Positions 1-64,000 of a stretch of DNA of 64,000 nucleotides are shown in pieces. A program made the translations under genes and the position numbers. Origin of the DNA: Sulfurihydrogenibium subterraneum DSM 15120 (GTDB lineage Bacteria; Aquificota; Aquificia; Aquificales; Hydrogenothermaceae); NCBI RefSeq assembly GCF_000619805.1, contig NZ_JHUV01000008.1, forward strand, positions 248,001 to 312,000. The letters run 5' to 3'. Every line of letters starts with the position of its first letter. Within the stretch, counting starts at the first letter, position 1. The notes under the pieces are model-generated. The model saw only the letters and a program-made list of their open reading frames with translations. It searched no databases and had not been told where the DNA came from.

Positions 1-1693
1 TCAGTTTTTTTCTTTTCCTCAACTCCCAAGTCAAAAATTTATAAATATCAAAGTTAAAATTCTTTATTTCCTTCTCTTGATTTGTAATTATAACGTAATT
101 TTTTTCACAAACTGTTATAGGAAGCATTACTTTTTTGAAAAATTCATATTCTGACCTAAAATCTGGAAAATCTAATACAAAATCTGGGTAAACATTTATA
201 ACTGTCTCAAACTTTCCTATCGTTAAAGTTTTCAGTTCTAAACTGCTGATTACCTTAAACTTATTCCATAAGTTAGCTGGAAGAGATTTTTTTAAATAAA
301 GTTCTACTTTTTCTTTTCCAAATCCTGTTTCTGTAGTCTTAAAATCACACTCAGGACATAAAGAAAAATACTCATACCTTGCTTTACATCTGCCACATTC
401 TAAGTATTTCTTTCCATCTTTTAGATGAACATTTAGGTGATAACCACATTTTTGACAAACAGCTTGCCAGCCACATCTTTCACATACAAGTAAACTTGAA
501 TAGTAGCTTTTATTTGCCACAATTAGACAGCTTCTGCTTTTTGTAATAAAGTCTTTTATTATGTATAAATCGTTATTTATATTTTTATGAGGTATAGTTT
601 GAATATTAAGTGGATTTATTTGGGGTTTCTTATTTAAATGTAAAATCTGCTTTTTTTGTAAAGATAAAAAGCTTTCTATTGATGGAGTAGAAGATGCAAA
701 TATAATTGGAATTTTTTTCTCTTTATTAATATAATAGGCAACTCTTTTGATGTCTATTTTAGGCGTTCTTTTGGTTTTGTAGACTTTTGACTCTTCCTCC
801 TCTATGATTAAGACTTTCAAGTTTTTTACAGGTACAAGTGCAGATGAAACGGTTCCTATAAGAATAACATTTTCTTCCATAGCTCTTTTCCATATCTGCC
901 ACTGGATAGAAGGAGAGATTGAGTCATTATAAACAAAAACATTCTTAAAACTCTTAAAAAGAACTTTATAATAAATATTACAAAGCTCAACAGAAGGAAG
1001 TATTATATGAATACTACCATTTTTTATTTTATGTGCCAGCTGTAAATAGTAGTTCAACCTTTTTTCTGGATAGAATTCATCAAAAAGATAGATTTTGTCT
1101 TTTAGTATGTTAATCCCATCATAAACTTCTTTGTATTCAGAAAAGACAAAAGAATCTTTTACTATACTCAAACCTTCTTTTACTTCAATATATCCTTTAT
1201 CCATCAAAGATTTTATAGTTTTTTTATCAAATCCTAACTCTCTAAGTTCTTCATAGGTTAGATAGTCATTTTCAGAGAGTAATTCTAACAACTCTTTTTG
1301 TTTTAAACTTAATTTTTTTACTTCAAAATCTTCTTTTAAGAAAAAAACTTTTCCGATAAAAGGGTCTTTTATATTTTTTTCTCTTATTTTATTTGGTACA
1401 AAATAATCAACTGTTAAACCTATCGGTGAAATATAGAATTGTGAGATATCTTTTATTATGTTTATCTCTTTTTCTGTAAAAACTTTATCTTCTACAGAGA
1501 AAACATTTTTTATTTGAGGTAAATCAGAGCGACTTTTTACATCTAAAATTATTCCGTAATGTTTTTTTGATTTAAAAGGGACTTTTACTTTTCTGCCTAT
1601 AAGGTCTGTTTTATTTAAGTGTAAAGGTATTTTGTAAATAAAAGCATTAAAAATAGGGACTGGGACTGCAACTTCTACAAAAATTTCTTCCAA
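1..1693 (-). CDS. priA: Primosomal protein N' (PriA), ATPase motifs lost, C-terminus outside window
   Basis: PriA recognises stalled replication forks and reloads the replisome. The reading frame stays open from a TTG at 1693 to the window edge, about 564 residues. Seen: an N-terminal 3'-DNA-binding domain (EVAVPVPIFNAFIYKIP, then GRKVKVPFKSKKHYG), a helicase-like core, and four CxxC pairs that bind two zinc ions (CERC, CQKC, CGRC, CPEC). The Walker A place reads FDEFYPEKR instead of GxTGSGKT, and the DEEH box reads EEEES, so ATP hydrolysis is probably lost; the SSTPSIES motif is still recognisable. The TTG is chosen because no ATG or GTG lies between it and the hslV stop 8 bases upstream. 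Last gene visible in the nlpC-hslV-priA operon. Identity is fairly sure; inactivity is inferred from motifs. Confidence 0.88.
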   Translation of the reverse strand, partial: MEEIFVEVAVPVPIFNAFIYKIPLHLNKTDLIGRKVKVPFKSKKHYGIILDVKSRSDLPQIKNVFSVEDKVFTEKEINIIKDISQFYISPIGLTVDYFVPNKIREKNIKDPFIGKVFFLKEDFEVKKLSLKQKELLELLSENDYLTYEELRELGFDKKTIKSLMDKGYIEVKEGLSIVKDSFVFSEYKEVYDGINILKDKIYLFDEFYPEKRLNYYLQLAHKIKNGSIHIILPSVELCNIYYKVLFKSFKNVFVYNDSISPSIQWQIWKRAMEENVILIGTVSSALVPVKNLKVLIIEEEESKVYKTKRTPKIDIKRVAYYINKEKKIPIIFASSTPSIESFLSLQKKQILHLNKKPQINPLNIQTIPHKNINNDLYIIKDFITKSRSCLIVANKSYYSSLLVCERCGWQAVCQKCGYHLNVHLKDGKKYLECGRCKARYEYFSLCPECDFKTTETGFGKEKVELYLKKSLPANLWNKFKVISSLELKTLTIGKFETVINVYPDFVLDFPDFRSEYEFFKKVMLPITVCEKNYVIITNQEKEIKNFNFDIYKFLTWELRKRKKL

Positions 1694-1700
1694 GATTTCT

Positions 1701-2237
1701 CTACTGAATCTCTTCAATAATAAAGTTTGTGTTTGTGTATATACAGATTTCTCCAGCTATCTTCATAGCTTCTTCTACTATCTTCCTTGCGTCTAAATCT
1801 GTATTTCTATACAGTGCAAGTGCTGCAGACCTTGCATAATCTCCTCCAGACCCAATAGCCAAAACTGGTTCATCTGGCTCTATAATGTCTCCGTTTCCTG
1901 ATAAAAGCAGTATATTTTCTTTGTCAGCTGCAATCATAACAGCTTCTAACCTTCGTAAGTATTTATCAAGTCTCCAATCCTTTGCAAGTTCTACAGAAGC
2001 TCTTATAAGATTACCTCTGTGTTTGTTTAACTTTTCTTCTAACCTTTCCATAAGTGCTAATCCATCTGCAGCACTACCTGCAAATCCTACAACTACTCTT
2101 CCTTCGTTTAATTTTCTGACTTTTTTAGCTGTTTGTTTCATTACAGAAGAGCCGAGTGTAACCTGTCCATCTCCTGCCATAACGGTTTTACCATTTCTGC
2201 GGACAACCAATATAGTTGTACTTCTAATTTTTTCCAT
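1701..2237 (-). CDS. hslV: ATP-dependent protease subunit HslV
   Basis: HslV (ClpQ) is the proteasome-like threonine peptidase of the cytoplasmic HslUV protease. At 178 residues it has the usual length. The catalytic threonine should be the first residue of TTILVVRR after a six-residue propeptide, followed by the family signature AGDGQVTLGSSVMK. The start at 2237 has an AAGGA ribosome site a few bases upstream and overlaps the end of the NlpC/P60 gene by 14 bases, suggesting coupled translation. The ATPase partner hslU is not adjacent. Identity is secure. Confidence 0.96.
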   Translation of the reverse strand: MEKIRSTTILVVRRNGKTVMAGDGQVTLGSSVMKQTAKKVRKLNEGRVVVGFAGSAADGLALMERLEEKLNKHRGNLIRASVELAKDWRLDKYLRRLEAVMIAADKENILLLSGNGDIIEPDEPVLAIGSGGDYARSAALALYRNTDLDARKIVEEAMKIAGEICIYTNTNFIIEEIQ

Positions 2238-2937
2238 CTTTTTCCTTTATAATTTTTGCTATAGGGTCTTCTTTTTTTGAATTTTCAGAAATATACTCTT
2301 GAATACTTTCCATTGAATCTTGCGTAATTAACTCTTTCATGTTTGCAGGTATCCTTTTAGCAAACAAAAATCTTCTTATATAGTAGTCTTGATTTATATC
2401 TGCAACTTCAACTCTTCTTCCTCTTGATGAAGCGTGAATCATTTTTCCATTACCTATATATATACCTACGTGGGAAGGATAACTAGCATATGTCGCAAAA
2501 AATAAAAGGTCTCCCGGTTTTAGGTTCTCTCTTCTCACAAAGTATCCATATAGTGCTTGCTCCCTTGCAGTTCTTGGCATTTTGTAGCCTGCAAGCTCAA
2601 AAACGTGCTGAACAAATGAAGAGCAATCTATACCATCTATACTATTTCCACCAAAACTGTATTTAGTACCTAACAATCCTATTGCGTACTTGTATATATC
2701 TTTGTTTGGTTCTAAATCATCTCCGTAAACTCTTGGTCCATAAGAGTAAGAAACTTTTCTAACTTTTAAATCCAATTTTGAATGTTTTGAATGTTTTGAG
2801 ATATTATGTGACTTTTTATAACTTACACTTTTAGTGTGCTTTTTTCCTGTTTTTTTTGTTTTAGCTTCTGCAACCGATGGTACTATTAGTATTGCAGAAG
2901 TCAGGAAAATACCTATAATTTTTCTTAATGCTTTCAT
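2224..2937 (-). CDS. Secreted NlpC/P60 family peptidoglycan hydrolase
   Basis: Probable cell-wall endopeptidase acting in the periplasm. Start taken at 2937 because AGGGGGAAG lies just upstream; an ATG 30 bases further up has no such site. The 237-residue product has a signal peptide (MKALRKIIGIF, hydrophobic core, cut near SVAEA), a very basic His/Lys/Ser linker, and an NlpC/P60 domain in its C-terminal half. Catalytic Cys lies in GIDCSSF (about residue 105) and the His in SHVGIYIG. First gene of the operon with hslV and priA, served by a promoter at 2970-2998. Substrate bond not predictable. Confidence 0.88.
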   Translation of the reverse strand: MKALRKIIGIFLTSAILIVPSVAEAKTKKTGKKHTKSVSYKKSHNISKHSKHSKLDLKVRKVSYSYGPRVYGDDLEPNKDIYKYAIGLLGTKYSFGGNSIDGIDCSSFVQHVFELAGYKMPRTAREQALYGYFVRRENLKPGDLLFFATYASYPSHVGIYIGNGKMIHASSRGRRVEVADINQDYYIRRFLFAKRIPANMKELITQDSMESIQEYISENSKKEDPIAKIIKEKDGKN

Positions 2938-2969
2938 CTGCTTCCCCCTATTCTTTCTACCTCTCAAAA

Positions 2970-2998
2970 ATTATAACACTCTATTTTCGGTTTGTAAA
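2970..2998 (-). promoter_or_regulatory. Sigma-70-type promoter of nlpC-hslV-priA
   Basis: On the minus strand TTTACA (2998-2993) and a perfect TATAAT (2975-2970) are 17 bases apart, 33 bases above the gene start. The -35 hexamer overlaps that of the oppositely directed nadK promoter. Confidence 0.65.
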
Positions 2999-3020
2999 CT
3001 TTTTTACTTTAAATTATAAT
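2992..3020 (+). promoter_or_regulatory. Sigma-70-type promoter of nadK operon
   Basis: TTGTAA (2992-2997), 17-base spacer, perfect TATAAT (3015-3020), followed by nadK at 3054. It shares five -35 bases with the divergent promoter on the other strand. Confidence 0.65.
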
Positions 3021-3053
3021 AAAACTATTAAAATCCCGGAGTTAATTAAAATA

Positions 3054-3893
3054 ATGGTAATGCTACCTATATATAAAAAACTTAAAATATTTTCTAAACA
3101 AAGTGAAGAAGCTAAATATTTTTCCAAAAATTTAAACGATTGGCTCATAAAAAAAGGAATAGAATCTCAAATAATAGAGAATGTTCAAGATTTAGAAAAA
3201 GAAGAGATTAAAGATATAGATGCATTAATAGTTGTAGGTGGAGATGGTTCTCTTTTAATAGCGTCAAGAAGAGTAGCCAAGTATGGTATTCCACTGATAG
3301 GAATAAATCTTGGAAGATTAGGTTTTTTAACTGAGATAAATAAAGAAGAAGCTTACGAAAAATTAGAGGAGCTTTTCTCTAAACCTTTATGTGTATCAAA
3401 AAGAATGATGCTTAGAGCAACATTAAAAAGAAACGGTAAAGAAATTTTAACAGCTGATGTACTGAATGATGTTGTTGTAAATAAAGCAATTTTAGCAAGG
3501 ATTGTAGATGTAGCAGTTTACGTAGGAGATAGATATATAACAACCTATAACGGCGATGGTATTATAGTAGCTACGCCAAATGGTTCTACTGCTTACGCTC
3601 TTTCTGCAGGAGGTCCAATCGTATATCCTCCTTTGGAAGTGTTTGTTTTAGTACCTATATGTCCACATACTTTAACAGATAGACCTATTATACTACCAAC
3701 AACAGAGCCAATTACAATAAAAATAGTATCCGAAGAAAAAGACGCTTGGCTTACATTAGACGGTCAGGAAGGAACACAACTTTTTTACGGTGATGAAATA
3801 ATAGTAAAACAATCTCCGTACTATACTTTCATAGTTAGAACTCCTTACAAAAATTACTTTGACATACTAAGAGAGAAGCTAAATTGGAAATAA
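3054..3893 (+). CDS. nadK: NAD kinase
   Basis: Phosphorylates NAD to NADP using ATP or polyphosphate. The 279-residue product carries the GGDGS motif (VVGGDGSLLIASRR), GINLGRLGFL and the NGDGIIVATPNGSTAYALSAGGP signature stretch (partly quoted). The open frame extends up to 2928, but that part overlaps the promoter; the ATG at 3054, preceded by CGGAG at 3037-3041, gives the family length. An in-frame ATG at 3060 is possible. Heads the operon nadK-ispF-DUF1858-recG and overlaps ispF by 10 bases. Confidence 0.94.
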   Translation: MVMLPIYKKLKIFSKQSEEAKYFSKNLNDWLIKKGIESQIIENVQDLEKEEIKDIDALIVVGGDGSLLIASRRVAKYGIPLIGINLGRLGFLTEINKEEAYEKLEELFSKPLCVSKRMMLRATLKRNGKEILTADVLNDVVVNKAILARIVDVAVYVGDRYITTYNGDGIIVATPNGSTAYALSAGGPIVYPPLEVFVLVPICPHTLTDRPIILPTTEPITIKIVSEEKDAWLTLDGQEGTQLFYGDEIIVKQSPYYTFIVRTPYKNYFDILREKLNWK

Positions 3894-4366
3894 GAGTTGG
3901 AATAGGATACGACTTACACAAACTTGAAGAAGGAAGAAAGTTAATAATAGCAGGTGTAGAGATTCCCTCTGATAAAGGATTTTTAGCCCATTCCGATGGT
4001 GATATATTTTTCCATGCTTTAACAGATGCTCTGTTAGGTGCTATCGGTTATGGTGATATAGGACAGCTATTCCCTGACAGTGATGAAAAGTTTAAAAATG
4101 CTCCAAGTGAGATATTTTTAAGAGAAGCAAAGAGGATTATTGATGATAAAAAATATAAAATTGTTAATATAGATGGCGTTATAATAATAGAAAAACCAAA
4201 ATTATTGCCTTACAGAGAAAAAATGATAGAAAATACAGCAAAAATACTACAAATCGAAAAAGAGAGAATATTTTTAAAAGCAAAGACTAACGAAAAGATG
4301 GACAGTATAGGAAGACGAGAGTCAGCTGCTTGTTATGTTGTGGTATTATTAAAAAAGGAGGATTAA
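3884..4366 (+). CDS. ispF: 2-C-methyl-D-erythritol 2,4-cyclodiphosphate synthase
   Basis: Cyclises CDP-ME 2-phosphate to MEcPP in the non-mevalonate isoprenoid pathway; dxs (16686) and the prenyl synthase gene at 54746 serve the same route. Starts at TTG inside the end of nadK. At 160 residues it has normal length. Metal ligands are seen in GYDLHKL (Asp10, His12) and in HSDGDIFFHALTDALLGA; the C-terminal substrate-binding stretch is KAKTNEKMDSIGRRE. Identity is secure. Confidence 0.96.
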   Translation: MEIRVGIGYDLHKLEEGRKLIIAGVEIPSDKGFLAHSDGDIFFHALTDALLGAIGYGDIGQLFPDSDEKFKNAPSEIFLREAKRIIDDKKYKIVNIDGVIIIEKPKLLPYREKMIENTAKILQIEKERIFLKAKTNEKMDSIGRRESAACYVVVLLKKED

Positions 4367-4370
4367 TATT

Positions 4371-4592
4371 ATGAAAGATATAAACTTAGATACAACAGTT
4401 GAGCAAGTTTTAAGGAAGTATCCATTTACAAGAAGATTTTTTGAATCTAAAAATATGTACTGTAATATATGTGCGTGTAAACCTCACGAAAGACTGCAGA
4501 TAGCTGCAATAAACTACGGTCATGACCCAAAACAATTTGTAGAGGAGTTAAAGCAGTTTATAGCAGAGTATGGAAAACAACAATCCAGCTAA
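4371..4592 (+). CDS. DUF1858-like small cysteine protein
   Basis: A 73-residue protein resembling DUF1858 domains, small helical modules found alone or fused to ScdA-like iron-sulfur repair and hybrid-cluster proteins. Visible: TTVEQVLRKYPFTRRFFE, then three cysteines in MYCNICACKP, then a helix FVEELKQFIAEYG. The cysteines suggest metal or redox-cofactor binding, which is inference. Strong AAAGGAGG site eight bases before the ATG. Its last 23 bases overlap the recG start, so it is co-translated with recG. Function unknown. Confidence 0.7.
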   Translation: MKDINLDTTVEQVLRKYPFTRRFFESKNMYCNICACKPHERLQIAAINYGHDPKQFVEELKQFIAEYGKQQSS

Positions 4593-6975
4593 AAATCTTA
4601 TAGAAAAACTTATAAATGCAGACGATACCTATTTAAGTAGAGTAAAAAATTTAAGTGATACTCTAACTACACTGTTAAAAGGGAAAGTTCCTGAGGGTAT
4701 AATTCAAGACTTACATTTCTTAGACAGTATGAACCCAACTAAAAAAAGAAATTTTTTAAGAATAATACTCTCTCATCTAAACTCTCAACCTTATAAGGAA
4801 GTTAAACCCACGGAAACAGAAGAAAAACCTAAAAATAGATTTACAATTTTTGACCTTGAAAAGTATCAGATAGAAAACCTCTCATCTCTCACAACTTTAG
4901 AAAAAAAATCTTTTAAAAAAATCATGTTAAAAAATGTTTACCAAGCTCTTTACAACTTTCCTGAAAAGTATGAAGACAGAAGAGTTAAAAAAATACTTAA
5001 AGTTAAAGATGGAGAGACAGGGACGTTTTACGCACAGGTAGAAGATATAAAAAGAGTAAACAGAGGAAAGCTGAAAGTTGAAGTTATTTTAAAACAAGAC
5101 AATGTCTCATTTTCTGCTTTGTTTTTCTACGACAAACCATACCTTTACACATATTTTAGAAAAGGCAAAACTGTAAAACTTTTTGGAAAAGTGAATGTCT
5201 ATAAAAAAACATACTCTTTAGTTCAGCCAGAATTGCTTGAAGTAAAAGAAGACTCTATAGATACTATAGCTCCTGTTTATTCACTTCGTGGAGACAGCTC
5301 CATAAAAACTACAGGACAGACTATAAATCATCTAAGAAGAGGAATATTTAAGATAGTAGAAAAGTTTTCAGACGTAAAAGATTTCATTCCTTCTTATATC
5401 TTAGAAAAATATGGATTTCCACCTCTATCAAAAGCGTTAAAATTTGTCCACCATCCAGATGAAAACGCTGACGTTGACGATTTAAACAACTTTCAGGATA
5501 TACACCAAAAAAGACTTATATTTGATGAGTTATTTTTACTGCAACTTGCACAAAAATACAGAAAAGCTCTTCTACAAAGACACCCATCTTATAGTATAAA
5601 GGTAAAAGAAAATTTTCTTCAAGAGGTAGAAAAAAACCTTCCTTTCCAGCTTACAAACGCTCAAAGAAGAACGATAAAAGAGATTTTATCGGATTTAGAA
5701 AAAGACATACCAATGAACAGAATGATTCTGGGAGACGTTGGAAGTGGGAAAACAGTTGTAGCTGCAATAGCATCTTTGGCAGCTGCCTTAAATAATTACC
5801 AATCAGCAGTAATGGCACCAACAGAAATACTTGCACAGCAACACTATAACAACTTTAAAAACTTCTTAAAACCTTTCTTAAAAGACTATGAAATAGCACT
5901 TTTAACAGGTAGTCTCTCTTCATCGGAAAAAAAGAAGATATACAAAGCTGTAGAAAGTGGTATAGTAAAAGTAGTTATTGGAACTCACGCATTACTTGAA
6001 GAAAAACTTAAATTTAAAGATTTAGCTTTAGTAGTAGTTGACGAACAGCATAGATTTGGAGTAGAGCAAAGAAAGTCTTTAATAGAAAGGTCAGAGAAAA
6101 AACCTCACGTAATGGTTATGACGGCTACACCAATACCAAGAACATTAGCCCTTGCATACTACGGAGACTTGGACATCTCTAAATTAGATGAACTACCAAA
6201 AGGTAGAAAACCTGTAAAAACAGTTATTCTTTTTGAAAGAGAAAGGGATAAACTTTACAGTGTTATAAAACAAGAGTTAGAAAAAGGAAGACAAGTATTT
6301 GTAGTCTATCCTTTAATCCAAGAGTCAGAAAAGACAGACTTAAAATCAGCTGAAGAAGGATTTAAACACTATCAAGAGGCTTTTCCAGATTATAAGGTGG
6401 TTTTACTACATGGTAAGATGAAACAGGAAGAAAAAGACAGAATAATGCAAGAGTTTAAAGAAGGAAAAGCTCATATACTTGTATCAACAACAGTTATAGA
6501 AGTAGGAGTTGACATACCAAACGCAACAGTAATGGTTATAGAAGAAGCTCACAGATTTGGACTTTCTCAAATTCACCAGTTAAGAGGTAGAATAGGAAGA
6601 GGACAGTATGAAGGATACTGTTTTTTAATGGCTCCAGATGAACTGTCTCAACCACAGCAAGACTCCTCAAAAGAAAAATCAAGACTAAAAGCGTTAGAGA
6701 GGTTGAAAATATTAGTTAAAACCAGTAATGGCTTTGAAATTGCAGAAAAAGATTTAGAGCTAAGAGGTGCAGGAGATATAGCGGGAACAAGACAGTCTGG
6801 AGAAAGTGCCTTTATGTTAGCAGATTTAAAAAGAGATGAAGAGTTATTAGAGATAGCTACAAAAGAAGCTCAAGAGATTATAAACCAAGACCCAACACTT
6901 AGTAAATATAAAGAGTTAAAAGATATAATTTACAAAATGTATGCTGATAGATTTGACTTGGTAAATATTGCATAG
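4570..6975 (+). CDS. recG: ATP-dependent DNA helicase RecG
   Basis: Branch-migrating superfamily 2 helicase that regresses stalled forks and processes Holliday junctions. It is 801 residues, about 100 longer than E. coli RecG because of an N-terminal extension known from Aquifex and Thermotoga. The wedge/OB domain lies around residues 140-230, Walker A GDVGSGKT near residue 389, DEQHRFG near 491, and the second RecA domain ends with the QLRGRIGRG motif. Starts inside the upstream DUF1858 gene. Promoter of the next operon overlaps its stop codon. Confidence 0.96.
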   Translation: MENNNPAKNLIEKLINADDTYLSRVKNLSDTLTTLLKGKVPEGIIQDLHFLDSMNPTKKRNFLRIILSHLNSQPYKEVKPTETEEKPKNRFTIFDLEKYQIENLSSLTTLEKKSFKKIMLKNVYQALYNFPEKYEDRRVKKILKVKDGETGTFYAQVEDIKRVNRGKLKVEVILKQDNVSFSALFFYDKPYLYTYFRKGKTVKLFGKVNVYKKTYSLVQPELLEVKEDSIDTIAPVYSLRGDSSIKTTGQTINHLRRGIFKIVEKFSDVKDFIPSYILEKYGFPPLSKALKFVHHPDENADVDDLNNFQDIHQKRLIFDELFLLQLAQKYRKALLQRHPSYSIKVKENFLQEVEKNLPFQLTNAQRRTIKEILSDLEKDIPMNRMILGDVGSGKTVVAAIASLAAALNNYQSAVMAPTEILAQQHYNNFKNFLKPFLKDYEIALLTGSLSSSEKKKIYKAVESGIVKVVIGTHALLEEKLKFKDLALVVVDEQHRFGVEQRKSLIERSEKKPHVMVMTATPIPRTLALAYYGDLDISKLDELPKGRKPVKTVILFERERDKLYSVIKQELEKGRQVFVVYPLIQESEKTDLKSAEEGFKHYQEAFPDYKVVLLHGKMKQEEKDRIMQEFKEGKAHILVSTTVIEVGVDIPNATVMVIEEAHRFGLSQIHQLRGRIGRGQYEGYCFLMAPDELSQPQQDSSKEKSRLKALERLKILVKTSNGFEIAEKDLELRGAGDIAGTRQSGESAFMLADLKRDEELLEIATKEAQEIINQDPTLSKYKELKDIIYKMYADRFDLVNIA

Positions 6976-6996
6976 TTAAAACACAGAATCTATAAT
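6968..6996 (+). promoter_or_regulatory. Promoter of the KaiC-like/HTH gene pair
   Basis: TTGCAT (6968-6973), exactly 17 bases, perfect TATAAT (6991-6996), then a GGGGGG ribosome site before the start at 7028. The -35 box covers the recG stop codon, so the pair can be transcribed apart from recG. Confidence 0.65.
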
Positions 6997-7027
6997 TAAT
7001 TAAATCAATCAAATATCGGGGGGACAA

Positions 7028-7945
7028 ATGGATAAAAGAAAAAAAGTAGAAACAATAGAAGAAACAGAGTTTGAAGAATCAGAAAAGCAGGAATATCACA
7101 AACCAGAACCAGATTTAGAAGCTGTATTTACAGGATCGGAAGCTCTAAAAAAAGCTCCTAAGATTTATGGTGTATCTACGGGGGTTGAAGGGTTAGATGA
7201 TTTATTTTTTATTGTAACAAGTGAAGGAGGAAAAATCGTTAAGAAAACGTTAGGTGGCATTCCAGCTTACTCTGTAATGAATATTACAGGTGTATCAGAT
7301 ACAGGAAAATCTCTTATGGTAGAGCAATTTACAGTCCACCAAGCAAGTAAAGGAAATAAAGTTACATTTATAACAGTTGAATCTCCTGCTAACTTTGTAG
7401 TAGCTTCTTTAAAACTCAGAGCTTCTGCAATGGGATTAAACTTTGACGACTTTCAAGATAATATTATTCTAATAGATGCAGCTTCTTCTACTAAAATAAG
7501 AGAAAATGTTCCTGATTTACTTGCAACTCTTGCTTACGTTATCCAGCAGTATAAAGTAAAGTTTACAGTAATAGACTCAGTAACTGGACTTTTTGAAAAC
7601 AAAGAGATGATGGCAAGAGCCATAGTAAGAAGATTGTTTAACTTTATGAAAAAATGGTATCAAACTGCTTTATTTGTGTCTCAAAAGAGAAGTGGACACG
7701 AAGAATTAACAGCAGAAGCTGCAGGTGGTTATGCGGTAGGACACATAGTAGATGGAACTATGGTATTGGCAAAAGAGCTGATAGACTCTCCATTTAAAGC
7801 AAAAATGTACAAAAAAGAGATAGGAGATATTGTAAGACTTTTTAGAATAGATGGTTGTAGAATGTCTGGACACGATACAAAAACACACTTTTTAGAAATA
7901 ACACAAACAGGATTAGTAAAAATAAAACAACCTATAGGAGGTTGA
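7028..7945 (+). CDS. KaiC-like RecA-fold ATPase (AF_0795-type family)
   Basis: A 305-residue single-domain KaiC/RadA-type ATPase. After an acidic 45-residue N-terminus come STGVEGLDDLF (typical KaiC entry motif), Walker A GVSDTGKS at about residues 88-95, a catalytic Glu in FITVESP, Walker B FTVIDS at about 180, and a C-terminal half with SQKRSG. I recall this as the KaiC-domain family named after AF_0795, scattered among archaea and thermophilic bacteria. The next gene, four bases on, is its usual partner. There is only one KaiC domain and no kaiA or kaiB, so a circadian clock is not implied; it may be a switch ATPase. Function unknown. Confidence 0.82.
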   Translation: MDKRKKVETIEETEFEESEKQEYHKPEPDLEAVFTGSEALKKAPKIYGVSTGVEGLDDLFFIVTSEGGKIVKKTLGGIPAYSVMNITGVSDTGKSLMVEQFTVHQASKGNKVTFITVESPANFVVASLKLRASAMGLNFDDFQDNIILIDAASSTKIRENVPDLLATLAYVIQQYKVKFTVIDSVTGLFENKEMMARAIVRRLFNFMKKWYQTALFVSQKRSGHEELTAEAAGGYAVGHIVDGTMVLAKELIDSPFKAKMYKKEIGDIVRLFRIDGCRMSGHDTKTHFLEITQTGLVKIKQPIGG

Positions 7946-7949
7946 AAAA

Positions 7950-8618
7950 ATGGTCATTCAAATCACATCAATCCCAGAAAACACACAAGATGTAGAACAC
8001 TTAGTAAGTAGAGTTTTTTTCAAATCAATTGACCTACTGGGAGGATTAAGTAAGTTAGCGGAGTTTAGAACGTTAACTTGGCTTCCATCATTGGCAAGAG
8101 CTTCTTATGTTATTGTTTTAAGAGAAGAGTATCTAAAAACAGAAGAAGAGATAGCAGAAAAAGTAGGGCTTACTAAAAACACTGTAAGAAACATACTCAG
8201 AGCAGACCCTACTTTAGCATTAGAAAAGATTAAAAAGTTGGAAGAGCTTGCTAAAGAAGAGCTTAAAGGAATGAAAGTTCACACTGCAGGTGGTATAACA
8301 AAACTTGCATACAAAATGATAAAAGAAGGTCAAGACGCAGAAACACTTGTTCACCACTGTCAAATTGTATCTACAGAAGTTGCACAAATATTAGATGTTC
8401 CATGGGCTTATATGGTACTAAAACATATAAAAGGTATAAAGTATCCAATAACTGAAGCTAATCAGTTATTAGAAAGATTAAAAGACGTAAAAATAAAAGG
8501 TCATGACGCAGCTGAAATTTTAAATAAACTACAGTATCCAATTAAAAATCCAGCTACACTTTTACACGAAATAAAGCAAGTATTAAGTAGTAAAGAAGAA
8601 GCTACTTACGGTATCTAA
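7950..8618 (+). CDS. KaiC-adjacent regulatory protein with HTH domain
   Basis: A 222-residue protein with a helix-turn-helix of sigma-factor/regulator type around residues 65-88 (KTEEEIAEKVGLTKNTVRNI), preceded by an alpha-helical segment and followed by a helical C-terminal half without known catalytic motifs. It follows the KaiC-like gene by four bases with an AGGAGG ribosome site inside the end of that gene. Matches what I know of the near-KaiC regulatory domain family, defined by this gene neighbourhood. Inference: the ATPase controls its DNA binding. Target genes are unknown; the adjacent promoter at 6968 is an obvious candidate. Confidence 0.75.
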   Translation: MVIQITSIPENTQDVEHLVSRVFFKSIDLLGGLSKLAEFRTLTWLPSLARASYVIVLREEYLKTEEEIAEKVGLTKNTVRNILRADPTLALEKIKKLEELAKEELKGMKVHTAGGITKLAYKMIKEGQDAETLVHHCQIVSTEVAQILDVPWAYMVLKHIKGIKYPITEANQLLERLKDVKIKGHDAAEILNKLQYPIKNPATLLHEIKQVLSSKEEATYGI

Positions 8619-8651
8619 ATAGATATCAAAATCAGCTTCTTAATCAATAAT

Positions 8652-8681
8652 GGTGGGGTTTATATACCTCTGCCGATTTTT
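8652..8681 (+). terminator. Possible terminator behind the KaiC-like pair
   Basis: A GC-rich imperfect hairpin (GGTGGGG at 8652-8658 against CCTCTGCC at 8667-8674, with wobble pairs), followed by GATTTTT. It lies 34 bases after the HTH gene stop. Moderately weak. Confidence 0.4.
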
Positions 8682-8812
8682 AATCTTAGTTAATCCAATC
8701 CTGTTTTATAACCCTAAGAACTTGATAATAAAAAACTTTAGGTATTTATTTTAAGCTTTCTTAATTTCACTATGGAAAATCATATATAGATATGCCTATA
8801 TAATCTATGCCA

Positions 8813-8832
8813 TGTCTATAATTGTCTATAAT
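8813..8832 (+). repeat. Perfect tandem 10-bp repeat upstream of DHH operon
   Basis: TGTCTATAAT occurs twice back to back (8813-8822, 8823-8832), each copy holding a TATAAT. A third TATAAT sits at 8799-8804 within TATGCCTATATAATCTATGCC. No good -35 box stands at 16-18 bases from any of them. Rest of the 279-bp gap (8619-8897) is AT-rich with nothing else clear apart from the possible terminator. Confidence 0.55.
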
Positions 8833-8897
8833 AATGTTAGAATTAAATACTTTACAGTTAGCAATTATTAACTTAAAATATTGTATGGAGGTTTAAA

Positions 8898-9755
8898 ATG
8901 AAAACTGTTTGTATTTATCATAAAAACTGTACCGATGGAACTACAGCAGCTGCAATATTGCTGCTGAAATATCCTGATTGTAAAGCATTCCCATTAGACC
9001 ACAACTATAGAGATGAAGAGTTTCAACCAATATTAGAAGAAGTAGATGAAAACACTACAGTTTATATAGTAGATTTTTCAATTAAACAACCATACTTTGA
9101 AAAGCTGATAAGTAAGGCAAAAGAAGTTATAAATATAGACCACCACATAAGCGCAAAAGATATGTTAGAAGAGTTTACTAAAAAATATAATAACTTTAAA
9201 TTAGTTTTTGATAACGACAAATCAGGTGCATCTTTAACTTGGTATTATTTGTTTGGCAATGAACCACCACCTATTGTTAAGTATGTTGAAGATAAAGATA
9301 TATGGAAATGGACTTTTGGAGATACAACAAAATACGTCAACGATTACCTATTTTTATATACCAATAAACCAGAAGAGTTAAAACAATTTTTTGACAAAGA
9401 TGTAAACGAAATTACAGAAAAAGGTAAGATAATAAATCAATATACTACATACCTTATAGATAGCTTTGTAGAAAAATCAAAAGACCTTTATATACAAATT
9501 GGAAGTTATAAAGTAAGAGCTTACAACACAGGACTATTCCAATCAGAGATAGGGAACAAGTTAGCAACTTTACACGACCAAGCCGTCTGTCTGTTTTCTA
9601 TTAACGGAGACTATGTAAAACTAAGTTTTAGAAGCCTAGACCACCATAATCCTTCTGCACTCGATTTAGCAAAAATGTTAAATGGTGGCGGGCACAGAAA
9701 TGCAGCTGGAGCTTCTATAAATTTAAGAGAGTTTTGTAATATATTACTAATATAA
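8898..9755 (+). CDS. DHH-family phosphoesterase
   Basis: Predicted metal-dependent phosphoesterase of the DHH/DHHA1 superfamily (relatives cleave nanoRNA, cyclic dinucleotides or pyrophosphate). The 285-residue product shows the N-terminal HKNCTDGTTAAA motif, VDFS near residue 57, the DHH signature in INIDHHIS near residue 80, and the DHHA1 glycine motif GGGHRNAAG near the C-terminus. There are no membrane or regulatory domains. GGAGG stands just before the ATG. Leads an operon with a TetR regulator and dtd. Exact substrate cannot be told. Confidence 0.83.
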   Translation: MKTVCIYHKNCTDGTTAAAILLLKYPDCKAFPLDHNYRDEEFQPILEEVDENTTVYIVDFSIKQPYFEKLISKAKEVINIDHHISAKDMLEEFTKKYNNFKLVFDNDKSGASLTWYYLFGNEPPPIVKYVEDKDIWKWTFGDTTKYVNDYLFLYTNKPEELKQFFDKDVNEITEKGKIINQYTTYLIDSFVEKSKDLYIQIGSYKVRAYNTGLFQSEIGNKLATLHDQAVCLFSINGDYVKLSFRSLDHHNPSALDLAKMLNGGGHRNAAGASINLREFCNILLI

Positions 9756-9769
9756 AGTGAGGTGTAGTT

Positions 9770-10366
9770 ATGCTTCAAGCAGGTGAAGACCTTTCAACAA
9801 AAGAAAAAATAATATTAGCAGGTGCAGAAATCATAATAAAGGAAGGAATAAGAAAGTTCACGGCCAAAAACATAGGAAATAAAGTTGGAATTACAGATGC
9901 AGCTATTTACAAGCATTTTACATCTTTAGATGAAATTATTATTGAAATTATAAACAGGTATATATCAAGATGTTCTCAAAGTGTAGATAGAGCAGTATCT
10001 ATGAATCTGTCTACAGAAGAGACGTTAAAACAGGTTATGAGAGAGCATATAAAAGTCTTAGAAGAGACAAAAGGCGCTGTACCTGTTTTATGTTTTGAGT
10101 TTAGCCGTTCTGGAAATAAAAAATTCTTTGATATACTCCATGGATTTGTAGAAAGTTACAAAGAAAAATTATCTCAGATTATAGAAAAAGGTATAAAAGA
10201 AGGAATAGTAAGGGAAGATATAGACCCTAAAGAAACTGCAATGCTTTTTGTTGGTTTAATACAGGCAAAAGTATTTGCATACGTGATGGAAAACAGAGAA
10301 GGTCCAATAATAAGAAATCCAGAAGGCTTAATATCAGAGTTATTCTATGGAATTATGAAAAGATGA
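9770..10366 (+). CDS. TetR/AcrR family transcriptional regulator
   Basis: A 198-residue regulator with the TetR N-terminal DNA-binding domain: [18 protein letters not shown] followed by the helix-turn-helix [20 protein letters not shown] at residues 33-52. The C-terminal helical ligand domain is unspecific. It lies between a DHH phosphoesterase and dtd and overlaps dtd by four bases (ATGA). No divergent target gene is adjacent, so autoregulation or regulation in trans is likely. The repeats at 8813-8832 upstream of the operon are possible sites. Confidence 0.85.
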
Positions 10367-10806
10367 TAGCAGTTGTCCAAAGAGTTTTGCATTCAAAAGT
10401 AGAAGTTGAAGGTAAAGTAGTAGGAGAGATTGGAAAAGGTTTAAATATACTTTTAGGCATTGGAAAAGAAGATGAAATCTTAGATATAAATAAACTTGTT
10501 GATAAAATTGTTAATTTAAGGATATTTGAAGATGAAAAAGGAAAGATGAATTTTTCACTACTTGATATAAAAGGAGAGATATTGGTTGTATCTCAATTTA
10601 CACTCCTTGCAAACTTAAAAAAAGGCAGAAGACCGTCTTTTGAAAATGCAGCAGACCCAGAAAAAGCCAAATTTCTTTACCAAGAGTTTGTGAAAAAAAT
10701 CTCAAAATTTGCACCTACAAAAACAGGAATATTTGCAACTGATATGAAAGTGTATATTTTAAACGATGGACCTGTCACATTTATACTTGATTCAAAACTA
10801 CTTTAA
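10363..10806 (+). CDS. dtd: D-aminoacyl-tRNA deacylase
   Basis: Removes D-amino acids and glycine wrongly attached to tRNA. The 147-residue product begins with the typical MIAVVQRV and contains the SQFTLLA motif, [11 protein letters not shown] and the Gly-cis-Pro motif NDGPVTF near the C-terminus. Its ATG overlaps the TetR stop codon, so translation is coupled. Identity is secure. Confidence 0.95.
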
Positions 10807-10808
10807 AC

Positions 10809-11021
10809 TTACCTTCTAAACCAAGGTTTTTTCTCACCCTTGGCTTCTCGAGGAGGGAATATACTTCTATACAAATTTTTCCAAAAAACTTTAGCCCGTG
10901 TGGATTTATAAGCCCAAATAGAAACAGACACAGATAGAACTATCCACAAAGGAATAAGAATTTTTATTAATAACTCCGTTGCCTGTTTTTCCATTTGATT
11001 AAAGGCAGATGGGTCAACCAT
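10809..11021 (-). CDS. Small single-span membrane protein, unknown function
   Basis: A 70-residue protein; the ATG at 11021 is preferred over a GTG at 11033 because AAGGGTGG lies eight bases upstream of it. It has a short N-terminus, one hydrophobic helix of about 20 residues (LLIKILIPLWIVLSVSVSIW), then a basic tail ending EKKPWFRR. It reads divergently from rimO, with a promoter candidate at 11055-11082, and stops three bases after dtd. I do not recognise the family. Confidence 0.6.
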   Translation of the reverse strand: MVDPSAFNQMEKQATELLIKILIPLWIVLSVSVSIWAYKSTRAKVFWKNLYRSIFPPREAKGEKKPWFRR

Positions 11022-11035
11022 AACTACTTCCACCC

Positions 11036-11064
11036 TTGCAGTTTTCTAATAAAAAGTATATCTT
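11036..11064 (+). promoter_or_regulatory. Promoter candidate for rimO operon
   Basis: TTGCAG (11036-11041), 17-base spacer, TATCTT (11059-11064). Transcription would start near 11071, ten bases above the AAGGAGG site of rimO. Confidence 0.45.
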
Positions 11065-11082
11065 ATTTTAAACTTTTTTCAA
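11055..11082 (-). promoter_or_regulatory. Promoter candidate for the 70-residue membrane protein
   Basis: Minus-strand TTGAAA (11082-11077), 16-base spacer, TATACT (11060-11055). It overlaps the rimO promoter and the first bases of the rimO ribosome site. Confidence 0.42.
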
Positions 11083-11092
11083 GGAGGGAAAA

Positions 11093-12385
11093 CTGAAAAG
11101 GTTAAAGATAAACGTAATAAGCTTAGGATGTCCTAAAAATTTGGTAGATACAGAAAATATACTTGGAACATTAAATACCACAAATGTAGAGTTTACGCCA
11201 AGTAGTGAAGAAGCTGACGTAATACTTATAAACACCTGTGGTTTTATAGATGCAGCAAAAGAAGAGTCTATAAACACAATATTAGAAGCTGTATCCTTAA
11301 AAGAAAAATCAGACAAAAAGATAATAGTAACTGGTTGTCTAGTAGAAAGATACAAACAAGAGTTAGAAAAAGAGATTCCTGAAGTTGATGAGTTTATAGA
11401 TTTAAAAAATCAGACAGTTATTCCACAGAAACTATCAATAGAAGTAAAACCTGAAAGTAAAAGAATTATATCAACACCAAAACATTTAGCATACTTAAAA
11501 ATATCAGAAGGATGCGACCATACTTGCTCTTTCTGTGCTATTCCAAACATTAGAGGAAAGCATAAAAGCAGACCTATCCAAGACCTTGTAGAAGAAGCAA
11601 AATATTTAGCAGACCAAGGAGTAAAAGAGCTAAATGTAGTATCTCAAGATACAAGCTACTACGGAACGGATATTTATGGCAAACCTATGCTTTTTGAACT
11701 TTTAAGACAGATAGAAAAAATAGAAGGTATAAAATGGATAAGACTTTACTACCTTTATCCTACAACAGTTAACGAAGACTTTTTTAAATTCGTAAAAGAC
11801 AGTCAAAAAGTTTTACCTTACATAGAGATGCCTATTCAACACACAGAAGACCACATTTTAAAAGATATGATGAGAGGTTATAGAAAGAAAAAACTTTATC
11901 AGATATTAGAATGGAAAGAAAAGTACACTTCAGATATGGCAGTAAGGAGCTCTGTAATAGTAGGTTATCCAATAGAAAAAGAAAAAGACTTTTTAAGTAT
12001 GCTTGAGTTTCTAAAAGAGGCAAAGTTTGACTGGCTTGGAGTATTTACATATTCCCACGAAGAAAGAACGCCTGCGTATGAGAAACACAAAGATAAAATT
12101 TCTAAAAAAGAAAAGTTGAGAAGATTTAACGAAGTTGTTAAACTTCAAGAAGATATAACTTACGAAAAAAACCTTCAAACAGTTGGAAAAGAGTTTGAGG
12201 TAATTATTGATGGCTTTTCTGAAGAGTGGGAAACCTTGCCTATTGGAAGGTCATACAGGTCAGCTTACGATATAGATGGAATAATTTACATAGAAACTAC
12301 TCAACCTTTAAAAACTGGTGATATAATAAAAGTCCAAATTAAAGAAGTAGCAGACAAATATGACTTAGTTGGAGTAGAGGTTTGA
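11093..12385 (+). CDS. rimO: Ribosomal protein S12 methylthiotransferase RimO, CTG start
   Basis: Radical SAM enzyme that methylthiolates an aspartate of ribosomal protein S12. The 430-residue product has an N-terminal cluster domain beginning [15 protein letters not shown], the radical SAM motif [11 protein letters not shown] near residue 140, and a C-terminal TRAM domain. The first cluster cysteine (GCPKN) lies upstream of the first usual start codon (TTG 11141), and a stop stands at 11069, so the gene must begin at a non-standard codon. CTG at 11093, five bases after AAGGAGG, fits best and gives the normal N-terminus. First gene of the rimO-mtnA-yvcK-nadB-infC run. Confidence 0.9.
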
Positions 12386-13404
12386 GGAAATTAAAAGATA
12401 TAAGACCGTTAGAGTTTAAAGATGGATTTTTGTTTGTTATAAATCAACTGAAACTTCCCCATGAAATACAGTGGCTTAAACTCTCTAATTTAGAAGATTA
12501 CGAAAAAGCTATAAAAGATATGATAGTAAGGGGAGCTCCACTTATAGGAATAGTAGGAGCCTACGGTTTTTATCAAGGTATAAAAGACGGTTTGCCTGCT
12601 CAAGAAGTCTATCAAAGACTAAAAAATACAAGACCCACAGCTGTAAATCTCTTCTGGGCTTTAGATAGAATTCTTAACTTTTATAATAAATACAAAGAAG
12701 ATTCTGATATTTTACAAAAACTTTTAAAAGAAGCTCAAAGGATAGAGCTTGAAGACTATCACGCCAATAGAATGATAGGTGGATATGGTGAAGTTTTAAT
12801 TCCTGATAACTCAAATGTACTTACCCACTGTAATACAGGTGCTTTGGCAACAGCAGGATGGGGTACTGCTTTAGGTATAATAAGGTCAGCTTGGGAAAAT
12901 GGTAAAAACTTAACTGTTTATGTAGATGAAACAAGACCTTATCTACAAGGTTCAAGATTAACTGCTTGGGAACTTTTAGAAGAAGGAATACCCCACTACA
13001 TAATAACAGACTCTTCAGCTGGATTTTTAATGTCAAAAGGTGTTATAAATGCGGTTGTAGTAGGTGCGGACAGAATAACTGTTAACGGAGATGTGGCAAA
13101 CAAAATAGGAACTTACTCTTTATCTGTATTAGCAAAACATCACAACATTCCTTTTTATGTCGCAGCTCCTACATCTACATTTGATTTATCGTTAGAAAGT
13201 GGAAAAGATATTCATATAGAAGAAAGAAAGGAAGAAGAGGTAAAAAACTGCCATTGCTGTCCAGTTGCTCCGGAAGGCTCAAAAGCCTTAAACTATTCTT
13301 TTGATATTACTCCAGCTGATAACATAACCGCCATCATAACAGAAAAAGGTATAATCGATAAACCTAATAAAGAAAAGATTTTAAAATTTTTTGGGAGAAA
13401 GTGA
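12382..13404 (+). CDS. mtnA: S-methyl-5-thioribose-1-phosphate isomerase
   Basis: Converts methylthioribose-1-phosphate to methylthioribulose-1-phosphate in methionine salvage. The 340-residue product shows [34 protein letters not shown] (catalytic Cys), [17 protein letters not shown] and the Asp-containing [12 protein letters not shown]. Relatives include eIF2B subunits, but the active-site residues point to the enzyme. Starts at TTG overlapping the rimO stop codon. Other salvage genes are not in the window. Confidence 0.93.
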
Positions 13405-13405
13405 T

Positions 13406-14401
13406 ATGAAAGTGATAGCTATAGGAGGAGGAACTGGATTATCTACACTTTTAAGGGGTTTAAAACACTTTGTACCTGATTATATGGATGAGTTATCAGC
13501 AATTGTAACAGTATCGGACAACGGTGGAAGTACTGGAATACTTAGAAAAGAAATGAACATTCCAGCACCTGGAGACGTTAGAAACTGTATAACAGCATTG
13601 GCAGAAGATGAAGACATACTTACAAAAGTTATGCAGTATAGATTTACAGAAGGTGAAGGATTAAAAGGACATAGTTTTGGAAACCTTTTTTTAACTGTAC
13701 TGACAAAAATAACCGGCAATTTTTTAACCGCCATAGAGATAACGTCAAAAATTCTTAAGATAAAAGGTAAAATCATACCTTCAACAGACTCTATGGTAAA
13801 CCTTGTTGCAGAGTTTACAGATGGTAAGATAATTAAGGGAGAAGTAGAAATAACAGAATACGGAAGAAAGCTTGTAGCCAAAATAAAGAGAATATGGCTT
13901 GAACCTCAAAACATAAAAGCACCAGCTGAGGCTGTAGAAAAAATCATGGAAGCTGATATGATAATACTTGGACCCGGTAGTTTATTTACAAGCATTATTC
14001 CAAATCTTTTAATAGGAGATATCAAAGAAGCTATATTAAAAAGTCAAGCTTATAAAATATACATCTGTAATGTTATGACCCAATTTGGAGAGACAGATGA
14101 CTTTACAGCTTCTGACCATGTGAAAGCTTTAAACGAAGTAGTAACAGGAGACCCCAATACAAACTTTTTAAATGCAGTTATACTCAATACTACAATACCA
14201 CCTGATGAAGTACTTAAAAGATACCTTAAAGAAAATTCTGAACCCGTTGTTGCAGATGCAGGAAATTTATCAAGAATGGGATTAACTGTCTATGCAAAAG
14301 ACTTGTTAGATGAAGGAAATTATGCAAGACACAGCCCAGAAAAACTGAACAACGTAATTTTAGAAATAATTCAAAACTTAAAAGTAAAAAATGCACATTG
14401 A
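13406..14401 (+). CDS. yvcK: YvcK/CofD-like protein (gluconeogenesis factor family)
   Basis: Family binds UDP-sugars and affects carbon metabolism and cell shape in Bacillus; its precise reaction is unknown. The 331-residue product starts MKVIAIGGGTGLSTLLRGLK and contains VSDNGGSTGILR and GDVRNCITALA, all typical. ATG 13406, with GGGAG upstream, is preferred to a TTG at 13391 inside mtnA. Overlaps nadB by 11 bases. The usual neighbours rapZ and whiA are not present. Confidence 0.9.
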   Translation: MKVIAIGGGTGLSTLLRGLKHFVPDYMDELSAIVTVSDNGGSTGILRKEMNIPAPGDVRNCITALAEDEDILTKVMQYRFTEGEGLKGHSFGNLFLTVLTKITGNFLTAIEITSKILKIKGKIIPSTDSMVNLVAEFTDGKIIKGEVEITEYGRKLVAKIKRIWLEPQNIKAPAEAVEKIMEADMIILGPGSLFTSIIPNLLIGDIKEAILKSQAYKIYICNVMTQFGETDDFTASDHVKALNEVVTGDPNTNFLNAVILNTTIPPDEVLKRYLKENSEPVVADAGNLSRMGLTVYAKDLLDEGNYARHSPEKLNNVILEIIQNLKVKNAH

Positions 14402-15968
14402 CAGATATTTAACTTGTTTTGACACAAAAAATATACCTAACGAAGTTGTTGATACTATAATAGTTGGAAGTGGACTTGCTGGAATATCTTCCGCTTACTA
14501 CCTTTTAAAGTTAGGTATAAAACCCCTAATTATAACAAAGAAAAAACCTGGTATATCTAACTCTTTCTTAGCTCAAGGAGGAATAGCAGCTGCTATAGGA
14601 TGTTTAGACTCTGTAGATTTACACTTTCAAGATACTATCAATGCAGGAAAGGGACTCTGTATAGAAAAAAATGTCAGAATACTGGTAGAAGAAGGTTTAG
14701 AGAGAGTAATAGACCTGATAGTAGCTGGTGTTGAGTTTGACAGAGACGAAAACGGTTTTTTTAAACTTACAAGAGAAGGAGCTCATAGTATAAACAGAGT
14801 GCTACACTCTAAAGATAAAACAGGCTACGAGATAGGTAAAAAACTTTTAGAGCATGTAAAAGATAACGTATTTTTAGCAGAAGGTTTTTATTTAGAGGAA
14901 ATACTTACAGACGAAGATAAATATGTAGGAATCCTTTTATCAGACGGAAAGAATCAAAAAGTTGTAAGGTCTAAATCTCTCGTTTTAGCAACGGGAGGTT
15001 ATAGTGGAGTTTTCTTGAGAAACACTTCTGCATACAATGTATCGGGAGATAGTATAGCAGCTGCATACAGGTCAGGTTGTGAACTAATGGATTTAGAGTT
15101 TATCCAATTCCATCCTACCGCTATTTACTTAGAAGGAAAACCCGGTTGGCTGATATCAGAAGCCGTTAGGGGAGAAGGTGCTATACTTGTAGATGAAAAC
15201 GGAGAAAGATTTATAGATGAGCTAAGACCAAGAGATGAAGTTGCCAGAGCTATATTAAAAAAATATCAAGAAGGACACAAAGTATTTTTAGACATAAAAC
15301 CTCTTATTGATAAAGGCATAGATTTTAAAGAAAGATTTCCAAATATTTTTAATATGTTAAAAGAGTTTGGTTTAGAAAACTCTACAAAAATACCTGTTAG
15401 TCCATCTGCCCACTACACTATCGGTGGAATAAAAGCCCAGTTAGATGGAAGAACTAACATAAAAGGTATTTTTGCAGTTGGAGAGACTGCTTGTAGTGGT
15501 GTTCATGGATCAAATAGGCTTGCAAGCAACTCATTACTTGAATGTATTGTATCTGGATACAAAACGGCATATAATGTTTACATAAATAATATGTGTAGTA
15601 GAATAGATTATACTAACATAGATAACGATAATGACGCAAAAAAACAGATGGATAAACCAGAAAGAGAAAATATTTTAAAAAGAATTAAAACTATAATGTG
15701 GGAGAACGTAGGCTTAATAAGGTCCCAAAAAAGTTTAGAAACAGCCATAAGAGAAATAGAATCTGTATATGATGCTCTATCACCATACTGTAATGTTAGA
15801 TACCTAAAAGATTTAACTATTTTATGTAAGGGCATAATTTTGTCTGCAATGGCAAGAAAAGAAAGCAGAGGAGTCCATTTTAGAGAAGATTATCCAACTC
15901 AATCAGACGAATTTTTAAGACACACTATTTTAGAAAAAAACTTTGAAATAAATTTTAGGAGGTTTTAG
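14391..15968 (+). CDS. nadB: L-aspartate oxidase
   Basis: FAD enzyme that oxidises aspartate to iminoaspartate, first step of NAD synthesis; in anaerobes fumarate can accept the electrons. The 525-residue product has the FAD-binding GSGLAGISSAYYLLKLG, SFLAQGGIAAA, HRVLHSKDKTG (typical of NadB rather than SdhA), HPTAIYL and EAVRGEGAILVDENGERF. Starts inside yvcK. The infC ribosome site lies within its last codons. nadK at 3054 serves the same cofactor pool. Confidence 0.94.
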   Translation: MHIDRYLTCFDTKNIPNEVVDTIIVGSGLAGISSAYYLLKLGIKPLIITKKKPGISNSFLAQGGIAAAIGCLDSVDLHFQDTINAGKGLCIEKNVRILVEEGLERVIDLIVAGVEFDRDENGFFKLTREGAHSINRVLHSKDKTGYEIGKKLLEHVKDNVFLAEGFYLEEILTDEDKYVGILLSDGKNQKVVRSKSLVLATGGYSGVFLRNTSAYNVSGDSIAAAYRSGCELMDLEFIQFHPTAIYLEGKPGWLISEAVRGEGAILVDENGERFIDELRPRDEVARAILKKYQEGHKVFLDIKPLIDKGIDFKERFPNIFNMLKEFGLENSTKIPVSPSAHYTIGGIKAQLDGRTNIKGIFAVGETACSGVHGSNRLASNSLLECIVSGYKTAYNVYINNMCSRIDYTNIDNDNDAKKQMDKPERENILKRIKTIMWENVGLIRSQKSLETAIREIESVYDALSPYCNVRYLKDLTILCKGIILSAMARKESRGVHFREDYPTQSDEFLRHTILEKNFEINFRRF

Positions 15969-15970
15969 CC

Positions 15971-16477
15971 ATTCAGGAACTAAGAATAAACAACCAAATA
16001 AGAGTAAGGGAAGTAAGACTTATTGATGAAGAAGGTAAAAACGTAGGAATAGTTCCTATTGAAGAAGCTCTAAGACGTGCCAGAGAGAAAAATCTAGACC
16101 TGGTAGAAGTATCTCCAAACGCAAATCCACCTGTATGTAAAATAATGGACTATGGCAAATATAAGTTTGAGCAGAAGAAAAAAGAGAAAGAAGCAAAGAA
16201 AAAGCAACACGTTCAAGAAGTTAAAGAGATGAAGTTTAAACTCAATATAGAAAAACACGACTATGAAACGAAGATTAAACACATAAGAGAGTTTATACAA
16301 GACGGAGATAAAGTAAGAGTCTGGATTTGGTTTAGAGGAAGAGAAAACGTCCATCCAGAACTTGGAGACAAACTAGCTCAAAAAATCATAGAAGATGTTA
16401 CAGATATAGCAGTTGTAGAAAAAGCACCTGTTAAAGAAGGTAGAAATATGATGTTTACACTCATTCCTAAAAAATAG
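15971..16477 (+). CDS. infC: Translation initiation factor IF-3, ATT start
   Basis: IF-3 binds the 30S subunit and rejects wrong start codons. The N-terminal domain (IQELRINNQIRVREVRLIDE) begins exactly at ATT 15971, eight bases after AGGAGG (15957-15962); the frame is closed by TAG at 15956 and has no ATG, GTG or TTG before residue 59, in the middle of the conserved protein. ATT gives 168 residues, the normal length. In E. coli infC also starts with ATT, which lets IF-3 repress its own synthesis; the same control is likely here. rpmI and rplT do not follow; a tRNA-Leu does. Confidence 0.94.
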   Translation: MQELRINNQIRVREVRLIDEEGKNVGIVPIEEALRRAREKNLDLVEVSPNANPPVCKIMDYGKYKFEQKKKEKEAKKKQHVQEVKEMKFKLNIEKHDYETKIKHIREFIQDGDKVRVWIWFRGRENVHPELGDKLAQKIIEDVTDIAVVEKAPVKEGRNMMFTLIPKK

Positions 16478-16483
16478 TATAAT
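16454..16483 (+). promoter_or_regulatory. Promoter of tRNA-Leu
   Basis: TTTACA (16454-16459) within the end of infC, 18-base spacer, TATAAT (16478-16483) directly after the infC stop; the tRNA begins ten bases later. Confidence 0.6.
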
Positions 16484-16492
16484 AGATATAAA

Positions 16493-16576
16493 GCCGAAGT
16501 GGCGGAATTGGCAGACGCAGGGGACTCAAAATCCCCCGCCCGCAAGGGCGTGCGGGTTCGACTCCCGCCTTCGGCA
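16493..16576 (+). tRNA. tRNA-Leu (anticodon CAA)
   Basis: Acceptor GCCGAAG pairs with CTTCGGC at the 3' end; anticodon stem GGGGA/TCCCC encloses the loop CTCAAAA with CAA; a long variable arm and the T loop GTTCGACTC are present. 84 bases with discriminator A and no encoded CCA. Confidence 0.95.
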
Positions 16577-16685
16577 TATCAACATGTTTAAATTAAAACC
16601 TATCTATTCTAAATCTCAAAAAAATCCTTGAAAAAATCTGTATAATGGAAATTATGTTTTTAAATATTTTTTGGGGTTTTTAAAT

Positions 16686-18581
16686 ATGAGTGAATTTAGA
16701 GTTTTAAGTAAGATTAAAAATTATAAAGATTTGAAAAATTTAACAAAAGAAGAGATTACAACTCTATGTCAAGAGATAAGAGATTACATTATAGAAGTAA
16801 CATCTATAAATGGAGGTCATATAGGACCATCATTAGGAACTGTTGAATTAACAATCGCACTCCTTATTGCTTTTGACCCTGAAAAAGACAAGATAGTGTG
16901 GGATGTAGGACACCAGACTTACACTTATAAAATTTTAACAGATAGAAAAGAGTCTTTCAAAACACTCCGCCAGTACAAAGGAATATCAGGTTTTTCTAAG
17001 ATAAAAGAAAGCAAGTACGATCACTTTGGAACTGGACACAGCAGTACTTCCATATCTGCAACTCTTGGTATGAGAGTAGGTAAAGATTTAAAAGGAGATG
17101 ATGCATACACTATTGCAGTTATCGGTGATGGAGCGATGACTGCAGGTCAGGCTTTTGAAGGTTTAAATAACGCTGGATGGCTTGACCCTTCAAGATTTAT
17201 AGTTATTTTAAATGATAACCAAATGTCAATATCTCCAAACGTTGGAGCAATATACACCTATTTTAACAAAATAATAACAAAGCAAGTATTTCAAAAACCA
17301 AGACAAAAACTAAAAGATGCTATAAACAAAATATTCGGAGAACAAGGAGTCAAAATTTTCAGAAAGATTGAAGAATATACAAAAGGTTTATTTGCTCCTG
17401 GCATCATTTTTGAAGAACTTGGATTTACTTACGTAGGACCTATAGACGGACATAGCTTGTTTGACCTTGAGCAAACATTAGAAAATGTAAAATCTATGAG
17501 AGGTCCTATTCTCATTCACGTAATCACTCAAAAAGGAAAAGGATACAAATTTGCAGAAGAAAATCCAGTAGTGTTCCACGGTGTATCTCCTTTTGACAAA
17601 ATATCAGGAGTATTTAACAAAACATCTACAGCTCCTTCTTACAGTAAAGTATTTGGAGATGCTCTGGTAGAACTTGCAGAAAAAGATGAAAAGATAGTAG
17701 CCATTACACCTGCTATGAAAGAAGGGTCAGGACTTGTAGAGTTTGCAAAAAGATTTCCAAACAGATTTTTTGACGTAGGAATTGCAGAGCAACACGCTGC
17801 AACCTTTGCAGGAGGTCTTGCATTAGAAGGCTTCAAACCAGTGGCAGCTTACTACTCAACCTTCCTACAAAGAGCTTACGACCAAGTTATACACGACATA
17901 GCTCTTCAAGAGCTCCCTGTTTTATTTGCAATAGACAGAGGAGGGTTAGTAGGAGATGATGGACCAACACACCACGGCGTTTTCGACATAGCATTCTTAA
18001 GATTAGTACCAAACATAATAATAGCAGCTCCAAAAGATGAACAAGAACTTAGAGACTTATTATACACAGGATTAAACAGTGGAAAAACGTTTGCACTAAG
18101 GTATCCAAGAGGAAATGGATACGGTGTTAAACTTGAAGATTTTAAAGAAATTAAAATAGGTTCGTGGGAAGAGCTTGTAAGTGGAAGAGATATAGCTATC
18201 TTGGCAGTAGGTAAATACGTTTACAGGGCTTTAGAAGTTAAAAAGAATCTAAAACTAAAAGGCTTCAACCCAACAGTTATAAACGCACGATTTATAAAAC
18301 CAATGGATGAAGAACTCTTAAAAAGAATTTTAAAAACTCACGAGTTTATCATAACGATGGAAGATGGTGTTTTAAACGGTGGGTTTGGTTCTGCTATTGC
18401 AGAATACATACTTGATAAAAGTTTTTCAAATAAACTCCTTAGATTTGGTATTCCAGACAGATTTATAGAACATGGAAAAGTAGAAATATTAGAAAAAGAC
18501 CTTGGACTTGACGTTTCCTCTATGACAGAGAGAATATCTGAGTTTATAGTGAAAAAACAGCCTGCTTTAAATACAGCTTAA
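16686..18581 (+). CDS. dxs: 1-deoxy-D-xylulose-5-phosphate synthase
   Basis: Thiamine-diphosphate enzyme joining pyruvate and glyceraldehyde-3-phosphate, first step of the MEP isoprenoid pathway. The 631-residue product has GGHIGPSLGTVELTIAL, the ThDP motif GDGAMTAGQAFEGLNNAG with DNQMSISPN, and the catalytic Glu in FDVGIAEQHA. ATG 16686 with GGGG upstream is preferred to the TTG at 16671. A TATAAT at 16641-16646 could drive it, though no clear -35 is seen. Overlaps tonB by four bases, tail to tail. Confidence 0.96.
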   Translation: MSEFRVLSKIKNYKDLKNLTKEEITTLCQEIRDYIIEVTSINGGHIGPSLGTVELTIALLIAFDPEKDKIVWDVGHQTYTYKILTDRKESFKTLRQYKGISGFSKIKESKYDHFGTGHSSTSISATLGMRVGKDLKGDDAYTIAVIGDGAMTAGQAFEGLNNAGWLDPSRFIVILNDNQMSISPNVGAIYTYFNKIITKQVFQKPRQKLKDAINKIFGEQGVKIFRKIEEYTKGLFAPGIIFEELGFTYVGPIDGHSLFDLEQTLENVKSMRGPILIHVITQKGKGYKFAEENPVVFHGVSPFDKISGVFNKTSTAPSYSKVFGDALVELAEKDEKIVAITPAMKEGSGLVEFAKRFPNRFFDVGIAEQHAATFAGGLALEGFKPVAAYYSTFLQRAYDQVIHDIALQELPVLFAIDRGGLVGDDGPTHHGVFDIAFLRLVPNIIIAAPKDEQELRDLLYTGLNSGKTFALRYPRGNGYGVKLEDFKEIKIGSWEELVSGRDIAILAVGKYVYRALEVKKNLKLKGFNPTVINARFIKPMDEELLKRILKTHEFIITMEDGVLNGGFGSAIAEYILDKSFSNKLLRFGIPDRFIEHGKVEILEKDLGLDVSSMTERISEFIVKKQPALNTA

Positions 18582-19333
18582 TGATTAAACTTTATAGTAA
18601 CGATAGCCCACTGAAGCTCCGTTGATGAGATTTTGTTAAACTTCCATCTTTTCATATAAGATATAACAGCTGAGTTTATTTCGGGGTCTCCTGTGGTTGT
18701 AAGGAGCTCCACTTTTGAGACAGACCCGTCAGGGGTTATCCATATTTTTACTTTTACAGAAGGTAAGGTTTCTGAAGTCGTTATTTTGGGAGGCTGAGGC
18801 TTATATATCACAGACCTTGAAGACCCAGTTCCACTTACAGCAGAGTCTATTTTAGATAAACTCTCTCCAAATGATATCTCTTGAGTAGAAGTTTCACTCT
18901 CTTTCTTATTGGTAGAGACAGACGGAAGCTGTCCCAGTAGTTTTAGATTCTCATCGTCTATCTTTAAAACGTCAGGATTTGAAGGTTTTAACTGCTGTTT
19001 ATTTGTAGTCTGCTGATTACTTATTTCAGGTTGTCTGGATACAACAGGTTGTTTTTCTTTTACTTCCTGACTTTCTGGCTTATTAGTTATCTTTTTCTCA
19101 GAAGAAACTAACTTTTTCTCTTCTTTATTTTCGACAGGTTTTGGTTTGACTTGAACTTTTTCTTCTACAGTCTTTTTTATCTCTTCCTGTTCTATCTTTA
19201 TTTCTATAGGTTGATTAAAAGAAAAGTCTAAAACTTTAATAGGAAGAAGCTGAAGAAGTATAAAGATAAGAAGATGGATTATCAAAGATACTTGAAAACC
19301 TATAATAAACAGTCTGTTTTCGTATAAACTCAT
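18578..19333 (-). CDS. TonB-like energy transducer
   Basis: A 251-residue protein that probably carries proton-motive energy from the inner membrane to outer-membrane receptors. One N-terminal membrane helix ([20 protein letters not shown]), a long Lys/Glu/Pro-rich periplasmic spacer, and a C-terminal TonB fold ([19 protein letters not shown] and MKRWKF). No exbB or exbD is adjacent. It follows nth with a four-base overlap. Could also be a TonB-family protein with another task. Confidence 0.83.
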
Positions 19334-19980
19334 TTTTTTATTTTACCAAACTCACAAAATTTTGATACAGGACATTTATCACACATAGGTTTAACAGGTT
19401 TACATATTGTCTGTCCAAAGGCAACTAAAACCCAATTTATATCTCTCCAGTACTTTTTCGGCGAAATTTCCATAAGTTTAAACTCTGTTTCCTCAGGAGT
19501 TTTTGTTTTAACTAACCCAAGTCTGTTTGATATTCTATGAACGTGTACATCTACACAAATGGCTGGTTTTCCATAACCTTCTGAAAGAACAAGATTTGCG
19601 GTCTTTCTTCCTACACCTTTTAAAGACAAAAGGTCTTCAAGGTTGTCTGGTACTTTACCTCCATACCTTTCAAGAATTATCTTAGATATTTCTTTTATCG
19701 TTTTAGCTTTATTTTTATAAAAACCTACAGGGTATATAAGCTTTGCAATTTCCTCTTCTGACAGCTTTACCATCTTTTCTGGTGTATCAGCAACCTTAAA
19801 TAGCCTGTCTGATGCCAGAGCTGTCGTTTGGTCTTTCGTCCTTAGACTTAAAATTGTAGCTATCAACACTTTATAAGGATTATTCTCCGTTCTACCCATA
19901 AAAGCTACCACAGGAGCGTTCCAGTTTTTACTTTCTTTTTTCAATATGTTTAACACTTTAACAAAAGTTTTACCGTCCAT
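19330..19980 (-). CDS. nth: Endonuclease III (DNA glycosylase/AP lyase)
   Basis: Base-excision repair enzyme for oxidised pyrimidines. The 216-residue product has the helix-hairpin-helix [16 protein letters not shown] with the catalytic Lys, the catalytic Asp in [13 protein letters not shown], and the iron-sulfur loop Cys-x6-Cys-x2-Cys-x5-Cys ([17 protein letters not shown]) near the end. All active-site residues are present. Operon with tonB. Confidence 0.96.
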
Positions 19981-20025
19981 AAAATCTCCTATGACAAAAA
20001 TTAATGAAAAACAAAATTTAAGGTA

Positions 20026-20031
20026 TATAAT
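20026..20031 (+). promoter_or_regulatory. Possible -10 box of hemN
   Basis: Perfect TATAAT 28 bases above the hemN start; no convincing -35 box at the right distance. Confidence 0.35.
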
Positions 20032-20058
20032 ATTAACAAAAACCTAAAGGTGATGAAG

Positions 20059-21447
20059 ATGGAATTTTTAACTCAAGAAGTAAAATTTGATTTAGATATG
20101 ATAAAAAAATATGATAAACCTGCACCAAGATACACAAGTTATCCACCTGCAACAGAGTTTACTCACAATATAGACAAAAAAGAGTACGTTAAAAAGATAA
20201 TTCAGTCAAATGAAAGAAAAACACCTTTATCTTTATACTTCCATATACCTTTCTGTGAAAATGCCTGCCACTTTTGTGGTTGCAACGTAATAATAACCAG
20301 AAGAAAAGAAGTTGTAAAACCTTACTTAGACCATCTTTATAAAGAAATGGACTTATACAAAAATCTTATAGATACAAACAACAGAAAGGTTGTTCAGCTT
20401 CATTGGGGTGGTGGAACGCCTAACTACTTATCAGACGAGGAAACAGTTGAGCTTTTTAACGAGATAAAAAAAAGATTCATAATAGACCCACAAGCAGAAG
20501 TAAGCATTGAGATAGATCCTCGCCACGTTGATAAAGACAGAATCTTCTTACTAAAAGAGATAGGTTTTAATAGAGTAAGTTTTGGTATTCAAGACTTTAA
20601 CCCAAAAGTCCAAGAAGCTGTAAACAGAATACAACCTGAAGAAATGATATTTAACGTTATGTCTTGGTTAAAACACGCAGGGTTTGAAAGTGTAAACATA
20701 GACCTTATCTACGGACTTCCATACCAAACTTTAGAGACTTTTTCAGAAACAATAGAAAAGACCATTAAATTAAACCCAGATAGAATAGCAGTGTTTAACT
20801 TTGCATACGTCCCGTGGCTTAAAAGACTTCAAAGAAACATAGATGAAAAAACACTTCCACCACCAGAAGAAAAGCTAAAAATCCTTCAAATGACAATAGA
20901 AAAACTAACTAATGCTGGGTATGTATTTATAGGAATGGATCATTTTGCAAAACCAAACGATGAGCTTGCAATAGCCCAAAGGGAAAGAACTTTACATAGA
21001 AACTTTCAAGGTTATACAACAAAAGCCCAAGCGGAACTCTTTGGCTTTGGAGCAACTTCTATAAGCATGCTTTACGATGGTTATGTGCAAAACTACAAAG
21101 TTTTAAGGGATTACTACGAAACTATAGAGTCAGGAAACCTTCCAATAGAAAGAGGTGTATATCTCAACCAAGATGACATAATAAGAAGAGATGTTATAAT
21201 GAAACTAATGTGCCACTTTAGACTTGTTAAATCAGAAATAAGTGAAAAATACAATATAAACTTTGATACATACTTTGAAACAGAGTTAAATCAGCTTCAA
21301 GATATGGAAAAAGATGGATTATTAAAGCTTTATCCAGACAGAATAGATATTACACCTATAGGAAGACTTTTAATAAGAAACATAGCTTCAACCTTTGACG
21401 TGTATCTTAGAAATAAAAAAGAGAGAAGATTTTCTAAAGCAATATGA
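20059..21447 (+). CDS. hemN: Oxygen-independent coproporphyrinogen III oxidase
   Basis: Radical SAM enzyme that turns coproporphyrinogen III into protoporphyrinogen IX without oxygen. In the 462-residue product the cluster motif CENACHFCGC has Cys at 66, 70, 73 and an extra one at 75, as in true HemN. PRYTSYPPATEF at the N-terminus and GFGATSIS further on are also typical, which argues against the HemW/HutW relatives. ATG 20059 is chosen because AAAGGTG stands six bases before it. Confidence 0.95.
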   Translation: MEFLTQEVKFDLDMIKKYDKPAPRYTSYPPATEFTHNIDKKEYVKKIIQSNERKTPLSLYFHIPFCENACHFCGCNVIITRRKEVVKPYLDHLYKEMDLYKNLIDTNNRKVVQLHWGGGTPNYLSDEETVELFNEIKKRFIIDPQAEVSIEIDPRHVDKDRIFLLKEIGFNRVSFGIQDFNPKVQEAVNRIQPEEMIFNVMSWLKHAGFESVNIDLIYGLPYQTLETFSETIEKTIKLNPDRIAVFNFAYVPWLKRLQRNIDEKTLPPPEEKLKILQMTIEKLTNAGYVFIGMDHFAKPNDELAIAQRERTLHRNFQGYTTKAQAELFGFGATSISMLYDGYVQNYKVLRDYYETIESGNLPIERGVYLNQDDIIRRDVIMKLMCHFRLVKSEISEKYNINFDTYFETELNQLQDMEKDGLLKLYPDRIDITPIGRLLIRNIASTFDVYLRNKKERRFSKAI

Positions 21448-21456
21448 GGATAAGAT

Positions 21457-22188
21457 TTGAATTTAGAGTATAAGTTTTTATTTGCATACATTCTTATCCT
21501 AATCTCTGTTTACATTTCTTATAAAGAAAAAATAGGACTTGAGAAAGAGATACTGATAAACAGTATTAGAGCTTTTATTCAGCTACTTATATTAGGGTAT
21601 GCTTTAATTTTTATTTTAAAGCTGTCTAACGTATTTGAACTTTTTGGGATTTTGTTTATTATGGTTATTTTTGCAGTTTACACAGCTGTAAAAAGGGTAA
21701 GCATATATGACGGAATTAAGATAGCTTTTTTATCTGTATTTTTATCATCATTTATAATAATTGGAACGCTAATTTTAACAGGTGTACTTAGCTTAAAAGC
21801 AAATGAGATAGTACCCATAGGTGGAATGATAATAGGAAACTCGTTAAATGCCTATACTCAAACTATAGAAAGATTTAGAAGTGATGTAAAAAATAACGTT
21901 GACCTTATAGAAAATCTTATAGCTCTTGGACTACCACTTAAAGAGGCTTTTAGATTTCAGATAAAAAACTCAATAAAAGCAGCTCTCATACCTATACTTA
22001 ACAACCTGCAAACCTTAGGTATAATATGGATTCCTGGAATAACTGCTGGAATGGTTTTAGCAGGGGCAAACCCTATTCACGCAGTATTTTTCCAGCTTGT
22101 AATAATGTTTAGTATGGTTGCGGTGGCAGTTTTAACATCTTACTTTGCAACAAATTTAAGCTATAAAAAAATACTATGGTCTATTTAA
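21457..22188 (+). CDS. FetB-like (UPF0014) permease, probable iron exporter
   Basis: A 243-residue membrane protein of the YbbM/FetB/ALS3 family, membrane half of an ABC-type exporter linked to iron in E. coli. It has about seven hydrophobic segments and the family stretches NSIRAFIQLLILGY, IPIGGMIIGNSLNA (part) and the TAGMVLAGANPI motif near the end. Starts at TTG with GAGGAT before it, nine bases after hemN. The ATPase partner FetA is not adjacent. The ferritin-like/VIT1 gene two places on supports an iron role. Confidence 0.82.
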   Translation: MNLEYKFLFAYILILISVYISYKEKIGLEKEILINSIRAFIQLLILGYALIFILKLSNVFELFGILFIMVIFAVYTAVKRVSIYDGIKIAFLSVFLSSFIIIGTLILTGVLSLKANEIVPIGGMIIGNSLNAYTQTIERFRSDVKNNVDLIENLIALGLPLKEAFRFQIKNSIKAALIPILNNLQTLGIIWIPGITAGMVLAGANPIHAVFFQLVIMFSMVAVAVLTSYFATNLSYKKILWSI

Positions 22189-23360
22189 TTAAATTTTTCT
22201 ATAATCTAATCTTATTTTTTGCAGTTATATTCTTTGTCCCTGTATGGTACTTTTTAAACGCTAAAAAAGGTTATAAGGTTGGACTTTTAGAAAGATTTGT
22301 TTTAAGGACAAAAAAATTAGATTATCAGCCAGTATGGATTCACTGTGCAAGTACTGGAGAGATAAATACAGCTCTACCTATCATAGAATATATAAAATCA
22401 AAAGAAAAGGTATTGCTTACAGTTTTCTCACCAAGAGCTTACAACTTTGCAGTCAACAACTTGAAAGATATTCCAGTAATGTTTTTACCTTTTGATTTTG
22501 GATTTTTAATAAAAAGATTTTTAAAAGTATACAACCCTAAACTACTGATAATAGAGGAAGCTGAATTCTGGTTTAACTTTATTTATCACACATCTAAAAA
22601 GATACCTGTTATATCAATAAATACAAAACTACCAAAAAAAGTAAACAGCATCTACTACAGAGAAACACTTAAAAGATTTTCTTTTTTTATAGTAAGGACT
22701 CAAGAAGATAAACAGCTCCTTAAAAGCATTGTAAAAGAGGATAAAATAGCTGTTTGTGGCAATCTTAAATTACTGTCTAAAGTTAATTTAAAACAAGTCA
22801 AATTAGATAAAAAAGATAAAAAAGTTATCTTAGCAGGAAGTACTCACCATCCAGAGGAAGAGATACTAATAAAGGTCTTTAAACAGATAAAAGAGATTTA
22901 TCCAAACACATGCCTAATAATAGCTCCAAGACACATTGAAAGGGTAAACGATATTATACAGATTATTGAAAATCACAATCTATCATACAGTTTAAGGTCT
23001 AAAACTTACACATTAGACAGTGATGTGTATATTATGGATACACTGGGAGAACTGTCATCTTTGTATAAATACGGAGATGTTATCTTTGTGGGAGGAACTT
23101 TTTCAAAAGTAGGAGGACATAACATCTTTGAACCTATACTTACAGGTAAAAAAGTTATAATAGGAAAAAATTACTTTAAAATAAAAGACTTAGTCTTACA
23201 AGCTCAAAAAATGGGAGCTGTTGTAGTGGTAGAAGACCAAAATCAGTTAAAAAACGCTATTTTAGACCTTTTAAAAGACTCAAAGTTAAACGTTGATATT
23301 GAACAAATAAAAACAGATATTTATAACTGTTATAAGAAGGAGTTAGAGAAATGGATTTAG
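22176..23360 (+). CDS. waaA: 3-deoxy-D-manno-octulosonic acid transferase
   Basis: Membrane-bound glycosyltransferase family 30 enzyme adding Kdo to lipid A precursor. The 394-residue product has an N-terminal membrane anchor, WIHCASTGEINTALPI with the catalytic Glu, an AGSTHHPEEE motif, APRH, MDTLGELSSLY and HNIFEP in the nucleotide-binding half. Overlaps the upstream permease by 13 bases and the next gene by 10. It shows that the cell makes LPS. Confidence 0.93.
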   Translation: MVYLIKFFYNLILFFAVIFFVPVWYFLNAKKGYKVGLLERFVLRTKKLDYQPVWIHCASTGEINTALPIIEYIKSKEKVLLTVFSPRAYNFAVNNLKDIPVMFLPFDFGFLIKRFLKVYNPKLLIIEEAEFWFNFIYHTSKKIPVISINTKLPKKVNSIYYRETLKRFSFFIVRTQEDKQLLKSIVKEDKIAVCGNLKLLSKVNLKQVKLDKKDKKVILAGSTHHPEEEILIKVFKQIKEIYPNTCLIIAPRHIERVNDIIQIIENHNLSYSLRSKTYTLDSDVYIMDTLGELSSLYKYGDVIFVGGTFSKVGGHNIFEPILTGKKVIIGKNYFKIKDLVLQAQKMGAVVVVEDQNQLKNAILDLLKDSKLNVDIEQIKTDIYNCYKKELEKWI

Positions 23361-24433
23361 TAGAAAAGGCAAAAGAGTTTTACATAAGCGAGATTTCTGA
23401 TTATAATTTTTACTCATTTTTAGCAGGTAAAACAAAAAATCCAGATTTAAAAGAAAATCTATTAAAAATAGCAAAAGCTGAAGAAAAACATTCAAACTTT
23501 TGGAAACACTTTATAACCTCAAGAGGTTATAGTTTACCTGAGATACCACAAGGTTATACAAAAAATAAATTCTGGCAGTTTTTTGCAACTATATTTAACC
23601 CTATCCTTTTAATATCTATCTTAGAGCAAGGAGAAAGCAATGCCTTAAAAGACTACTACACATTTTTAAAAGAAGCTGATTTAAACGATTATGAAAAAAA
23701 TTCTTTAAAAAACATAATATTAGATGAAATAGAGCACGAGACATTTTTCTCAAAAGAGGCAGAAAAATTAGGACTTACAAACGTAAGAGATTTAATACTG
23801 GGAATGAACGATGGACTTGTTGAAATTTTAGGAACAGTATCGGGTCTTTCTGCAGTTTATCCAACAAATCCTTTTTTAGTAGGTATCAGCGGTTGTGTAG
23901 TAGGTGTAGCAGGAAGTTTATCTATGGGTATAGGAGCTTACATATCTGTAAGGTCTCAAAGACAGATAAGTGAAGCATTTAACGAAAGAAATAGAATAAT
24001 AATGGACATTTTCCCAGAAAAAAGCTACGAAATCTTTGAAGAGAAGTTAAAAGAAAGCGAGATTCCTGATAACGTAGTTAAAGAAGTGATAGAAAAATTA
24101 AAAAAAGAAAATGTAAGTTTATCAAGTGTATTTCAAAAAGAAGTAGAAGAAAATGAGATAAAATCTGGATTTTTTACAGGTTTTTCTTATCTATTAGGTG
24201 TATTTTTTCCAGTTTTACCGTTTTTCTTATTTGGTAATTCTTTTACCGCCCTTGGTTTTTCTTTGATTTTTGCACTATTGATACTAAGTTTTGTAGCTTC
24301 TTTTGTAGCTATATTTTCTGGTATTTCTATTAAGAAAAAAATAACAGAGATGGTAGTTGCTGCTTCATTGGCAGCTGCAGCTTCTTTTTCTTTTGGTAAA
24401 ATAGTCCAATACTTTTTTGGAATTGAGGTGTGA
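23351..24433 (+). CDS. Ferritin-like/VIT1 fusion protein, probable iron or manganese transporter
   Basis: A 360-residue two-part protein. Residues 1-145 form a rubrerythrin-type four-helix domain with di-iron ligands in AKAEEKHSNF and LDEIEHETFF. The rest is a VIT1/CCC1 membrane domain starting LGLTNVRDLILGMNDGLVEI with about five helices. This architecture matches MbfA, a membrane ferritin that exports iron in Bradyrhizobium and Agrobacterium. Together with the FetB-like permease it suggests protection from excess iron (inference). Overlaps waaA and yicC slightly. Confidence 0.85.
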   Translation: MDLVEKAKEFYISEISDYNFYSFLAGKTKNPDLKENLLKIAKAEEKHSNFWKHFITSRGYSLPEIPQGYTKNKFWQFFATIFNPILLISILEQGESNALKDYYTFLKEADLNDYEKNSLKNIILDEIEHETFFSKEAEKLGLTNVRDLILGMNDGLVEILGTVSGLSAVYPTNPFLVGISGCVVGVAGSLSMGIGAYISVRSQRQISEAFNERNRIIMDIFPEKSYEIFEEKLKESEIPDNVVKEVIEKLKKENVSLSSVFQKEVEENEIKSGFFTGFSYLLGVFFPVLPFFLFGNSFTALGFSLIFALLILSFVASFVAIFSGISIKKKITEMVVAASLAAAASFSFGKIVQYFFGIEV

Positions 24434-24435
24434 TT

Positions 24436-25293
24436 ATGCCATACAGTATGACAGGATTTGCTTTTGTTAAAAAAACATTTTCAAACTACGAGATAGCTGT
24501 AAGTGTAAAATCTTTAAACAGTAAAGGTTTTGATTTGTCTCTAAAAGGAGATAAAAATGTTGTAATGTACTTAGACTTAGATATTAGAAAACTTTTTCAA
24601 GAAAATTTTGAAAGAGGAACTTTTCAGGTAGTGATAAATATAACCTATCAAAGTCTATCCAGCGTTTTAGATGTAGAAAAATTAAAAACTATTCTCTCTC
24701 AAATAAAGGATTTAATAAACAATCTAAACTTAAACCTTACAGACGACAAAATATACGATATTTTAAGTTATCAATTAAACTCAAATAATTCTGAGGAACT
24801 ACCAAATCAGTTAAAAGAGGACGTAATAAACACAGTAAAAGAAAGTATTTTACTTTTAAAACAAGAGAGAAAAAGAGAAGGAGACAAATTAATTTTAGAT
24901 ATAGAAAACCGATTAAACATAATAAAAGATTACACAGAAAAAATAGAAAGCGAAAAAGAAGTTATATTAGAAAAAGCAAAAGAAAAAGTTTATCAAAAAG
25001 TCAAACAACTACTTGGAGAAAATTACTCAGAAAGAACTTTTATAGAAGCTACACTACTTGCAGATAAAATGGATATTACAGAAGAAGTAATAAGGTTAAA
25101 AACTCACTTAGAAAGATTTTATCAGCTAATAAAGTTAGATGAACCTGTAGGCAGAAAGTTAGACTTTTTATGTCAAGAGATGCATAGAGAGATAAATACT
25201 CTTGGGAACAAAATGCCAGACTTTAGTAATTACACTGTTGAGATGAAAACTCAGCTGGAAAAAATTCGCCAGCAAGTTCAAAACATAGAGTAG
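24436..25293 (+). CDS. yicC: YicC family endoribonuclease
   Basis: A 285-residue member of the YicC/YloC family, hexameric endoribonucleases involved in RNA turnover. It has the N-terminal signature MPYSMTGFAF and the C-terminal GRKLDFLCQEMHREINTLGNK, both diagnostic. ATG 24436 follows GAGGTG by five bases; a GTG at 24430 is the alternative. Last gene of the hemN-to-yicC run. Confidence 0.92.
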   Translation: MPYSMTGFAFVKKTFSNYEIAVSVKSLNSKGFDLSLKGDKNVVMYLDLDIRKLFQENFERGTFQVVINITYQSLSSVLDVEKLKTILSQIKDLINNLNLNLTDDKIYDILSYQLNSNNSEELPNQLKEDVINTVKESILLLKQERKREGDKLILDIENRLNIIKDYTEKIESEKEVILEKAKEKVYQKVKQLLGENYSERTFIEATLLADKMDITEEVIRLKTHLERFYQLIKLDEPVGRKLDFLCQEMHREINTLGNKMPDFSNYTVEMKTQLEKIRQQVQNIE

Positions 25294-25404
25294 TTATCCA
25301 GCTTTTATGTAAAGATAAGCCATTACTGCAAAAAGAATTACTGGTATAACTATTAGCACTACTTTTATGTTCCTTTCGTATAAACCGTATATTTTATCAA
25401 GCAT
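25294..25404 (-). CDS. 36-residue membrane peptide downstream of ferredoxin
   Basis: A short frame with an AGGAG site six bases before its ATG; the site overlaps the ferredoxin stop codon. The peptide starts MLDKIYGLYERNIKV, continues with one hydrophobic helix of about 18 residues (VLIVIPVILFAVMAYLYI) and ends KAG. Its stop adjoins the yicC stop. Small single-span subunits of this shape occur in respiratory complexes, but I do not recognise this one. Confidence 0.55.
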   Translation of the reverse strand: MLDKIYGLYERNIKVVLIVIPVILFAVMAYLYIKAG

Positions 25405-25413
25405 TTTTATCTC

Positions 25414-25704
25414 CTAAGGGTAAAGTTGTTCGCCTGTGTCAGGGTCATATATGAATATTGCTTTTACAGGACAGGCTTCTGCTGCCCTAAACATATCTTC
25501 TGATTCATCATCTGATAACTCTAAAACAACTTCCTGTCTTTTCTTTTCTGCTACTTCTTGAAATAGCTTTTCTTTATCTTTACCAGGCTCTAATATTACA
25601 GCTTTATGTCTTTTATCTAAAACCAAATATTTAGGAGCTTCAGGAACACATACGCCAATACCTTCACATAGAGTTCTATCTACAACTACTTTTAGCTTTA
25701 CCAT
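25414..25704 (-). CDS. Single-cluster ferredoxin ([3Fe-4S]/[4Fe-4S] type)
   Basis: A 96-residue electron carrier. CEGIGVC (Cys-x5-Cys) near residue 13 and a distal ACPVKAI supply three cysteines, as in ferredoxins of the P450-associated type that hold one cluster, often [3Fe-4S]. Between them is an insertion rich in Lys and Glu. It follows a molybdopterin oxidoreductase by 12 bases and may carry its electrons (inference). Confidence 0.85.
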   Translation of the reverse strand: MVKLKVVVDRTLCEGIGVCVPEAPKYLVLDKRHKAVILEPGKDKEKLFQEVAEKKRQEVVLELSDDESEDMFRAAEACPVKAIFIYDPDTGEQLYP

Positions 25705-25716
25705 CGTAAACCTCCG

Positions 25717-26325
25717 TTAATATGAGTATCTTTGTTCTTTCCAAGGCTCTCCTAATATATGATAACCTCTCATTTCCCAAAAGCCAGGTCTATCTTCTGG
25801 CATAAATTCAATACCAGATACAAACTTTGCACTTTTCCAAGAGTAAAGTTTTGGGACAATAAGTCTTAAAGGATAACCATTATCTGGTGGTATAGGTTTT
25901 CCAAAAAGTTTATAGGCAAAAATTACATCTTCATCAAAAAAGTACTCTATGGGAACGTTAGTTGTATATCCATCTAAAGAATGTATCATAACTGATTTAG
26001 CAGTTGGTTTTATATTAATTATCTTTTTTAATTCATCTACATGAAATCCTTGCCATACAACGTCTTTACAGCTCCATCTTGTTACGCAGTGAAAGTCAGC
26101 AACAAGTTCAACAGGCTCTAAATCCAGTATATCTTCCCATGTTAAAACAACAGGTTTTTCAACCTCTCCAAATATTTTAAGCCTATATTCAGATAAATTC
26201 AGCTCAGGAGGGTCTGATATACCTAAAATAATAAGCTTATCAGTCCAATGTTGACCTGGTGGAAGTCTATCAGGTCTAAAATTTATAGGGCTAATTATTC
26301 TTCTCAAGCCTATCTCCTTTTGCAC
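25717..26325 (-). CDS. Sulfite-oxidase-like molybdopterin oxidoreductase
   Basis: A 202-residue protein made of one SUOX-type molybdenum-cofactor domain, close to the YuiH/YedY group. The Mo-ligating cysteine is in ADFHCVTRWSCKDVVWQG near residue 79; other conserved stretches are GYTTNVPIEYF, GYPLRLIVPKLYSWKSAKF and GFWEMRGYH. It has no signal peptide or dimerisation domain. The first 35 bases overlap the Fur-type gene upstream. Substrate unknown. Confidence 0.85.
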   Translation of the reverse strand: MQKEIGLRRIISPINFRPDRLPPGQHWTDKLIILGISDPPELNLSEYRLKIFGEVEKPVVLTWEDILDLEPVELVADFHCVTRWSCKDVVWQGFHVDELKKIINIKPTAKSVMIHSLDGYTTNVPIEYFFDEDVIFAYKLFGKPIPPDNGYPLRLIVPKLYSWKSAKFVSGIEFMPEDRPGFWEMRGYHILGEPWKEQRYSY

Positions 26326-26698
26326 ATTTTGGACATATACCTTCTATATCTATGTTTACATCTACTACTTTAAAACCTTTTTTTGAAAGCCTTTTTAAAT
26401 CCATATTAATCTGTATTATATCAAGGTCAATATCGTATATGGCATCACACTTTACACATTTAAAGTGGTAGTGTCTGTCAGTCCTTGCATCAAACCTGCT
26501 TTGTTTTCCGTCGTTTATTTCAATAATAAAGCCTTCTTCTTTTAATATTTTTAAGTTTCTGTAAACAGTACCTAAGCTGATGTTTGAAATGTAAAACCTT
26601 GCCCTTTCATAAATCCAGTCTGCAGTTGGATGTATATTTGTACTTTTAACTATCTCATATATAATTTTTCTTTGGTTAGTGTTTCTTCTTTGCACCAC
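26291..26698 (-). CDS. Fur/PerR family transcriptional regulator
   Basis: A 135-residue metal-dependent regulator. A winged-helix domain with SNISLGTVYRNLKILKEEGF precedes the metal/dimer domain with RHYHFKCVKCDAIYD and the second CxxC, ICPKC. Two neighbouring GTG codons (26698, 26695) are possible starts; GAGG lies 4 or 7 bases upstream. Leads the operon with the oxidoreductase and ferredoxin; the lack of a long His-rich tail fits PerR or Fur equally. Confidence 0.88.
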   Translation of the reverse strand: MVQRRNTNQRKIIYEIVKSTNIHPTADWIYERARFYISNISLGTVYRNLKILKEEGFIIEINDGKQSRFDARTDRHYHFKCVKCDAIYDIDLDIIQINMDLKRLSKKGFKVVDVNIDIEGICPKCAKGDRLEKNN

Positions 26699-26731
26699 TT
26701 TACCTCATACAAAAATTCCAAGTACAATAAT

Positions 26732-26739
26732 ATTATAAT
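26732..26739. promoter_or_regulatory. Shared palindromic -10 element between fur-type gene and bamA-like gene
   Basis: ATTATAAT reads TATAAT on both strands, offset by two bases, in the 83-bp gap between the divergent genes. -35 boxes are poor on both sides, so this is tentative. Confidence 0.35.
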
Positions 26740-26781
26740 TTATTAACAGATTTTAAATGATTTTAAACATACGGAGAGTTA

Positions 26782-29349
26782 ATGAGGATTAAATCTATTT
26801 TTTTTATACTAATGTTGTTCTTAGGAGATGCCTATTGTAGTGATGATATTATAATCTCAAACTATCAGCTTCCTAAAAACAACGCTTTAGAGGTTTACGA
26901 AAAAACAAAGGATTTAGAGCTATTAAAAACTTTATTCCAACAAACAGATGATTTTGAAAGTGTAGAGATAAAAGATAACAAACTAGTTTTAAAAAGAAAA
27001 CCAATACTTAAAGCTTTAAATATATCAGGAAACAAAAGCTTTTGGAAATCAGAAATAAAAGCAATTACCGGCTTGAATGAAAACTACACTTTTGACTCAT
27101 CTTTACTTCAAAGTATACCTCTCAGAATAAGACAATTTTACGCTGATAAGGGTTTTCTCTTTGCTACCGTAGATATAACATCTAATTACACTCCAGAAGG
27201 CTATGCAACCATAAACTTAAAAATAAACGAAGGTAAAAAAACAAAACTAAACGATATAATTTTTCTTTCAGACCAAAATATTTCCGAGCTTGACAAAATA
27301 ACTTTTTTAAAAGTTCTTAAGTTAAAAAATGGAGATTACCTTTACTTTGACGAGATAGAAAAAAAGATAGACAATCTAATGACATTTATTAGAAAAAGTG
27401 GTTATTACGATGCTTTTATTAACCTTCAAGATATAGAACAAGTAAATGAAAATTATGCAAACCTTTATATAGCTATAAATTTTGGAACAAAGTACAATGT
27501 TAACTTTATAGGAAATAAAACTTTCAATGAAAATGAATTAAGAAAGCTTCTGACCCTTGAAGAGAACGGCTTTAACTACTATCAGTTAAATCAATCTAAA
27601 GAAAGGATTATTGATTTTTATAAAGGTAATGGATTTTTAGATGTAAACGTGTCTTACGAAGTATCAGAGTCAGAAGACCTTTATAAAGGTCTTTATTCGT
27701 TGTTTTCTATAATAAACATAAACATAGAAGAAGGAAAAAGGTATAAAGTTGATAAATTAGAAATAAAAACAGATACTCCAGAGATTAAAGATAACATTAG
27801 CAAAATAGTAAGCGATTACTATAACAAGAAAGAATTAAAAGATTTTTTAGAAAAAATAGAACAGAAATTCTACTCAGAAGGTTATCTTTCTGTAAACTAC
27901 TCTTTAAAAGAGACTATTAAAGATAAAGGTTTAGTTGATATTGAAATATCCTTTTTCAAAGGAAAAAAATACTTACTTACAAAAATAAATCAAGAAAATT
28001 ACAAAACAAAAATAGATGGTAAACTACCTAAGGTTTACAATCCAAGTGAGATAGTAGAGATCCAAAAAACATTAAAAAAGAGTCTTCAAGAAGATGGATT
28101 TTTAGATGGTGATGTGTTATTAAACATTACAACTCAAGAAAAAGAAGATAAAGTAGAAGTAATTGCTAACTTTATATACGAAAAAGGTTCTATTTATAAA
28201 AATGGAATAACGTTTATATACGGCAGTAATCACTTAAATACAGAAGTAGTAAAGTGGCAGTTAAGAGTAAAAGATACCTTTGATCCTAAGGTATTAGATA
28301 TGGCAATAACAAGACTATACGATTCCAGACTATTTGATTATGTAAATCCTGTATTTTTAAAAAACGAAGAAGAAAAAGTTTTAGATAAAGCTATAATTCT
28401 CCACGATGACAAAAGGGGATTACTCCAAGGTAGTGTAGGTTATAGTACAGACCAGCAGTTTAAAGTATCTACAGCATTAATTCTTAAAAATCTTTTTAAA
28501 TATGGACTTGAAAGCTCAATCTATTTGGAAAGGTCAAACTTCCAAACAAACTATAGACTAAGTTTTGGCAGTAGACTTCTTCCATATAGTTTGACTTCTT
28601 TTGTATCTGTATATAAAAACACACAGTATAGAAGATACTTTGACCTTTCTTCACAAGGATTTGATTTTTTTGTAGAAAAGTTTCACAACAAGTTTGTAAA
28701 ATCAAGGATAACCTTTGAAAGTAAAGACAGTTCTTTAGATAAACTAACCTTACCAAGCCCTGTAAAAAGTTATTCTCAATTTAAAATATCCTTATCTTTG
28801 ACTGACGACCATAGAAACTCTAAAATAGACCCTAAAAAAGGTTATCTGTTTATATCTAAAATTTCTCAATCTTTTAAAGATGTAAACTACTTTTCCGGAG
28901 AGCTTTCTCTAAGGTTTTATCAGGAATTTTTAAATTATGTGGTTTTCTCTCCAAGATTTTCAACGGGATATATATTTAAAAACAACAACTACTTACCAGC
29001 ATCAGAAAGATACTTTTTAGGTGGTATATCATCTTTAAGAGGTTTTGGTATAGATGAGGTTGCAGGGGAAAAAGGGATTGGAGGAAACAGCTATATACTT
29101 ATAAACAACGATTTAAGATTTTTAGTTTATCCAAAGTATAATATTTATTTACTTACATTCTATGATTTAGGAAATGTTTATACAGATTTTAAAGAGTATA
29201 AAAGTCATAAATTTAGAGAAACAGCTGGAATAGGAATCTATGTCCCTACTCCTGCAGGTTCACTTATTTTAGACTATGCAAAAAAGTTAGACAGAAAAGT
29301 GGGAGAAAGTGGATACAGAATAGAGCTTAGTATAGGACTTGATTTTTAA
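26782..29349 (+). CDS. BamA/TamA-like outer membrane assembly protein (Omp85)
   Basis: Omp85-superfamily protein that folds or inserts beta-barrels in the outer membrane. The 855-residue chain has a signal peptide (MRIKSIFFILMLFLGDAYC), about six POTRA repeats to residue 540 (for example LKALNISGNKSF and VNFIGNKTFNENELRKLL), and a C-terminal barrel with the lid-lock motif YFLGGISSLRGFG and a terminal Phe. Length and POTRA number fit BamA, but TamA cannot be excluded. GGAGAG precedes the ATG. A TnpB element sits right behind its stop codon. Confidence 0.86.
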   Translation: MRIKSIFFILMLFLGDAYCSDDIIISNYQLPKNNALEVYEKTKDLELLKTLFQQTDDFESVEIKDNKLVLKRKPILKALNISGNKSFWKSEIKAITGLNENYTFDSSLLQSIPLRIRQFYADKGFLFATVDITSNYTPEGYATINLKINEGKKTKLNDIIFLSDQNISELDKITFLKVLKLKNGDYLYFDEIEKKIDNLMTFIRKSGYYDAFINLQDIEQVNENYANLYIAINFGTKYNVNFIGNKTFNENELRKLLTLEENGFNYYQLNQSKERIIDFYKGNGFLDVNVSYEVSESEDLYKGLYSLFSIININIEEGKRYKVDKLEIKTDTPEIKDNISKIVSDYYNKKELKDFLEKIEQKFYSEGYLSVNYSLKETIKDKGLVDIEISFFKGKKYLLTKINQENYKTKIDGKLPKVYNPSEIVEIQKTLKKSLQEDGFLDGDVLLNITTQEKEDKVEVIANFIYEKGSIYKNGITFIYGSNHLNTEVVKWQLRVKDTFDPKVLDMAITRLYDSRLFDYVNPVFLKNEEEKVLDKAIILHDDKRGLLQGSVGYSTDQQFKVSTALILKNLFKYGLESSIYLERSNFQTNYRLSFGSRLLPYSLTSFVSVYKNTQYRRYFDLSSQGFDFFVEKFHNKFVKSRITFESKDSSLDKLTLPSPVKSYSQFKISLSLTDDHRNSKIDPKKGYLFISKISQSFKDVNYFSGELSLRFYQEFLNYVVFSPRFSTGYIFKNNNYLPASERYFLGGISSLRGFGIDEVAGEKGIGGNSYILINNDLRFLVYPKYNIYLLTFYDLGNVYTDFKEYKSHKFRETAGIGIYVPTPAGSLILDYAKKLDRKVGESGYRIELSIGLDF

Positions 29350-29400
29350 GGACACCTTGAAAACATAACAAAATCTAACAAACTGTTTCCAAAGGTGTCC
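29350..29400 (-). repeat. Inverted repeat at 3' end of TnpB element
   Basis: GGACACCTT (29350-29358) and AAGGTGTCC (29392-29400) pair perfectly around 33 bases. It begins one base after the bamA-like stop codon and includes the end of the tnpB frame. Next to it lies a second hairpin, CCTATC/GATAGG at 29405-29420. Such structures fit the right end of IS200/IS605-type elements and the 3' part of a guide-RNA scaffold. It may also act as terminator for the gene before. Confidence 0.55.
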
Positions 29401-30754
29401 TTCGCCTATCTTTCGATAGGGAAATACTATCGGCTATGTCTTTTAAAACACTCGCCGAATACTTGTTAAATAAATTCACTTTTATTGGTCTTGATAATTT
29501 GTCTAACCAGTTTGGCAGTTTTAAAAACTGCTCTCTTATCTTTCTACCTATTCCTTTAATAGCTACGTTTAACGCTCCATTTAAGTCTGCATTGTAGACT
29601 TTGTTAGTAATATGGTCTTTGAAAAGACCTCTTTTTACTCTTTTTCCATTAAATTCTTTTGCTTTTAAATCTCCAGTTATACTTGATGTTTTTGACGTGT
29701 AGCTTTCATCTTCTGTTATTATTAAGTCTATCCCTGCTATCTGGCATTTGTATTTAAGCATCTGTATAAATTTCCCAAATGGAATAGCTCTAAAGGTTTG
29801 ATTAAATCTTTTTCCTTTATCACTTTCTTTCTGATATTCTTCCATTAATCCTTTTGATATTACTATTGTTCCTATGTTTTCTTTTAATGCTAATGAGACT
29901 AATAGGTTTGATACACTTGCAAAAAATTGGCTTATTCTTTTATCTCTATAATTCCACAGTAATTTGTGCTCTTTTTCTTTGTTTTCTGATTGTAGTTTTG
30001 CAGATAGTTTATTTACCCATTGATTAAATGCTTTTAATGGTTCTCCGTTTATTATAAAACTTCTTACGTTTTCTTTGTTTGATATTGTAGATATAAAGTT
30101 GTTAATTCCTATGTCTATTGATAGAAAATTATCTTTATTGAGTTTTAGTTTTTCTAATGGTTGCTGATATGTTAAAAACACATCTATAAACCCTTCTTTT
30201 CTCCAGATTATTTTTAAATGGTTTGTATTTATTCCTTCAGGAACTTTTATCTTTATCGATCCAAATGATTTTCCTATTCTGACTACTATATGGTTTGATT
30301 TTCCTCTTTTTAGATTTCTTTTATCTATAATCATATTTGGATTTGTTTCTATTGTGTAAAAGTGTAGTTTAGATAATTTTCTTGGAAGTGGTAGGTTTGC
30401 TTTTTCTTCTGTTTTCCATTTGGCAATTATAGATTTACACTCTCTAACAATTACGTTTATAAGCATTTTTGCTGTATCAGAGCCTATTTTGTTTTGCCAC
30501 AGGTCTATTAATTGCTTTTGCATATCTTTTATTTTTTGATTTTCAAATGGTAGTTTTTCTTTTCCTTTTATGTATTTTTCTAAAAAGTTTACAGATAAAA
30601 AAGGTGTTATGTTTTTTGTGTGTTTAAAATACTCGTATGCAGTGATATAGATTAGGTTTTTAAAATGCTGGAATGTTTTAGATGCTTTTGATAGTTTATT
30701 GACTGCTGATTTTTTGCTTATTTGAATGTTTAAAGTTAATGTTATTGTGTCCAT
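29375..30754 (-). CDS. Stand-alone TnpB-family RNA-guided nuclease, zinc-ribbon cysteines missing
   Basis: OrfB/TnpB protein of IS200/IS605-like elements, relatives of Cas12. The 459-residue chain has RuvC residues in LSIDIGINNF, the Glu in ITEDESYTSK and the Asp in NADLNGALNVA, so the nuclease centre looks intact. Between the last two, the usual four zinc cysteines are absent; the segment reads TSSITGD then FNGKRVKRGLF, a variant I know from thermophile and archaeal copies. No tnpA is nearby. Inserted between the bamA-like gene and the tat operon. Guide RNA would overlap its 3' end. Confidence 0.85.
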   Translation of the reverse strand: MDTITLTLNIQISKKSAVNKLSKASKTFQHFKNLIYITAYEYFKHTKNITPFLSVNFLEKYIKGKEKLPFENQKIKDMQKQLIDLWQNKIGSDTAKMLINVIVRECKSIIAKWKTEEKANLPLPRKLSKLHFYTIETNPNMIIDKRNLKRGKSNHIVVRIGKSFGSIKIKVPEGINTNHLKIIWRKEGFIDVFLTYQQPLEKLKLNKDNFLSIDIGINNFISTISNKENVRSFIINGEPLKAFNQWVNKLSAKLQSENKEKEHKLLWNYRDKRISQFFASVSNLLVSLALKENIGTIVISKGLMEEYQKESDKGKRFNQTFRAIPFGKFIQMLKYKCQIAGIDLIITEDESYTSKTSSITGDLKAKEFNGKRVKRGLFKDHITNKVYNADLNGALNVAIKGIGRKIREQFLKLPNWLDKLSRPIKVNLFNKYSASVLKDIADSISLSKDRRRTPLETVC

Positions 30755-30843
30755 TCTTTAGGAACTTAATTGAATAATATTTTTTATTATCCTATAATGA
30801 ATTATAAGAATTTTTATTAATAGAGTCAAGGAGGCAAAATATA

Positions 30844-31185
30844 GTGTTTGGTATAGGGTTTCAAGAGCTTTTATTGATAATGATTGTAGCTTTAATAGTT
30901 TTAGGTCCTCAAAGACTTCCAGAGGTAGCAAGAGCCTTAGGTAAATTCTATAGAGAAATTAAATCTTCTGTTGATGAAGTAAAGTCTTCTGTAGTAAATG
31001 ACCTGTCTTCTGTTAAAAATATAGAAAAAGAGATAAAAGTAGAAGATTATAAACCTGTGAAAAATGAAGAAACTTTAAAAACTTCTTTTGATGAAGAGTT
31101 TGAAAAAGAGATAAAAAAATCTGAAAATAAAAAAGAAGTAGAAAGAGAAAAAATAAGCTTTAAAAAAGAATCAAAAGAGGTATAA
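30844..31185 (+). CDS. tatA: Twin-arginine translocase subunit TatA/TatB
   Basis: Part of the Tat system that exports folded proteins. The 113-residue product has the N-terminal membrane helix with FGIGFQELLLIMIVALIVLG, the PQRLPEVARALGKF amphipathic helix, and a charged tail. It starts at GTG nine bases after AAGGAGG. The N-terminal GFQEL with Glu resembles TatB, but with a single small subunit here it may fulfil the TatA role. Followed by tatC one base later. Confidence 0.9.
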   Translation: MFGIGFQELLLIMIVALIVLGPQRLPEVARALGKFYREIKSSVDEVKSSVVNDLSSVKNIEKEIKVEDYKPVKNEETLKTSFDEEFEKEIKKSENKKEVEREKISFKKESKEV

Positions 31186-31186
31186 G

Positions 31187-31948
31187 ATGGAAAACCAGCA
31201 ACTTCCAGAAGCTCCAATAACAGAACATCTTGCAGAGTTAAGAACAAGACTCATAAGAATAGTCCTTGCTTTAATAATAGGAACTGTTGTAGCCTTCACT
31301 AAAGCAAATTATTTATTTGAATTATTAAAACAGCCTCTTTTAAAAGTTAACCCTAACCTAAAACTATACTTCCTATCACCTACAGAGCCTTTTTTTACAG
31401 CATTTAAAATATCATTTTTAGCAGGGTTTATAATAGTTTCTCCTTTTGTTTTCTATCAAGTTTGGAAGTTTATTGAACCTGCTTTATACGAACATGAAAA
31501 AAAATTAGCATTACCATTTGTATTTTTCACTACATTGTTTTTTGCTATTGGATGTTTGTTTTCATTTTACCTTGTTCTACCTGTAGCAATTGGATTTTTT
31601 ATTAACTTTGGTAATATCCAACTTGGAGCTGAGGCTATTTTTTCCGTAAAAGAGTATATCTCTTTTATTTTAAGAATGATTTTAGCTTTTGGGTTAACAT
31701 TTGAACTTCCAGTAATATTATCATTACTTGCAAGGCTTGGTTTAATAACGCCAGAGTTTTTACAAAAATCAAGACCTTACTTTATCGTTCTGGCTTTTAT
31801 AGTTGCAGCTATATTAACCCCAACTCCGGACGTATTTAGCCAATTAATGCTTGCTATACCATTGATTTTATTCTATGAGATTTCCATAATTATGGCAAAG
31901 ATACTTTATCCAAAAAGTACAAAGTACAAGGAGCTACAAAATGAATAA
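31187..31948 (+). CDS. tatC: Sec-independent protein translocase TatC
   Basis: Receptor of the Tat system, six membrane helices, 253 residues. Typical stretches are ITEHLAELRTRLIRI at the N-terminus, SPTEPFFTAFKISFLAG and ALYEHEKK before the third helix. Overlaps the LOG-family gene by eight bases. Exported clients may include redox enzymes, but the SUOX-like protein in this window lacks a Tat signal. Confidence 0.96.
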   Translation: MENQQLPEAPITEHLAELRTRLIRIVLALIIGTVVAFTKANYLFELLKQPLLKVNPNLKLYFLSPTEPFFTAFKISFLAGFIIVSPFVFYQVWKFIEPALYEHEKKLALPFVFFTTLFFAIGCLFSFYLVLPVAIGFFINFGNIQLGAEAIFSVKEYISFILRMILAFGLTFELPVILSLLARLGLITPEFLQKSRPYFIVLAFIVAAILTPTPDVFSQLMLAIPLILFYEISIIMAKILYPKSTKYKELQNE

Positions 31949-32612
31949 CTACATCATAAATGAGCTTAAAAAAGAAGAGTCTTGGAGACTTTTTAAAATT
32001 ATCGGAGACTTTATAGATGGCTTTGAAGTAATGCCAGATTACCAGCCAAGTGTAACTGTATTTGGGTCTTCGAGGGTAAAAGAGGGAAATAATTATTATG
32101 ACTCTGCAAGACAACTTGGATTTAAACTTGCAAAGAAAGGATTTACAATAGTCACAGGAGGGGGTCCAGGAATAATGGAAGCTGCCAACAGGGGAGCTTT
32201 TGAAGCAGGAGGAAACTCTATAGGACTTAACATAAAACTACCAAAAGAACAAAAACCTAATCCATATTTAACATTAACATTAAACTTTAACTACTTCTTT
32301 GCAAGAAAAGTTATGCTTGTCAAGTATGCTACTGCTTTTGTACTCTTTCCAGGTGGATATGGAACCTTAGATGAAATATTTGAGACTTTAACACTTATAC
32401 AAACTAAAAAACTAAAACCATTTCCATTGATATTATTTGGAAAAGAGTATTGGGACGGACTTTTACAGTGGTTAAAAAAGAATGTTTTAGAAATTGGTTA
32501 TATTGATGAAGAAGATTTAGAAATATTTAAAATTATGGATAATATAGATGAAGTTGTAGATTACATAGAAAGTTGGTATATTAAACATTCAAAAGAGTTA
32601 GGAGAGTTTTAA
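31941..32612 (+). CDS. LOG-family (TIGR00730) Rossmann-fold protein
   Basis: Lysine-decarboxylase-like family; members cut the ribose phosphate from nucleotide monophosphates, including cytokinin nucleotides. The 223-residue product has FGSSRVKEG, the GGGPGIMEAANRGA motif and PGGYGTLDEIFE with the catalytic Glu. Operon-like with tatC and a flavin reductase. In bacteria the role is probably nucleotide clean-up (inference). Confidence 0.88.
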   Translation: MNNYIINELKKEESWRLFKIIGDFIDGFEVMPDYQPSVTVFGSSRVKEGNNYYDSARQLGFKLAKKGFTIVTGGGPGIMEAANRGAFEAGGNSIGLNIKLPKEQKPNPYLTLTLNFNYFFARKVMLVKYATAFVLFPGGYGTLDEIFETLTLIQTKKLKPFPLILFGKEYWDGLLQWLKKNVLEIGYIDEEDLEIFKIMDNIDEVVDYIESWYIKHSKELGEF

Positions 32613-32613
32613 T

Positions 32614-33222
32614 ATGGTTTTTGATACAAAAAATTTATCAGAAGACAAAATATACAAGTTAATGATTAGTACTATAGTTCCAAGACCTATCGCTTGGATT
32701 TCAACAGTCTCAAAAGATGGTATATACAACATTGCACCGTTTAGCTTTTATATGGGTATATCTTCATCTCCACCTTTAGTAGCTATCTCTATTGGTAAAA
32801 AAGATGAAAAAAAGAAAAAAGACACATGGAAAAACATTGAAGAAACAGGAGAGTTTGTTATAAACGTTGTTACATACGATTTAGTAGAAAAAATGAACAT
32901 TACAGCTCTTCCATTTGACGAAGAGATTGACGAGTTTAAAGAGGCAGAGTTAACACCTATACAGTCTGATTTAGTAAAAGCACCAAGGATAAAAGAATCT
33001 CCCATTAACATTGAGTGTAAAAAGTACATGATTTTAGAAATAGCAGATATGGGACTGATTTTTGGAGAAATTTTAAGATACCATATAGATGACTCACTTT
33101 TAAATGAAAAAGGTTATGTGGATAATAAAAAATTAAAAATAGTTGGAAGGTTAGGAGGAGCTGACTACTGCTATATATCTTATGAAAATATATTTACTTT
33201 AAAAAGACCTGATAAGAGGTAA
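32614..33222 (+). CDS. Flavin reductase family protein (FMN-binding split barrel)
   Basis: A 202-residue flavoprotein of the DIM6/NTAB type. It shows STIVPRPIAWISTVSKDG, NIAPFSFYMGISSSPP and GEFVINVV, all common in FMN-binding flavin reductases. Lies one base after the LOG gene and five before a Fur-type regulator. Substrate and partner unknown; a role in oxygen or metal stress would fit the following regulator but is inference. Confidence 0.86.
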   Translation: MVFDTKNLSEDKIYKLMISTIVPRPIAWISTVSKDGIYNIAPFSFYMGISSSPPLVAISIGKKDEKKKKDTWKNIEETGEFVINVVTYDLVEKMNITALPFDEEIDEFKEAELTPIQSDLVKAPRIKESPINIECKKYMILEIADMGLIFGEILRYHIDDSLLNEKGYVDNKKLKIVGRLGGADYCYISYENIFTLKRPDKR

Positions 33223-33227
33223 GAAAG

Positions 33228-33665
33228 ATGAACAGCGAGCAAATTGAAAAGTTAATAAAAGAAAAAAATCTAAAATTAACAAAACAAAGAAAAGATATAC
33301 TCAAAGAATTATTGAAAATAAAAGGACACTTTGAAATAGAAGAGCTTGCCTACAAACTTAAAGATAAAAAGATTAAAGCTTCAAGGGCAACAGTTTACAG
33401 AACTTTGTCTATTTTAAAAGATCTTGGACTTATAAACGAAGTTATAAAACATGGTAATAAAACCTATTATGAAGTAAATTTAAAAGAACATCACGACCAT
33501 TTAGTGTGTTTATCCTGCGGGAAAATAATTGAGTTTCAGGACGAAAAAATAGAAAAAATTCAAAATAAAATTTGTAAAAAGTTTAAGTTTAAACCTTCTT
33601 ACCACAGACTTGAAATTTTTGGTATATGTAATGAATGTCAAAAAAAGTTAAAAAAGAGGGGCTAA
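33228..33665 (+). CDS. Fur-family transcriptional regulator
   Basis: The second Fur-type regulator of the window, 145 residues. DNA-binding helices end with KASRATVYRTLSILKDLGL; the metal domain has EHHDHLVCLSCGKIIEF and CNECQ, giving two CxxC pairs. Starts at ATG with AAGA upstream, five bases after the flavin reductase gene. Its stop codon lies in the loop of the shared terminator. Fur, Zur or PerR cannot be told apart. Confidence 0.88.
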   Translation: MNSEQIEKLIKEKNLKLTKQRKDILKELLKIKGHFEIEELAYKLKDKKIKASRATVYRTLSILKDLGLINEVIKHGNKTYYEVNLKEHHDHLVCLSCGKIIEFQDEKIEKIQNKICKKFKFKPSYHRLEIFGICNECQKKLKKRG

Positions 33666-33676
33666 CCCCCTTTTTT
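33651..33676. terminator. Bidirectional terminator between fur-type gene and slyD
   Basis: AAAAAGAGGGG, loop CTAA, CCCCCTTTTTT. It carries A and T tracts on either side and so can stop both convergent operons. The loop contains the fur-type stop codon. Confidence 0.75.
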
Positions 33677-33677
33677 A

Positions 33678-34160
33678 TTAGTGATGATGACCACCTATTC
33701 CGTGAGCATGTCCATGTAATATCTCATCTGGAGTAGCTTCTCTAACATTTACAACTTCAATTTCAAACACAAGATCTCTTCCAGCTAAAGGATGGTTTAA
33801 ATCGACTGTAACAGTGTTTTCATCAAAATCAACTACAACCATACTAATAATTTGACCCTCTGGAGTTTGAGCTTGTAAAGGTAATCCAACTTCAAGGTCA
33901 ATACCTTGGAAGTACTCTCTTGGAGCTTTTTGAATTAAGTTTGGATCAGATAGACCATAAGCTTCTTCTGCTGGAACTTCTATAACTCTTTTTTCTCCTT
34001 GTTTCATTCCGTACATTCTTGACTCTAAACCGGGAATTATTTCTCCCACACCTGTTAAAAATGTTAGTGGTTGACCTGCACTTGCATCAATCACTTCTCC
34101 AGTTTCTTTGTCCTTGAGTGTGTACTCAAAAGACACAACTTTTCTGTCTCCTACTTCCAT
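33678..34160 (-). CDS. slyD: FKBP-type peptidyl-prolyl isomerase SlyD
   Basis: Prolyl isomerase and chaperone with metal-binding tail. The 160-residue product opens like SlyD (VSFEYTLKDKETGEVIDAS), has the interrupted FKBP domain with an insert-in-flap region around residues 75-125, and ends with a His-rich tail (HGHAHGIGGHHH) that binds nickel in relatives. Nickel delivery to hydrogenase would suit this kind of organism (inference). Confidence 0.94.
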   Translation of the reverse strand: MEVGDRKVVSFEYTLKDKETGEVIDASAGQPLTFLTGVGEIIPGLESRMYGMKQGEKRVIEVPAEEAYGLSDPNLIQKAPREYFQGIDLEVGLPLQAQTPEGQIISMVVVDFDENTVTVDLNHPLAGRDLVFEIEVVNVREATPDEILHGHAHGIGGHHH

Positions 34161-34174
34161 ACTATAACTCCTTT

Positions 34175-34201
34175 AAAAATATTTAGCACCTTAAGGTGCT
34201 A
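34175..34201 (-). terminator. Terminator behind hisZ
   Basis: Perfect 18-base palindrome TAGCACC-TTAA-GGTGCTA (34184-34201) followed on the minus strand by AAATATTTTT. It stands between hisZ and slyD and would end the serine/histidine transcript. Confidence 0.6.
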
Positions 34202-34239
34202 TACGGATACTCTCAGATAAAGATAACCCCGAACTACCT

Positions 34240-35511
34240 TTATTTGAAAATACCCTCAAGATTAAATATCTCTTTTTCTTTTTTCTTGTTAAAAATATAA
34301 ACCTTTTTTTCTGAATTTTCAAGGGTAATAAGTATAACTTTTTTAAAACCGTTTTTAAATGCAAAATCCATAGACTTATCAACTTCTCTTTTAACTATGT
34401 CCCTTGCAACAGAAAAACCTTTTTCTCTTAAATACTTAGCTATCTGATAAGCCAAAGTCTTATCTTCTGTTGTATCTATAATGTAATAATCTTTCTGAAG
34501 GTTCAAATCTAAATTTAACTTTTTTAAGTAATCAAAAAGATACAGTGTTTCAAAGGCAAAACCTGTAGCAGGATAATTACCGTTATACTGATTTAACAGT
34601 CTATCGTACCTTCCACCGTAGCCAACTGGCTTTGGAAAATCTTTAATGAAAATCTCAAAAACCATTCCTGTGTAGTAATCAAACTCTCTGGGTTCTGATA
34701 GGTCAAAAAATACATGTTTGTGAAGGTCGTATTCTTGTAAAATTGTGTATATTTTTATAAGTTCTTGTAAAACTTGATAAATTTCTGGATAATCTTTAAG
34801 CTGGTCTGCTTGAGTTTTTATCATATCAATACTTCCGTTTAATGTAGGCAAAGAGATAATAAAACTCTTTAATTTCTCATCTATGTTTAAATCTTTTACG
34901 AAATTTTCTAACTTATAAATCTCCCTGTTTTTAATATAACTTAAAAATTCTTGATACTCACTTTGAGAAAGGTTTAAAAGTTGCTTTAAAACTTGCAATA
35001 GTTTTACGTTGTTTATATCTATCTGAAAGTTTTCTATTCCTAAGCTTTTTAGGCAAGAGGTTGCAACTGCTAAAACTTCTGCATCAGCTTCCAGCTGTGA
35101 AACACCTATTAACTCTATACCTATCTGTTTTCTTTCATAAAGTTTATTACCTTTTGGAACAGTATATCTAAATACATCTCCACTATAATAAAGTCTAATA
35201 GGGAAGTCTTTATCTTTTAAAGATGCAATGTATCTTGCTATCTGAGTTGTAAAGTCTGCTCGTAGTATAAGTATTTCCCCTTCAAATCTATCTATAATTC
35301 TAAATAGATTTTTTCTTATATCAGGAGAGAAAATGTGGCTGTGAACATCATAGTACTCAATCGTAGGAAGGATAATTTTATCATATCCCCAAAGTTTAAA
35401 GATTTTTTCTACAGTTTTTTCTATATAATCTAATAGAAAGCTGTCTTCTACGCTAAAACATCTAACACCTTTTGGTAAATCTATCTTCACTTTACTATCC
35501 TTAAAGTGCAT
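34240..35511 (-). CDS. hisZ: ATP phosphoribosyltransferase regulatory subunit HisZ
   Basis: Histidyl-tRNA-synthetase-like subunit needed by short-form HisG in the first step of histidine synthesis. The 423-residue chain begins DLPKGVRCFSVEDSF, with the class II core: LRADFTTQIARYIA, DVFRYTVPKGNKLYERKQ and FDYYTGMVFEIF. The HisRS-specific motif 2 loop (REF) is absent, which excludes a synthetase. It keeps an extra C-terminal domain of about 90 residues similar to an anticodon-binding domain, making it longer than most HisZ. Overlaps the phosphatase gene by 11 bases. Confidence 0.85.
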   Translation of the reverse strand: MHFKDSKVKIDLPKGVRCFSVEDSFLLDYIEKTVEKIFKLWGYDKIILPTIEYYDVHSHIFSPDIRKNLFRIIDRFEGEILILRADFTTQIARYIASLKDKDFPIRLYYSGDVFRYTVPKGNKLYERKQIGIELIGVSQLEADAEVLAVATSCLKSLGIENFQIDINNVKLLQVLKQLLNLSQSEYQEFLSYIKNREIYKLENFVKDLNIDEKLKSFIISLPTLNGSIDMIKTQADQLKDYPEIYQVLQELIKIYTILQEYDLHKHVFFDLSEPREFDYYTGMVFEIFIKDFPKPVGYGGRYDRLLNQYNGNYPATGFAFETLYLFDYLKKLNLDLNLQKDYYIIDTTEDKTLAYQIAKYLREKGFSVARDIVKREVDKSMDFAFKNGFKKVILITLENSEKKVYIFNKKKEKEIFNLEGIFK

Positions 35512-36136
35512 CTAAAGCGGGAACAAACTCTTCCCCAAGATAATAAGTATTGTTTAGTTTGTATAATATAGGTCTTACTGGGTCGTAGTCTAATATTGAG
35601 TAAGATGCATTATCACAGCCAAAGCTCCAGAACTTATCCATATCAAGATTTAAACCAGATGTTAAACATGCTCTTATAGGTACTGTGTGGGATACAACCA
35701 CTACCGTTTCACCTTCATGTTTTGACAGCATATCAGCTAAAAATTTTTTAACTCTATCAAAAACGTCCTTTAAAGATTCTCCATTTGGAAAGTTAACTTC
35801 GTGAGGCTGGTATATCCACTGTCTAAACATATCTGGGTATTTTTCTTTCACTTCATCAACTAACAACCCTGACCAATCTCCGTGGTCAATCTCTATAATA
35901 TCTTCATTTTTAATTATTGGTAAATTCAGCTCCTGACTTATATACTCTGCAGTTTGATATGTTCTTTTAAGTGGACTTGAATACAAGGCAGAAGGGTTAT
36001 ACTTTTTTAAAGCCTTTCCTATAAGTTTTGCTTGTCTATGACCTCTTTCGCTTAATTCAGGGTCAAGTCTTCCTTGGTATCTTCCGATTGGATTCCACAA
36101 ACTCTCTGCGTGCCTTACAAAGATGATTCTAACCAC
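35501..36136 (-). CDS. Histidine-phosphatase-family protein, probable phosphoserine phosphatase
   Basis: A 211-residue member of the phosphoglycerate-mutase-like superfamily. The phosphorylated His lies in FVRHAESLWN (His9); Arg in SSPLKRTYQTAEYIS, Glu in EIDHGDW and His in VVVSHTVPIRA complete the site. Hydrogenobacter thermophilus uses a metal-independent phosphoserine phosphatase of this family, and the next gene upstream is a class V aminotransferase, so the last step of serine synthesis is the best guess. General phosphatase or GpmB-like activity remains possible. Confidence 0.8.
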   Translation of the reverse strand: MVRIIFVRHAESLWNPIGRYQGRLDPELSERGHRQAKLIGKALKKYNPSALYSSPLKRTYQTAEYISQELNLPIIKNEDIIEIDHGDWSGLLVDEVKEKYPDMFRQWIYQPHEVNFPNGESLKDVFDRVKKFLADMLSKHEGETVVVVSHTVPIRACLTSGLNLDMDKFWSFGCDNASYSILDYDPVRPILYKLNNTYYLGEEFVPALDAL

Positions 36137-36148
36137 TTTTATATCTCC

Positions 36149-37288
36149 TTAAAGACTGTTTATGTATATTTCTTGAGCTTTTTTTACACCTTTTCCAAGG
36201 TCAACCTTATAACCATTTTTATATAGTGCTATCTCTATTGCAGAGATAACTTCTATCATATCAAGATAATCAAAGTATCCCATGTGGGCTATTCTTATTA
36301 TTCTTCCTTTTAAGTGGTCTTGTCCTCCTGCTACTCTTACACCTATTTTTAGTAAATCTTTTCTAAATTTATCCGCATCTATACCTTCTGGAGTAAATAC
36401 TCCTGTTGCAGAGTTTGAAGGGCTTTCAGAGAGAAGTTTTAATCCAAGCTCTTTCATAGCTTGTCGTGTCATCTGGGCTAAAATAAAGTGTCTTTTTTCT
36501 AAGTTATCAAGTCCTTCTTCTAATATAAGGTTAAGACTTTCGTTAAGAGCAATTATCAGATTTATAGCAGGTGTGTAGGCAGTTTGACCTTTTCCTTGCT
36601 TTTTACTCTCTGCTTTTACAGAAAAGTAGTACTTTGGTAGATTACTTTTTTCTAATCTCTTTTCAGCTTTTTCACTGTAGTACAATATAGAAAGTCCAGG
36701 AGGAAGCATTAAAGCTTTTTGACTTCCTGTTATAAGGATATCTATACCTATCTCTTCTGGAAAAACTTTGTAAACGCCTACAGAAGTGATACCATCAACA
36801 ACTAAAAGACAGTCCTCTAAAGAGGCTGACATTTCAGCTAAAAACTTTAAATCGTGAAGGGTTGTAGTTGAAGTCTCAGAGTGCTGAACGAGTATTCCTT
36901 TTAAATCTGGATTATTCTTTACAAACTCACTTACTTTATCTTTATCGTAAGTTTTTCCCCACTCTATCTGATAGTCTATTACCTGCAGTCCAAAGGTTTT
37001 AGCTAAATCTCTCCATCTCTCTCCAAACTTTCCTGCATTTATAACTAAAACTTTATCCTTTTCATTAAAAAAGTTTACTATAGAAGCTTCCATAGCTCCT
37101 GTTCCAGAAGAAGCAAACATTAAAACATCTCTATTTGTATTTAAGAGCTTTTGGAGCTTCTCTCTTGTTTGTAAAAATATATTTGTAAATTCTGGAGTTC
37201 TGTGGTGGATTATCTGTTGACCAAGTGCTTTTATAACTTGCGGTGGAAGTGGCACAGGTCCGGGAGTAAATAGCCTCTCTTTAATCAA
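36149..37288 (-). CDS. Class V aminotransferase, probable phosphoserine aminotransferase
   Basis: PLP enzyme, 379 residues, of the serine-pyruvate/alanine-glyoxylate group that replaces SerC in some thermophiles and methanogens. KERLFTPGPVPLPPQV at the N-terminus, VVDGITSVG, and the PLP lysine in LITGSQKALMLPPG. TTG 37288 is chosen because GGAGG lies seven bases before it and homologues begin at this point; the longer frame to 37330 lacks a ribosome site. Neighbouring phosphatase supports a serine pathway role (inference). Confidence 0.83.
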   Translation of the reverse strand: MIKERLFTPGPVPLPPQVIKALGQQIIHHRTPEFTNIFLQTREKLQKLLNTNRDVLMFASSGTGAMEASIVNFFNEKDKVLVINAGKFGERWRDLAKTFGLQVIDYQIEWGKTYDKDKVSEFVKNNPDLKGILVQHSETSTTTLHDLKFLAEMSASLEDCLLVVDGITSVGVYKVFPEEIGIDILITGSQKALMLPPGLSILYYSEKAEKRLEKSNLPKYYFSVKAESKKQGKGQTAYTPAINLIIALNESLNLILEEGLDNLEKRHFILAQMTRQAMKELGLKLLSESPSNSATGVFTPEGIDADKFRKDLLKIGVRVAGGQDHLKGRIIRIAHMGYFDYLDMIEVISAIEIALYKNGYKVDLGKGVKKAQEIYINSL

Positions 37289-37330
37289 AAGATTTCCTCC
37301 AAAGCTAAAAATTTTTAAATATTTTAACAT

Positions 37331-37362
37331 AAAAAGGGGGAGTTAGACTAAATCTAACTCCC
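37331..37362 (-). terminator. Terminator or attenuator hairpin above the aminotransferase
   Basis: Perfect 10-bp stem GGGAGTTAGA/TCTAACTCCC (37338-37362) with a 5-base loop, followed on the minus strand by CCTTTTT. It lies 43 bases above the aminotransferase start, so it either ends the O-methyltransferase transcript or attenuates the aminotransferase operon. Confidence 0.68.
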
Positions 37363-37511
37363 AAAATTTTGGAGGAGGTAGGTCGAAAGGTTTAGCAGCA
37401 GGAGCCTTTGTAGATATACAAAATTTATGCCAAATTTTTAATTTGTAAATATGTAATGTTTAAAATATGTAAAGTCTATTTTAGGACAACTCTGTCCCTT
37501 TTGGGACAAAT
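37363..37511. other. Leader/intergenic region with alternative hairpins and GC-rich island
   Basis: Two overlapping hairpins share TGTCC: GGACA-ACTC-TGTCC (37484-37497) and TGTCCC-TTTT-GGGACA (37493-37508). A GC-rich island (37371-37409) stands out from the AT-rich flanks and is enclosed by AAATTTTG (37365-37372) and CAAAATTT (37419-37426). On the minus strand the island is an open frame with a proline-rich peptide, but no usual start codon is present. No known riboswitch was recognised. Confidence 0.4.
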
Positions 37512-38141
37512 CTAAAATTTTATTGCAACAATCAAACCATCTCTCAACGGAATTAGAGTTGTAAAAAACTCTGGTGATGAAAACATATACTCATTAAACT
37601 CTTTAATCTTCTTAGTTTGCCTGTCAGGAGCTTCCTCTAACACTTTACCATGCCAAAGAGTGTTATCCGCTATAACAATTCCACCAGAATTTAAGTTATC
37701 CTTTAGCATCAAAATACTATCTAAGTACTTTGCCTTTTCGTGGTCAAAAAACAGAATGTCAATATTTTTGTAATCTTTTGCAATTTCTACCCCATTGCCC
37801 AACCTTATTTCAACTTTTTCAATTAATCCGGCTTTGGATAAAAAATTTCTTGCTTTATCTAAATTATCTTGATTGTAATCTGTTAAAACTACTTTTCCAT
37901 TACCGATAGCTTTTGCAAACCAGTAAGCAGAGTATCCGTATCCTGAACCTACTTCAACAATCAATTTCGGATTTTTGAGTTTTGTAATTATATACAAAAA
38001 CCTTCCAACAGACCTGCCAACTATTGGAAATCCTACCTTTTGTGCAAACTCTTCCATTGGTTTTAAAACATCTTCATCTTCTACTTTTGAAAGGTAGTTT
38101 AATTTATCTATATACCTTTGAATATCTTCAAACAAAATCAT
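37512..38141 (-). CDS. SAM-dependent O-methyltransferase (COG4122 type)
   Basis: A 209-residue Rossmann-fold methyltransferase similar to catechol/caffeoyl-CoA O-methyltransferases. SAM motif VEVGSGYGYSAYWFAKAIG, acidic VLTDYN, the metal Asp in ILFFDHEKAKY and IVIADNTLWHG. ATG 38141 with AGGT upstream and a promoter 30 bases above; the longer frame to 38213 would run through that promoter. Substrate not predictable. Confidence 0.84.
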   Translation of the reverse strand: MILFEDIQRYIDKLNYLSKVEDEDVLKPMEEFAQKVGFPIVGRSVGRFLYIITKLKNPKLIVEVGSGYGYSAYWFAKAIGNGKVVLTDYNQDNLDKARNFLSKAGLIEKVEIRLGNGVEIAKDYKNIDILFFDHEKAKYLDSILMLKDNLNSGGIVIADNTLWHGKVLEEAPDRQTKKIKEFNEYMFSSPEFFTTLIPLRDGLIVAIKF

Positions 38142-38171
38142 ACTATACCTCGCAGATAAGGATACATCGGG

Positions 38172-38200
38172 ATTATAACATAAATGGTATAATAGTTTAA
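38172..38200 (-). promoter_or_regulatory. Promoter of O-methyltransferase gene
   Basis: Minus-strand TTAAAC (38200-38195), 17-base spacer, perfect TATAAT (38177-38172). It overlaps the argG promoter. Confidence 0.5.
38185..38193 (+). promoter_or_regulatory. Extended -10 promoter of argG
   Basis: TGGTATAAT (TG-N-TATAAT) 37 bases above argG; no good -35, as often with extended -10 promoters. Lies inside the divergent promoter of the methyltransferase. Confidence 0.5.
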
Positions 38201-38230
38201 AAATTTTTAACATATCGGAGGCTAAATTTT

Positions 38231-39430
38231 ATGAAAAAAAGAGTTGTACTTGCTTACTCTGGAGGATTAGATACTTCTGTAATAGTTAGATGGCTTACAG
38301 ACAGAGGTTTTGAGGTTATCACCTATACAGCTGACGTAGGTCAAGGAGAAGAGCTCTCTGAAATAGAAGAAAAAGCATTAAAAGCAGGAGCTGTAAAGGC
38401 TATAATTGATGATATAAAAGAGGAGTTTGCAAGAGATTACTGTATGCCACTTATGAGAGCAACAGCTTTATACGAAGGTAAATACACATTACTGTCATCT
38501 TTATCAAGACCTTTAATAGCAAAAAAGTTAGTTGAAGTTGCCCATAAAGAAGGAGCTCACTACGTGGCTCACGGTTCAACTGGAAAAGGAAACGACCAAG
38601 TCAGATTCGAAGCTTCTGTATGGGCATTAGACCCAGATATAGAAGTTTTAGCACCTGTTAGAGAGTGGGAATTTAAGTCAAGAGAAGAAGAGATAGATTA
38701 TGCGATGAAACACGGTATTCCCGTAAAAGCTACAAAAGAAAAGCCATACTCTTATGATAGAAACTTGTGGGGAGTTGCAATAGAAGCTGGTCCACTGGAA
38801 GACCCTTGGACAGAGCCTCCAGAAGATGCTTTTGAAATTACAGTATCACCAGAAAAAGCTCCAGACACTCCAGAGTATATAGAAATAGAATTTAGAGAAG
38901 GAACACCAATTAAGTTAAACGGAAAAGAGTATGACCAACTTTGGAAACTTATTTGGGATTTAAATGAGATAGCAGGAAAACACGGCGTTGGTAGAATAGA
39001 TATGGTAGAAAACAGACTTGTAGGAATAAAAACAAGAGAAGTTTATGAATCTCCTGCAGGGCTTATACTTATCTCTGCCTACGATGACCTTGAAAGTATA
39101 GTCTTAGACAGATTTACCTACCACTATAAAAAAGACCACATATCCCATCCATATGCAAAATTAGTTTATGAAGGACTTTGGTTTTCTAAACTAAGAGAGT
39201 CTTTAGACGCATTTAACAATGAAATAGCTAAAATAGTCAACGGAAAAGTAAGAGTTAAACTTTACAAAGGAAGCTTTAAAATAGTAGGAAGACAGTCTCC
39301 AAACTCTCTCTACAGTGAAGACCTTGCAACTTACAGCCCTAAAGATGCTTTTGACCACAAAGCAGGTGGTGCATTTACAAAAGTATGGGCTTTACCACTA
39401 AAAGTATTTGCAAGATCAAATAAGAGGTAA
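38231..39430 (+). CDS. argG: Argininosuccinate synthase
   Basis: ATP-dependent joining of citrulline and aspartate in arginine synthesis. The 399-residue product has the PP-loop LAYSGGLDTSV at residues 7-17, TGKGNDQVRFE, and the typical substrate-binding stretch around KPYSYDRNLWG. CGGAGG precedes the ATG. Followed by valS four bases on. Identity is secure. Confidence 0.97.
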   Translation: MKKRVVLAYSGGLDTSVIVRWLTDRGFEVITYTADVGQGEELSEIEEKALKAGAVKAIIDDIKEEFARDYCMPLMRATALYEGKYTLLSSLSRPLIAKKLVEVAHKEGAHYVAHGSTGKGNDQVRFEASVWALDPDIEVLAPVREWEFKSREEEIDYAMKHGIPVKATKEKPYSYDRNLWGVAIEAGPLEDPWTEPPEDAFEITVSPEKAPDTPEYIEIEFREGTPIKLNGKEYDQLWKLIWDLNEIAGKHGVGRIDMVENRLVGIKTREVYESPAGLILISAYDDLESIVLDRFTYHYKKDHISHPYAKLVYEGLWFSKLRESLDAFNNEIAKIVNGKVRVKLYKGSFKIVGRQSPNSLYSEDLATYSPKDAFDHKAGGAFTKVWALPLKVFARSNKR

Positions 39431-39433
39431 AAG

Positions 39434-42355
39434 ATGCTGAAAGAGTACAATCACATTGAAATAGAAAGTAAATGGTCTTCAATATACCAAGAAGCTGATA
39501 TTTTTAAAGGAGAAACAGGAAAAAAACCGTACTTTTCTGTCGTTTTACCTCCTCCAAACGTAACAGGAAGTCTCCATATAGGGCACGCCCTTAATGCTAC
39601 ACTACAAGATATAATAGTCCGCTACAAACGAATGAAAGGCTTTAATACACTCTGGCTTCCCGGATTTGACCACGCAGGAATTGCTACCCAATGGGTTGTT
39701 GTAAGGGAGCTTCAAAAACAAGGTATTAGTAGATTTGACCTTGGAAGAGAGAACTTTATTAAAAAAGTTTGGCAGTGGGTACCCCAATCAAGAGATTCTA
39801 TAAAAAATCAGCTTATTAGACTTGGAGCTTCTTGTGATTGGTCAAGGCAGAGATTTACCCTTGATGAAGGATTTTCAAGGTCTGTAAGAGAAGCATTTGT
39901 AAGACTTTACAAAGAAGGACTTATATTTAAAGCACCTTACATCGTAAACTGGGATCCAAAAGAAAGAACCGCAGTATCAGATTTAGAGGTTGAGTATTAC
40001 GAAGGAAAAGGAAAATTATGGCATATAAAGTATCCATTAGAAGATGGAAGTGGTTACATTACTGTAGCAACTACCAGACCTGAAACGATGTTAGGTGATA
40101 CAGCTGTAGCAGTAAATCCAAACGATGAGAGATATAAACATCTAATAGGTAAAAAAGTTATACTTCCATTAGCTCCAGAAAAAAGGACAGACATAAACGG
40201 AAATAAAGTAAGCAACCTAATTCCAATAATAGCAGATGAGTATGTAGACCCAGCTTTTGGAACAGGTGTTGTAAAAATAACCCCTGCCCACGACTCTAAC
40301 GACTTTGAAGTAGGAAAAAGGCATAATCTTCCAATGGTTATCGTTATGGATGAAGGAGCTTACATAAATGAAAATGGTGGAGAGTTTAAAGGTTTATACA
40401 GGTACCAAGCCAGAGAGAAAATAGTAGAGAAGCTAAAAGAATTAGGTTTACTTGAAAAAGAAGAAGACCACATTCACAATGTTGGACACTCCCAAAGGTC
40501 AAAAGAAGTTATAGAGCCTTATCTTTCTACCCAGTGGTTTGTTGATACTAAAAAGTTGGCAGAAAAAGCTATAAAAGTTGTAGAAGAAGGAAAGATAAAA
40601 TTTATTCCAGAAGGATGGACAAAAACTTACCTTAACTGGATGTATAACATCAGAGAGTGGTGTATATCAAGACAAATATGGTGGGGACACAGAATTCCTG
40701 TATGGTACTGTAGAGACTGCGGTTATCAAAACGCCTTTAACGACGACTTTTTACCGACCATAGAAGAAAAGATTATATTTAACCTTTATGCAGATGGAAA
40801 AATAAATCAAATTTTCTGCGTTGACGATGTTTTAGAAGTTTTAAATAAACAAAACTTTACCCATCCTGACAAAACAAACTTAGAGTTTTACGAAAAAGTA
40901 GTCTTTTTAAAAGAAGCTGAAAGATTAAAATCAAAAGAAAGTTTAATAAATCTACTTGAAACATCAAATCACTTTAAAAAACTATACGAAGAAAGGTATC
41001 AACTTATATTAAAGTGTGAAAAATGTAAAAGTGAAAACCTTCATCAAGATGAAGATGTTTTAGATACTTGGTTTTCTTCTGGACTTTGGCCTTTTGGAAC
41101 TTTAGGCTGGCCTACCGAAACCGAAGACCTAAAAACTTTCTACCCAACTTCTTTACTGATAACAGGTTTTGACATTATCTTCTTCTGGGTTGCAAGAATG
41201 ATAATGATGGGAGCAAAGTTTACAGATAACATTCCATTTAAAGACGTTTACATCCACGCACTTGTAAGAGATGAAAAAGGCGAAAAAATGTCCAAAACCA
41301 AAGGAAACGTGATAGACCCTCTCGAAATGGCAGAGAAGTATGGAGCTGATGCCTTAAGATTTACCTTAACTGCATTAGCAGCCCAAGGAAGAGATATAAG
41401 ACTTTCAGAAAAAAGAATAGAAGGTTATAAACATTTTTCTAATAAAATTTGGAATGCGTCAAAATTTGTTTTAACAAACAGTCAAAATATGGAAATTAAA
41501 GACTTAAAACAATTAAACTTATCAACGGAAGATAAATGGATTTTAACAGCTCTTATGAAAACAGTTAAAAAATCGTCTAACGAACTTGAAAGTTATAGAT
41601 ACAACGAATATGCAAACACAATATACGACTTTTTCTGGCATGATTACTGCGACTGGTACATAGAACTTACAAAAGAAAGAATATACAAAGGCTCTCAAGA
41701 AGAAAAACAAACAGCTGTAAGCGTTTTAAACTTTGTTTTAATAGAATCTTTAAAACTCCTACATCCAATAATGCCATTTATAACAGAAGAGATATATAAT
41801 CATCTACCAATAAAAGAAACAGAGTTTTTAGCAACAGCTCCATACCCAGAGTACGAAGAAAGCAATACATTTGAAGAAGATTATAACTTTATAGAATCTT
41901 TAAAAGAAATGATTACAGGGATAAGGACTGTAAGAAGCGACTTTAGCATTGAACCAACAAGAAAACTAAACATCAGAATAAAACCATCTACAAAAGAGAT
42001 AGAAGAAAAGCTCAAAACTTTAACCAACCAGATAAAACAGCTGATAAGAGCAGAAAACCTTATTATAGACACTGATATATCAAAACAAGATACGGAAGTA
42101 ATCACTGTATCTAAATTAGGAGAGTGTTTTATAGATTTGGCAGGAGTTTTAGATATTCAGAAAGAAATTCAAAGACAAGAAAAACTACTTCAAGAAGTTG
42201 AGAAATCTATAAAAATTTCAGAAAGCAAACTAAGTAATGAAAACTTTGTAAACAAAGCCCCTGAGCATGTAGTGGAAAAAGAAAAACAGCTCTACGAAGA
42301 ACTTAAAGCCAAAAGAGATAAAATATTAAATACTTTAAAGATGTTAAAACGTTAG
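39434..42355 (+). CDS. valS: Valyl-tRNA synthetase with insertion in zinc knuckle
   Basis: Class Ia synthetase of 973 residues. HIGH motif in GSLHIGHALNA near residue 46, editing domain with TTRPETMLGDTA, KMSKT near 617, anticodon domain and a C-terminal coiled coil. Between IPVWYCRDCGYQNAF and CEKCKSENLHQDEDVLDTWFSS (part) is an insert of roughly 75-90 residues, rich in Lys, Glu and Leu, which splits the two CxxC halves of a zinc knuckle. The catalytic motifs on both sides look normal. Confidence 0.95.
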   Translation: MLKEYNHIEIESKWSSIYQEADIFKGETGKKPYFSVVLPPPNVTGSLHIGHALNATLQDIIVRYKRMKGFNTLWLPGFDHAGIATQWVVVRELQKQGISRFDLGRENFIKKVWQWVPQSRDSIKNQLIRLGASCDWSRQRFTLDEGFSRSVREAFVRLYKEGLIFKAPYIVNWDPKERTAVSDLEVEYYEGKGKLWHIKYPLEDGSGYITVATTRPETMLGDTAVAVNPNDERYKHLIGKKVILPLAPEKRTDINGNKVSNLIPIIADEYVDPAFGTGVVKITPAHDSNDFEVGKRHNLPMVIVMDEGAYINENGGEFKGLYRYQAREKIVEKLKELGLLEKEEDHIHNVGHSQRSKEVIEPYLSTQWFVDTKKLAEKAIKVVEEGKIKFIPEGWTKTYLNWMYNIREWCISRQIWWGHRIPVWYCRDCGYQNAFNDDFLPTIEEKIIFNLYADGKINQIFCVDDVLEVLNKQNFTHPDKTNLEFYEKVVFLKEAERLKSKESLINLLETSNHFKKLYEERYQLILKCEKCKSENLHQDEDVLDTWFSSGLWPFGTLGWPTETEDLKTFYPTSLLITGFDIIFFWVARMIMMGAKFTDNIPFKDVYIHALVRDEKGEKMSKTKGNVIDPLEMAEKYGADALRFTLTALAAQGRDIRLSEKRIEGYKHFSNKIWNASKFVLTNSQNMEIKDLKQLNLSTEDKWILTALMKTVKKSSNELESYRYNEYANTIYDFFWHDYCDWYIELTKERIYKGSQEEKQTAVSVLNFVLIESLKLLHPIMPFITEEIYNHLPIKETEFLATAPYPEYEESNTFEEDYNFIESLKEMITGIRTVRSDFSIEPTRKLNIRIKPSTKEIEEKLKTLTNQIKQLIRAENLIIDTDISKQDTEVITVSKLGECFIDLAGVLDIQKEIQRQEKLLQEVEKSIKISESKLSNENFVNKAPEHVVEKEKQLYEELKAKRDKILNTLKMLKR

Positions 42356-42376
42356 AGAATAACTACTGAAAATCTA

Positions 42377-42404
42377 TTGCATTTTGACAGGAATATGATA
42401 TAAT
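42377..42404 (+). promoter_or_regulatory. Promoter of tRNA-Asn (and perhaps ppa)
   Basis: TTGCAT (42377-42382), 16-base spacer, extended -10 TGATATAAT (42396-42404), 17 bases above the tRNA. Since only 39 bases without a terminator separate the tRNA from ppa, both may share it. Confidence 0.5.
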
Positions 42405-42421
42405 ATTTATTACTTATTTGT

Positions 42422-42494
42422 TCCCGAGTAGCTCAGCAGGCAGAGCGGTCGGCTGTTAACCGACTGGTCGGGGGTTCGAATCCCTCCTCGGGAG
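42422..42494 (+). tRNA. tRNA-Asn (anticodon GTT)
   Basis: Acceptor TCCCGAG pairs with CTCGGGA; anticodon stem GTCGG/CCGAC with loop CTGTTAA; T arm GGGGGTTCGAATCCCTC. 73 bases, discriminator G, CCA not encoded. Confidence 0.95.
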
Positions 42495-42533
42495 CTTCTT
42501 AAAAATCTTTTTTTAAATTCAAGGGGGCAGTAA

Positions 42534-43061
42534 ATGGATTTAAAGAAAATTCCAGCCGGTAAAAATCCGCCAGAAGACATATACGTTGTGATAGAAATAC
42601 CTCAAGGAAGTGGTATAAAATACGAAGTTGATAAAGAAAGTGGAGCTGTTTTCGTAGACAGATTTTTATTTACCGCAATGTATTACCCTTTTAACTATGG
42701 ATTTATACCAAATACTTTGGCTGATGATGGAGACCCTACAGACGTTTTAGTAATATCAAGGGAGCCAGTAGTACCCGGAAGCGTAATAAGAGCCAGACCT
42801 ATAGGAATGTTAGAAATGGAAGATGAAGAAGGAATAGACACAAAGATAATAGCTGTTCCTGTATCAAAATTGGATAATACTTTTGACAACATAAAAGAAG
42901 TAAATGACCTACCAGAAGCTACCTTAAATAAAATTAAACACTTTTTTGAACACTACAAAGAGTTAGAATCTGGAAAATGGGTTAAAGTAAAGTCTTTTAA
43001 AGGTTCAGAAGAAGCTAAGAAAGACATACAAAAGTCTATTGAAAACTTTAAAAACTCTTGA
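42534..43061 (+). CDS. ppa: Inorganic pyrophosphatase (family I)
   Basis: Soluble Mg-dependent pyrophosphatase, 175 residues, normal for the bacterial hexameric form. Active-site stretches: [33 protein letters not shown] and [10 protein letters not shown] with the metal Asp cluster. AGGGGG lies before the ATG. Sits between tRNA genes; the promoter of the next tRNA cluster overlaps its stop codon. Confidence 0.96.
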
Positions 43062-43086
43062 CTAAAATCTGAATAAGGTATATAAT
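43058..43086 (+). promoter_or_regulatory. Promoter of the tRNA Pro-Arg-fMet cluster
   Basis: TTGACT (43058-43063), exactly 17 bases, perfect TATAAT (43081-43086); first tRNA starts 18 bases later. The -35 overlaps the ppa stop codon. One of the best promoter matches in the window. Confidence 0.7.
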
Positions 43087-43104
43087 ATTTATCTCTTTTG
43101 AATA

Positions 43105-43177
43105 CGGAGTGTAGCTCAGGTGGGAGAGCACGTGCCTTGGGAGCACGGGGTCGCAGGTTCAAGTCCTGCCACTCCGA
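43105..43177 (+). tRNA. tRNA-Pro (anticodon TGG)
   Basis: Acceptor CGGAGTG/CACTCCG, anticodon stem CGTGC/GCACG with loop CTTGGGA, T arm GCAGGTTCAAGTCCTGC. 73 bases, discriminator A, no CCA. Confidence 0.95.
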
Positions 43178-43197
43178 CTACTGATTAAAAGGAAGGC

Positions 43198-43271
<74 letters not shown>

Positions 43272-43277
43272 TAACAC

Positions 43278-43355
<78 letters not shown>

Positions 43356-43537
43356 AATAATTTATATTTTTGGATTCAGCTAGTGTAATTTCTTTTTTCA
43401 TCAATTGTACTAATCCCTATAAAGCAAACCTTTCTTTTAACATAACCAAAAATTTTTAAGACATTTTTTAAAACATTTGAATATAAGAAAATATAGGAGT
43501 ATATTATATAGTTATAACTCTTAAAAAGGTGTAAAAT

Positions 43538-43768
43538 ATGGCTGTAGTGAAAAAAACTATAAATATTGAAGAAAATTTAGCAATAGAACTTGAGACTTTA
43601 TCCAAAATCTTAGGTACATCCCAAAGTGAAATAATTGAAAAAGCTTTAGACTTTTACCTTGACTATATAGATGGAATAATTGCAGAAAGGGTAAGTAAAG
43701 AAATAAAAGAAGGAAAGATAAAAGTTAATGAAGCTGATAAAGTATTTAAAAAATTTTTCAATTTTTGA
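43538..43768 (+). CDS. Ribbon-helix-helix antitoxin-like protein
   Basis: A 76-residue protein with a CopG/RHH-type N-terminus (KKTINIEENLAIELETLSKI, then TSQSEIIEKALDFYLDYI) and an acidic/basic helical tail, as in RelB-like antitoxins. AAAGGTG precedes the ATG. A C-terminal fragment of a RelE-like toxin overlaps its end, so the locus seems to have lost most of the toxin. The 183 bases before it hold no further gene. It may still act as a DNA-binding protein. Confidence 0.68.
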   Translation: MAVVKKTINIEENLAIELETLSKILGTSQSEIIEKALDFYLDYIDGIIAERVSKEIKEGKIKVNEADKVFKKFFNF

Positions 43769-43847
43769 AGTTGAAGGAGATAGATTAATAATTCTGATAC
43801 TAAGAATTGGCAGAAGAAAAGATATATATAAAGGTTTAGAACTTTAA
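43755..43847 (+). pseudogene. Remnant of RelE-like toxin
   Basis: In another frame from the antitoxin end, 30 codons read FSIFEVEGDRLIILILRIG followed by RRKDIYKGLEL and a stop. This resembles the last strand and the C-terminal Arg/Tyr motif of RelE/ParE toxins (consensus like GHRRDVY). The preceding two thirds of a toxin are missing and no start codon is found. Probably the result of an internal deletion between antitoxin and toxin. Confidence 0.6.
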
Positions 43848-43914
43848 CCAAATCTTCCAAACAAAATCTAACACATCTGGTAAAATAAGATTTATTTAGT
43901 TTGAGAGGTTTGTT

Positions 43915-44664
43915 ATGGAAAAGTTTTTTTTAAATGGTCAGCATTTTAACGATTTATCACTTCTAAGACCTTTAATGTATGGTGAAGGAGTTTTTGAGAC
44001 CTTTAGATACAATCAAAAACTTCCTAAATACATAGACTATCACTACGAAAGACTTATAAAAGGAGCTTCCTTCTTAAAAATACCACACATAACTAAGGAA
44101 GATTACATATATTACATTAATCAAGCTGTAAACTCTGTAGAAGAGAAAGACTTGTATGTAAAAACGATTTTACTGTCAGAAGGTAATTCTTACTACCCAT
44201 TACAGCCGTATAAAAGTAATCTTTTAGTGGTTGTAAAACCGTATCAAACAATAAATTCTCCTATTACTTTAACTGTATCTCCTTACAGAGTCCACAGTAA
44301 AGACCCACTACTTAAAATAAAATCAACTAACTACCTTAGAAACATTCTGGTAAAAAGATACGCCCAAGAAAAAGGATTTTTTGATGCAATTATTTTAAAT
44401 GAAGATGATTGTATAACTGAAACCTCTTCTGCTAACATATTTTGGATAAAAGGTAGATACCTTTACACTCCTTCTTTAGACTGTGGAGTATTAGAAGGTA
44501 TATCAAGGAGAAAAATATTAGAAGAAGCTAAAAATCAAGGATTTATTGTTGTGGAAGGAATGTTTAACTTAAAAGATTTAAAAGATGCAAATATAATCTT
44601 TCTGTCTAATGCTCTACACGGAATAATGAAAGTAGAAAACATTGACCCAGAGGTATTTAAATGA
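43915..44664 (+). CDS. Class IV aminotransferase, probably aminodeoxychorismate lyase
   Basis: PLP fold-type IV protein of 249 residues. Seen: MYGEGVFETFRY, the PLP Lys in KIKSTNYLRNILVKR, and ITETSSANIFWIKG. The short length and these features resemble PabC (p-aminobenzoate formation for folate) more than branched-chain aminotransferase IlvE or D-amino-acid transaminase, though these cannot be excluded. Overlaps dacB by four bases. Confidence 0.78.
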   Translation: MEKFFLNGQHFNDLSLLRPLMYGEGVFETFRYNQKLPKYIDYHYERLIKGASFLKIPHITKEDYIYYINQAVNSVEEKDLYVKTILLSEGNSYYPLQPYKSNLLVVVKPYQTINSPITLTVSPYRVHSKDPLLKIKSTNYLRNILVKRYAQEKGFFDAIILNEDDCITETSSANIFWIKGRYLYTPSLDCGVLEGISRRKILEEAKNQGFIVVEGMFNLKDLKDANIIFLSNALHGIMKVENIDPEVFK

Positions 44665-46031
44665 GATTTAAGATTTTAATTCTAACTATTTTATACACTT
44701 TTGTTCTGTCTTACGCAAACCCTTTAAAAGAAGAAATTGAAAGTTTAATTAAAGACCAAGATGTTGCCGTAGGTATTTACGTAGAGTCCTTGGCAACAAA
44801 AAGTTTTAAATACATTTTGAACGAAAAAATGCCTTTTATTCCAGCTTCAAATCAAAAGATTCTTACAACAGCTACAGCTATAATTAATCTAACTCCAGAT
44901 TACAGATTTAAAACAACTGTTTTAACAGACGGTTTTATAAAAGACGGAGTTTTAAAAGGCAATCTTTACTTAAAAGGAGGAGCTGACCCATCTTTATCTG
45001 AAGGAGATTTAAAAAGTTTTGCTGATTACTTAAAACAGTTGGGTATTTCAAAAATAGAAGGAAATATTATAGGAGATGATTCTTTCTTTTCAGAAGAAGG
45101 GAGAGGACACGGCTGGCCAGAGAAAGATTTTGATTACTGTTTTACAGCTCCTTTTAGTGCTTTATCTGTAAATGAAAACTGTCTAAGATTAGAAATTTTG
45201 TCAGATAAGAAAAATACAGTTATAAAAATGTATCCAGACAACGATTACTTTGAAATTGTTAACAATCTTGAATTATCTAAAAAATATTCAGATTACAAGG
45301 TTAAAGTAGAAGGAAGAAAGATATATCTCTTTGGAAAAATAAAGCCTTTATCCAAAGTTGAGGTTTCAATTCCTGTTGAAAATCCTTCACTATTTACAAC
45401 TTCTGTTTTATACAAAGTAATTAAGCAAAGTGGTATAAAGATAACTGGAAAATACTACATAGGAAAAACGCCATCAAATACAACTGTAATAATTACTCAT
45501 AAATCCCAGCCACTTAAAGAGATTATAAAAAAAGCAAACAAGGACAGTAATAACTTTTATGCAGAACAGATATTTAGAACCTTAGGTAAAGAGATTTTAG
45601 GCAAAGGAGATACAGAAACTTCTGCTACAGTGGTAATAAACACTCTAAAAAGAGCTGGAATAGATGTTTCTAATATTAGAATTTACGATGGTAGTGGGCT
45701 TTCAAGATTTAACCAAATCACACCTGAAAGTATATCAAAGATTTTATCTTACATGTATAACACTCCATACTTTTTTGATTTTTATCAGTCTTTAGCGGTA
45801 GCAGGGACAGATGGAACTCTAAAACATAGATTTAAAGATGTAAAAGGTAAGATTTATGCAAAAACAGGATACATTAAAGGTGTAAAAAATCTGTCAGGAT
45901 ACATTCTTTCAGATAACGGAGAAGTCTATGTATTTTCTATATTAGTAAACAATCTTAAATCTACCGAGATTGCAAATAAAATTCAAGAGAGTATATGCTT
46001 AATCCTTGCCAATGGAAAAACTCAGTTATAA
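44661..46031 (+). CDS. dacB: D-alanyl-D-alanine carboxypeptidase/endopeptidase (PBP4 family)
   Basis: Periplasmic penicillin-binding protein of peptidase family S13 that trims or opens peptidoglycan cross-links. The 456-residue chain has a signal peptide ending near SYANP, the SxxK nucleophile in PASNQKILTT near residue 60, SNN in KDSNNFYAEQ and KTG in YAKTGYIKGV. All three motifs are intact. Starts within the preceding gene, ends 33 bases before rseP. Confidence 0.92.
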   Translation: MRFKILILTILYTFVLSYANPLKEEIESLIKDQDVAVGIYVESLATKSFKYILNEKMPFIPASNQKILTTATAIINLTPDYRFKTTVLTDGFIKDGVLKGNLYLKGGADPSLSEGDLKSFADYLKQLGISKIEGNIIGDDSFFSEEGRGHGWPEKDFDYCFTAPFSALSVNENCLRLEILSDKKNTVIKMYPDNDYFEIVNNLELSKKYSDYKVKVEGRKIYLFGKIKPLSKVEVSIPVENPSLFTTSVLYKVIKQSGIKITGKYYIGKTPSNTTVIITHKSQPLKEIIKKANKDSNNFYAEQIFRTLGKEILGKGDTETSATVVINTLKRAGIDVSNIRIYDGSGLSRFNQITPESISKILSYMYNTPYFFDFYQSLAVAGTDGTLKHRFKDVKGKIYAKTGYIKGVKNLSGYILSDNGEVYVFSILVNNLKSTEIANKIQESICLILANGKTQL

Positions 46032-46064
46032 TTTATCTTTTAATATTTTAGGAGGTTTGAAAAA

Positions 46065-47384
46065 GTGACTTTACTGGCATTTTTAATTATGTTAGGCGTT
46101 TTAATAACTATTCATGAGCTTGGACACTTTTTATTTGCAAGAATGTTTGGTGTTAAAGTAGAGTCTTTCTCCATAGGTTTTGGACCGCCTATCTTTAAAT
46201 GGAGAGGAAAAGAGACAGAGTATCAAGTAGCCCTTATCCCCCTTGGTGGATATGTAAAAATGTACGGTGAAGACTCAATGACAGAGCCTATACAAGGAAA
46301 TGTAGATAAATCTGCATTTTCTGACCCAAGGTCTTTCCACTCTAAACCAAACTGGCAAAAAATGTTAATAGCCTTTGCGGGACCTTTATTTAACATCATT
46401 CTTGCAATAATACTGTTTATAGCTGTTTACATAATTGGGACAAAAGAGCCTGCTTATCTATCTGAACCTGTTGTTGTAGGTTATGTAGAGAAAAACTCTA
46501 TCGCTGAAAAAGTAGGAATACAACCTTTTGACAAAATAATCAAAGTAAACGGGAAAGAAGTAAAAAACTGGAAAGAATTTACAATAGAGATAGGCATGAA
46601 AGCTGGAAAAAATGTTGAGCTTGAAATATTTAGAAATGGAAATATTCAAAAAGTATCAGTTCTACTTCCAGATGATATGACAAAACAGTCTTTTGGTATA
46701 TCTCCTGTTTTACCTGCCAAGGTAGGTAAAGTATTAGAAAACTCTCCAGCTGCAAAAGCAGGATTAAAAGAAGGAGATGTTATAGTTGGAGTAAATGGAA
46801 GACCTATCAACACTTGGTTTGAATTTGCTGATTTTATGGCTTCATTAAAAGAAAAACAGAGTATTAACTTACTTGTTAAAAGGGATAATAAAATCTTTAG
46901 TATTATGATTGAACCTCAATATAATGAAGAGTTAAAGAAGTTTACAATAGGAATAGCACCAAAGTTTGAAGCAAAAACTATACAATATTCTCCTATAGAA
47001 GCTGTAGGAAAAGCTTTTGAAAAAACTAAAGACCTAACAGTTGCAATATACAATGTAATTGCTGGACTTATAACTGGAGAGGTATCATTTAAAACCCTTG
47101 GAGGTCCTATATCAATAGCCAAGTTTTCAGGAGAGGCGTTAGAAACAGGGATAAGTACTTTCTTGTTTGCTATGGCTTTTATATCTCTGCAACTTGGATA
47201 TTTAAACCTTCTACCTATACCCGTTTTAGACGGAGGATTGATACTTATTTTACTTATTGAAACGATAATAAGAAGACCTCTGCCAGATAAAGCAAAAGAA
47301 TATTTAGCTTACTTTGGATTCGCACTACTTGGAACCTTAATGATATACGTCATTTTTAATGATATATTAAGAGTTATACAATAA
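46065..47384 (+). CDS. rseP: RIP metalloprotease RseP (site-2 protease)
   Basis: Intramembrane zinc protease that cuts membrane-bound regulators such as anti-sigma factors. The 439-residue product has HEXXH in ITIHELGHFLFARMFG near residue 18, two PDZ domains (about 120-290) and the second metal motif NLLPIPVLDGG near the C-terminus. Starts at GTG with GGAGG upstream. Its usual neighbours dxr and cdsA are not here. Confidence 0.95.
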   Translation: MTLLAFLIMLGVLITIHELGHFLFARMFGVKVESFSIGFGPPIFKWRGKETEYQVALIPLGGYVKMYGEDSMTEPIQGNVDKSAFSDPRSFHSKPNWQKMLIAFAGPLFNIILAIILFIAVYIIGTKEPAYLSEPVVVGYVEKNSIAEKVGIQPFDKIIKVNGKEVKNWKEFTIEIGMKAGKNVELEIFRNGNIQKVSVLLPDDMTKQSFGISPVLPAKVGKVLENSPAAKAGLKEGDVIVGVNGRPINTWFEFADFMASLKEKQSINLLVKRDNKIFSIMIEPQYNEELKKFTIGIAPKFEAKTIQYSPIEAVGKAFEKTKDLTVAIYNVIAGLITGEVSFKTLGGPISIAKFSGEALETGISTFLFAMAFISLQLGYLNLLPIPVLDGGLILILLIETIIRRPLPDKAKEYLAYFGFALLGTLMIYVIFNDILRVIQ

Positions 47385-47419
47385 ATATATCAAATATATT
47401 TTTATATATGGAGTAGAAA

Positions 47420-47899
47420 ATGGCTACAAGAGTGGGGATAATTGTTTTAAGTGGAACCTTAGATAAGGTAATGCCTGCATTCATCATAGGAACTACTGCA
47501 GCAGCAATGGGAATGGAAGTTGGAATGTTTTTCAGTTTCTACGGTTTAAACGCCATTCATAAAGAAAAACATAAAAATCTAAAAGTATCACCTATCGGAA
47601 ACCCTGCTATGCCAATGCCAATACCAGTGCCTCAAATACTTACCGTAATGCCTGGAATGATGGACTTTGCAACCTCTATGATGAAATCAATGATGGAAAA
47701 ACACAAAGTCCCATCACTACCTGACCTTATTCGGCAAGCAAAAGAGTTAGAGATAAAACTATACCCTTGCCAAACTGCAATGACACTTTTTGGATACACA
47801 ACGGATGATTTAATAGAAGGCGTAGAAAAACCAGCTGGAGCTGCCACATTTTTAAGTTTTGTTAATGCAGGAGATAAATCAATTGTGTTAAACTTTTAA
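47420..47899 (+). CDS. DsrE/DsrF-like (DsrE2) sulfur-carrier family protein
   Basis: A 159-residue protein of the DsrE2 group. VGIIVLSGTLDKVMPAFIIG and GMEVGMFFSFYGL form the core; a Met/Pro-rich loop follows, then the conserved Cys in LYPCQTAMTLFG. Family members pass sulfane sulfur in sulfur-oxidising bacteria, in line with a sulfur-oxidising Aquificota. Only one clearly conserved Cys is seen. No rhodanese, TusA or Hdr genes are adjacent. Confidence 0.85.
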   Translation: MATRVGIIVLSGTLDKVMPAFIIGTTAAAMGMEVGMFFSFYGLNAIHKEKHKNLKVSPIGNPAMPMPIPVPQILTVMPGMMDFATSMMKSMMEKHKVPSLPDLIRQAKELEIKLYPCQTAMTLFGYTTDDLIEGVEKPAGAATFLSFVNAGDKSIVLNF

Positions 47900-47900
47900 T

Positions 47901-48584
47901 ATGATCATAAAGGAAAATTACGAAAAAATAGAGGAAAGGATTCAGAAAGCTTGTCAAAGAAGCGGTAGAAAAAGAGAGGAAGTTATACTGCTTGCAGCAT
48001 CTAAAACCCAGCCTGTAGAAAAGATACTACAGGCTTACCAATGTGGTATAAGATACTTCGGAGAAAACAGAGTCCAAGAAGGAATAGAAAAAATAGGAGT
48101 TTTAAAAGAATACAAAGACATCCACTGGCATCTTATTGGAGGACTTCAAACAAACAAAGTAAAGTATGCAGTTAAATACTTTGAAATGATTCACTCCGTA
48201 GACAGAGAAGACCTTGTTGATGAGCTTGAAAAAAGAGCTTCAAAAATAAATAAAGTCCAAGAAGGACTTATAGAAGTTAACTTTGGAGAAGAGTCTAAAT
48301 TTGGAGTAAAGGAAGAAGACCTAAAAAAACTATTTGAGTATATTCTGACAAAGAAACATATAAAAATTTTAGGACTTATGGCAATACCACCTTACTTTGA
48401 AAACTTAGAAGATGTAAGACCATTTTTTAGAAAGTTAAGACAGTTAAAAGAAGAGTTAGAAAAAGAGTTTAACTTACAGCTTCCACATCTTTCTATGGGA
48501 ATGTCCCACGACTTTGAAGTTGCAATAGAAGAAGGATCTACTATAGTAAGGATAGGAACTGCACTTTTTGGAGAAAGAAAATGA
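47901..48584 (+). CDS. yggS: YggS-family PLP homeostasis protein
   Basis: A 227-residue single-domain PLP-binding protein of the alanine racemase fold, regulating free PLP and amino-acid pools. PLP Lys in LLAASKTQPVEKI near residue 34, then GIRYFGENRVQEG, HWHLIGGLQTNKVK and LSMGMSHDFEVAIEEG. The ATG follows the DsrE2 stop by one base. Overlaps the Trm112-like gene. Confidence 0.94.
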   Translation: MIIKENYEKIEERIQKACQRSGRKREEVILLAASKTQPVEKILQAYQCGIRYFGENRVQEGIEKIGVLKEYKDIHWHLIGGLQTNKVKYAVKYFEMIHSVDREDLVDELEKRASKINKVQEGLIEVNFGEESKFGVKEEDLKKLFEYILTKKHIKILGLMAIPPYFENLEDVRPFFRKLRQLKEELEKEFNLQLPHLSMGMSHDFEVAIEEGSTIVRIGTALFGERK

Positions 48585-48769
48585 TAAATAAAGACCTTTT
48601 AACAATACTTGCCTGTCCTGTTTGTAAATCAGACTTAGAGTACATAAAAATTAAAGAAAATGAATTTCTTAAATGTTTAAAATGTAATCTCTACTATCCG
48701 ATAAAAGAAGATATTCCAATTTTACTTGAAGATGAAGCATTAAAGGAAGAAGATGTTAAAAGAGATTAA
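48581..48769 (+). CDS. Trm112-family zinc-ribbon protein
   Basis: A 62-residue protein with LLTILACPVCKSDLEY and FLKCLKCNLYYPIKEDIPILL, the YcaR/Trm112 signature with two CxxC pairs. In eukaryotes Trm112 activates methyltransferases; the bacterial role is unclear. Overlaps both neighbours (4 and 17 bases), so it is tightly co-translated. Confidence 0.9.
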   Translation: MINKDLLTILACPVCKSDLEYIKIKENEFLKCLKCNLYYPIKEDIPILLEDEALKEEDVKRD

Positions 48770-50492
48770 GTACGTTCTTTTAGCTTTGTTTATCATCATC
48801 TTAGGATTTTTACCGTTTTACTTAATATCCTCAAAACCTTCAAACCAAATTGAGATAAAAAAGTTAGACATAACAAATTTAGAGCCTGTTATCGGAAAAG
48901 AAGGAGGCATTTTAAAGAGAACATTATCATCTGACCCTAAAACCTTAAATCCTGTAATGGCTCAGGAGACAAGCTCTACAGCAGTTATTGGTTCTTTATT
49001 TAATGGACTTACAAAAATAAATGAAAAAACATTACTTCCTGAGGGAGATTTAGCAGAAAAATGGGAAGTTGACAGCACTGGAACTGTTTGGAGATTTTAT
49101 CTAAGAGATGCAAAATGGTTTGATGGAAAACCAGTTACAGCTGATGATGTTGTATTTACCTATAACGAGATATACTACAACGACTCAATCCCTACATCTT
49201 CAAGAGATGTTTTAACGGTAGAAGGAAAACCTTTTAAGGTAAGAAAAATAGATGATAAAACAGTAGAGTTTACTTTACCTAAACTTTTTGCAGTCTTTTT
49301 AAACGCAGTTGGTCAACCTATACTTCCAAAACACATCCTTGAAAAATCAGTAAAAGAAGGAAAATTTCCTTCAACTTGGACTGTAAACACAGACCCTAAA
49401 GAGATAATAGGAACTGGTCCTTATAAACTTGTAAAGTACGTTCAAGGTCAGTACGTAATCTATGAAAGAAATCCTTACTACTGGGAAAAAGATAAAATAG
49501 GACAGCAATTACCTTATATAGTCTCAATACAGTCTCAGATAATAAAAGACCCTGACGTTTCTTTAGTTAAATTTTTATCAGGAGAAAGTGATATATACAG
49601 TGTTAGACCTTCTGATTTACCAAAGTTGGCTGAAAATTACAAAAAAGGAGATTTTACCATTTATAACTTAGGTTCAACACCAGCTATAACATTTATAGTT
49701 TTTAACCAAAATCCAAAGGCACCTATACCTAAGTATAAACTTAAATGGTTTCAAAACGAAAAATTCCGTCAAGCTATTTCTTATGCTGTAGACAGGGTAG
49801 GTATTGTAAATATGGTTTACAACGGACTGGCACACCCTATATATACAGCTGTAACACCAGCCCAAAAAAGATTGTTTGATGAAAATTACTATCCAAAGTA
49901 TCCTTATGATTTAAAAAAAGCAAAAGAGATTCTTTTATCAATAGGATTTACAAAAGGGAAAGATGGATTTTTATACGATAAAGAAGGACACAAACTTAGC
50001 TTTACACTTATAACAAACGCAGGAAACAAAGAGAGAGAATCTATAGGGAACATTGTAAAAGAAGATTTAAAAAAGATAGGAGTAGAAGTAAACTTTCAAG
50101 GACTTGACTTTAATAACTTGGTATCAAAATTAATGGCAAACTACGATTTTGAAGCTGTAATAATAGGTCTAACAGGAAGTATAGACCCATACTTTGGGCA
50201 AAGCGTCTGGCTATCTTCAGGACATATGCATATGTGGAACCCAAAACAAAAAACTCCTGCAACGGAATGGGAAGCTAAAATAGATGAGCTATTTAAAAAA
50301 GCATCAACAGAACTTGACCCTATAAAAAGGGATAACCTTTATAAACAAGCATTTAAAATAATCGGAGAAAAACAGCCTATGATATTCATAGCAGCTCCCG
50401 AAGAGATGGTAGCAGTAAAAAACAAACTAAAAAACGTTTTTCCTACAGTATGGGGATGGTATAAAGGAGATTACGTGTTTATTGACAGGTAA
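48753..50492 (+). CDS. Peptide/nickel-type ABC transporter substrate-binding protein
   Basis: Family 5 solute-binding protein of 579 residues. N-terminal membrane anchor (VLLALFIIILGFLPFYLI), then TLSSDPKTLNPVMAQETSS, LAEKWEVDSTGTVWRFYLRD and VTADDVVFTYNEI, typical of OppA/DppA relatives. No lipobox, so probably anchored by an uncleaved helix. No permease or ATPase genes are adjacent; it may serve a transporter coded elsewhere. Confidence 0.9.
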   Translation: MLKEIKYVLLALFIIILGFLPFYLISSKPSNQIEIKKLDITNLEPVIGKEGGILKRTLSSDPKTLNPVMAQETSSTAVIGSLFNGLTKINEKTLLPEGDLAEKWEVDSTGTVWRFYLRDAKWFDGKPVTADDVVFTYNEIYYNDSIPTSSRDVLTVEGKPFKVRKIDDKTVEFTLPKLFAVFLNAVGQPILPKHILEKSVKEGKFPSTWTVNTDPKEIIGTGPYKLVKYVQGQYVIYERNPYYWEKDKIGQQLPYIVSIQSQIIKDPDVSLVKFLSGESDIYSVRPSDLPKLAENYKKGDFTIYNLGSTPAITFIVFNQNPKAPIPKYKLKWFQNEKFRQAISYAVDRVGIVNMVYNGLAHPIYTAVTPAQKRLFDENYYPKYPYDLKKAKEILLSIGFTKGKDGFLYDKEGHKLSFTLITNAGNKERESIGNIVKEDLKKIGVEVNFQGLDFNNLVSKLMANYDFEAVIIGLTGSIDPYFGQSVWLSSGHMHMWNPKQKTPATEWEAKIDELFKKASTELDPIKRDNLYKQAFKIIGEKQPMIFIAAPEEMVAVKNKLKNVFPTVWGWYKGDYVFIDR

Positions 50493-50507
50493 GGTATAAT
50501 TAGTCTA

Positions 50508-50516
50508 TGGTATAAT
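50508..50516 (+). promoter_or_regulatory. Extended -10 promoter of rpsO-pnp
   Basis: TGGTATAAT 44 bases above rpsO, with no matching -35. A second TATAAT lies at 50495-50500. Confidence 0.4.
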
Positions 50517-50559
50517 ATTTTTTTGAATAATTTTAAACACTTTTTATTAGGAGGTATAG

Positions 50560-50847
50560 ATGTCAATCACAGCTGAGAAGAAGCAAGAACTTATTAAAAA
50601 GTTTGCTTTACATGAAAACGATACAGGTTCACCAGAAGTTCAAATTGCAATTCTTACAGAAAGAATAAGAAACCTTACAGAGCACATTAAAGCAAACAAA
50701 AAAGACCTTCACTCAAGAAGAGGTCTTATTGGAATGGTTAATAAAAGAAAAAAACTTTTAAGCTATTTAAAAAGAGTAGATGAACAAAGATACAGAAAAG
50801 TTATAGAGGAATTAGGTATAAGAGAATCAGCTGGAACAAATCAATAA
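50560..50847 (+). CDS. rpsO: 30S ribosomal protein S15
   Basis: Primary 16S rRNA-binding protein, 95 residues. [20 protein letters not shown], the rRNA-contacting [10 protein letters not shown]-like stretch ([20 protein letters not shown]) and [10 protein letters not shown] are diagnostic. AGGAGG before the ATG. In many bacteria S15 represses its own mRNA; the 5' leader here is short. Followed by pnp as in E. coli. Confidence 0.97.
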
Positions 50848-50866
50848 TGTAATGTAGGGAGCTGTA

Positions 50867-52990
50867 ATGGAGATAGAAGAAATTAAGGTTGAGACAGAAG
50901 TTAATGGAGCTCCTTTTATAATTGAAACAGGATATTTTGCAAAACAGGCAAACGGTGCGGTAATAGTAAGACAAGGAGATACTGCTGTCTTAGTAACGGC
51001 AGTAATGTCTGAAGAACCACAAACTGATATAGATTTTCTTCCTTTAACCGTTGAATATAGAGAAAAGTATTACGCTTATGGTAAAATTCCTGGTGGTTTT
51101 GTAAAAAGAGAAGGAAAACCTACAGATAGAGAAGTATTGGTAGCAAGAAACATTGACAGACCTATTAGACCATTATTTCCAAAGGGTTTTTATAATGATA
51201 TAGTTATTACTGCTTACACATTATCAGCAGATGATAAATATGACCCAGATGTTTTAGGAATAGTAGGAGCTTCTGCAGCTCTACATATATCAGATATACC
51301 TTTTGAAGGTCCCATTGCAGGTGTTAGAGTCTGTAGAGTTAACGGAGAATTTATAGCAAATCCAACTTACCAGCAAAAAGCTCAAGCGGATATTGAAATA
51401 GTTGTTGCTGGTTCAAAAGATGCGATTGTTATGGTAGAAGGTGGTTCAAAAGAAGTTCCAGAAGAAGATATTCTTGAAGCTATGATGTTTGGTCATCAAG
51501 AGATAAAAAAACTGATAGAGCTTCAAGAAGAGTTAAGGGCAAAATGTGGTAAAGAAAAACTACAAGTTCCTATAGATGAAGAAGAGATAATTTTAAAAGA
51601 CAAACTGACAGAATTTGCTTACGAAAAAATAAAAGAAGCATTTAAAATTACAGATAAAAAACAGAGAAACAAAACAATTAACTCTATATTTGAGGAAGCT
51701 GTAGCTACCCTTGAGATACCAGAAGAAAAAATAAAAAAAGCTTCTTTTATTTACAAAGATATAGTGAGCAACGTAATGAGAGATAATATATTAAACGAAG
51801 GCATAAGAATAGACGGCAGGAAACCAGAAGAGATAAGACCTATATGGATTAAAGTTGGAGTATTCCCAAGGAACCACGGGTCTGCAATATTTACAAGAGG
51901 ACAAACTCAAGCTTTTGTTACTGTAACTTTAGGTTCCCTTTCAGAAGGTCAGATAGAAGAGAGTATAGAGGCTGGCGAGGTAATGAAAAGGTTTATGCTT
52001 CACTACAACTTCCCTCCTTTCTCTACAGGTGAAGCTAAACCTCCAAGAGCAACTTCAAGAAGGGAGATAGGACACGGAAACTTAGCAGAAAGAGCATTAG
52101 AGCCACTCATCCCACCGGAAGAAGAATTTCCATATGTTATAAGAGTTGTATCAGATATATTAGAGTCTAACGGTTCTACCTCTATGGCAACTGTATGTGG
52201 AGGTTCTTTGGCTTTATTTGATGCTGGAGTGCCGATGAAGAAACACGTTGCCGGTATAGCAATGGGATTAATTAAAGCAGAAGATAAGTTTGTAATACTT
52301 TCTGACATATTAGGAGATGAGGACCACCTTGGAGATATGGACTTTAAGGTTGCAGGAACGAGAGACGGTGTTACATCTATTCAGATGGACATAAAAGTTA
52401 AAGGTCTAACAAAAGAAATCCTTGAAAAAGCTTTACAGCAAGCAAGGGAAGGCAAAAATTACATTCTAGACCTTATGTATCAAGCTATACCAGAACCAAG
52501 AAAAGAAGTATCCCCTTACGCTCCAACAGTTACAACTCTAAGAGTTTTACCTGATAAAATACCTATCATAATAGGTCCAGCTGGTAAAAATATTAAAAAG
52601 ATTATAGAGGAAACAAAAGTTAAGATAGATTTAGACCCGGAAGGATTAGTCAAAATATATGCAACTTCTAGAGAGGCAGCAGAAAAAGCTGTAAGTATGA
52701 TAAATGAGCTTATTTTAGATATAGAGTTAGGCGAAGTTTACATGGGGAAAGTTACAAGGGTAGAAGATTACGGAGCATTTGTTGAGCTATTACCCGGAAG
52801 ATTATCTTTACTACACGTATCTCAAATAACAGGAGAAAGATTAAAATCTGCAAAAGAAAAAATAAAAGTTGGTGATATTCTAAAGGTTAAAGTGTCTGAG
52901 ATTGATGATCAAGGAAGAGTAAAAGTTTCATTAAAGGATGTCCCTGAAAATGTCGAACCTAAAAATAAATTCCTTTTCAAGGAAGAATAA
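50867..52990 (+). CDS. pnp: Polyribonucleotide nucleotidyltransferase (PNPase)
   Basis: 3'-5' phosphorolytic exoribonuclease, 707 residues. Two RNase PH domains (with FFRNHGS-like VFPRNHGSAIFTRGQTQAF and REIGHGNLAERALEPLIP), a linking helical domain, then KH (IIIGPAGKNIKKI) and S1 (GKVTRVEDYGAFVEL) domains at the C-terminus. All parts are intact. Conserved rpsO-pnp order. Confidence 0.97.
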   Translation: MEIEEIKVETEVNGAPFIIETGYFAKQANGAVIVRQGDTAVLVTAVMSEEPQTDIDFLPLTVEYREKYYAYGKIPGGFVKREGKPTDREVLVARNIDRPIRPLFPKGFYNDIVITAYTLSADDKYDPDVLGIVGASAALHISDIPFEGPIAGVRVCRVNGEFIANPTYQQKAQADIEIVVAGSKDAIVMVEGGSKEVPEEDILEAMMFGHQEIKKLIELQEELRAKCGKEKLQVPIDEEEIILKDKLTEFAYEKIKEAFKITDKKQRNKTINSIFEEAVATLEIPEEKIKKASFIYKDIVSNVMRDNILNEGIRIDGRKPEEIRPIWIKVGVFPRNHGSAIFTRGQTQAFVTVTLGSLSEGQIEESIEAGEVMKRFMLHYNFPPFSTGEAKPPRATSRREIGHGNLAERALEPLIPPEEEFPYVIRVVSDILESNGSTSMATVCGGSLALFDAGVPMKKHVAGIAMGLIKAEDKFVILSDILGDEDHLGDMDFKVAGTRDGVTSIQMDIKVKGLTKEILEKALQQAREGKNYILDLMYQAIPEPRKEVSPYAPTVTTLRVLPDKIPIIIGPAGKNIKKIIEETKVKIDLDPEGLVKIYATSREAAEKAVSMINELILDIELGEVYMGKVTRVEDYGAFVELLPGRLSLLHVSQITGERLKSAKEKIKVGDILKVKVSEIDDQGRVKVSLKDVPENVEPKNKFLFKEE

Positions 52991-53008
52991 TTTAAGGGGG
53001 TAGGTAAA

Positions 53009-53407
53009 ATGATTAACAAATTTAAAAAAGCAAGTATTGCTTTTGCTATGGCGGGTTATATGACTTTATTATCAACAGCTCCTGCTCCTGCCGCAATGGT
53101 AGATTCAGTTATGTCTCAAAATCAATCTGTAATTGAAAACCAAAGAGAAGCTGAAATTAATAAAATTCAAAGAGCATTAGAAAACCAGCTTGTTAGAGAG
53201 AAGTTAAAAGCTTATGGTTTAACAGATGAAGAAGTTAAACAAAAGTTAGATAAAATGAGCGACCAACAGATACATATGTTAGCGCAGGCTTCCGATAAAG
53301 TTTTAGCAGGTGGTGATGCAATAGGTGCAGTTATAGGCGTTCTTATAATTGTTTTACTTATCATAGTTATTCTTAAACTTTTAAATAAAGAAATAATAAT
53401 CAGATAA
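53009..53407 (+). CDS. PA2779-family protein
   Basis: A 132-residue secreted or membrane protein resembling Pseudomonas PA2779. Basic start and hydrophobic signal (ASIAFAMAGYMTLLSTAPAP), then AAMVDSVMSQNQSV, a charged helical section with LKAYGLTDEEVKQKLDKMSD, then a GGDAIGAVIG motif leading into a C-terminal membrane helix. AGGGGG before the ATG. Next gene is the partner PA2778-type peptidase. Function of the family is not known. Confidence 0.8.
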   Translation: MINKFKKASIAFAMAGYMTLLSTAPAPAAMVDSVMSQNQSVIENQREAEINKIQRALENQLVREKLKAYGLTDEEVKQKLDKMSDQQIHMLAQASDKVLAGGDAIGAVIGVLIIVLLIIVILKLLNKEIIIR

Positions 53408-53414
53408 TATAGTA

Positions 53415-53430
53415 GGGAGGTTTGCCTCCC
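53415..53430 (+). terminator. Hairpin between PA2779- and PA2778-type genes
   Basis: GGGAGG-TTTG-CCTCCC followed by TTTACTATT. The stem includes the only ribosome-site-like sequence before the next gene. May be a weak terminator or translational control element. Confidence 0.45.
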
Positions 53431-53439
53431 TTTACTATT

Positions 53440-53928
53440 ATGAAAAAAATTTTTTTTGTTATTTTATTTTTATTTAATGTATCTTTTAGTCAAGTCCTTT
53501 TAAACGTTCCTTTTGTAAAACAAAAAGATGAGTTTTGTGGACCTGCCTCTTTATCTTCGGTATTCAATTTCTACGGATTAGAAATATCTCAAGAAGAAAT
53601 TGGAAAAGAAGTTTACAATCCTAAATTAAAAGGTGCTTTAATAACAGATTTAGAAAATTTTGCTAAGTCAAACGGTTTTAAAACCATTTTGAAAAAATCA
53701 GATATTAATGAAATTAAAACATTTATAGATGAGAAAAAGCCTGTCATTGCATTGATAGACTTAGGTTTTTGGGTTGTTTCTAAACCTCATTATGTTGTAA
53801 TCATTGGATACAACGAAAAAGGATTTTTTGTACATTCTGGATACGAAGAAAAAGTTTTTATCCCTTACCAAGAGTTTGAAGAAAAATGGGGAAAGATGGG
53901 AAAAACAATATTAGTGGTTTACAGATGA
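53440..53928 (+). CDS. PA2778-type C39-like cysteine peptidase
   Basis: A 162-residue protein with signal peptide (MKKIFFVILFLFNVSFSQ) and a papain-like C39 domain: Cys in QKDEFCGPASLSSVFNFYG, His in KPHYVVIIGYNEKGFFVH. ATG 53440 gives a proper signal peptide; a TTG at 53422 lies within a hairpin. In Pseudomonas, PA2778 carries TPR repeats in the same chain; here they are in the next gene. Possibly processes the PA2779-type protein (inference). Confidence 0.8.
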   Translation: MKKIFFVILFLFNVSFSQVLLNVPFVKQKDEFCGPASLSSVFNFYGLEISQEEIGKEVYNPKLKGALITDLENFAKSNGFKTILKKSDINEIKTFIDEKKPVIALIDLGFWVVSKPHYVVIIGYNEKGFFVHSGYEEKVFIPYQEFEEKWGKMGKTILVVYR

Positions 53929-54365
53929 GAAAAAGTATTGTTCTAATTTTACTTGGATTTTTTATATCATCTTGCTCTTTTCCTAAAATTATTGTTTATG
54001 ACGACCCACTATCAGCTTCCCAGCATAATGATTTAGGAGTTATCTACGAAAAGAAAGGAGAGTTTGATTTAGCAGAAAAAGAGTACAAAAAAGCTATAAA
54101 CAAAGATAAAAACTGGTACTTGCCTTACTTTAATCTTGGAAATTTATATTACAAGATGGGGAAAAAAGAAAAAGCGATTGAATATTACTTAAAATCCTTA
54201 GAAAAAGAGAGAAATCCAGACACATTAAACAATTTAGCATATGTTTTATATGAATTTGGAAGGTATGAAGAAGCTAAAAAATATATAGAAGAAGCACTTT
54301 CCCTAAAAAAAGACCCTAATTATGAAGATACCTACAAAAAAATATTAGAAAAGCTTAATCATTAA
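53925..54365 (+). CDS. TPR lipoprotein linked to the C39-like peptidase
   Basis: A 146-residue protein with a lipoprotein signal ([15 protein letters not shown], acylated Cys) and about three tetratricopeptide repeats, for example [20 protein letters not shown] and [23 protein letters not shown] 53925 overlaps the peptidase stop codon (ATGA). It looks like the TPR part of PA2778 as a separate protein; it overlaps queF tail to tail by four bases. Confidence 0.82.
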
Positions 54366-54733
54366 GGGTTATCTTCACTACTTACTTTTATAATGGTTTT
54401 GACGTTGCCTCTTGGATTCCAGTCTCCTATTACTTCTAACTTTCTTGGTTTTAATAGGTTATATAAGTCTTCGTATATTTTATTTGTAGCTTCTTCGTGA
54501 GATATGTATTGATTTCTATACTTGTTTAAATAAAGCTTTAATGATTTTAGCTCCACTATATACTTGTCTGGTATATAGGTTATTCTTATAGTAGCATAAT
54601 CTGGATATCCAGATCTTGGACAGAGGCAGGAGAATTCAGGAAAAGTTATATCTATCGTATAGTTTCTCTCAGGGTATGGATTAGGCCAAGGTTCTAACTG
54701 AGATTCTAATATCTCCTTTTCTCCATACTTCAT
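54362..54733 (-). CDS. queF: NADPH-dependent preQ0 reductase QueF
   Basis: Reduces the nitrile of preQ0 to the amine preQ1 in queuosine synthesis. The 123-residue unimodular form has the catalytic Cys in [16 protein letters not shown], the NADPH/substrate motif [16 protein letters not shown] and the His-Glu of SHEEATN. QueC, D and E are not in the window. Follows ispA by 12 bases. Confidence 0.94.
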
Positions 54734-54745
54734 AAGACCACCTCT

Positions 54746-55612
54746 TTAAAGTTCTCTACTTACAATGTAATCAGCTATAGATATTAGTATATCAGGATTT
54801 TTTAAGTATTTAACTTCTTGTTTTGCCTTTTCAACATAATCTTTGGCTATTTTTATCGATTCATCAAGTCCGTAAACAGAAGGATAGGTTATTTTATTCT
54901 TTTCTTTGTCTTTATGAAGTTTTTTTCCTACTTTTTCTTCATCACCTATTTCGTCAAGTATGTCATCCCATATCTGAAAAGCAATTCCTACGTAAAGCCC
55001 ATAATTTTTGAGATTTTCCACTTCTTTCTGTGAAGCTCCAGCCAAAATGCCACCTACCTGACAGCATCCAGATATAAACTTTGCTGTTTTATGAGTGTGG
55101 ATAAAGTCTATATCTTTAAAATTTTCTAAAATATCTCCTGCTTGACCACCTACCATTCCGTAAACACCAACACTGTTAGATATTACGTTTATAGCTTTTA
55201 ATAATTTATCAGGACTAATCTTTCTATTACTACTTATCAACTCAAAAGCATAAGTAAGAAGCCCATCACCAGCTAAAATTGCTATAGCTTCTCCAAAAAC
55301 TTTATGGCAGGTAGGTTTTCCTCTTCTTAGGTCATCATCGTCCATAGCAGGTAGGTCATCGTGAATAAGAGAATAAGTATGAATAAACTCAACACTTAGA
55401 GCCACATCTATAAAATCTTCAATATAAACATCAGGATTTACAGATTTTGCCGACTCTATAATCAAAATAGGCCTAATCCTTTTACCACCAACTGTTAGAG
55501 AATACTCCATAGCATCAAAAAGCTCTTTGGGTATTCCTTTTGGAATAAAGTTTGTTAAATGCTTGTTTATAAGCTCAGCTTGTTTTTTTAAGTAGAGTTT
55601 AATATCAACCAT
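54746..55612 (-). CDS. ispA: Polyprenyl synthetase (farnesyl/geranylgeranyl diphosphate synthase)
   Basis: Trans-prenyltransferase, 288 residues. First aspartate-rich motif in HDDLPAMDDDDLRRGKPTCH with the two-residue insertion seen in bacterial type II FPP synthases, second motif QIWDDILDEIGDEEKVGK. Product length (C15 or C20) is not certain. No ribosome site is seen; TATAAT at 55624-55619 lies only six bases from the ATG, pointing to a leaderless mRNA. Uses the products of the dxs/ispF pathway. Confidence 0.93.
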   Translation of the reverse strand: MVDIKLYLKKQAELINKHLTNFIPKGIPKELFDAMEYSLTVGGKRIRPILIIESAKSVNPDVYIEDFIDVALSVEFIHTYSLIHDDLPAMDDDDLRRGKPTCHKVFGEAIAILAGDGLLTYAFELISSNRKISPDKLLKAINVISNSVGVYGMVGGQAGDILENFKDIDFIHTHKTAKFISGCCQVGGILAGASQKEVENLKNYGLYVGIAFQIWDDILDEIGDEEKVGKKLHKDKEKNKITYPSVYGLDESIKIAKDYVEKAKQEVKYLKNPDILISIADYIVSREL

Positions 55613-55618
55613 GGAAAT

Positions 55619-55628
55619 ATTATATAAT
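55619..55628. promoter_or_regulatory. Overlapping -10 boxes between ispA and the PpiD-like gene
   Basis: ATTATATAAT gives TATAAT on the minus strand (55624-55619, six bases before the ispA ATG) and TATAAT on the plus strand (55623-55628, 28 bases before the PpiD-like start). -35 boxes are weak. Confidence 0.4.
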
Positions 55629-55656
55629 ATTCTTCAAAAATTTAAAGGAGTAAAGC

Positions 55657-57027
55657 TTGTTTACCAAAATCGCAGGCTCAAAGTGGAAAAATATTGTTTT
55701 ATACATAACAGCATTTGCGTTTGTCGCTACTTCTGTAGTTGCAGTTATAATATACAAACTAAGCGGAGAGATAAATGGAGCTGCAGAGGTAAACGGTAGA
55801 GAGATACCTATTTACGAGTTTAATTATACCTATGAAATGATTGGAAGAAACCTACAAAATCAAAATATAGATATCACTCCTTTTAAAAAAGAGATAGCAA
55901 AACAAGCTATAGAAACCCTTATAGAAAACGAGCTGATTTATCAAGAAGCTGAAAAAGAAGGTATAGTGGCAACTAAAGAGCAAGTTAAGGAGGAGCTTCT
56001 TAACATCCCAGCTTTTCAAGTAAATGGAAAGTTTGATAAAAACACTTACATCCAAATTATAAACTCTCTGGGTCTAACACCAGAAGGTTTTGAAGCGATA
56101 CTTCAAAAACAAATTACAGTAAATAACTTAAGGTCTATACTACTATCAACGTTATACGTATCTAATGAAGAAGTAGAAACATTTACAAAAAAACAACTTA
56201 CAAAAATATCAGGGGAAGTAACATTAATAAAACCAAAGGAACCTGTAATTACAGACCAGATGATAAAAGATTACTATGAAAAGCATAAAAGTGATTACAC
56301 ATTAAAAGAAGGGAAAAAAGTAGAAGTTTATAAAATAGATATAAACAAGGCAGGACAGGAAAAGGCAGAAAGTATAGCAAAAGATTTATTTATGAAAGCC
56401 AAAAATGGAAATTTATCAAACATTCCTACAGAAGTAGAAAAAGTCTTTGATGGTGAAGTATACGAAGATAAAAAACCAGAAAACATACCTCAAGACGTTT
56501 TAGACCTTTCAAAAGATAAAAAAGTCTCTTTCTCTAAAACAAACGATGCATACTACATCGGTATATATAAAGGAGACGTTTCACAATCTAAACCATTTGA
56601 AGAGATAAAATCAGAGATTACAGAAAAGTTAAAAAGACAAGAATATCAAAAAGCAGTAGAACAACTACATAAAACAACAGACATCACAGCTTTACTTTCA
56701 AACAATCCAGCAGAAAAAAATCAAATTTCTGATACAACCATACAAGAGTTTGTTGTAAAATATGGAATAAAACCAGACAGTTTAAATAACATCACCAGAC
56801 TAAAAGTAGGAGAAAGCTCTAAACCTATAAACACAGAAAATGGCATTTTAATATTTAAACTCTCTCAAATTACAGAGCCAGATAAAGATAAAATGGAAGA
56901 GATGAAAAAAACTATAGAGCCTATGATTAAGGCACAAAAATTCAACGATATATACAAAATGTATTTAGACAATCTTAAAAAGAAAGCAAAAATTAAGATA
57001 AATAAGAGGTTGTTAGAAGGTGAATAA
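55657..57027 (+). CDS. SurA/PpiD-like periplasmic chaperone
   Basis: A 456-residue protein with one N-terminal membrane helix (NIVLYITAFAFVATSVVAVI), then a SurA-type N-terminal helical domain (ETLIENELIYQEAEKEGIV) and parvulin-like parts, as in PpiD. The parvulin catalytic motif is not clear, so it may be a chaperone without isomerase activity. TTG start after AAAGGAG. Works with BamA-type assembly in known systems. Overlaps the next gene by eight bases. Confidence 0.8.
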   Translation: MFTKIAGSKWKNIVLYITAFAFVATSVVAVIIYKLSGEINGAAEVNGREIPIYEFNYTYEMIGRNLQNQNIDITPFKKEIAKQAIETLIENELIYQEAEKEGIVATKEQVKEELLNIPAFQVNGKFDKNTYIQIINSLGLTPEGFEAILQKQITVNNLRSILLSTLYVSNEEVETFTKKQLTKISGEVTLIKPKEPVITDQMIKDYYEKHKSDYTLKEGKKVEVYKIDINKAGQEKAESIAKDLFMKAKNGNLSNIPTEVEKVFDGEVYEDKKPENIPQDVLDLSKDKKVSFSKTNDAYYIGIYKGDVSQSKPFEEIKSEITEKLKRQEYQKAVEQLHKTTDITALLSNNPAEKNQISDTTIQEFVVKYGIKPDSLNNITRLKVGESSKPINTENGILIFKLSQITEPDKDKMEEMKKTIEPMIKAQKFNDIYKMYLDNLKKKAKIKINKRLLEGE

Positions 57028-57493
57028 AAGCCCGTACGCTTTAGACTTTTTACGGCATCAGATAGAAGTAATAAAAAGCAATATCAAAAAACCAAAATAT
57101 AGAGAACTTTTAAATCAAATATTTGAAAATAAAGATATGGTAGAACTTTTCGAAAAAGCAAAAGATAAAAAAACAAGAAATTACCAACACGGTATATTAG
57201 AAAGGACAGCATCTGTTGGGTCTTTAGCTTTATGTATGTACGATAACTACCCAACGATAGATATAGACCTTTTACTTATAGGAATAATACTATCAGGATT
57301 TAGAGACAGTTTAGGAAGACCTTTTTTTTATAAATATGTAAAAGAATATCCAGAAATAGCAGAATTACTATACAAAAAAAATAGAAAAAAACCAAAATTA
57401 GAGCATTTTTTATTTGATGAACTTTTTAAAATTGACGAAAAAGTTATTAACTTTATGAAAAAAAAGGAGGATGTGGATGGAAACTTTATTTGA
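57020..57493 (+). CDS. Degenerate HD-domain-like protein
   Basis: A 157-residue cytoplasmic protein starting at GTG. NYQHGILERTASVGSLALCM and IDIDLLLIGIILSGFRDSLG follow the layout of YhaM-type HD hydrolases (HHxGLLxHTxxV ... DLLxxGAxLHDxGK), but the HD pair is replaced by GFRDS and the second His is absent. Probably catalytically dead; a binding or regulatory role is inference. Lies between the PpiD-like gene and a di-iron protein, overlapping both. Confidence 0.6.
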   Translation: MNKSPYALDFLRHQIEVIKSNIKKPKYRELLNQIFENKDMVELFEKAKDKKTRNYQHGILERTASVGSLALCMYDNYPTIDIDLLLIGIILSGFRDSLGRPFFYKYVKEYPEIAELLYKKNRKKPKLEHFLFDELFKIDEKVINFMKKKEDVDGNFI

Positions 57494-58241
57494 CAACGGT
57501 ACACATAAAAACTTTTTATTAGAAGACTTTGGACACGGTGAGATGGTTCAGGCTAACGTCCATCTTATAGTTGATAGTGGAAAAGGTATGATACTTGACC
57601 CAGGAGGACATAAAGTATTTAAACATCTTCTTCAAGAGATAGGAGTTATAATAGGTGTTGATAACCTTCAATGGATATTTTTTTCACATCAAGACCCAGA
57701 TATAGTTGCAGCTGCAAACGGATGGCTTATGACAACAAAGGCTAACGCTCTTGCATCTAAACTTTGGCTTAGATTTATACCTCATTTTGGAGTAGACAGG
57801 TTAGTTGCAGATAGAATAATAGGACTTGACGATGAAGGGGCAATAATAAAACTTGGTAATACTGACATTTACATACTTCCTGCTCATTGGCTTCACTCAC
57901 CTGGAAATTTTCAGGTTTACGACCCAGTCTCAAAAATACTATACTCTGGAGACTTGGGAGCTTCTTTAGGGCAGGATTATATGTATGTTCAAAACTTTGA
58001 AGAACATATAAAATATATGGAAGGTTTCCACAGAAGGTACATAAACAGCGGAAGGGCATTGAAAAACTGGGCTAAAATGGTTAGACAGTTAGACATAGAG
58101 ACAATAGCTCCTCAACACGGAGCAATTTTTAAAGGTAAAGATATGGTTAACAAATTTATAAACTGGGTTGAAAACTTAGAGACTGGTATTGATATAATGG
58201 ACGAAGTTTACAAAATACCTACAAAAAGGCTAACGGTATAG
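57477..58241 (+). CDS. Di-iron metallo-beta-lactamase-fold protein (ODP type)
   Basis: A 254-residue protein related to the oxygen-binding di-iron domain of flavodiiron proteins, without a flavodoxin part. Metal ligands are expected in FFSHQDPDIVAA, ILPAHWLHSPGNFQVY, LYSGDLGAS and IAPQHGAIF. HQDPD instead of HxHxDH is typical of this group, whose studied members bind oxygen and may act as sensors. ATG 57477 stands six bases after AAAGGAGG. Overlaps the HD-like gene. Confidence 0.82.
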   Translation: METLFDNGTHKNFLLEDFGHGEMVQANVHLIVDSGKGMILDPGGHKVFKHLLQEIGVIIGVDNLQWIFFSHQDPDIVAAANGWLMTTKANALASKLWLRFIPHFGVDRLVADRIIGLDDEGAIIKLGNTDIYILPAHWLHSPGNFQVYDPVSKILYSGDLGASLGQDYMYVQNFEEHIKYMEGFHRRYINSGRALKNWAKMVRQLDIETIAPQHGAIFKGKDMVNKFINWVENLETGIDIMDEVYKIPTKRLTV

Positions 58242-59123
58242 TTGATAGAGCATTATTCTGTATTACATAGGGAAGTATTAGAATTTACGAAGGATTTAAA
58301 AGGAGGTTATTTTATAGATGCAACGGTTGGAGGAGGTGGACACTCCTACCTTATCTTGCAGCAAAATCCAAATCTGAAGCTGATAGGTATAGATAAAGAT
58401 GAGTATGCTCTAAAAGTTGCAAAAGAAAAGCTCAAAGATTTTGAAGGAAGATTTACTTTAATAAAGTCTTCTTTTAAAGATATAGATAAAGTTGTAAATG
58501 ATTTAAATGTAAATCCTATTGTAGGTGTTTTGTTTGACTTTGGAGTATCTCACTTTCAGCTTAAACTTCCAAGAGGTTTTTCATTTCAAAGAGAAGAACC
58601 ATTAGATATGAGGATGGATACATCTTCTGAGTTAACAGCGTACTATGTTGTTAATTACTACTCAGAATCTCAGCTTTTTAACATAATATCCAAATACGGT
58701 GAAGAAAAGTTTGCAAAAAGAATAGCTAAAAATATAGTAGAGTATAGAAAAAAAAAGAAAATAGAGACGACAAAAGAGCTTGCAGACATTGTATACAAAT
58801 CCTACCCTCCTAATTTAAGACATTCAAGAATACACCCTGCAACAAAAACATTCCAAGCTATAAGAATAGAGGTAAACAATGAATTAGTAGAGATAGAGGA
58901 AGCTTTAGAAAAGGCTATTCACATAATATCAAAAGGAGGAATCATAATTGCAATCTCCTTCCACTCTTTAGAAGACAGAATAGTAAAAAATACATTTAAA
59001 AAATACAAAGAGTTAAAGTTTTTGGAAATTTTGACGAAAAAACCAATAACACCAAAAGAAGACGAGATTAAAGAAAATCCGGCTTCAAGAAGTGCAAAAA
59101 TGAGAGTGGCAAGGAGGATATAA
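58242..59123 (+). CDS. rsmH: 16S rRNA m4C1402 methyltransferase RsmH
   Basis: Methylates N4 of C1402 in 16S rRNA. The 293-residue product has HREVLEF, the SAM motif FIDATVGGGGHSYLIL, FDFGVSHFQL, PLDMRMD and RRIHPATKTFQAIRIEVN-like HSRIHPATKTFQAIRIEVN. TTG start directly after the preceding stop codon. Opens a short cell-division group with ftsL and ftsI; mraZ is absent here. Confidence 0.96.
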   Translation: MIEHYSVLHREVLEFTKDLKGGYFIDATVGGGGHSYLILQQNPNLKLIGIDKDEYALKVAKEKLKDFEGRFTLIKSSFKDIDKVVNDLNVNPIVGVLFDFGVSHFQLKLPRGFSFQREEPLDMRMDTSSELTAYYVVNYYSESQLFNIISKYGEEKFAKRIAKNIVEYRKKKKIETTKELADIVYKSYPPNLRHSRIHPATKTFQAIRIEVNNELVEIEEALEKAIHIISKGGIIIAISFHSLEDRIVKNTFKKYKELKFLEILTKKPITPKEDEIKENPASRSAKMRVARRI

Positions 59124-59443
59124 TGATAAGAGAGTTAATTTTAAATAAAAATGAAGTTTTAAATGATGTAAAATTAGGACTTTCAAGACATAAACTTAGC
59201 CTTATAGTTATAATGATTACTCTTTTGGCATTAGTATTATACAGCCAGCTAAATTATAAAATAGATAGGGAAATAGTCAAACTAAATGCTGAAAAAAATT
59301 ATCTTATCGCAGAAAACTTTAAACTAAAAAATCAGATAACAGTCCTTTCTTCCCCTGAAAGAATAAGTAAAATTGCAAAAGAAGAAGGTGGAATGAAAAA
59401 GGTAGATTATAATCAGGTTAAGTTTATAGATGTAAATGAGTGA
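59123..59443 (+). CDS. ftsL: FtsL-like cell division protein
   Basis: A 106-residue bitopic protein with a cytoplasmic start, one membrane helix (LSLIVIMITLLALVLYSQL) and a periplasmic coiled coil with heptads of Leu/Ile/Asn, ending in ERISKIAKEEGGMKK. Size, topology and place between rsmH and ftsI fit FtsL. The ATG overlaps the rsmH stop by one base. Confidence 0.85.
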   Translation: MIRELILNKNEVLNDVKLGLSRHKLSLIVIMITLLALVLYSQLNYKIDREIVKLNAEKNYLIAENFKLKNQITVLSSPERISKIAKEEGGMKKVDYNQVKFIDVNE

Positions 59444-61160
59444 AAAAAAAACTTACTTTATTCTCGCGGTACTTTCTTTTTCATTTTTAATTGTATTAGG
59501 TAAGATTTTACAGATACAGGTTTTTGAGAGAGAAGAGTTTCAAAAAAGAATAGAAAGACAGTACTATCAAGAAGAAGAGATAATTTTACCAAGAGGTACT
59601 ATATTTGATAGAAATGGAAAATTTATTGCTATAAGTATTCCTACATTGTCTGTTTACGTTATTCCAAAATACATTAAAGACAAAGAAAATACAGCAAAAC
59701 AGCTCTCATTACTTTTAAAAATACCATATGAAGAATTAAGAAAAACTCTTTATGAAAGAAAAAACTACACTATAATCGCAACTAACGTAGATAAGTCTTT
59801 AAGACCACAACTGGAAAAAGTTAGGTTTGACCTAAAAGAATGGAACATTGGAATTTTAGATAACAGTATGAGATTTTATCCTTTTGGATTTACAGCAGGA
59901 AACGTTATAGGTTTTGTTAGTAAAAAGACTGGACTTGGACTTGAAGGAATGGAATATCAACTTAACGATTACTTAGGTGGAGGAAAAGCTAAACTTAGAT
60001 TTTTAAAAGATGCAAGAGGAAATCTTATAGCAATTGAAAAAGCTGATATCCAGAAAAAAACCTACAACGCAGTATTAACTATAGATATGAACGTTCAACA
60101 CATAGCGGAAGAGTCTTTAATGGAGCTAGTTCAAGAAAGGAATCCTTTAGAAGCTGCTGTTTTAATAATGAATCCCTACACTGGTGAAATACTGGCAGCT
60201 GCGTCTTACCCTAACTACGACCCTAATAACTATCAAGCTTATAAATACAGGAAAAACATCGTCTTTCAACACGCTTATGAAGTTGGTTCTGTTGCAAAAC
60301 CAATATTTTTAGCAGAAGCTATAGATGAAAAAAAGGTTAATCTAAATGAGATAATAGACTGTCAAAATGGTGCAATATATGTAGATGGGGTAAGGATTAG
60401 AGACCATAAAAAATTTGGATTTTTTACTCCTGTTCAGATAATTCAGCACTCTTCTAACGTAGGAGCAATAAAGATTGCATTAAGGTTAGACTCAAAAGCT
60501 GTCTATAAAAGACTAAGGGATTTAGGGTTTGGTCAGAAAACAGGAATATTCTCGGGAGAGGCAAGCGGTTCTTTAAAAGAAGACTACAGACCAGTTAATA
60601 TAGCTTACGCATCTATAGGTCAAAACTGGACTACAACTGTCTTACAGGTTGGGGTTGCCTACTCAGCTTTTGCAAATGGTGGATATTTAGTAAAACCTAT
60701 GCTTCTAAAAGGTTTAACTGAAGATTCTGGCAATTACGTAAAAGTCTTTCAACCACAGGTTGTAAAAAAAGTTTTAAGTGATGAAAGTATTGAAAAATTA
60801 AAACCAATACTAAAACTTGTAGTAGAGGATGGAACAGCAAAATCTGGAAAATCAGATTTCTTCACAATTGCAGGGAAAACTGGTACAGCTCAAAAGTACG
60901 ACCCTGCAATAAAAGCTTTATCTAACACAAAGTGGTACACCTGGTTTGCAGGGTTTTTCCCTGTAGAAAAACCAATGTTTACTGTTGTGGTATTTGCAAA
61001 CGAACCAAAACCTAAGTTTGCCGGAGAGCACATAGGTGGAGGTGGAGTTTCTGCAACAGTTTTAAAAAATTTAGTTGACAGAATTATGTTTTACTACAAA
61101 CAAAAACCTGATAAGGTCAAGAATTCAAATACTGCTTTATCTTCTGAGCAACAGAGGTAG
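59436..61160 (+). CDS. ftsI: Septal peptidoglycan transpeptidase FtsI (PBP3-like)
   Basis: Class B penicillin-binding protein of 574 residues. N-terminal membrane helix, pedestal domain with LPRGTIFDRNGKFIA, then the transpeptidase: SxxK in EVGSVAKPIFLAEA near residue 285, SxN in QHSSNVGAIKIA and KTG in IAGKTGTAQKY. All motifs are present. Its last 44 bases overlap uvrC on the other strand. Confidence 0.93.
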   Translation: MSEKKTYFILAVLSFSFLIVLGKILQIQVFEREEFQKRIERQYYQEEEIILPRGTIFDRNGKFIAISIPTLSVYVIPKYIKDKENTAKQLSLLLKIPYEELRKTLYERKNYTIIATNVDKSLRPQLEKVRFDLKEWNIGILDNSMRFYPFGFTAGNVIGFVSKKTGLGLEGMEYQLNDYLGGGKAKLRFLKDARGNLIAIEKADIQKKTYNAVLTIDMNVQHIAEESLMELVQERNPLEAAVLIMNPYTGEILAAASYPNYDPNNYQAYKYRKNIVFQHAYEVGSVAKPIFLAEAIDEKKVNLNEIIDCQNGAIYVDGVRIRDHKKFGFFTPVQIIQHSSNVGAIKIALRLDSKAVYKRLRDLGFGQKTGIFSGEASGSLKEDYRPVNIAYASIGQNWTTTVLQVGVAYSAFANGGYLVKPMLLKGLTEDSGNYVKVFQPQVVKKVLSDESIEKLKPILKLVVEDGTAKSGKSDFFTIAGKTGTAQKYDPAIKALSNTKWYTWFAGFFPVEKPMFTVVVFANEPKPKFAGEHIGGGGVSATVLKNLVDRIMFYYKQKPDKVKNSNTALSSEQQR

Positions 61161-62835
61161 GGATACCTAATTTTTTCAACTCTTCATCAGGAGCTTTTAA
61201 GATGTTATCAAGGGTTTTATAAGTTCTGTAAAGCATTTCTTTTCTTTTTTCTCCTATTCCTTCTATGTTGTCTAAAACGCTTTTTAGTCCTTCTTTCTCT
61301 CTTAATTTCCTGTTGTAGCTGATGGAAAACCTGTGAGCTTCGTCCCGAAGTTGAGTAAAAAGTTTTAAAAGCGGTAAATTGTCAAAAAGCTTTATCTCCC
61401 TTCCGTCATCAGTGTAAAGTATCTCTTCCTTTTTTGCTATAGAAAACACTCTTATATTTAAGCCTAACTTTTCTCTTACTTCTATTCCTTGAGAGAGCTG
61501 ACCTTTTCCACCGTCTATTAAAACTAACTGGGGAGGATTTTCCATCTCTAAATATCTTTTAAATCTTCTTGTAAGGACTTCTCGTAATGAAGCATAATCA
61601 TCAACTTTGTCAACTGTTTTCACTCTAAACCTTCTATATTCTCTCTTATTCATATAACCTTCTTCCCATACTACACAAGACCCAACAGTAAACTCTCCTT
61701 GTAAGTGGGATATATCAAAGCATTCTATCCTTTTTGGAAGTGGAAAGTTAAATGTTTCTTTAAAAGCAGTTTTTAGAGTCTCTAAGTCTGCTACGTTTAT
61801 ATTTCTATCTATAAAGTTTTTAATCTGTTGTGGAATTGTGTAATCTATTTGGACTTTTTTATTTTTACTTTGATAAAGCCACTGTTTAAAGTTTTCAATT
61901 TCTTTAATCTCTTTGTTTAGAATTATCTTCTCTGGAATGTAGTTGTTTTCATAGTAAGAAGTTAAAACAAAAACTTCACTACCTTCTTCAAAATCTTGAT
62001 TGGATATCTTCAGTTCTTCTTTACCTATTATAGTATGACCTCTTACAACTATAAGAAAAACTCTTCTATCAATAAAGTAAAAAACGTCAGCTTCTTGAAT
62101 AGGTATGCCTAATACTTCTTGTTTTTTAACAACAGCTTCTATGGCTTTTATCTGGTCTCTTACTATACCAGCTTTTTCAAACATAAGTTTTTGAGTGTAA
62201 ATGTTTATTTTATCGTAAAGGTCGTAAAGCACATCTTTAACGTTTCCTGATAAAAATGTTTTTGCTACCTTTGCATCTTCGTTATATTCTTTTTTTGATA
62301 TTTTATTTGCACAAGGTCCTGAGCATAAACCTAAATGATAGTCAAAACACACCATGTTTCTAACGGGCATGGGGTCACAGGTTCTGAGTTTGAAAAGTTT
62401 ATGGATAAGGTCTTTCATGTATCTTGCTGTTTTTGCAGGTAAAAAAGGTCCAAAGTAGCTTCCTTTAATCTCTCCATATTTTCTACTTATTTTAACTGTT
62501 GGGTATTGTTCATCAGTAATAACTATCATAGGATAGCTACTTCCTGATTTTAGCCTTACGTTATACTTTGGTTTGTACTGTTTTATAAGTTCATTTTCAA
62601 GGACGAAAGCTTCATAGTCAGATTTTGTTATTATCCACTCTATCTGACTGCTTTCTGCAAATATCTTTCTCTCTTTTGGGTCTGTTTTTATCTGTTGATA
62701 ATGGTTTTTTAAACGGTTTTTTATATTAACAGCTTTACCTATATAAATATACTGTTTCTTTTTATTTTTAAAAAGATAGACCCCTGACTCTTGGGGAGCG
62801 TTTTCTATAAAATCTAAAGCCCACTCATAACTCAT
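61117..62835 (-). CDS. uvrC: Excinuclease ABC subunit C
   Basis: Makes both incisions in nucleotide excision repair. The 572-residue product starts with the GIY-YIG domain (SGVYLFKNKKKQYIYIGKA), has the UvrB-binding UVR motif near residues 200-235, an RNase H-like domain (ECFDISHLQGEFTVGSCVVW and VLIDGGKGQL) and a C-terminal helix-hairpin-helix (LKSVLDNIEGIGEKRKEML). Only 18 bases separate its start from the divergent glycosyltransferase; it has no ribosome site. Confidence 0.96.
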   Translation of the reverse strand: MSYEWALDFIENAPQESGVYLFKNKKKQYIYIGKAVNIKNRLKNHYQQIKTDPKERKIFAESSQIEWIITKSDYEAFVLENELIKQYKPKYNVRLKSGSSYPMIVITDEQYPTVKISRKYGEIKGSYFGPFLPAKTARYMKDLIHKLFKLRTCDPMPVRNMVCFDYHLGLCSGPCANKISKKEYNEDAKVAKTFLSGNVKDVLYDLYDKINIYTQKLMFEKAGIVRDQIKAIEAVVKKQEVLGIPIQEADVFYFIDRRVFLIVVRGHTIIGKEELKISNQDFEEGSEVFVLTSYYENNYIPEKIILNKEIKEIENFKQWLYQSKNKKVQIDYTIPQQIKNFIDRNINVADLETLKTAFKETFNFPLPKRIECFDISHLQGEFTVGSCVVWEEGYMNKREYRRFRVKTVDKVDDYASLREVLTRRFKRYLEMENPPQLVLIDGGKGQLSQGIEVREKLGLNIRVFSIAKKEEILYTDDGREIKLFDNLPLLKLFTQLRDEAHRFSISYNRKLREKEGLKSVLDNIEGIGEKRKEMLYRTYKTLDNILKAPDEELKKLGIPTSVAQKIKQYLNS

Positions 62836-62845
62836 GATAGAATAA

Positions 62846-62872
62846 ATTATAGCATGGAAAAGAGATTTTCAA
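62846..62872 (-). promoter_or_regulatory. Promoter candidate of uvrC (leaderless)
   Basis: Minus-strand TTGAAA (62872-62867), 15-base spacer, perfect TATAAT (62851-62846). The uvrC ATG is ten bases below the -10, so the mRNA would start at or just before the ATG. The -35 box lies inside the coding part of the divergent gene. Confidence 0.45.
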
Positions 62873-64000
62873 TTTATTTTACTTTATGGTTTTTTGCTTT
62901 TATTTTGATAGTTTCTAACATCTGGGGTATTTCAATATTCAGCCTTGACGAAGCAAAAAATGCCTCTTGTGCAAGGGAGATGTTAGAAAGAGGGGATTTA
63001 ATAGTTCCAACCTTTAACTACGAGCTTCGGACGGACAAACCTCCCCTGCATTACTACTTTATGATGATAGCCTATAAAATCTTTGGAATAAATGAATTTT
63101 CTGCAAGATTTTTTTCTTCGTTGTTTGGAAGTTTTACCGTTTTAATCACTTTCTTTTTTGCTAAAAGAGTTTTTGATGAGAAAGTAGCATTTTTAGGTTA
63201 TCTAATTCTTCTATCTTCTCTACACTTTGTGTTTCAGTTTCACATGGCTGTCCCAGATCCTTTTTTAATTTTCTTTTTAACTGCAGCTATTTTTAGTTTT
63301 TATACTTTTTACAACGAAGGTAAAAATTTGTTTTTATGGCTTTTTTATATTTGTATAGGTTTTGGAATACTTTCAAAAGGTTTAGTTGCTCTTGTTCTAC
63401 CTTCTTTTACAATTTTAGTTTTCTTGGTTCTAAGAAAAGATTTAGTATTTTTAAAAAGTATGAATGTTTTAAAAGGATTATTTATCATAACTTTAATATC
63501 TCTTCCGTGGTACATAGCTGTAGGTTTAAAGACAGACTGGGTTTGGGTTAAGGAATTTTTACTAAAACATAACATATCAAGATTTTCTGACTCTATGGAA
63601 GGACATGGAGGTATATTCTTAATAACTTTTCTGTTTGTTTTTGTTGGAATGCTTCCTTTTAGTGTATTTTTACCACAAACTGTAAAAGAAATTATAAAAA
63701 ATAGAACAAACTCTACGGTTTTATTTCTGTCTTTATTTGTATTCATATACACGCTATTTTTCAGTATATCTAAAACGAAGCTCCCTAACTACACAGTTGT
63801 TGTCTATCCTTCGTTGGCAGTTTTGATAGGTTTTACTTTAGTTAAGCTAAGAAATTACAGATATTTTTACAGTTTAATTTTTTATTTTATCTTGACGTTG
63901 ATTCTTCCTATTGCTCTTTACTTTTCCTTAAAAAATGATAGTAATCTTTACTTAGTAGCTCGATACTCATTTTTCTTCTTTATTTTAACAATTGGAGCTG
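62854..64000 (+). CDS. ArnT-like glycosyltransferase family 39/83, 3' end outside window
   Basis: Multi-span membrane protein, 382 codons visible and still open at the window edge. The first loop carries the catalytic acid motif SLDEAKNASCAREMLERGD, then RTDKPPLHYYF and the second acidic site AVPDPF. About eight hydrophobic helices follow, with KTKLPNYTVVVYPSLAVL late in the visible part. Such enzymes move sugars from polyprenyl phosphate to lipid A or other acceptors at the periplasmic face. No ribosome site before the ATG; TAGAAT at 62838-62843 could make it leaderless. Confidence 0.87.
   Translation, partial: MEKRFSIYFTLWFFAFILIVSNIWGISIFSLDEAKNASCAREMLERGDLIVPTFNYELRTDKPPLHYYFMMIAYKIFGINEFSARFFSSLFGSFTVLITFFFAKRVFDEKVAFLGYLILLSSLHFVFQFHMAVPDPFLIFFLTAAIFSFYTFYNEGKNLFLWLFYICIGFGILSKGLVALVLPSFTILVFLVLRKDLVFLKSMNVLKGLFIITLISLPWYIAVGLKTDWVWVKEFLLKHNISRFSDSMEGHGGIFLITFLFVFVGMLPFSVFLPQTVKEIIKNRTNSTVLFLSLFVFIYTLFFSISKTKLPNYTVVVYPSLAVLIGFTLVKLRNYRYFYSLIFYFILTLILPIALYFSLKNDSNLYLVARYSFFFFILTIGA

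Follow-up and report, generated by a model that had tools for sequence, protein, structure and literature searches.

The window analysed here, a stretch of 64,000 nucleotides from Sulfurihydrogenibium subterraneum, includes two adjacent genes that we call K and H (Table 1). K encodes a KaiC-like ATPase and H a helix-turn-helix (HTH) protein, and the genome has one full copy of each. The four-base spacing reported in the first-pass annotation is correct. Upstream of K is recG, which ends close enough on the same strand for read-through into K and H to be possible. The gene after H starts at 8898, and the description of the pair as an isolated module is appropriate for this genome locally; it does not extend to other genomes, where the gene for reverse gyrase (rgy), smc or other genes adjoin the pair. 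recG adjoins K in only part of one genus, the window included, and for that reason we rejected the adjacency as weak functional evidence.

Table 1. Features of the K-H locus (positions are those of the window)
Feature	Position	Strand	Remarks
recG	end 6975	+	upstream of K, 52 nt away
recG-K gap	6976..7027	+	52 nt; contains TATAAT, candidate promoter (from sequence)
K, single-domain KaiC-like ATPase	7028..7945	+	TIGR03878 thermo_KaiC_2; ORF, 305 aa
Walker A of K, GVSDTGKS, residues 88-95	7289..7312	+	G88, D91, T92, G93 and K94 invariant in 49 homologues
Loop of K, residues 223-234	7694..7729	+	follows invariant SQKR; H224, L227 and E230-G234 invariant in 49 homologues
H, HTH protein with near_KaiC domain	7950..8618	+	TIGR03879; ORF, 222 aa
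Core of H, near-KaiC domain with HTH, about 100 residues	8031..8330	+	LTWLPSL..EEIA..LG..TVRNIL.ADP..HTAGGxAKLAY; kept in all long and short H forms, including those of 122-127 aa
C-terminal extension of H	8331..8615	+	absent from Thermotogota and Thermomicrobium forms

The pair had also been credited with its own promoter and a possible terminator, and neither is borne out. There is a TATAAT at 6991-6996 with TTGCAT 17 nt upstream of it, but a consensus promoter scan of 6800-9000 gave 9 promoter-like sites where 10.2 are expected, and this TATAAT is not among them; the sequence upstream of K is not conserved within the genus. The terminator scan found none on the + strand, and an Rfam search gave no match for a structured RNA at the locus. 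Two further genes of the window may be recorded here. That at 8898-9755 is for a DHH/DHHA1 phosphoesterase-like protein that resembles the NrnA and RecJ models only distantly, with 29.7 bits where the cut-off is 350, and directly upstream of recG, at 4371-4592, is a gene for a small protein that falls just below the cut-offs of the prismane_assoc/DUF1858 models.

K belongs to TIGR03878, with 473.3 bits against a curated cut-off of 232.2 and positions 1-258 of the 259 in the model covered. It matches Pfam KaiC (PF06745) at E=1.2e-54 with one domain, and comparison with 49-65 homologues shows little or no variation in the Walker A motif, in E118 or in D183, the aspartate of Walker B, in agreement with the single KaiC domain and intact Walker motifs first described. 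The AlphaFold model of K (pLDDT 87.1, pTM 0.84) has as its nearest solved folds PH0284 (2dr3, 5.4e-17) and also the KaiC CI domain, and a match to Rad51 (4e-5) places K in the RecA superfamily. K falls far short of the equivalogs with which it was compared, with 42.5 bits for ArlH/FlaH (cut-off 215) and 21.5 bits for RadA/Rad51 (TIGR02236, cut-off 361). A timing device like that of cyanobacterial KaiC is very improbable, as K has the KaiC domain in common with it but has one domain and not two, and at 33.6 bits against a cut-off of 546.25 already fails membership of the circadian KaiC family (TIGR02655).

The archaeal single-domain KaiC-like ATPases PH0284 (2dr3), PH0186 (2zts) and SSO2452 (2w0m) have the same fold as K, and PH0284 shares with it a stretch of the form SQ...GG...H.VDG, although identity is about 22%. 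K differs from the PH0284 group in a conserved RxxRxDGCRMxGHD and in having extra, strongly conserved residues inserted into the loop that follows SQKR. In the alignment this loop, residues 223-234, corresponds to FGGPGVEH and its surroundings in PH0284; it has pLDDT below 50 and is predicted to have no stable fold. It probably lies where RecA-type proteins have their DNA-contacting L2 loop, and is the obvious candidate for a contact with H or DNA.

H scores 125.1 bits with TIGR03879 (cut-off 65.1) over residues 28-127, and within that region, at residues 57-100, is an HTH that matches HTH_3 at 1.5e-5 and is related also to the ParB-HTH and sigma region 4 models. The profile search found no known sensor domain in H, as had been stated before. 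The HTH core, including the region of the recognition helix, is conserved across phyla. A short H of 122-147 aa is found in most of the Thermotogota read and in Thermomicrobium, and one Thermotogota H (L260:8555-9292) has the core domain in tandem, with a ClpB/ClpC-like gene, identified from sequence, after it. The structure model of H has pLDDT 80.7 and pTM 0.59, and a fold search with it against the PDB gave no match below E 0.3, so no function can be read from the fold.

Both families are thus already named in NCBIfam, and with regard to its components the system is not an undescribed one. The name of TIGR03879, near_KaiC_dom, implies a KaiC-family gene close by, and in the window H follows 4 nt downstream of K. 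As named, neither family has a function. To this we can add that the pair co-occurs and in places is co-located with reverse gyrase, that H exists in long, short and tandem-domain forms, and that the two genes are separated in Aquificaceae.

K is present in 114 and H in 116 of 136 Aquificota genomes (80 and 82 respectively of the 88 good genomes). Hydrogenothermaceae and some Aquificaceae have the two side by side; in most Aquificaceae and in a deeper family (f5), which we have taken to be Desulfurobacteriaceae, they are unlinked. In Aquificaceae H is often downstream of rpsA and/or a gene for an HU-like protein, and upstream of a TamB-like gene. Outside Aquificota the genes are adjacent in Campylobacterota, Thermodesulfobacteriota, Thermotogota, a contig labelled Omnitrophota and the megaplasmid of Thermomicrobium roseum, with the order H-K in two Thermotogota. 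All of the K-H loci seen are bacterial. K was found in none of the archaeal control genomes, Archaea, Firmicutes, Dictyoglomi and Thermus being covered only through 14 control genomes. T. composti, a Thermus, has both K and rgy. The earlier statement that the families are regular neighbours, mostly in thermophiles and with no assigned function, therefore holds for bacteria.

The divergence of K is correlated with that of H (r=0.80, and 0.83 within Hydrogenothermaceae plus Aquificaceae; Mantel test, 0/2000), and this, together with their being neighbours in several phyla whichever gene comes first, argues for a joint function. Some groupings in the K and H trees jointly cut across species groups, an example being the Thermocrinis-like G053, which groups with Sulfurihydrogenibium, and the tree pattern is consistent with transfer of K and H as a pair in some lineages.

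There are several variations on the arrangement. In G030 (L203:8710-10239) a TnpB-like gene, with a weak match to Cas12f1-like TNB, separates K from H, as though a mobile element had inserted there, and in G107 (L188) about 15 kb separate H from K, with rpoB/rpoC-type genes in the gap. Several Aquificaceae with H elsewhere (L116-L125) have a small XRE-type HTH gene next after K. The Thermocrinis-like genomes G052-G058 (L183, L184) have two H paralogues, one beside K and a divergent one near rpsA, HU-like and TamB-like genes, and one of the Campylobacterota (G422, L208 and L209) has two copies of K, one in a K-H-rgy cluster and the other without H.

In the 80 loci compared the commonest neighbour other than H is rgy. 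In Persephonella-type and Nitratiruptor-type genomes K, H and rgy follow each other on one strand, and the reverse gyrases of these two groups are close in the rgy tree, so this is perhaps one old arrangement and not two. G078 has K and rgy side by side in divergent orientation, and both its rgy and its H group with Thermodesulfobacteria. In Thermodesulfobacterium it is smc that follows K-H. In several Nautiliaceae-type genomes K and rgy co-occur though far apart. In four genomes of one Aquificota genus (G105-G107 and G110; family f3, genus g22) rgy lies in frames of 1424-1688 aa where about 1150 is usual, and an intein or a fusion is possible.

The co-occurrence extends well beyond the linked cases. 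Reverse gyrase is present in all 11 of the Campylobacterota that have K (298 genomes, 14 with rgy; Fisher 1e-17) and in all 13 of the Thermodesulfobacteriota that have it (237 genomes, 14 with rgy; Fisher 1.6e-20), and in 8 of the 11 K-positive Thermotogota (98 genomes, 31 with rgy; Fisher 0.004), but the genomes are related and the tests treat them as independent, so that all of these p-values overstate the association. For the good Aquificota genomes rgy is above cut-off in 77 of the 80 with K, and one of the remaining three has a partial match. The 29 K carriers of other phyla that were reached via their loci include 24 with rgy above cut-off and four more with matches that we read as partial rgy at contig ends.

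K thus predicts reverse gyrase, but the relationship is one-way and not absolute. Reverse gyrase is found without K in T. maritima, M. jannaschii, S. acidocaldarius, G113, G044, G192 and G203 (the last two both Campylobacterota), G696 and 23 Thermotogota, and K without reverse gyrase in the Thermotogota G697, G729 and G730 and in the draft Aquificota genomes G108 and G111. A Thermomicrobium draft genome has been reported to be without rgy (PMC9789041), while T. roseum has K-H. We count all of these cases against a module that works with reverse gyrase, and also the trees of K and rgy, which agree only in part, with G104 and G065 in disagreement. In favour of it is that K is the more conserved of the two, mean identity being 69% for K and 48% for reverse gyrase. 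Thermophily itself could drive the association, and this confounder is still contained in the counts.

Joint absence provides evidence of a different kind. Two near-complete Aquificota genomes, G033 (one contig) and G079, have no K, H or rgy, while their congeners have all three. In G030, a relative of G033, rgy lies near 0.22 Mb and K-H near 1.30 Mb, so the genes are unlinked. At the site in G033 that corresponds to the G030 rgy gene, which is within the first 1.16 Mb, the part that was read, the flanks align at 88-94% but only the two ends of rgy are left and about 3 kb is missing, and rgy was therefore lost there rather than never gained. A genome-wide search of G033 found neither K nor H.

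With regard to the literature, a search by family accession gave no paper on the K or H family, and KaiC and reverse gyrase appeared together in one paper, on an unrelated subject. Within the literature searched, which excludes most subscription journals, we found no link of TIGR03878 or TIGR03879 to reverse gyrase and no description of an accessory gene of this kind for reverse gyrase (TIGR01054), to which K and H have no sequence relation; what they have in common with it is the nested distribution and, in some lineages, a shared operon. A 100-fold heat induction of rgy is reported in Nautilia profundicola, in a paper that does not mention KaiC (PMC2628731). Archaeal KaiC signalling hubs were proposed by Makarova et al. 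2017, as cited in PMC5847659, and resemble K-H in that a KaiC-type ATPase is predicted to act as a hub with partner proteins; K-H differs from them in being bacterial in all loci seen, in being tied phylogenetically to reverse gyrase and in having no sensor domains. The families K and H are thus known, and it is the association with reverse gyrase that is new relative to the literature searched.

Our preferred interpretation, which we put forward tentatively and at somewhat less than even chances, is that K and H together make up a single module, specific to thermophiles, which takes part in the same process as reverse gyrase. H would bind DNA through its conserved HTH core. K, an ATPase of the KaiC/RecA type and probably ring-forming, would dock on H and use ATP to switch or remodel the H-DNA assembly. 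The process shared with reverse gyrase would be the maintenance of chromosome topology and integrity at high temperature, and the module would tend to be kept or lost together with that enzyme. This interpretation builds on what the genomes show: K and H are paired in several phyla, K co-occurs with reverse gyrase in one direction, the genes are co-located in some lineages, and in one genus K and H are absent where rgy has decayed. DNA binding by H, a ring of K, contact between K and H and switching by ATP are inferred. As a mechanism an ATPase-controlled DNA-binding protein, which the first-pass annotation had proposed, is plausible. The link to reverse gyrase may be physical or may come from shared conditions.

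A conventional transcription switch is less likely. H would then regulate a heat or growth-temperature regulon, perhaps including rgy, and K would sense the ATP state and license H, making the link to reverse gyrase regulatory and not mechanical. The relationship of the HTH to HTH_3, ParB-HTH and sigma region 4 models is what such a regulator would have, NCBI describes TIGR03879 as a probable regulatory domain, and the archaeal hub proposal (cited in PMC5847659) offers a precedent among KaiC-like ATPases. In one genome a ClpB-like gene comes after K-H, and in single genomes dnaK is nearby, as judged from sequence. However no word was shared by the upstream regions of K and rgy clearly beyond shuffles, in a crude ungapped test on 9 genomes with separate genes (G078 was left out as K and rgy there share one intergenic stretch), and the lack of conservation upstream of K within the genus also speaks against a switch. 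The unusually slow evolution of H, the absence of a sensor domain, the recognition helix conserved across phyla and the lack of any conserved site upstream speak more for a general role on DNA than for a narrow promoter regulator, which is the less likely of the two.

We think it improbable that K-H and rgy are independent thermophily genes, which co-occur only since each is of use at temperatures above about 60 C and each spreads by horizontal transfer. The named K carriers that we could identify are indeed of thermophile lineages, the K and rgy trees are just partly congruent and there are exceptions both ways. However independence does not readily account for two phyla in which the K carriers fall almost perfectly within the rgy carriers, for co-location in more than one arrangement, or for joint absence within single genera from loci that are unlinked.

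A stronger form of our preferred interpretation would have K-H as a dedicated accessory of reverse gyrase in bacteria, with H marking or holding sites on DNA and K using ATP to deliver, gate or restrain reverse gyrase there, and so setting the level of positive supercoiling as temperature changes. We give this rather a low probability.

There is a smaller chance that K and H form a recombination or repair complex, in which K would be a RecA/RadA-paralogue-like ATPase acting on DNA and H its loading factor, with rgy, recG and smc as neighbours because of repair. Membership of the RecA superfamily, the sequence match to the archaeal RadA paralogue SSO2452, recG upstream of K in the window and part of the genus, and smc downstream of K-H in Thermodesulfobacterium would all fit, but the best matches of K are to KaiC and PH0284 and not to RadA, and the recG adjacency is restricted as described above.

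No protein is better known as a signature of life at high temperature than reverse gyrase, yet little is known of what regulates or assists it in bacteria. Its co-occurrence and, in some lineages, co-location with K-H is the most informative context of the pair, and was missed in the first-pass annotation. Nested in rgy carriers, sharing operons with rgy and absent where rgy has decayed, K-H is a concrete candidate for a partner of reverse gyrase, and if that role is correct two widespread families that have names but no function would gain one.
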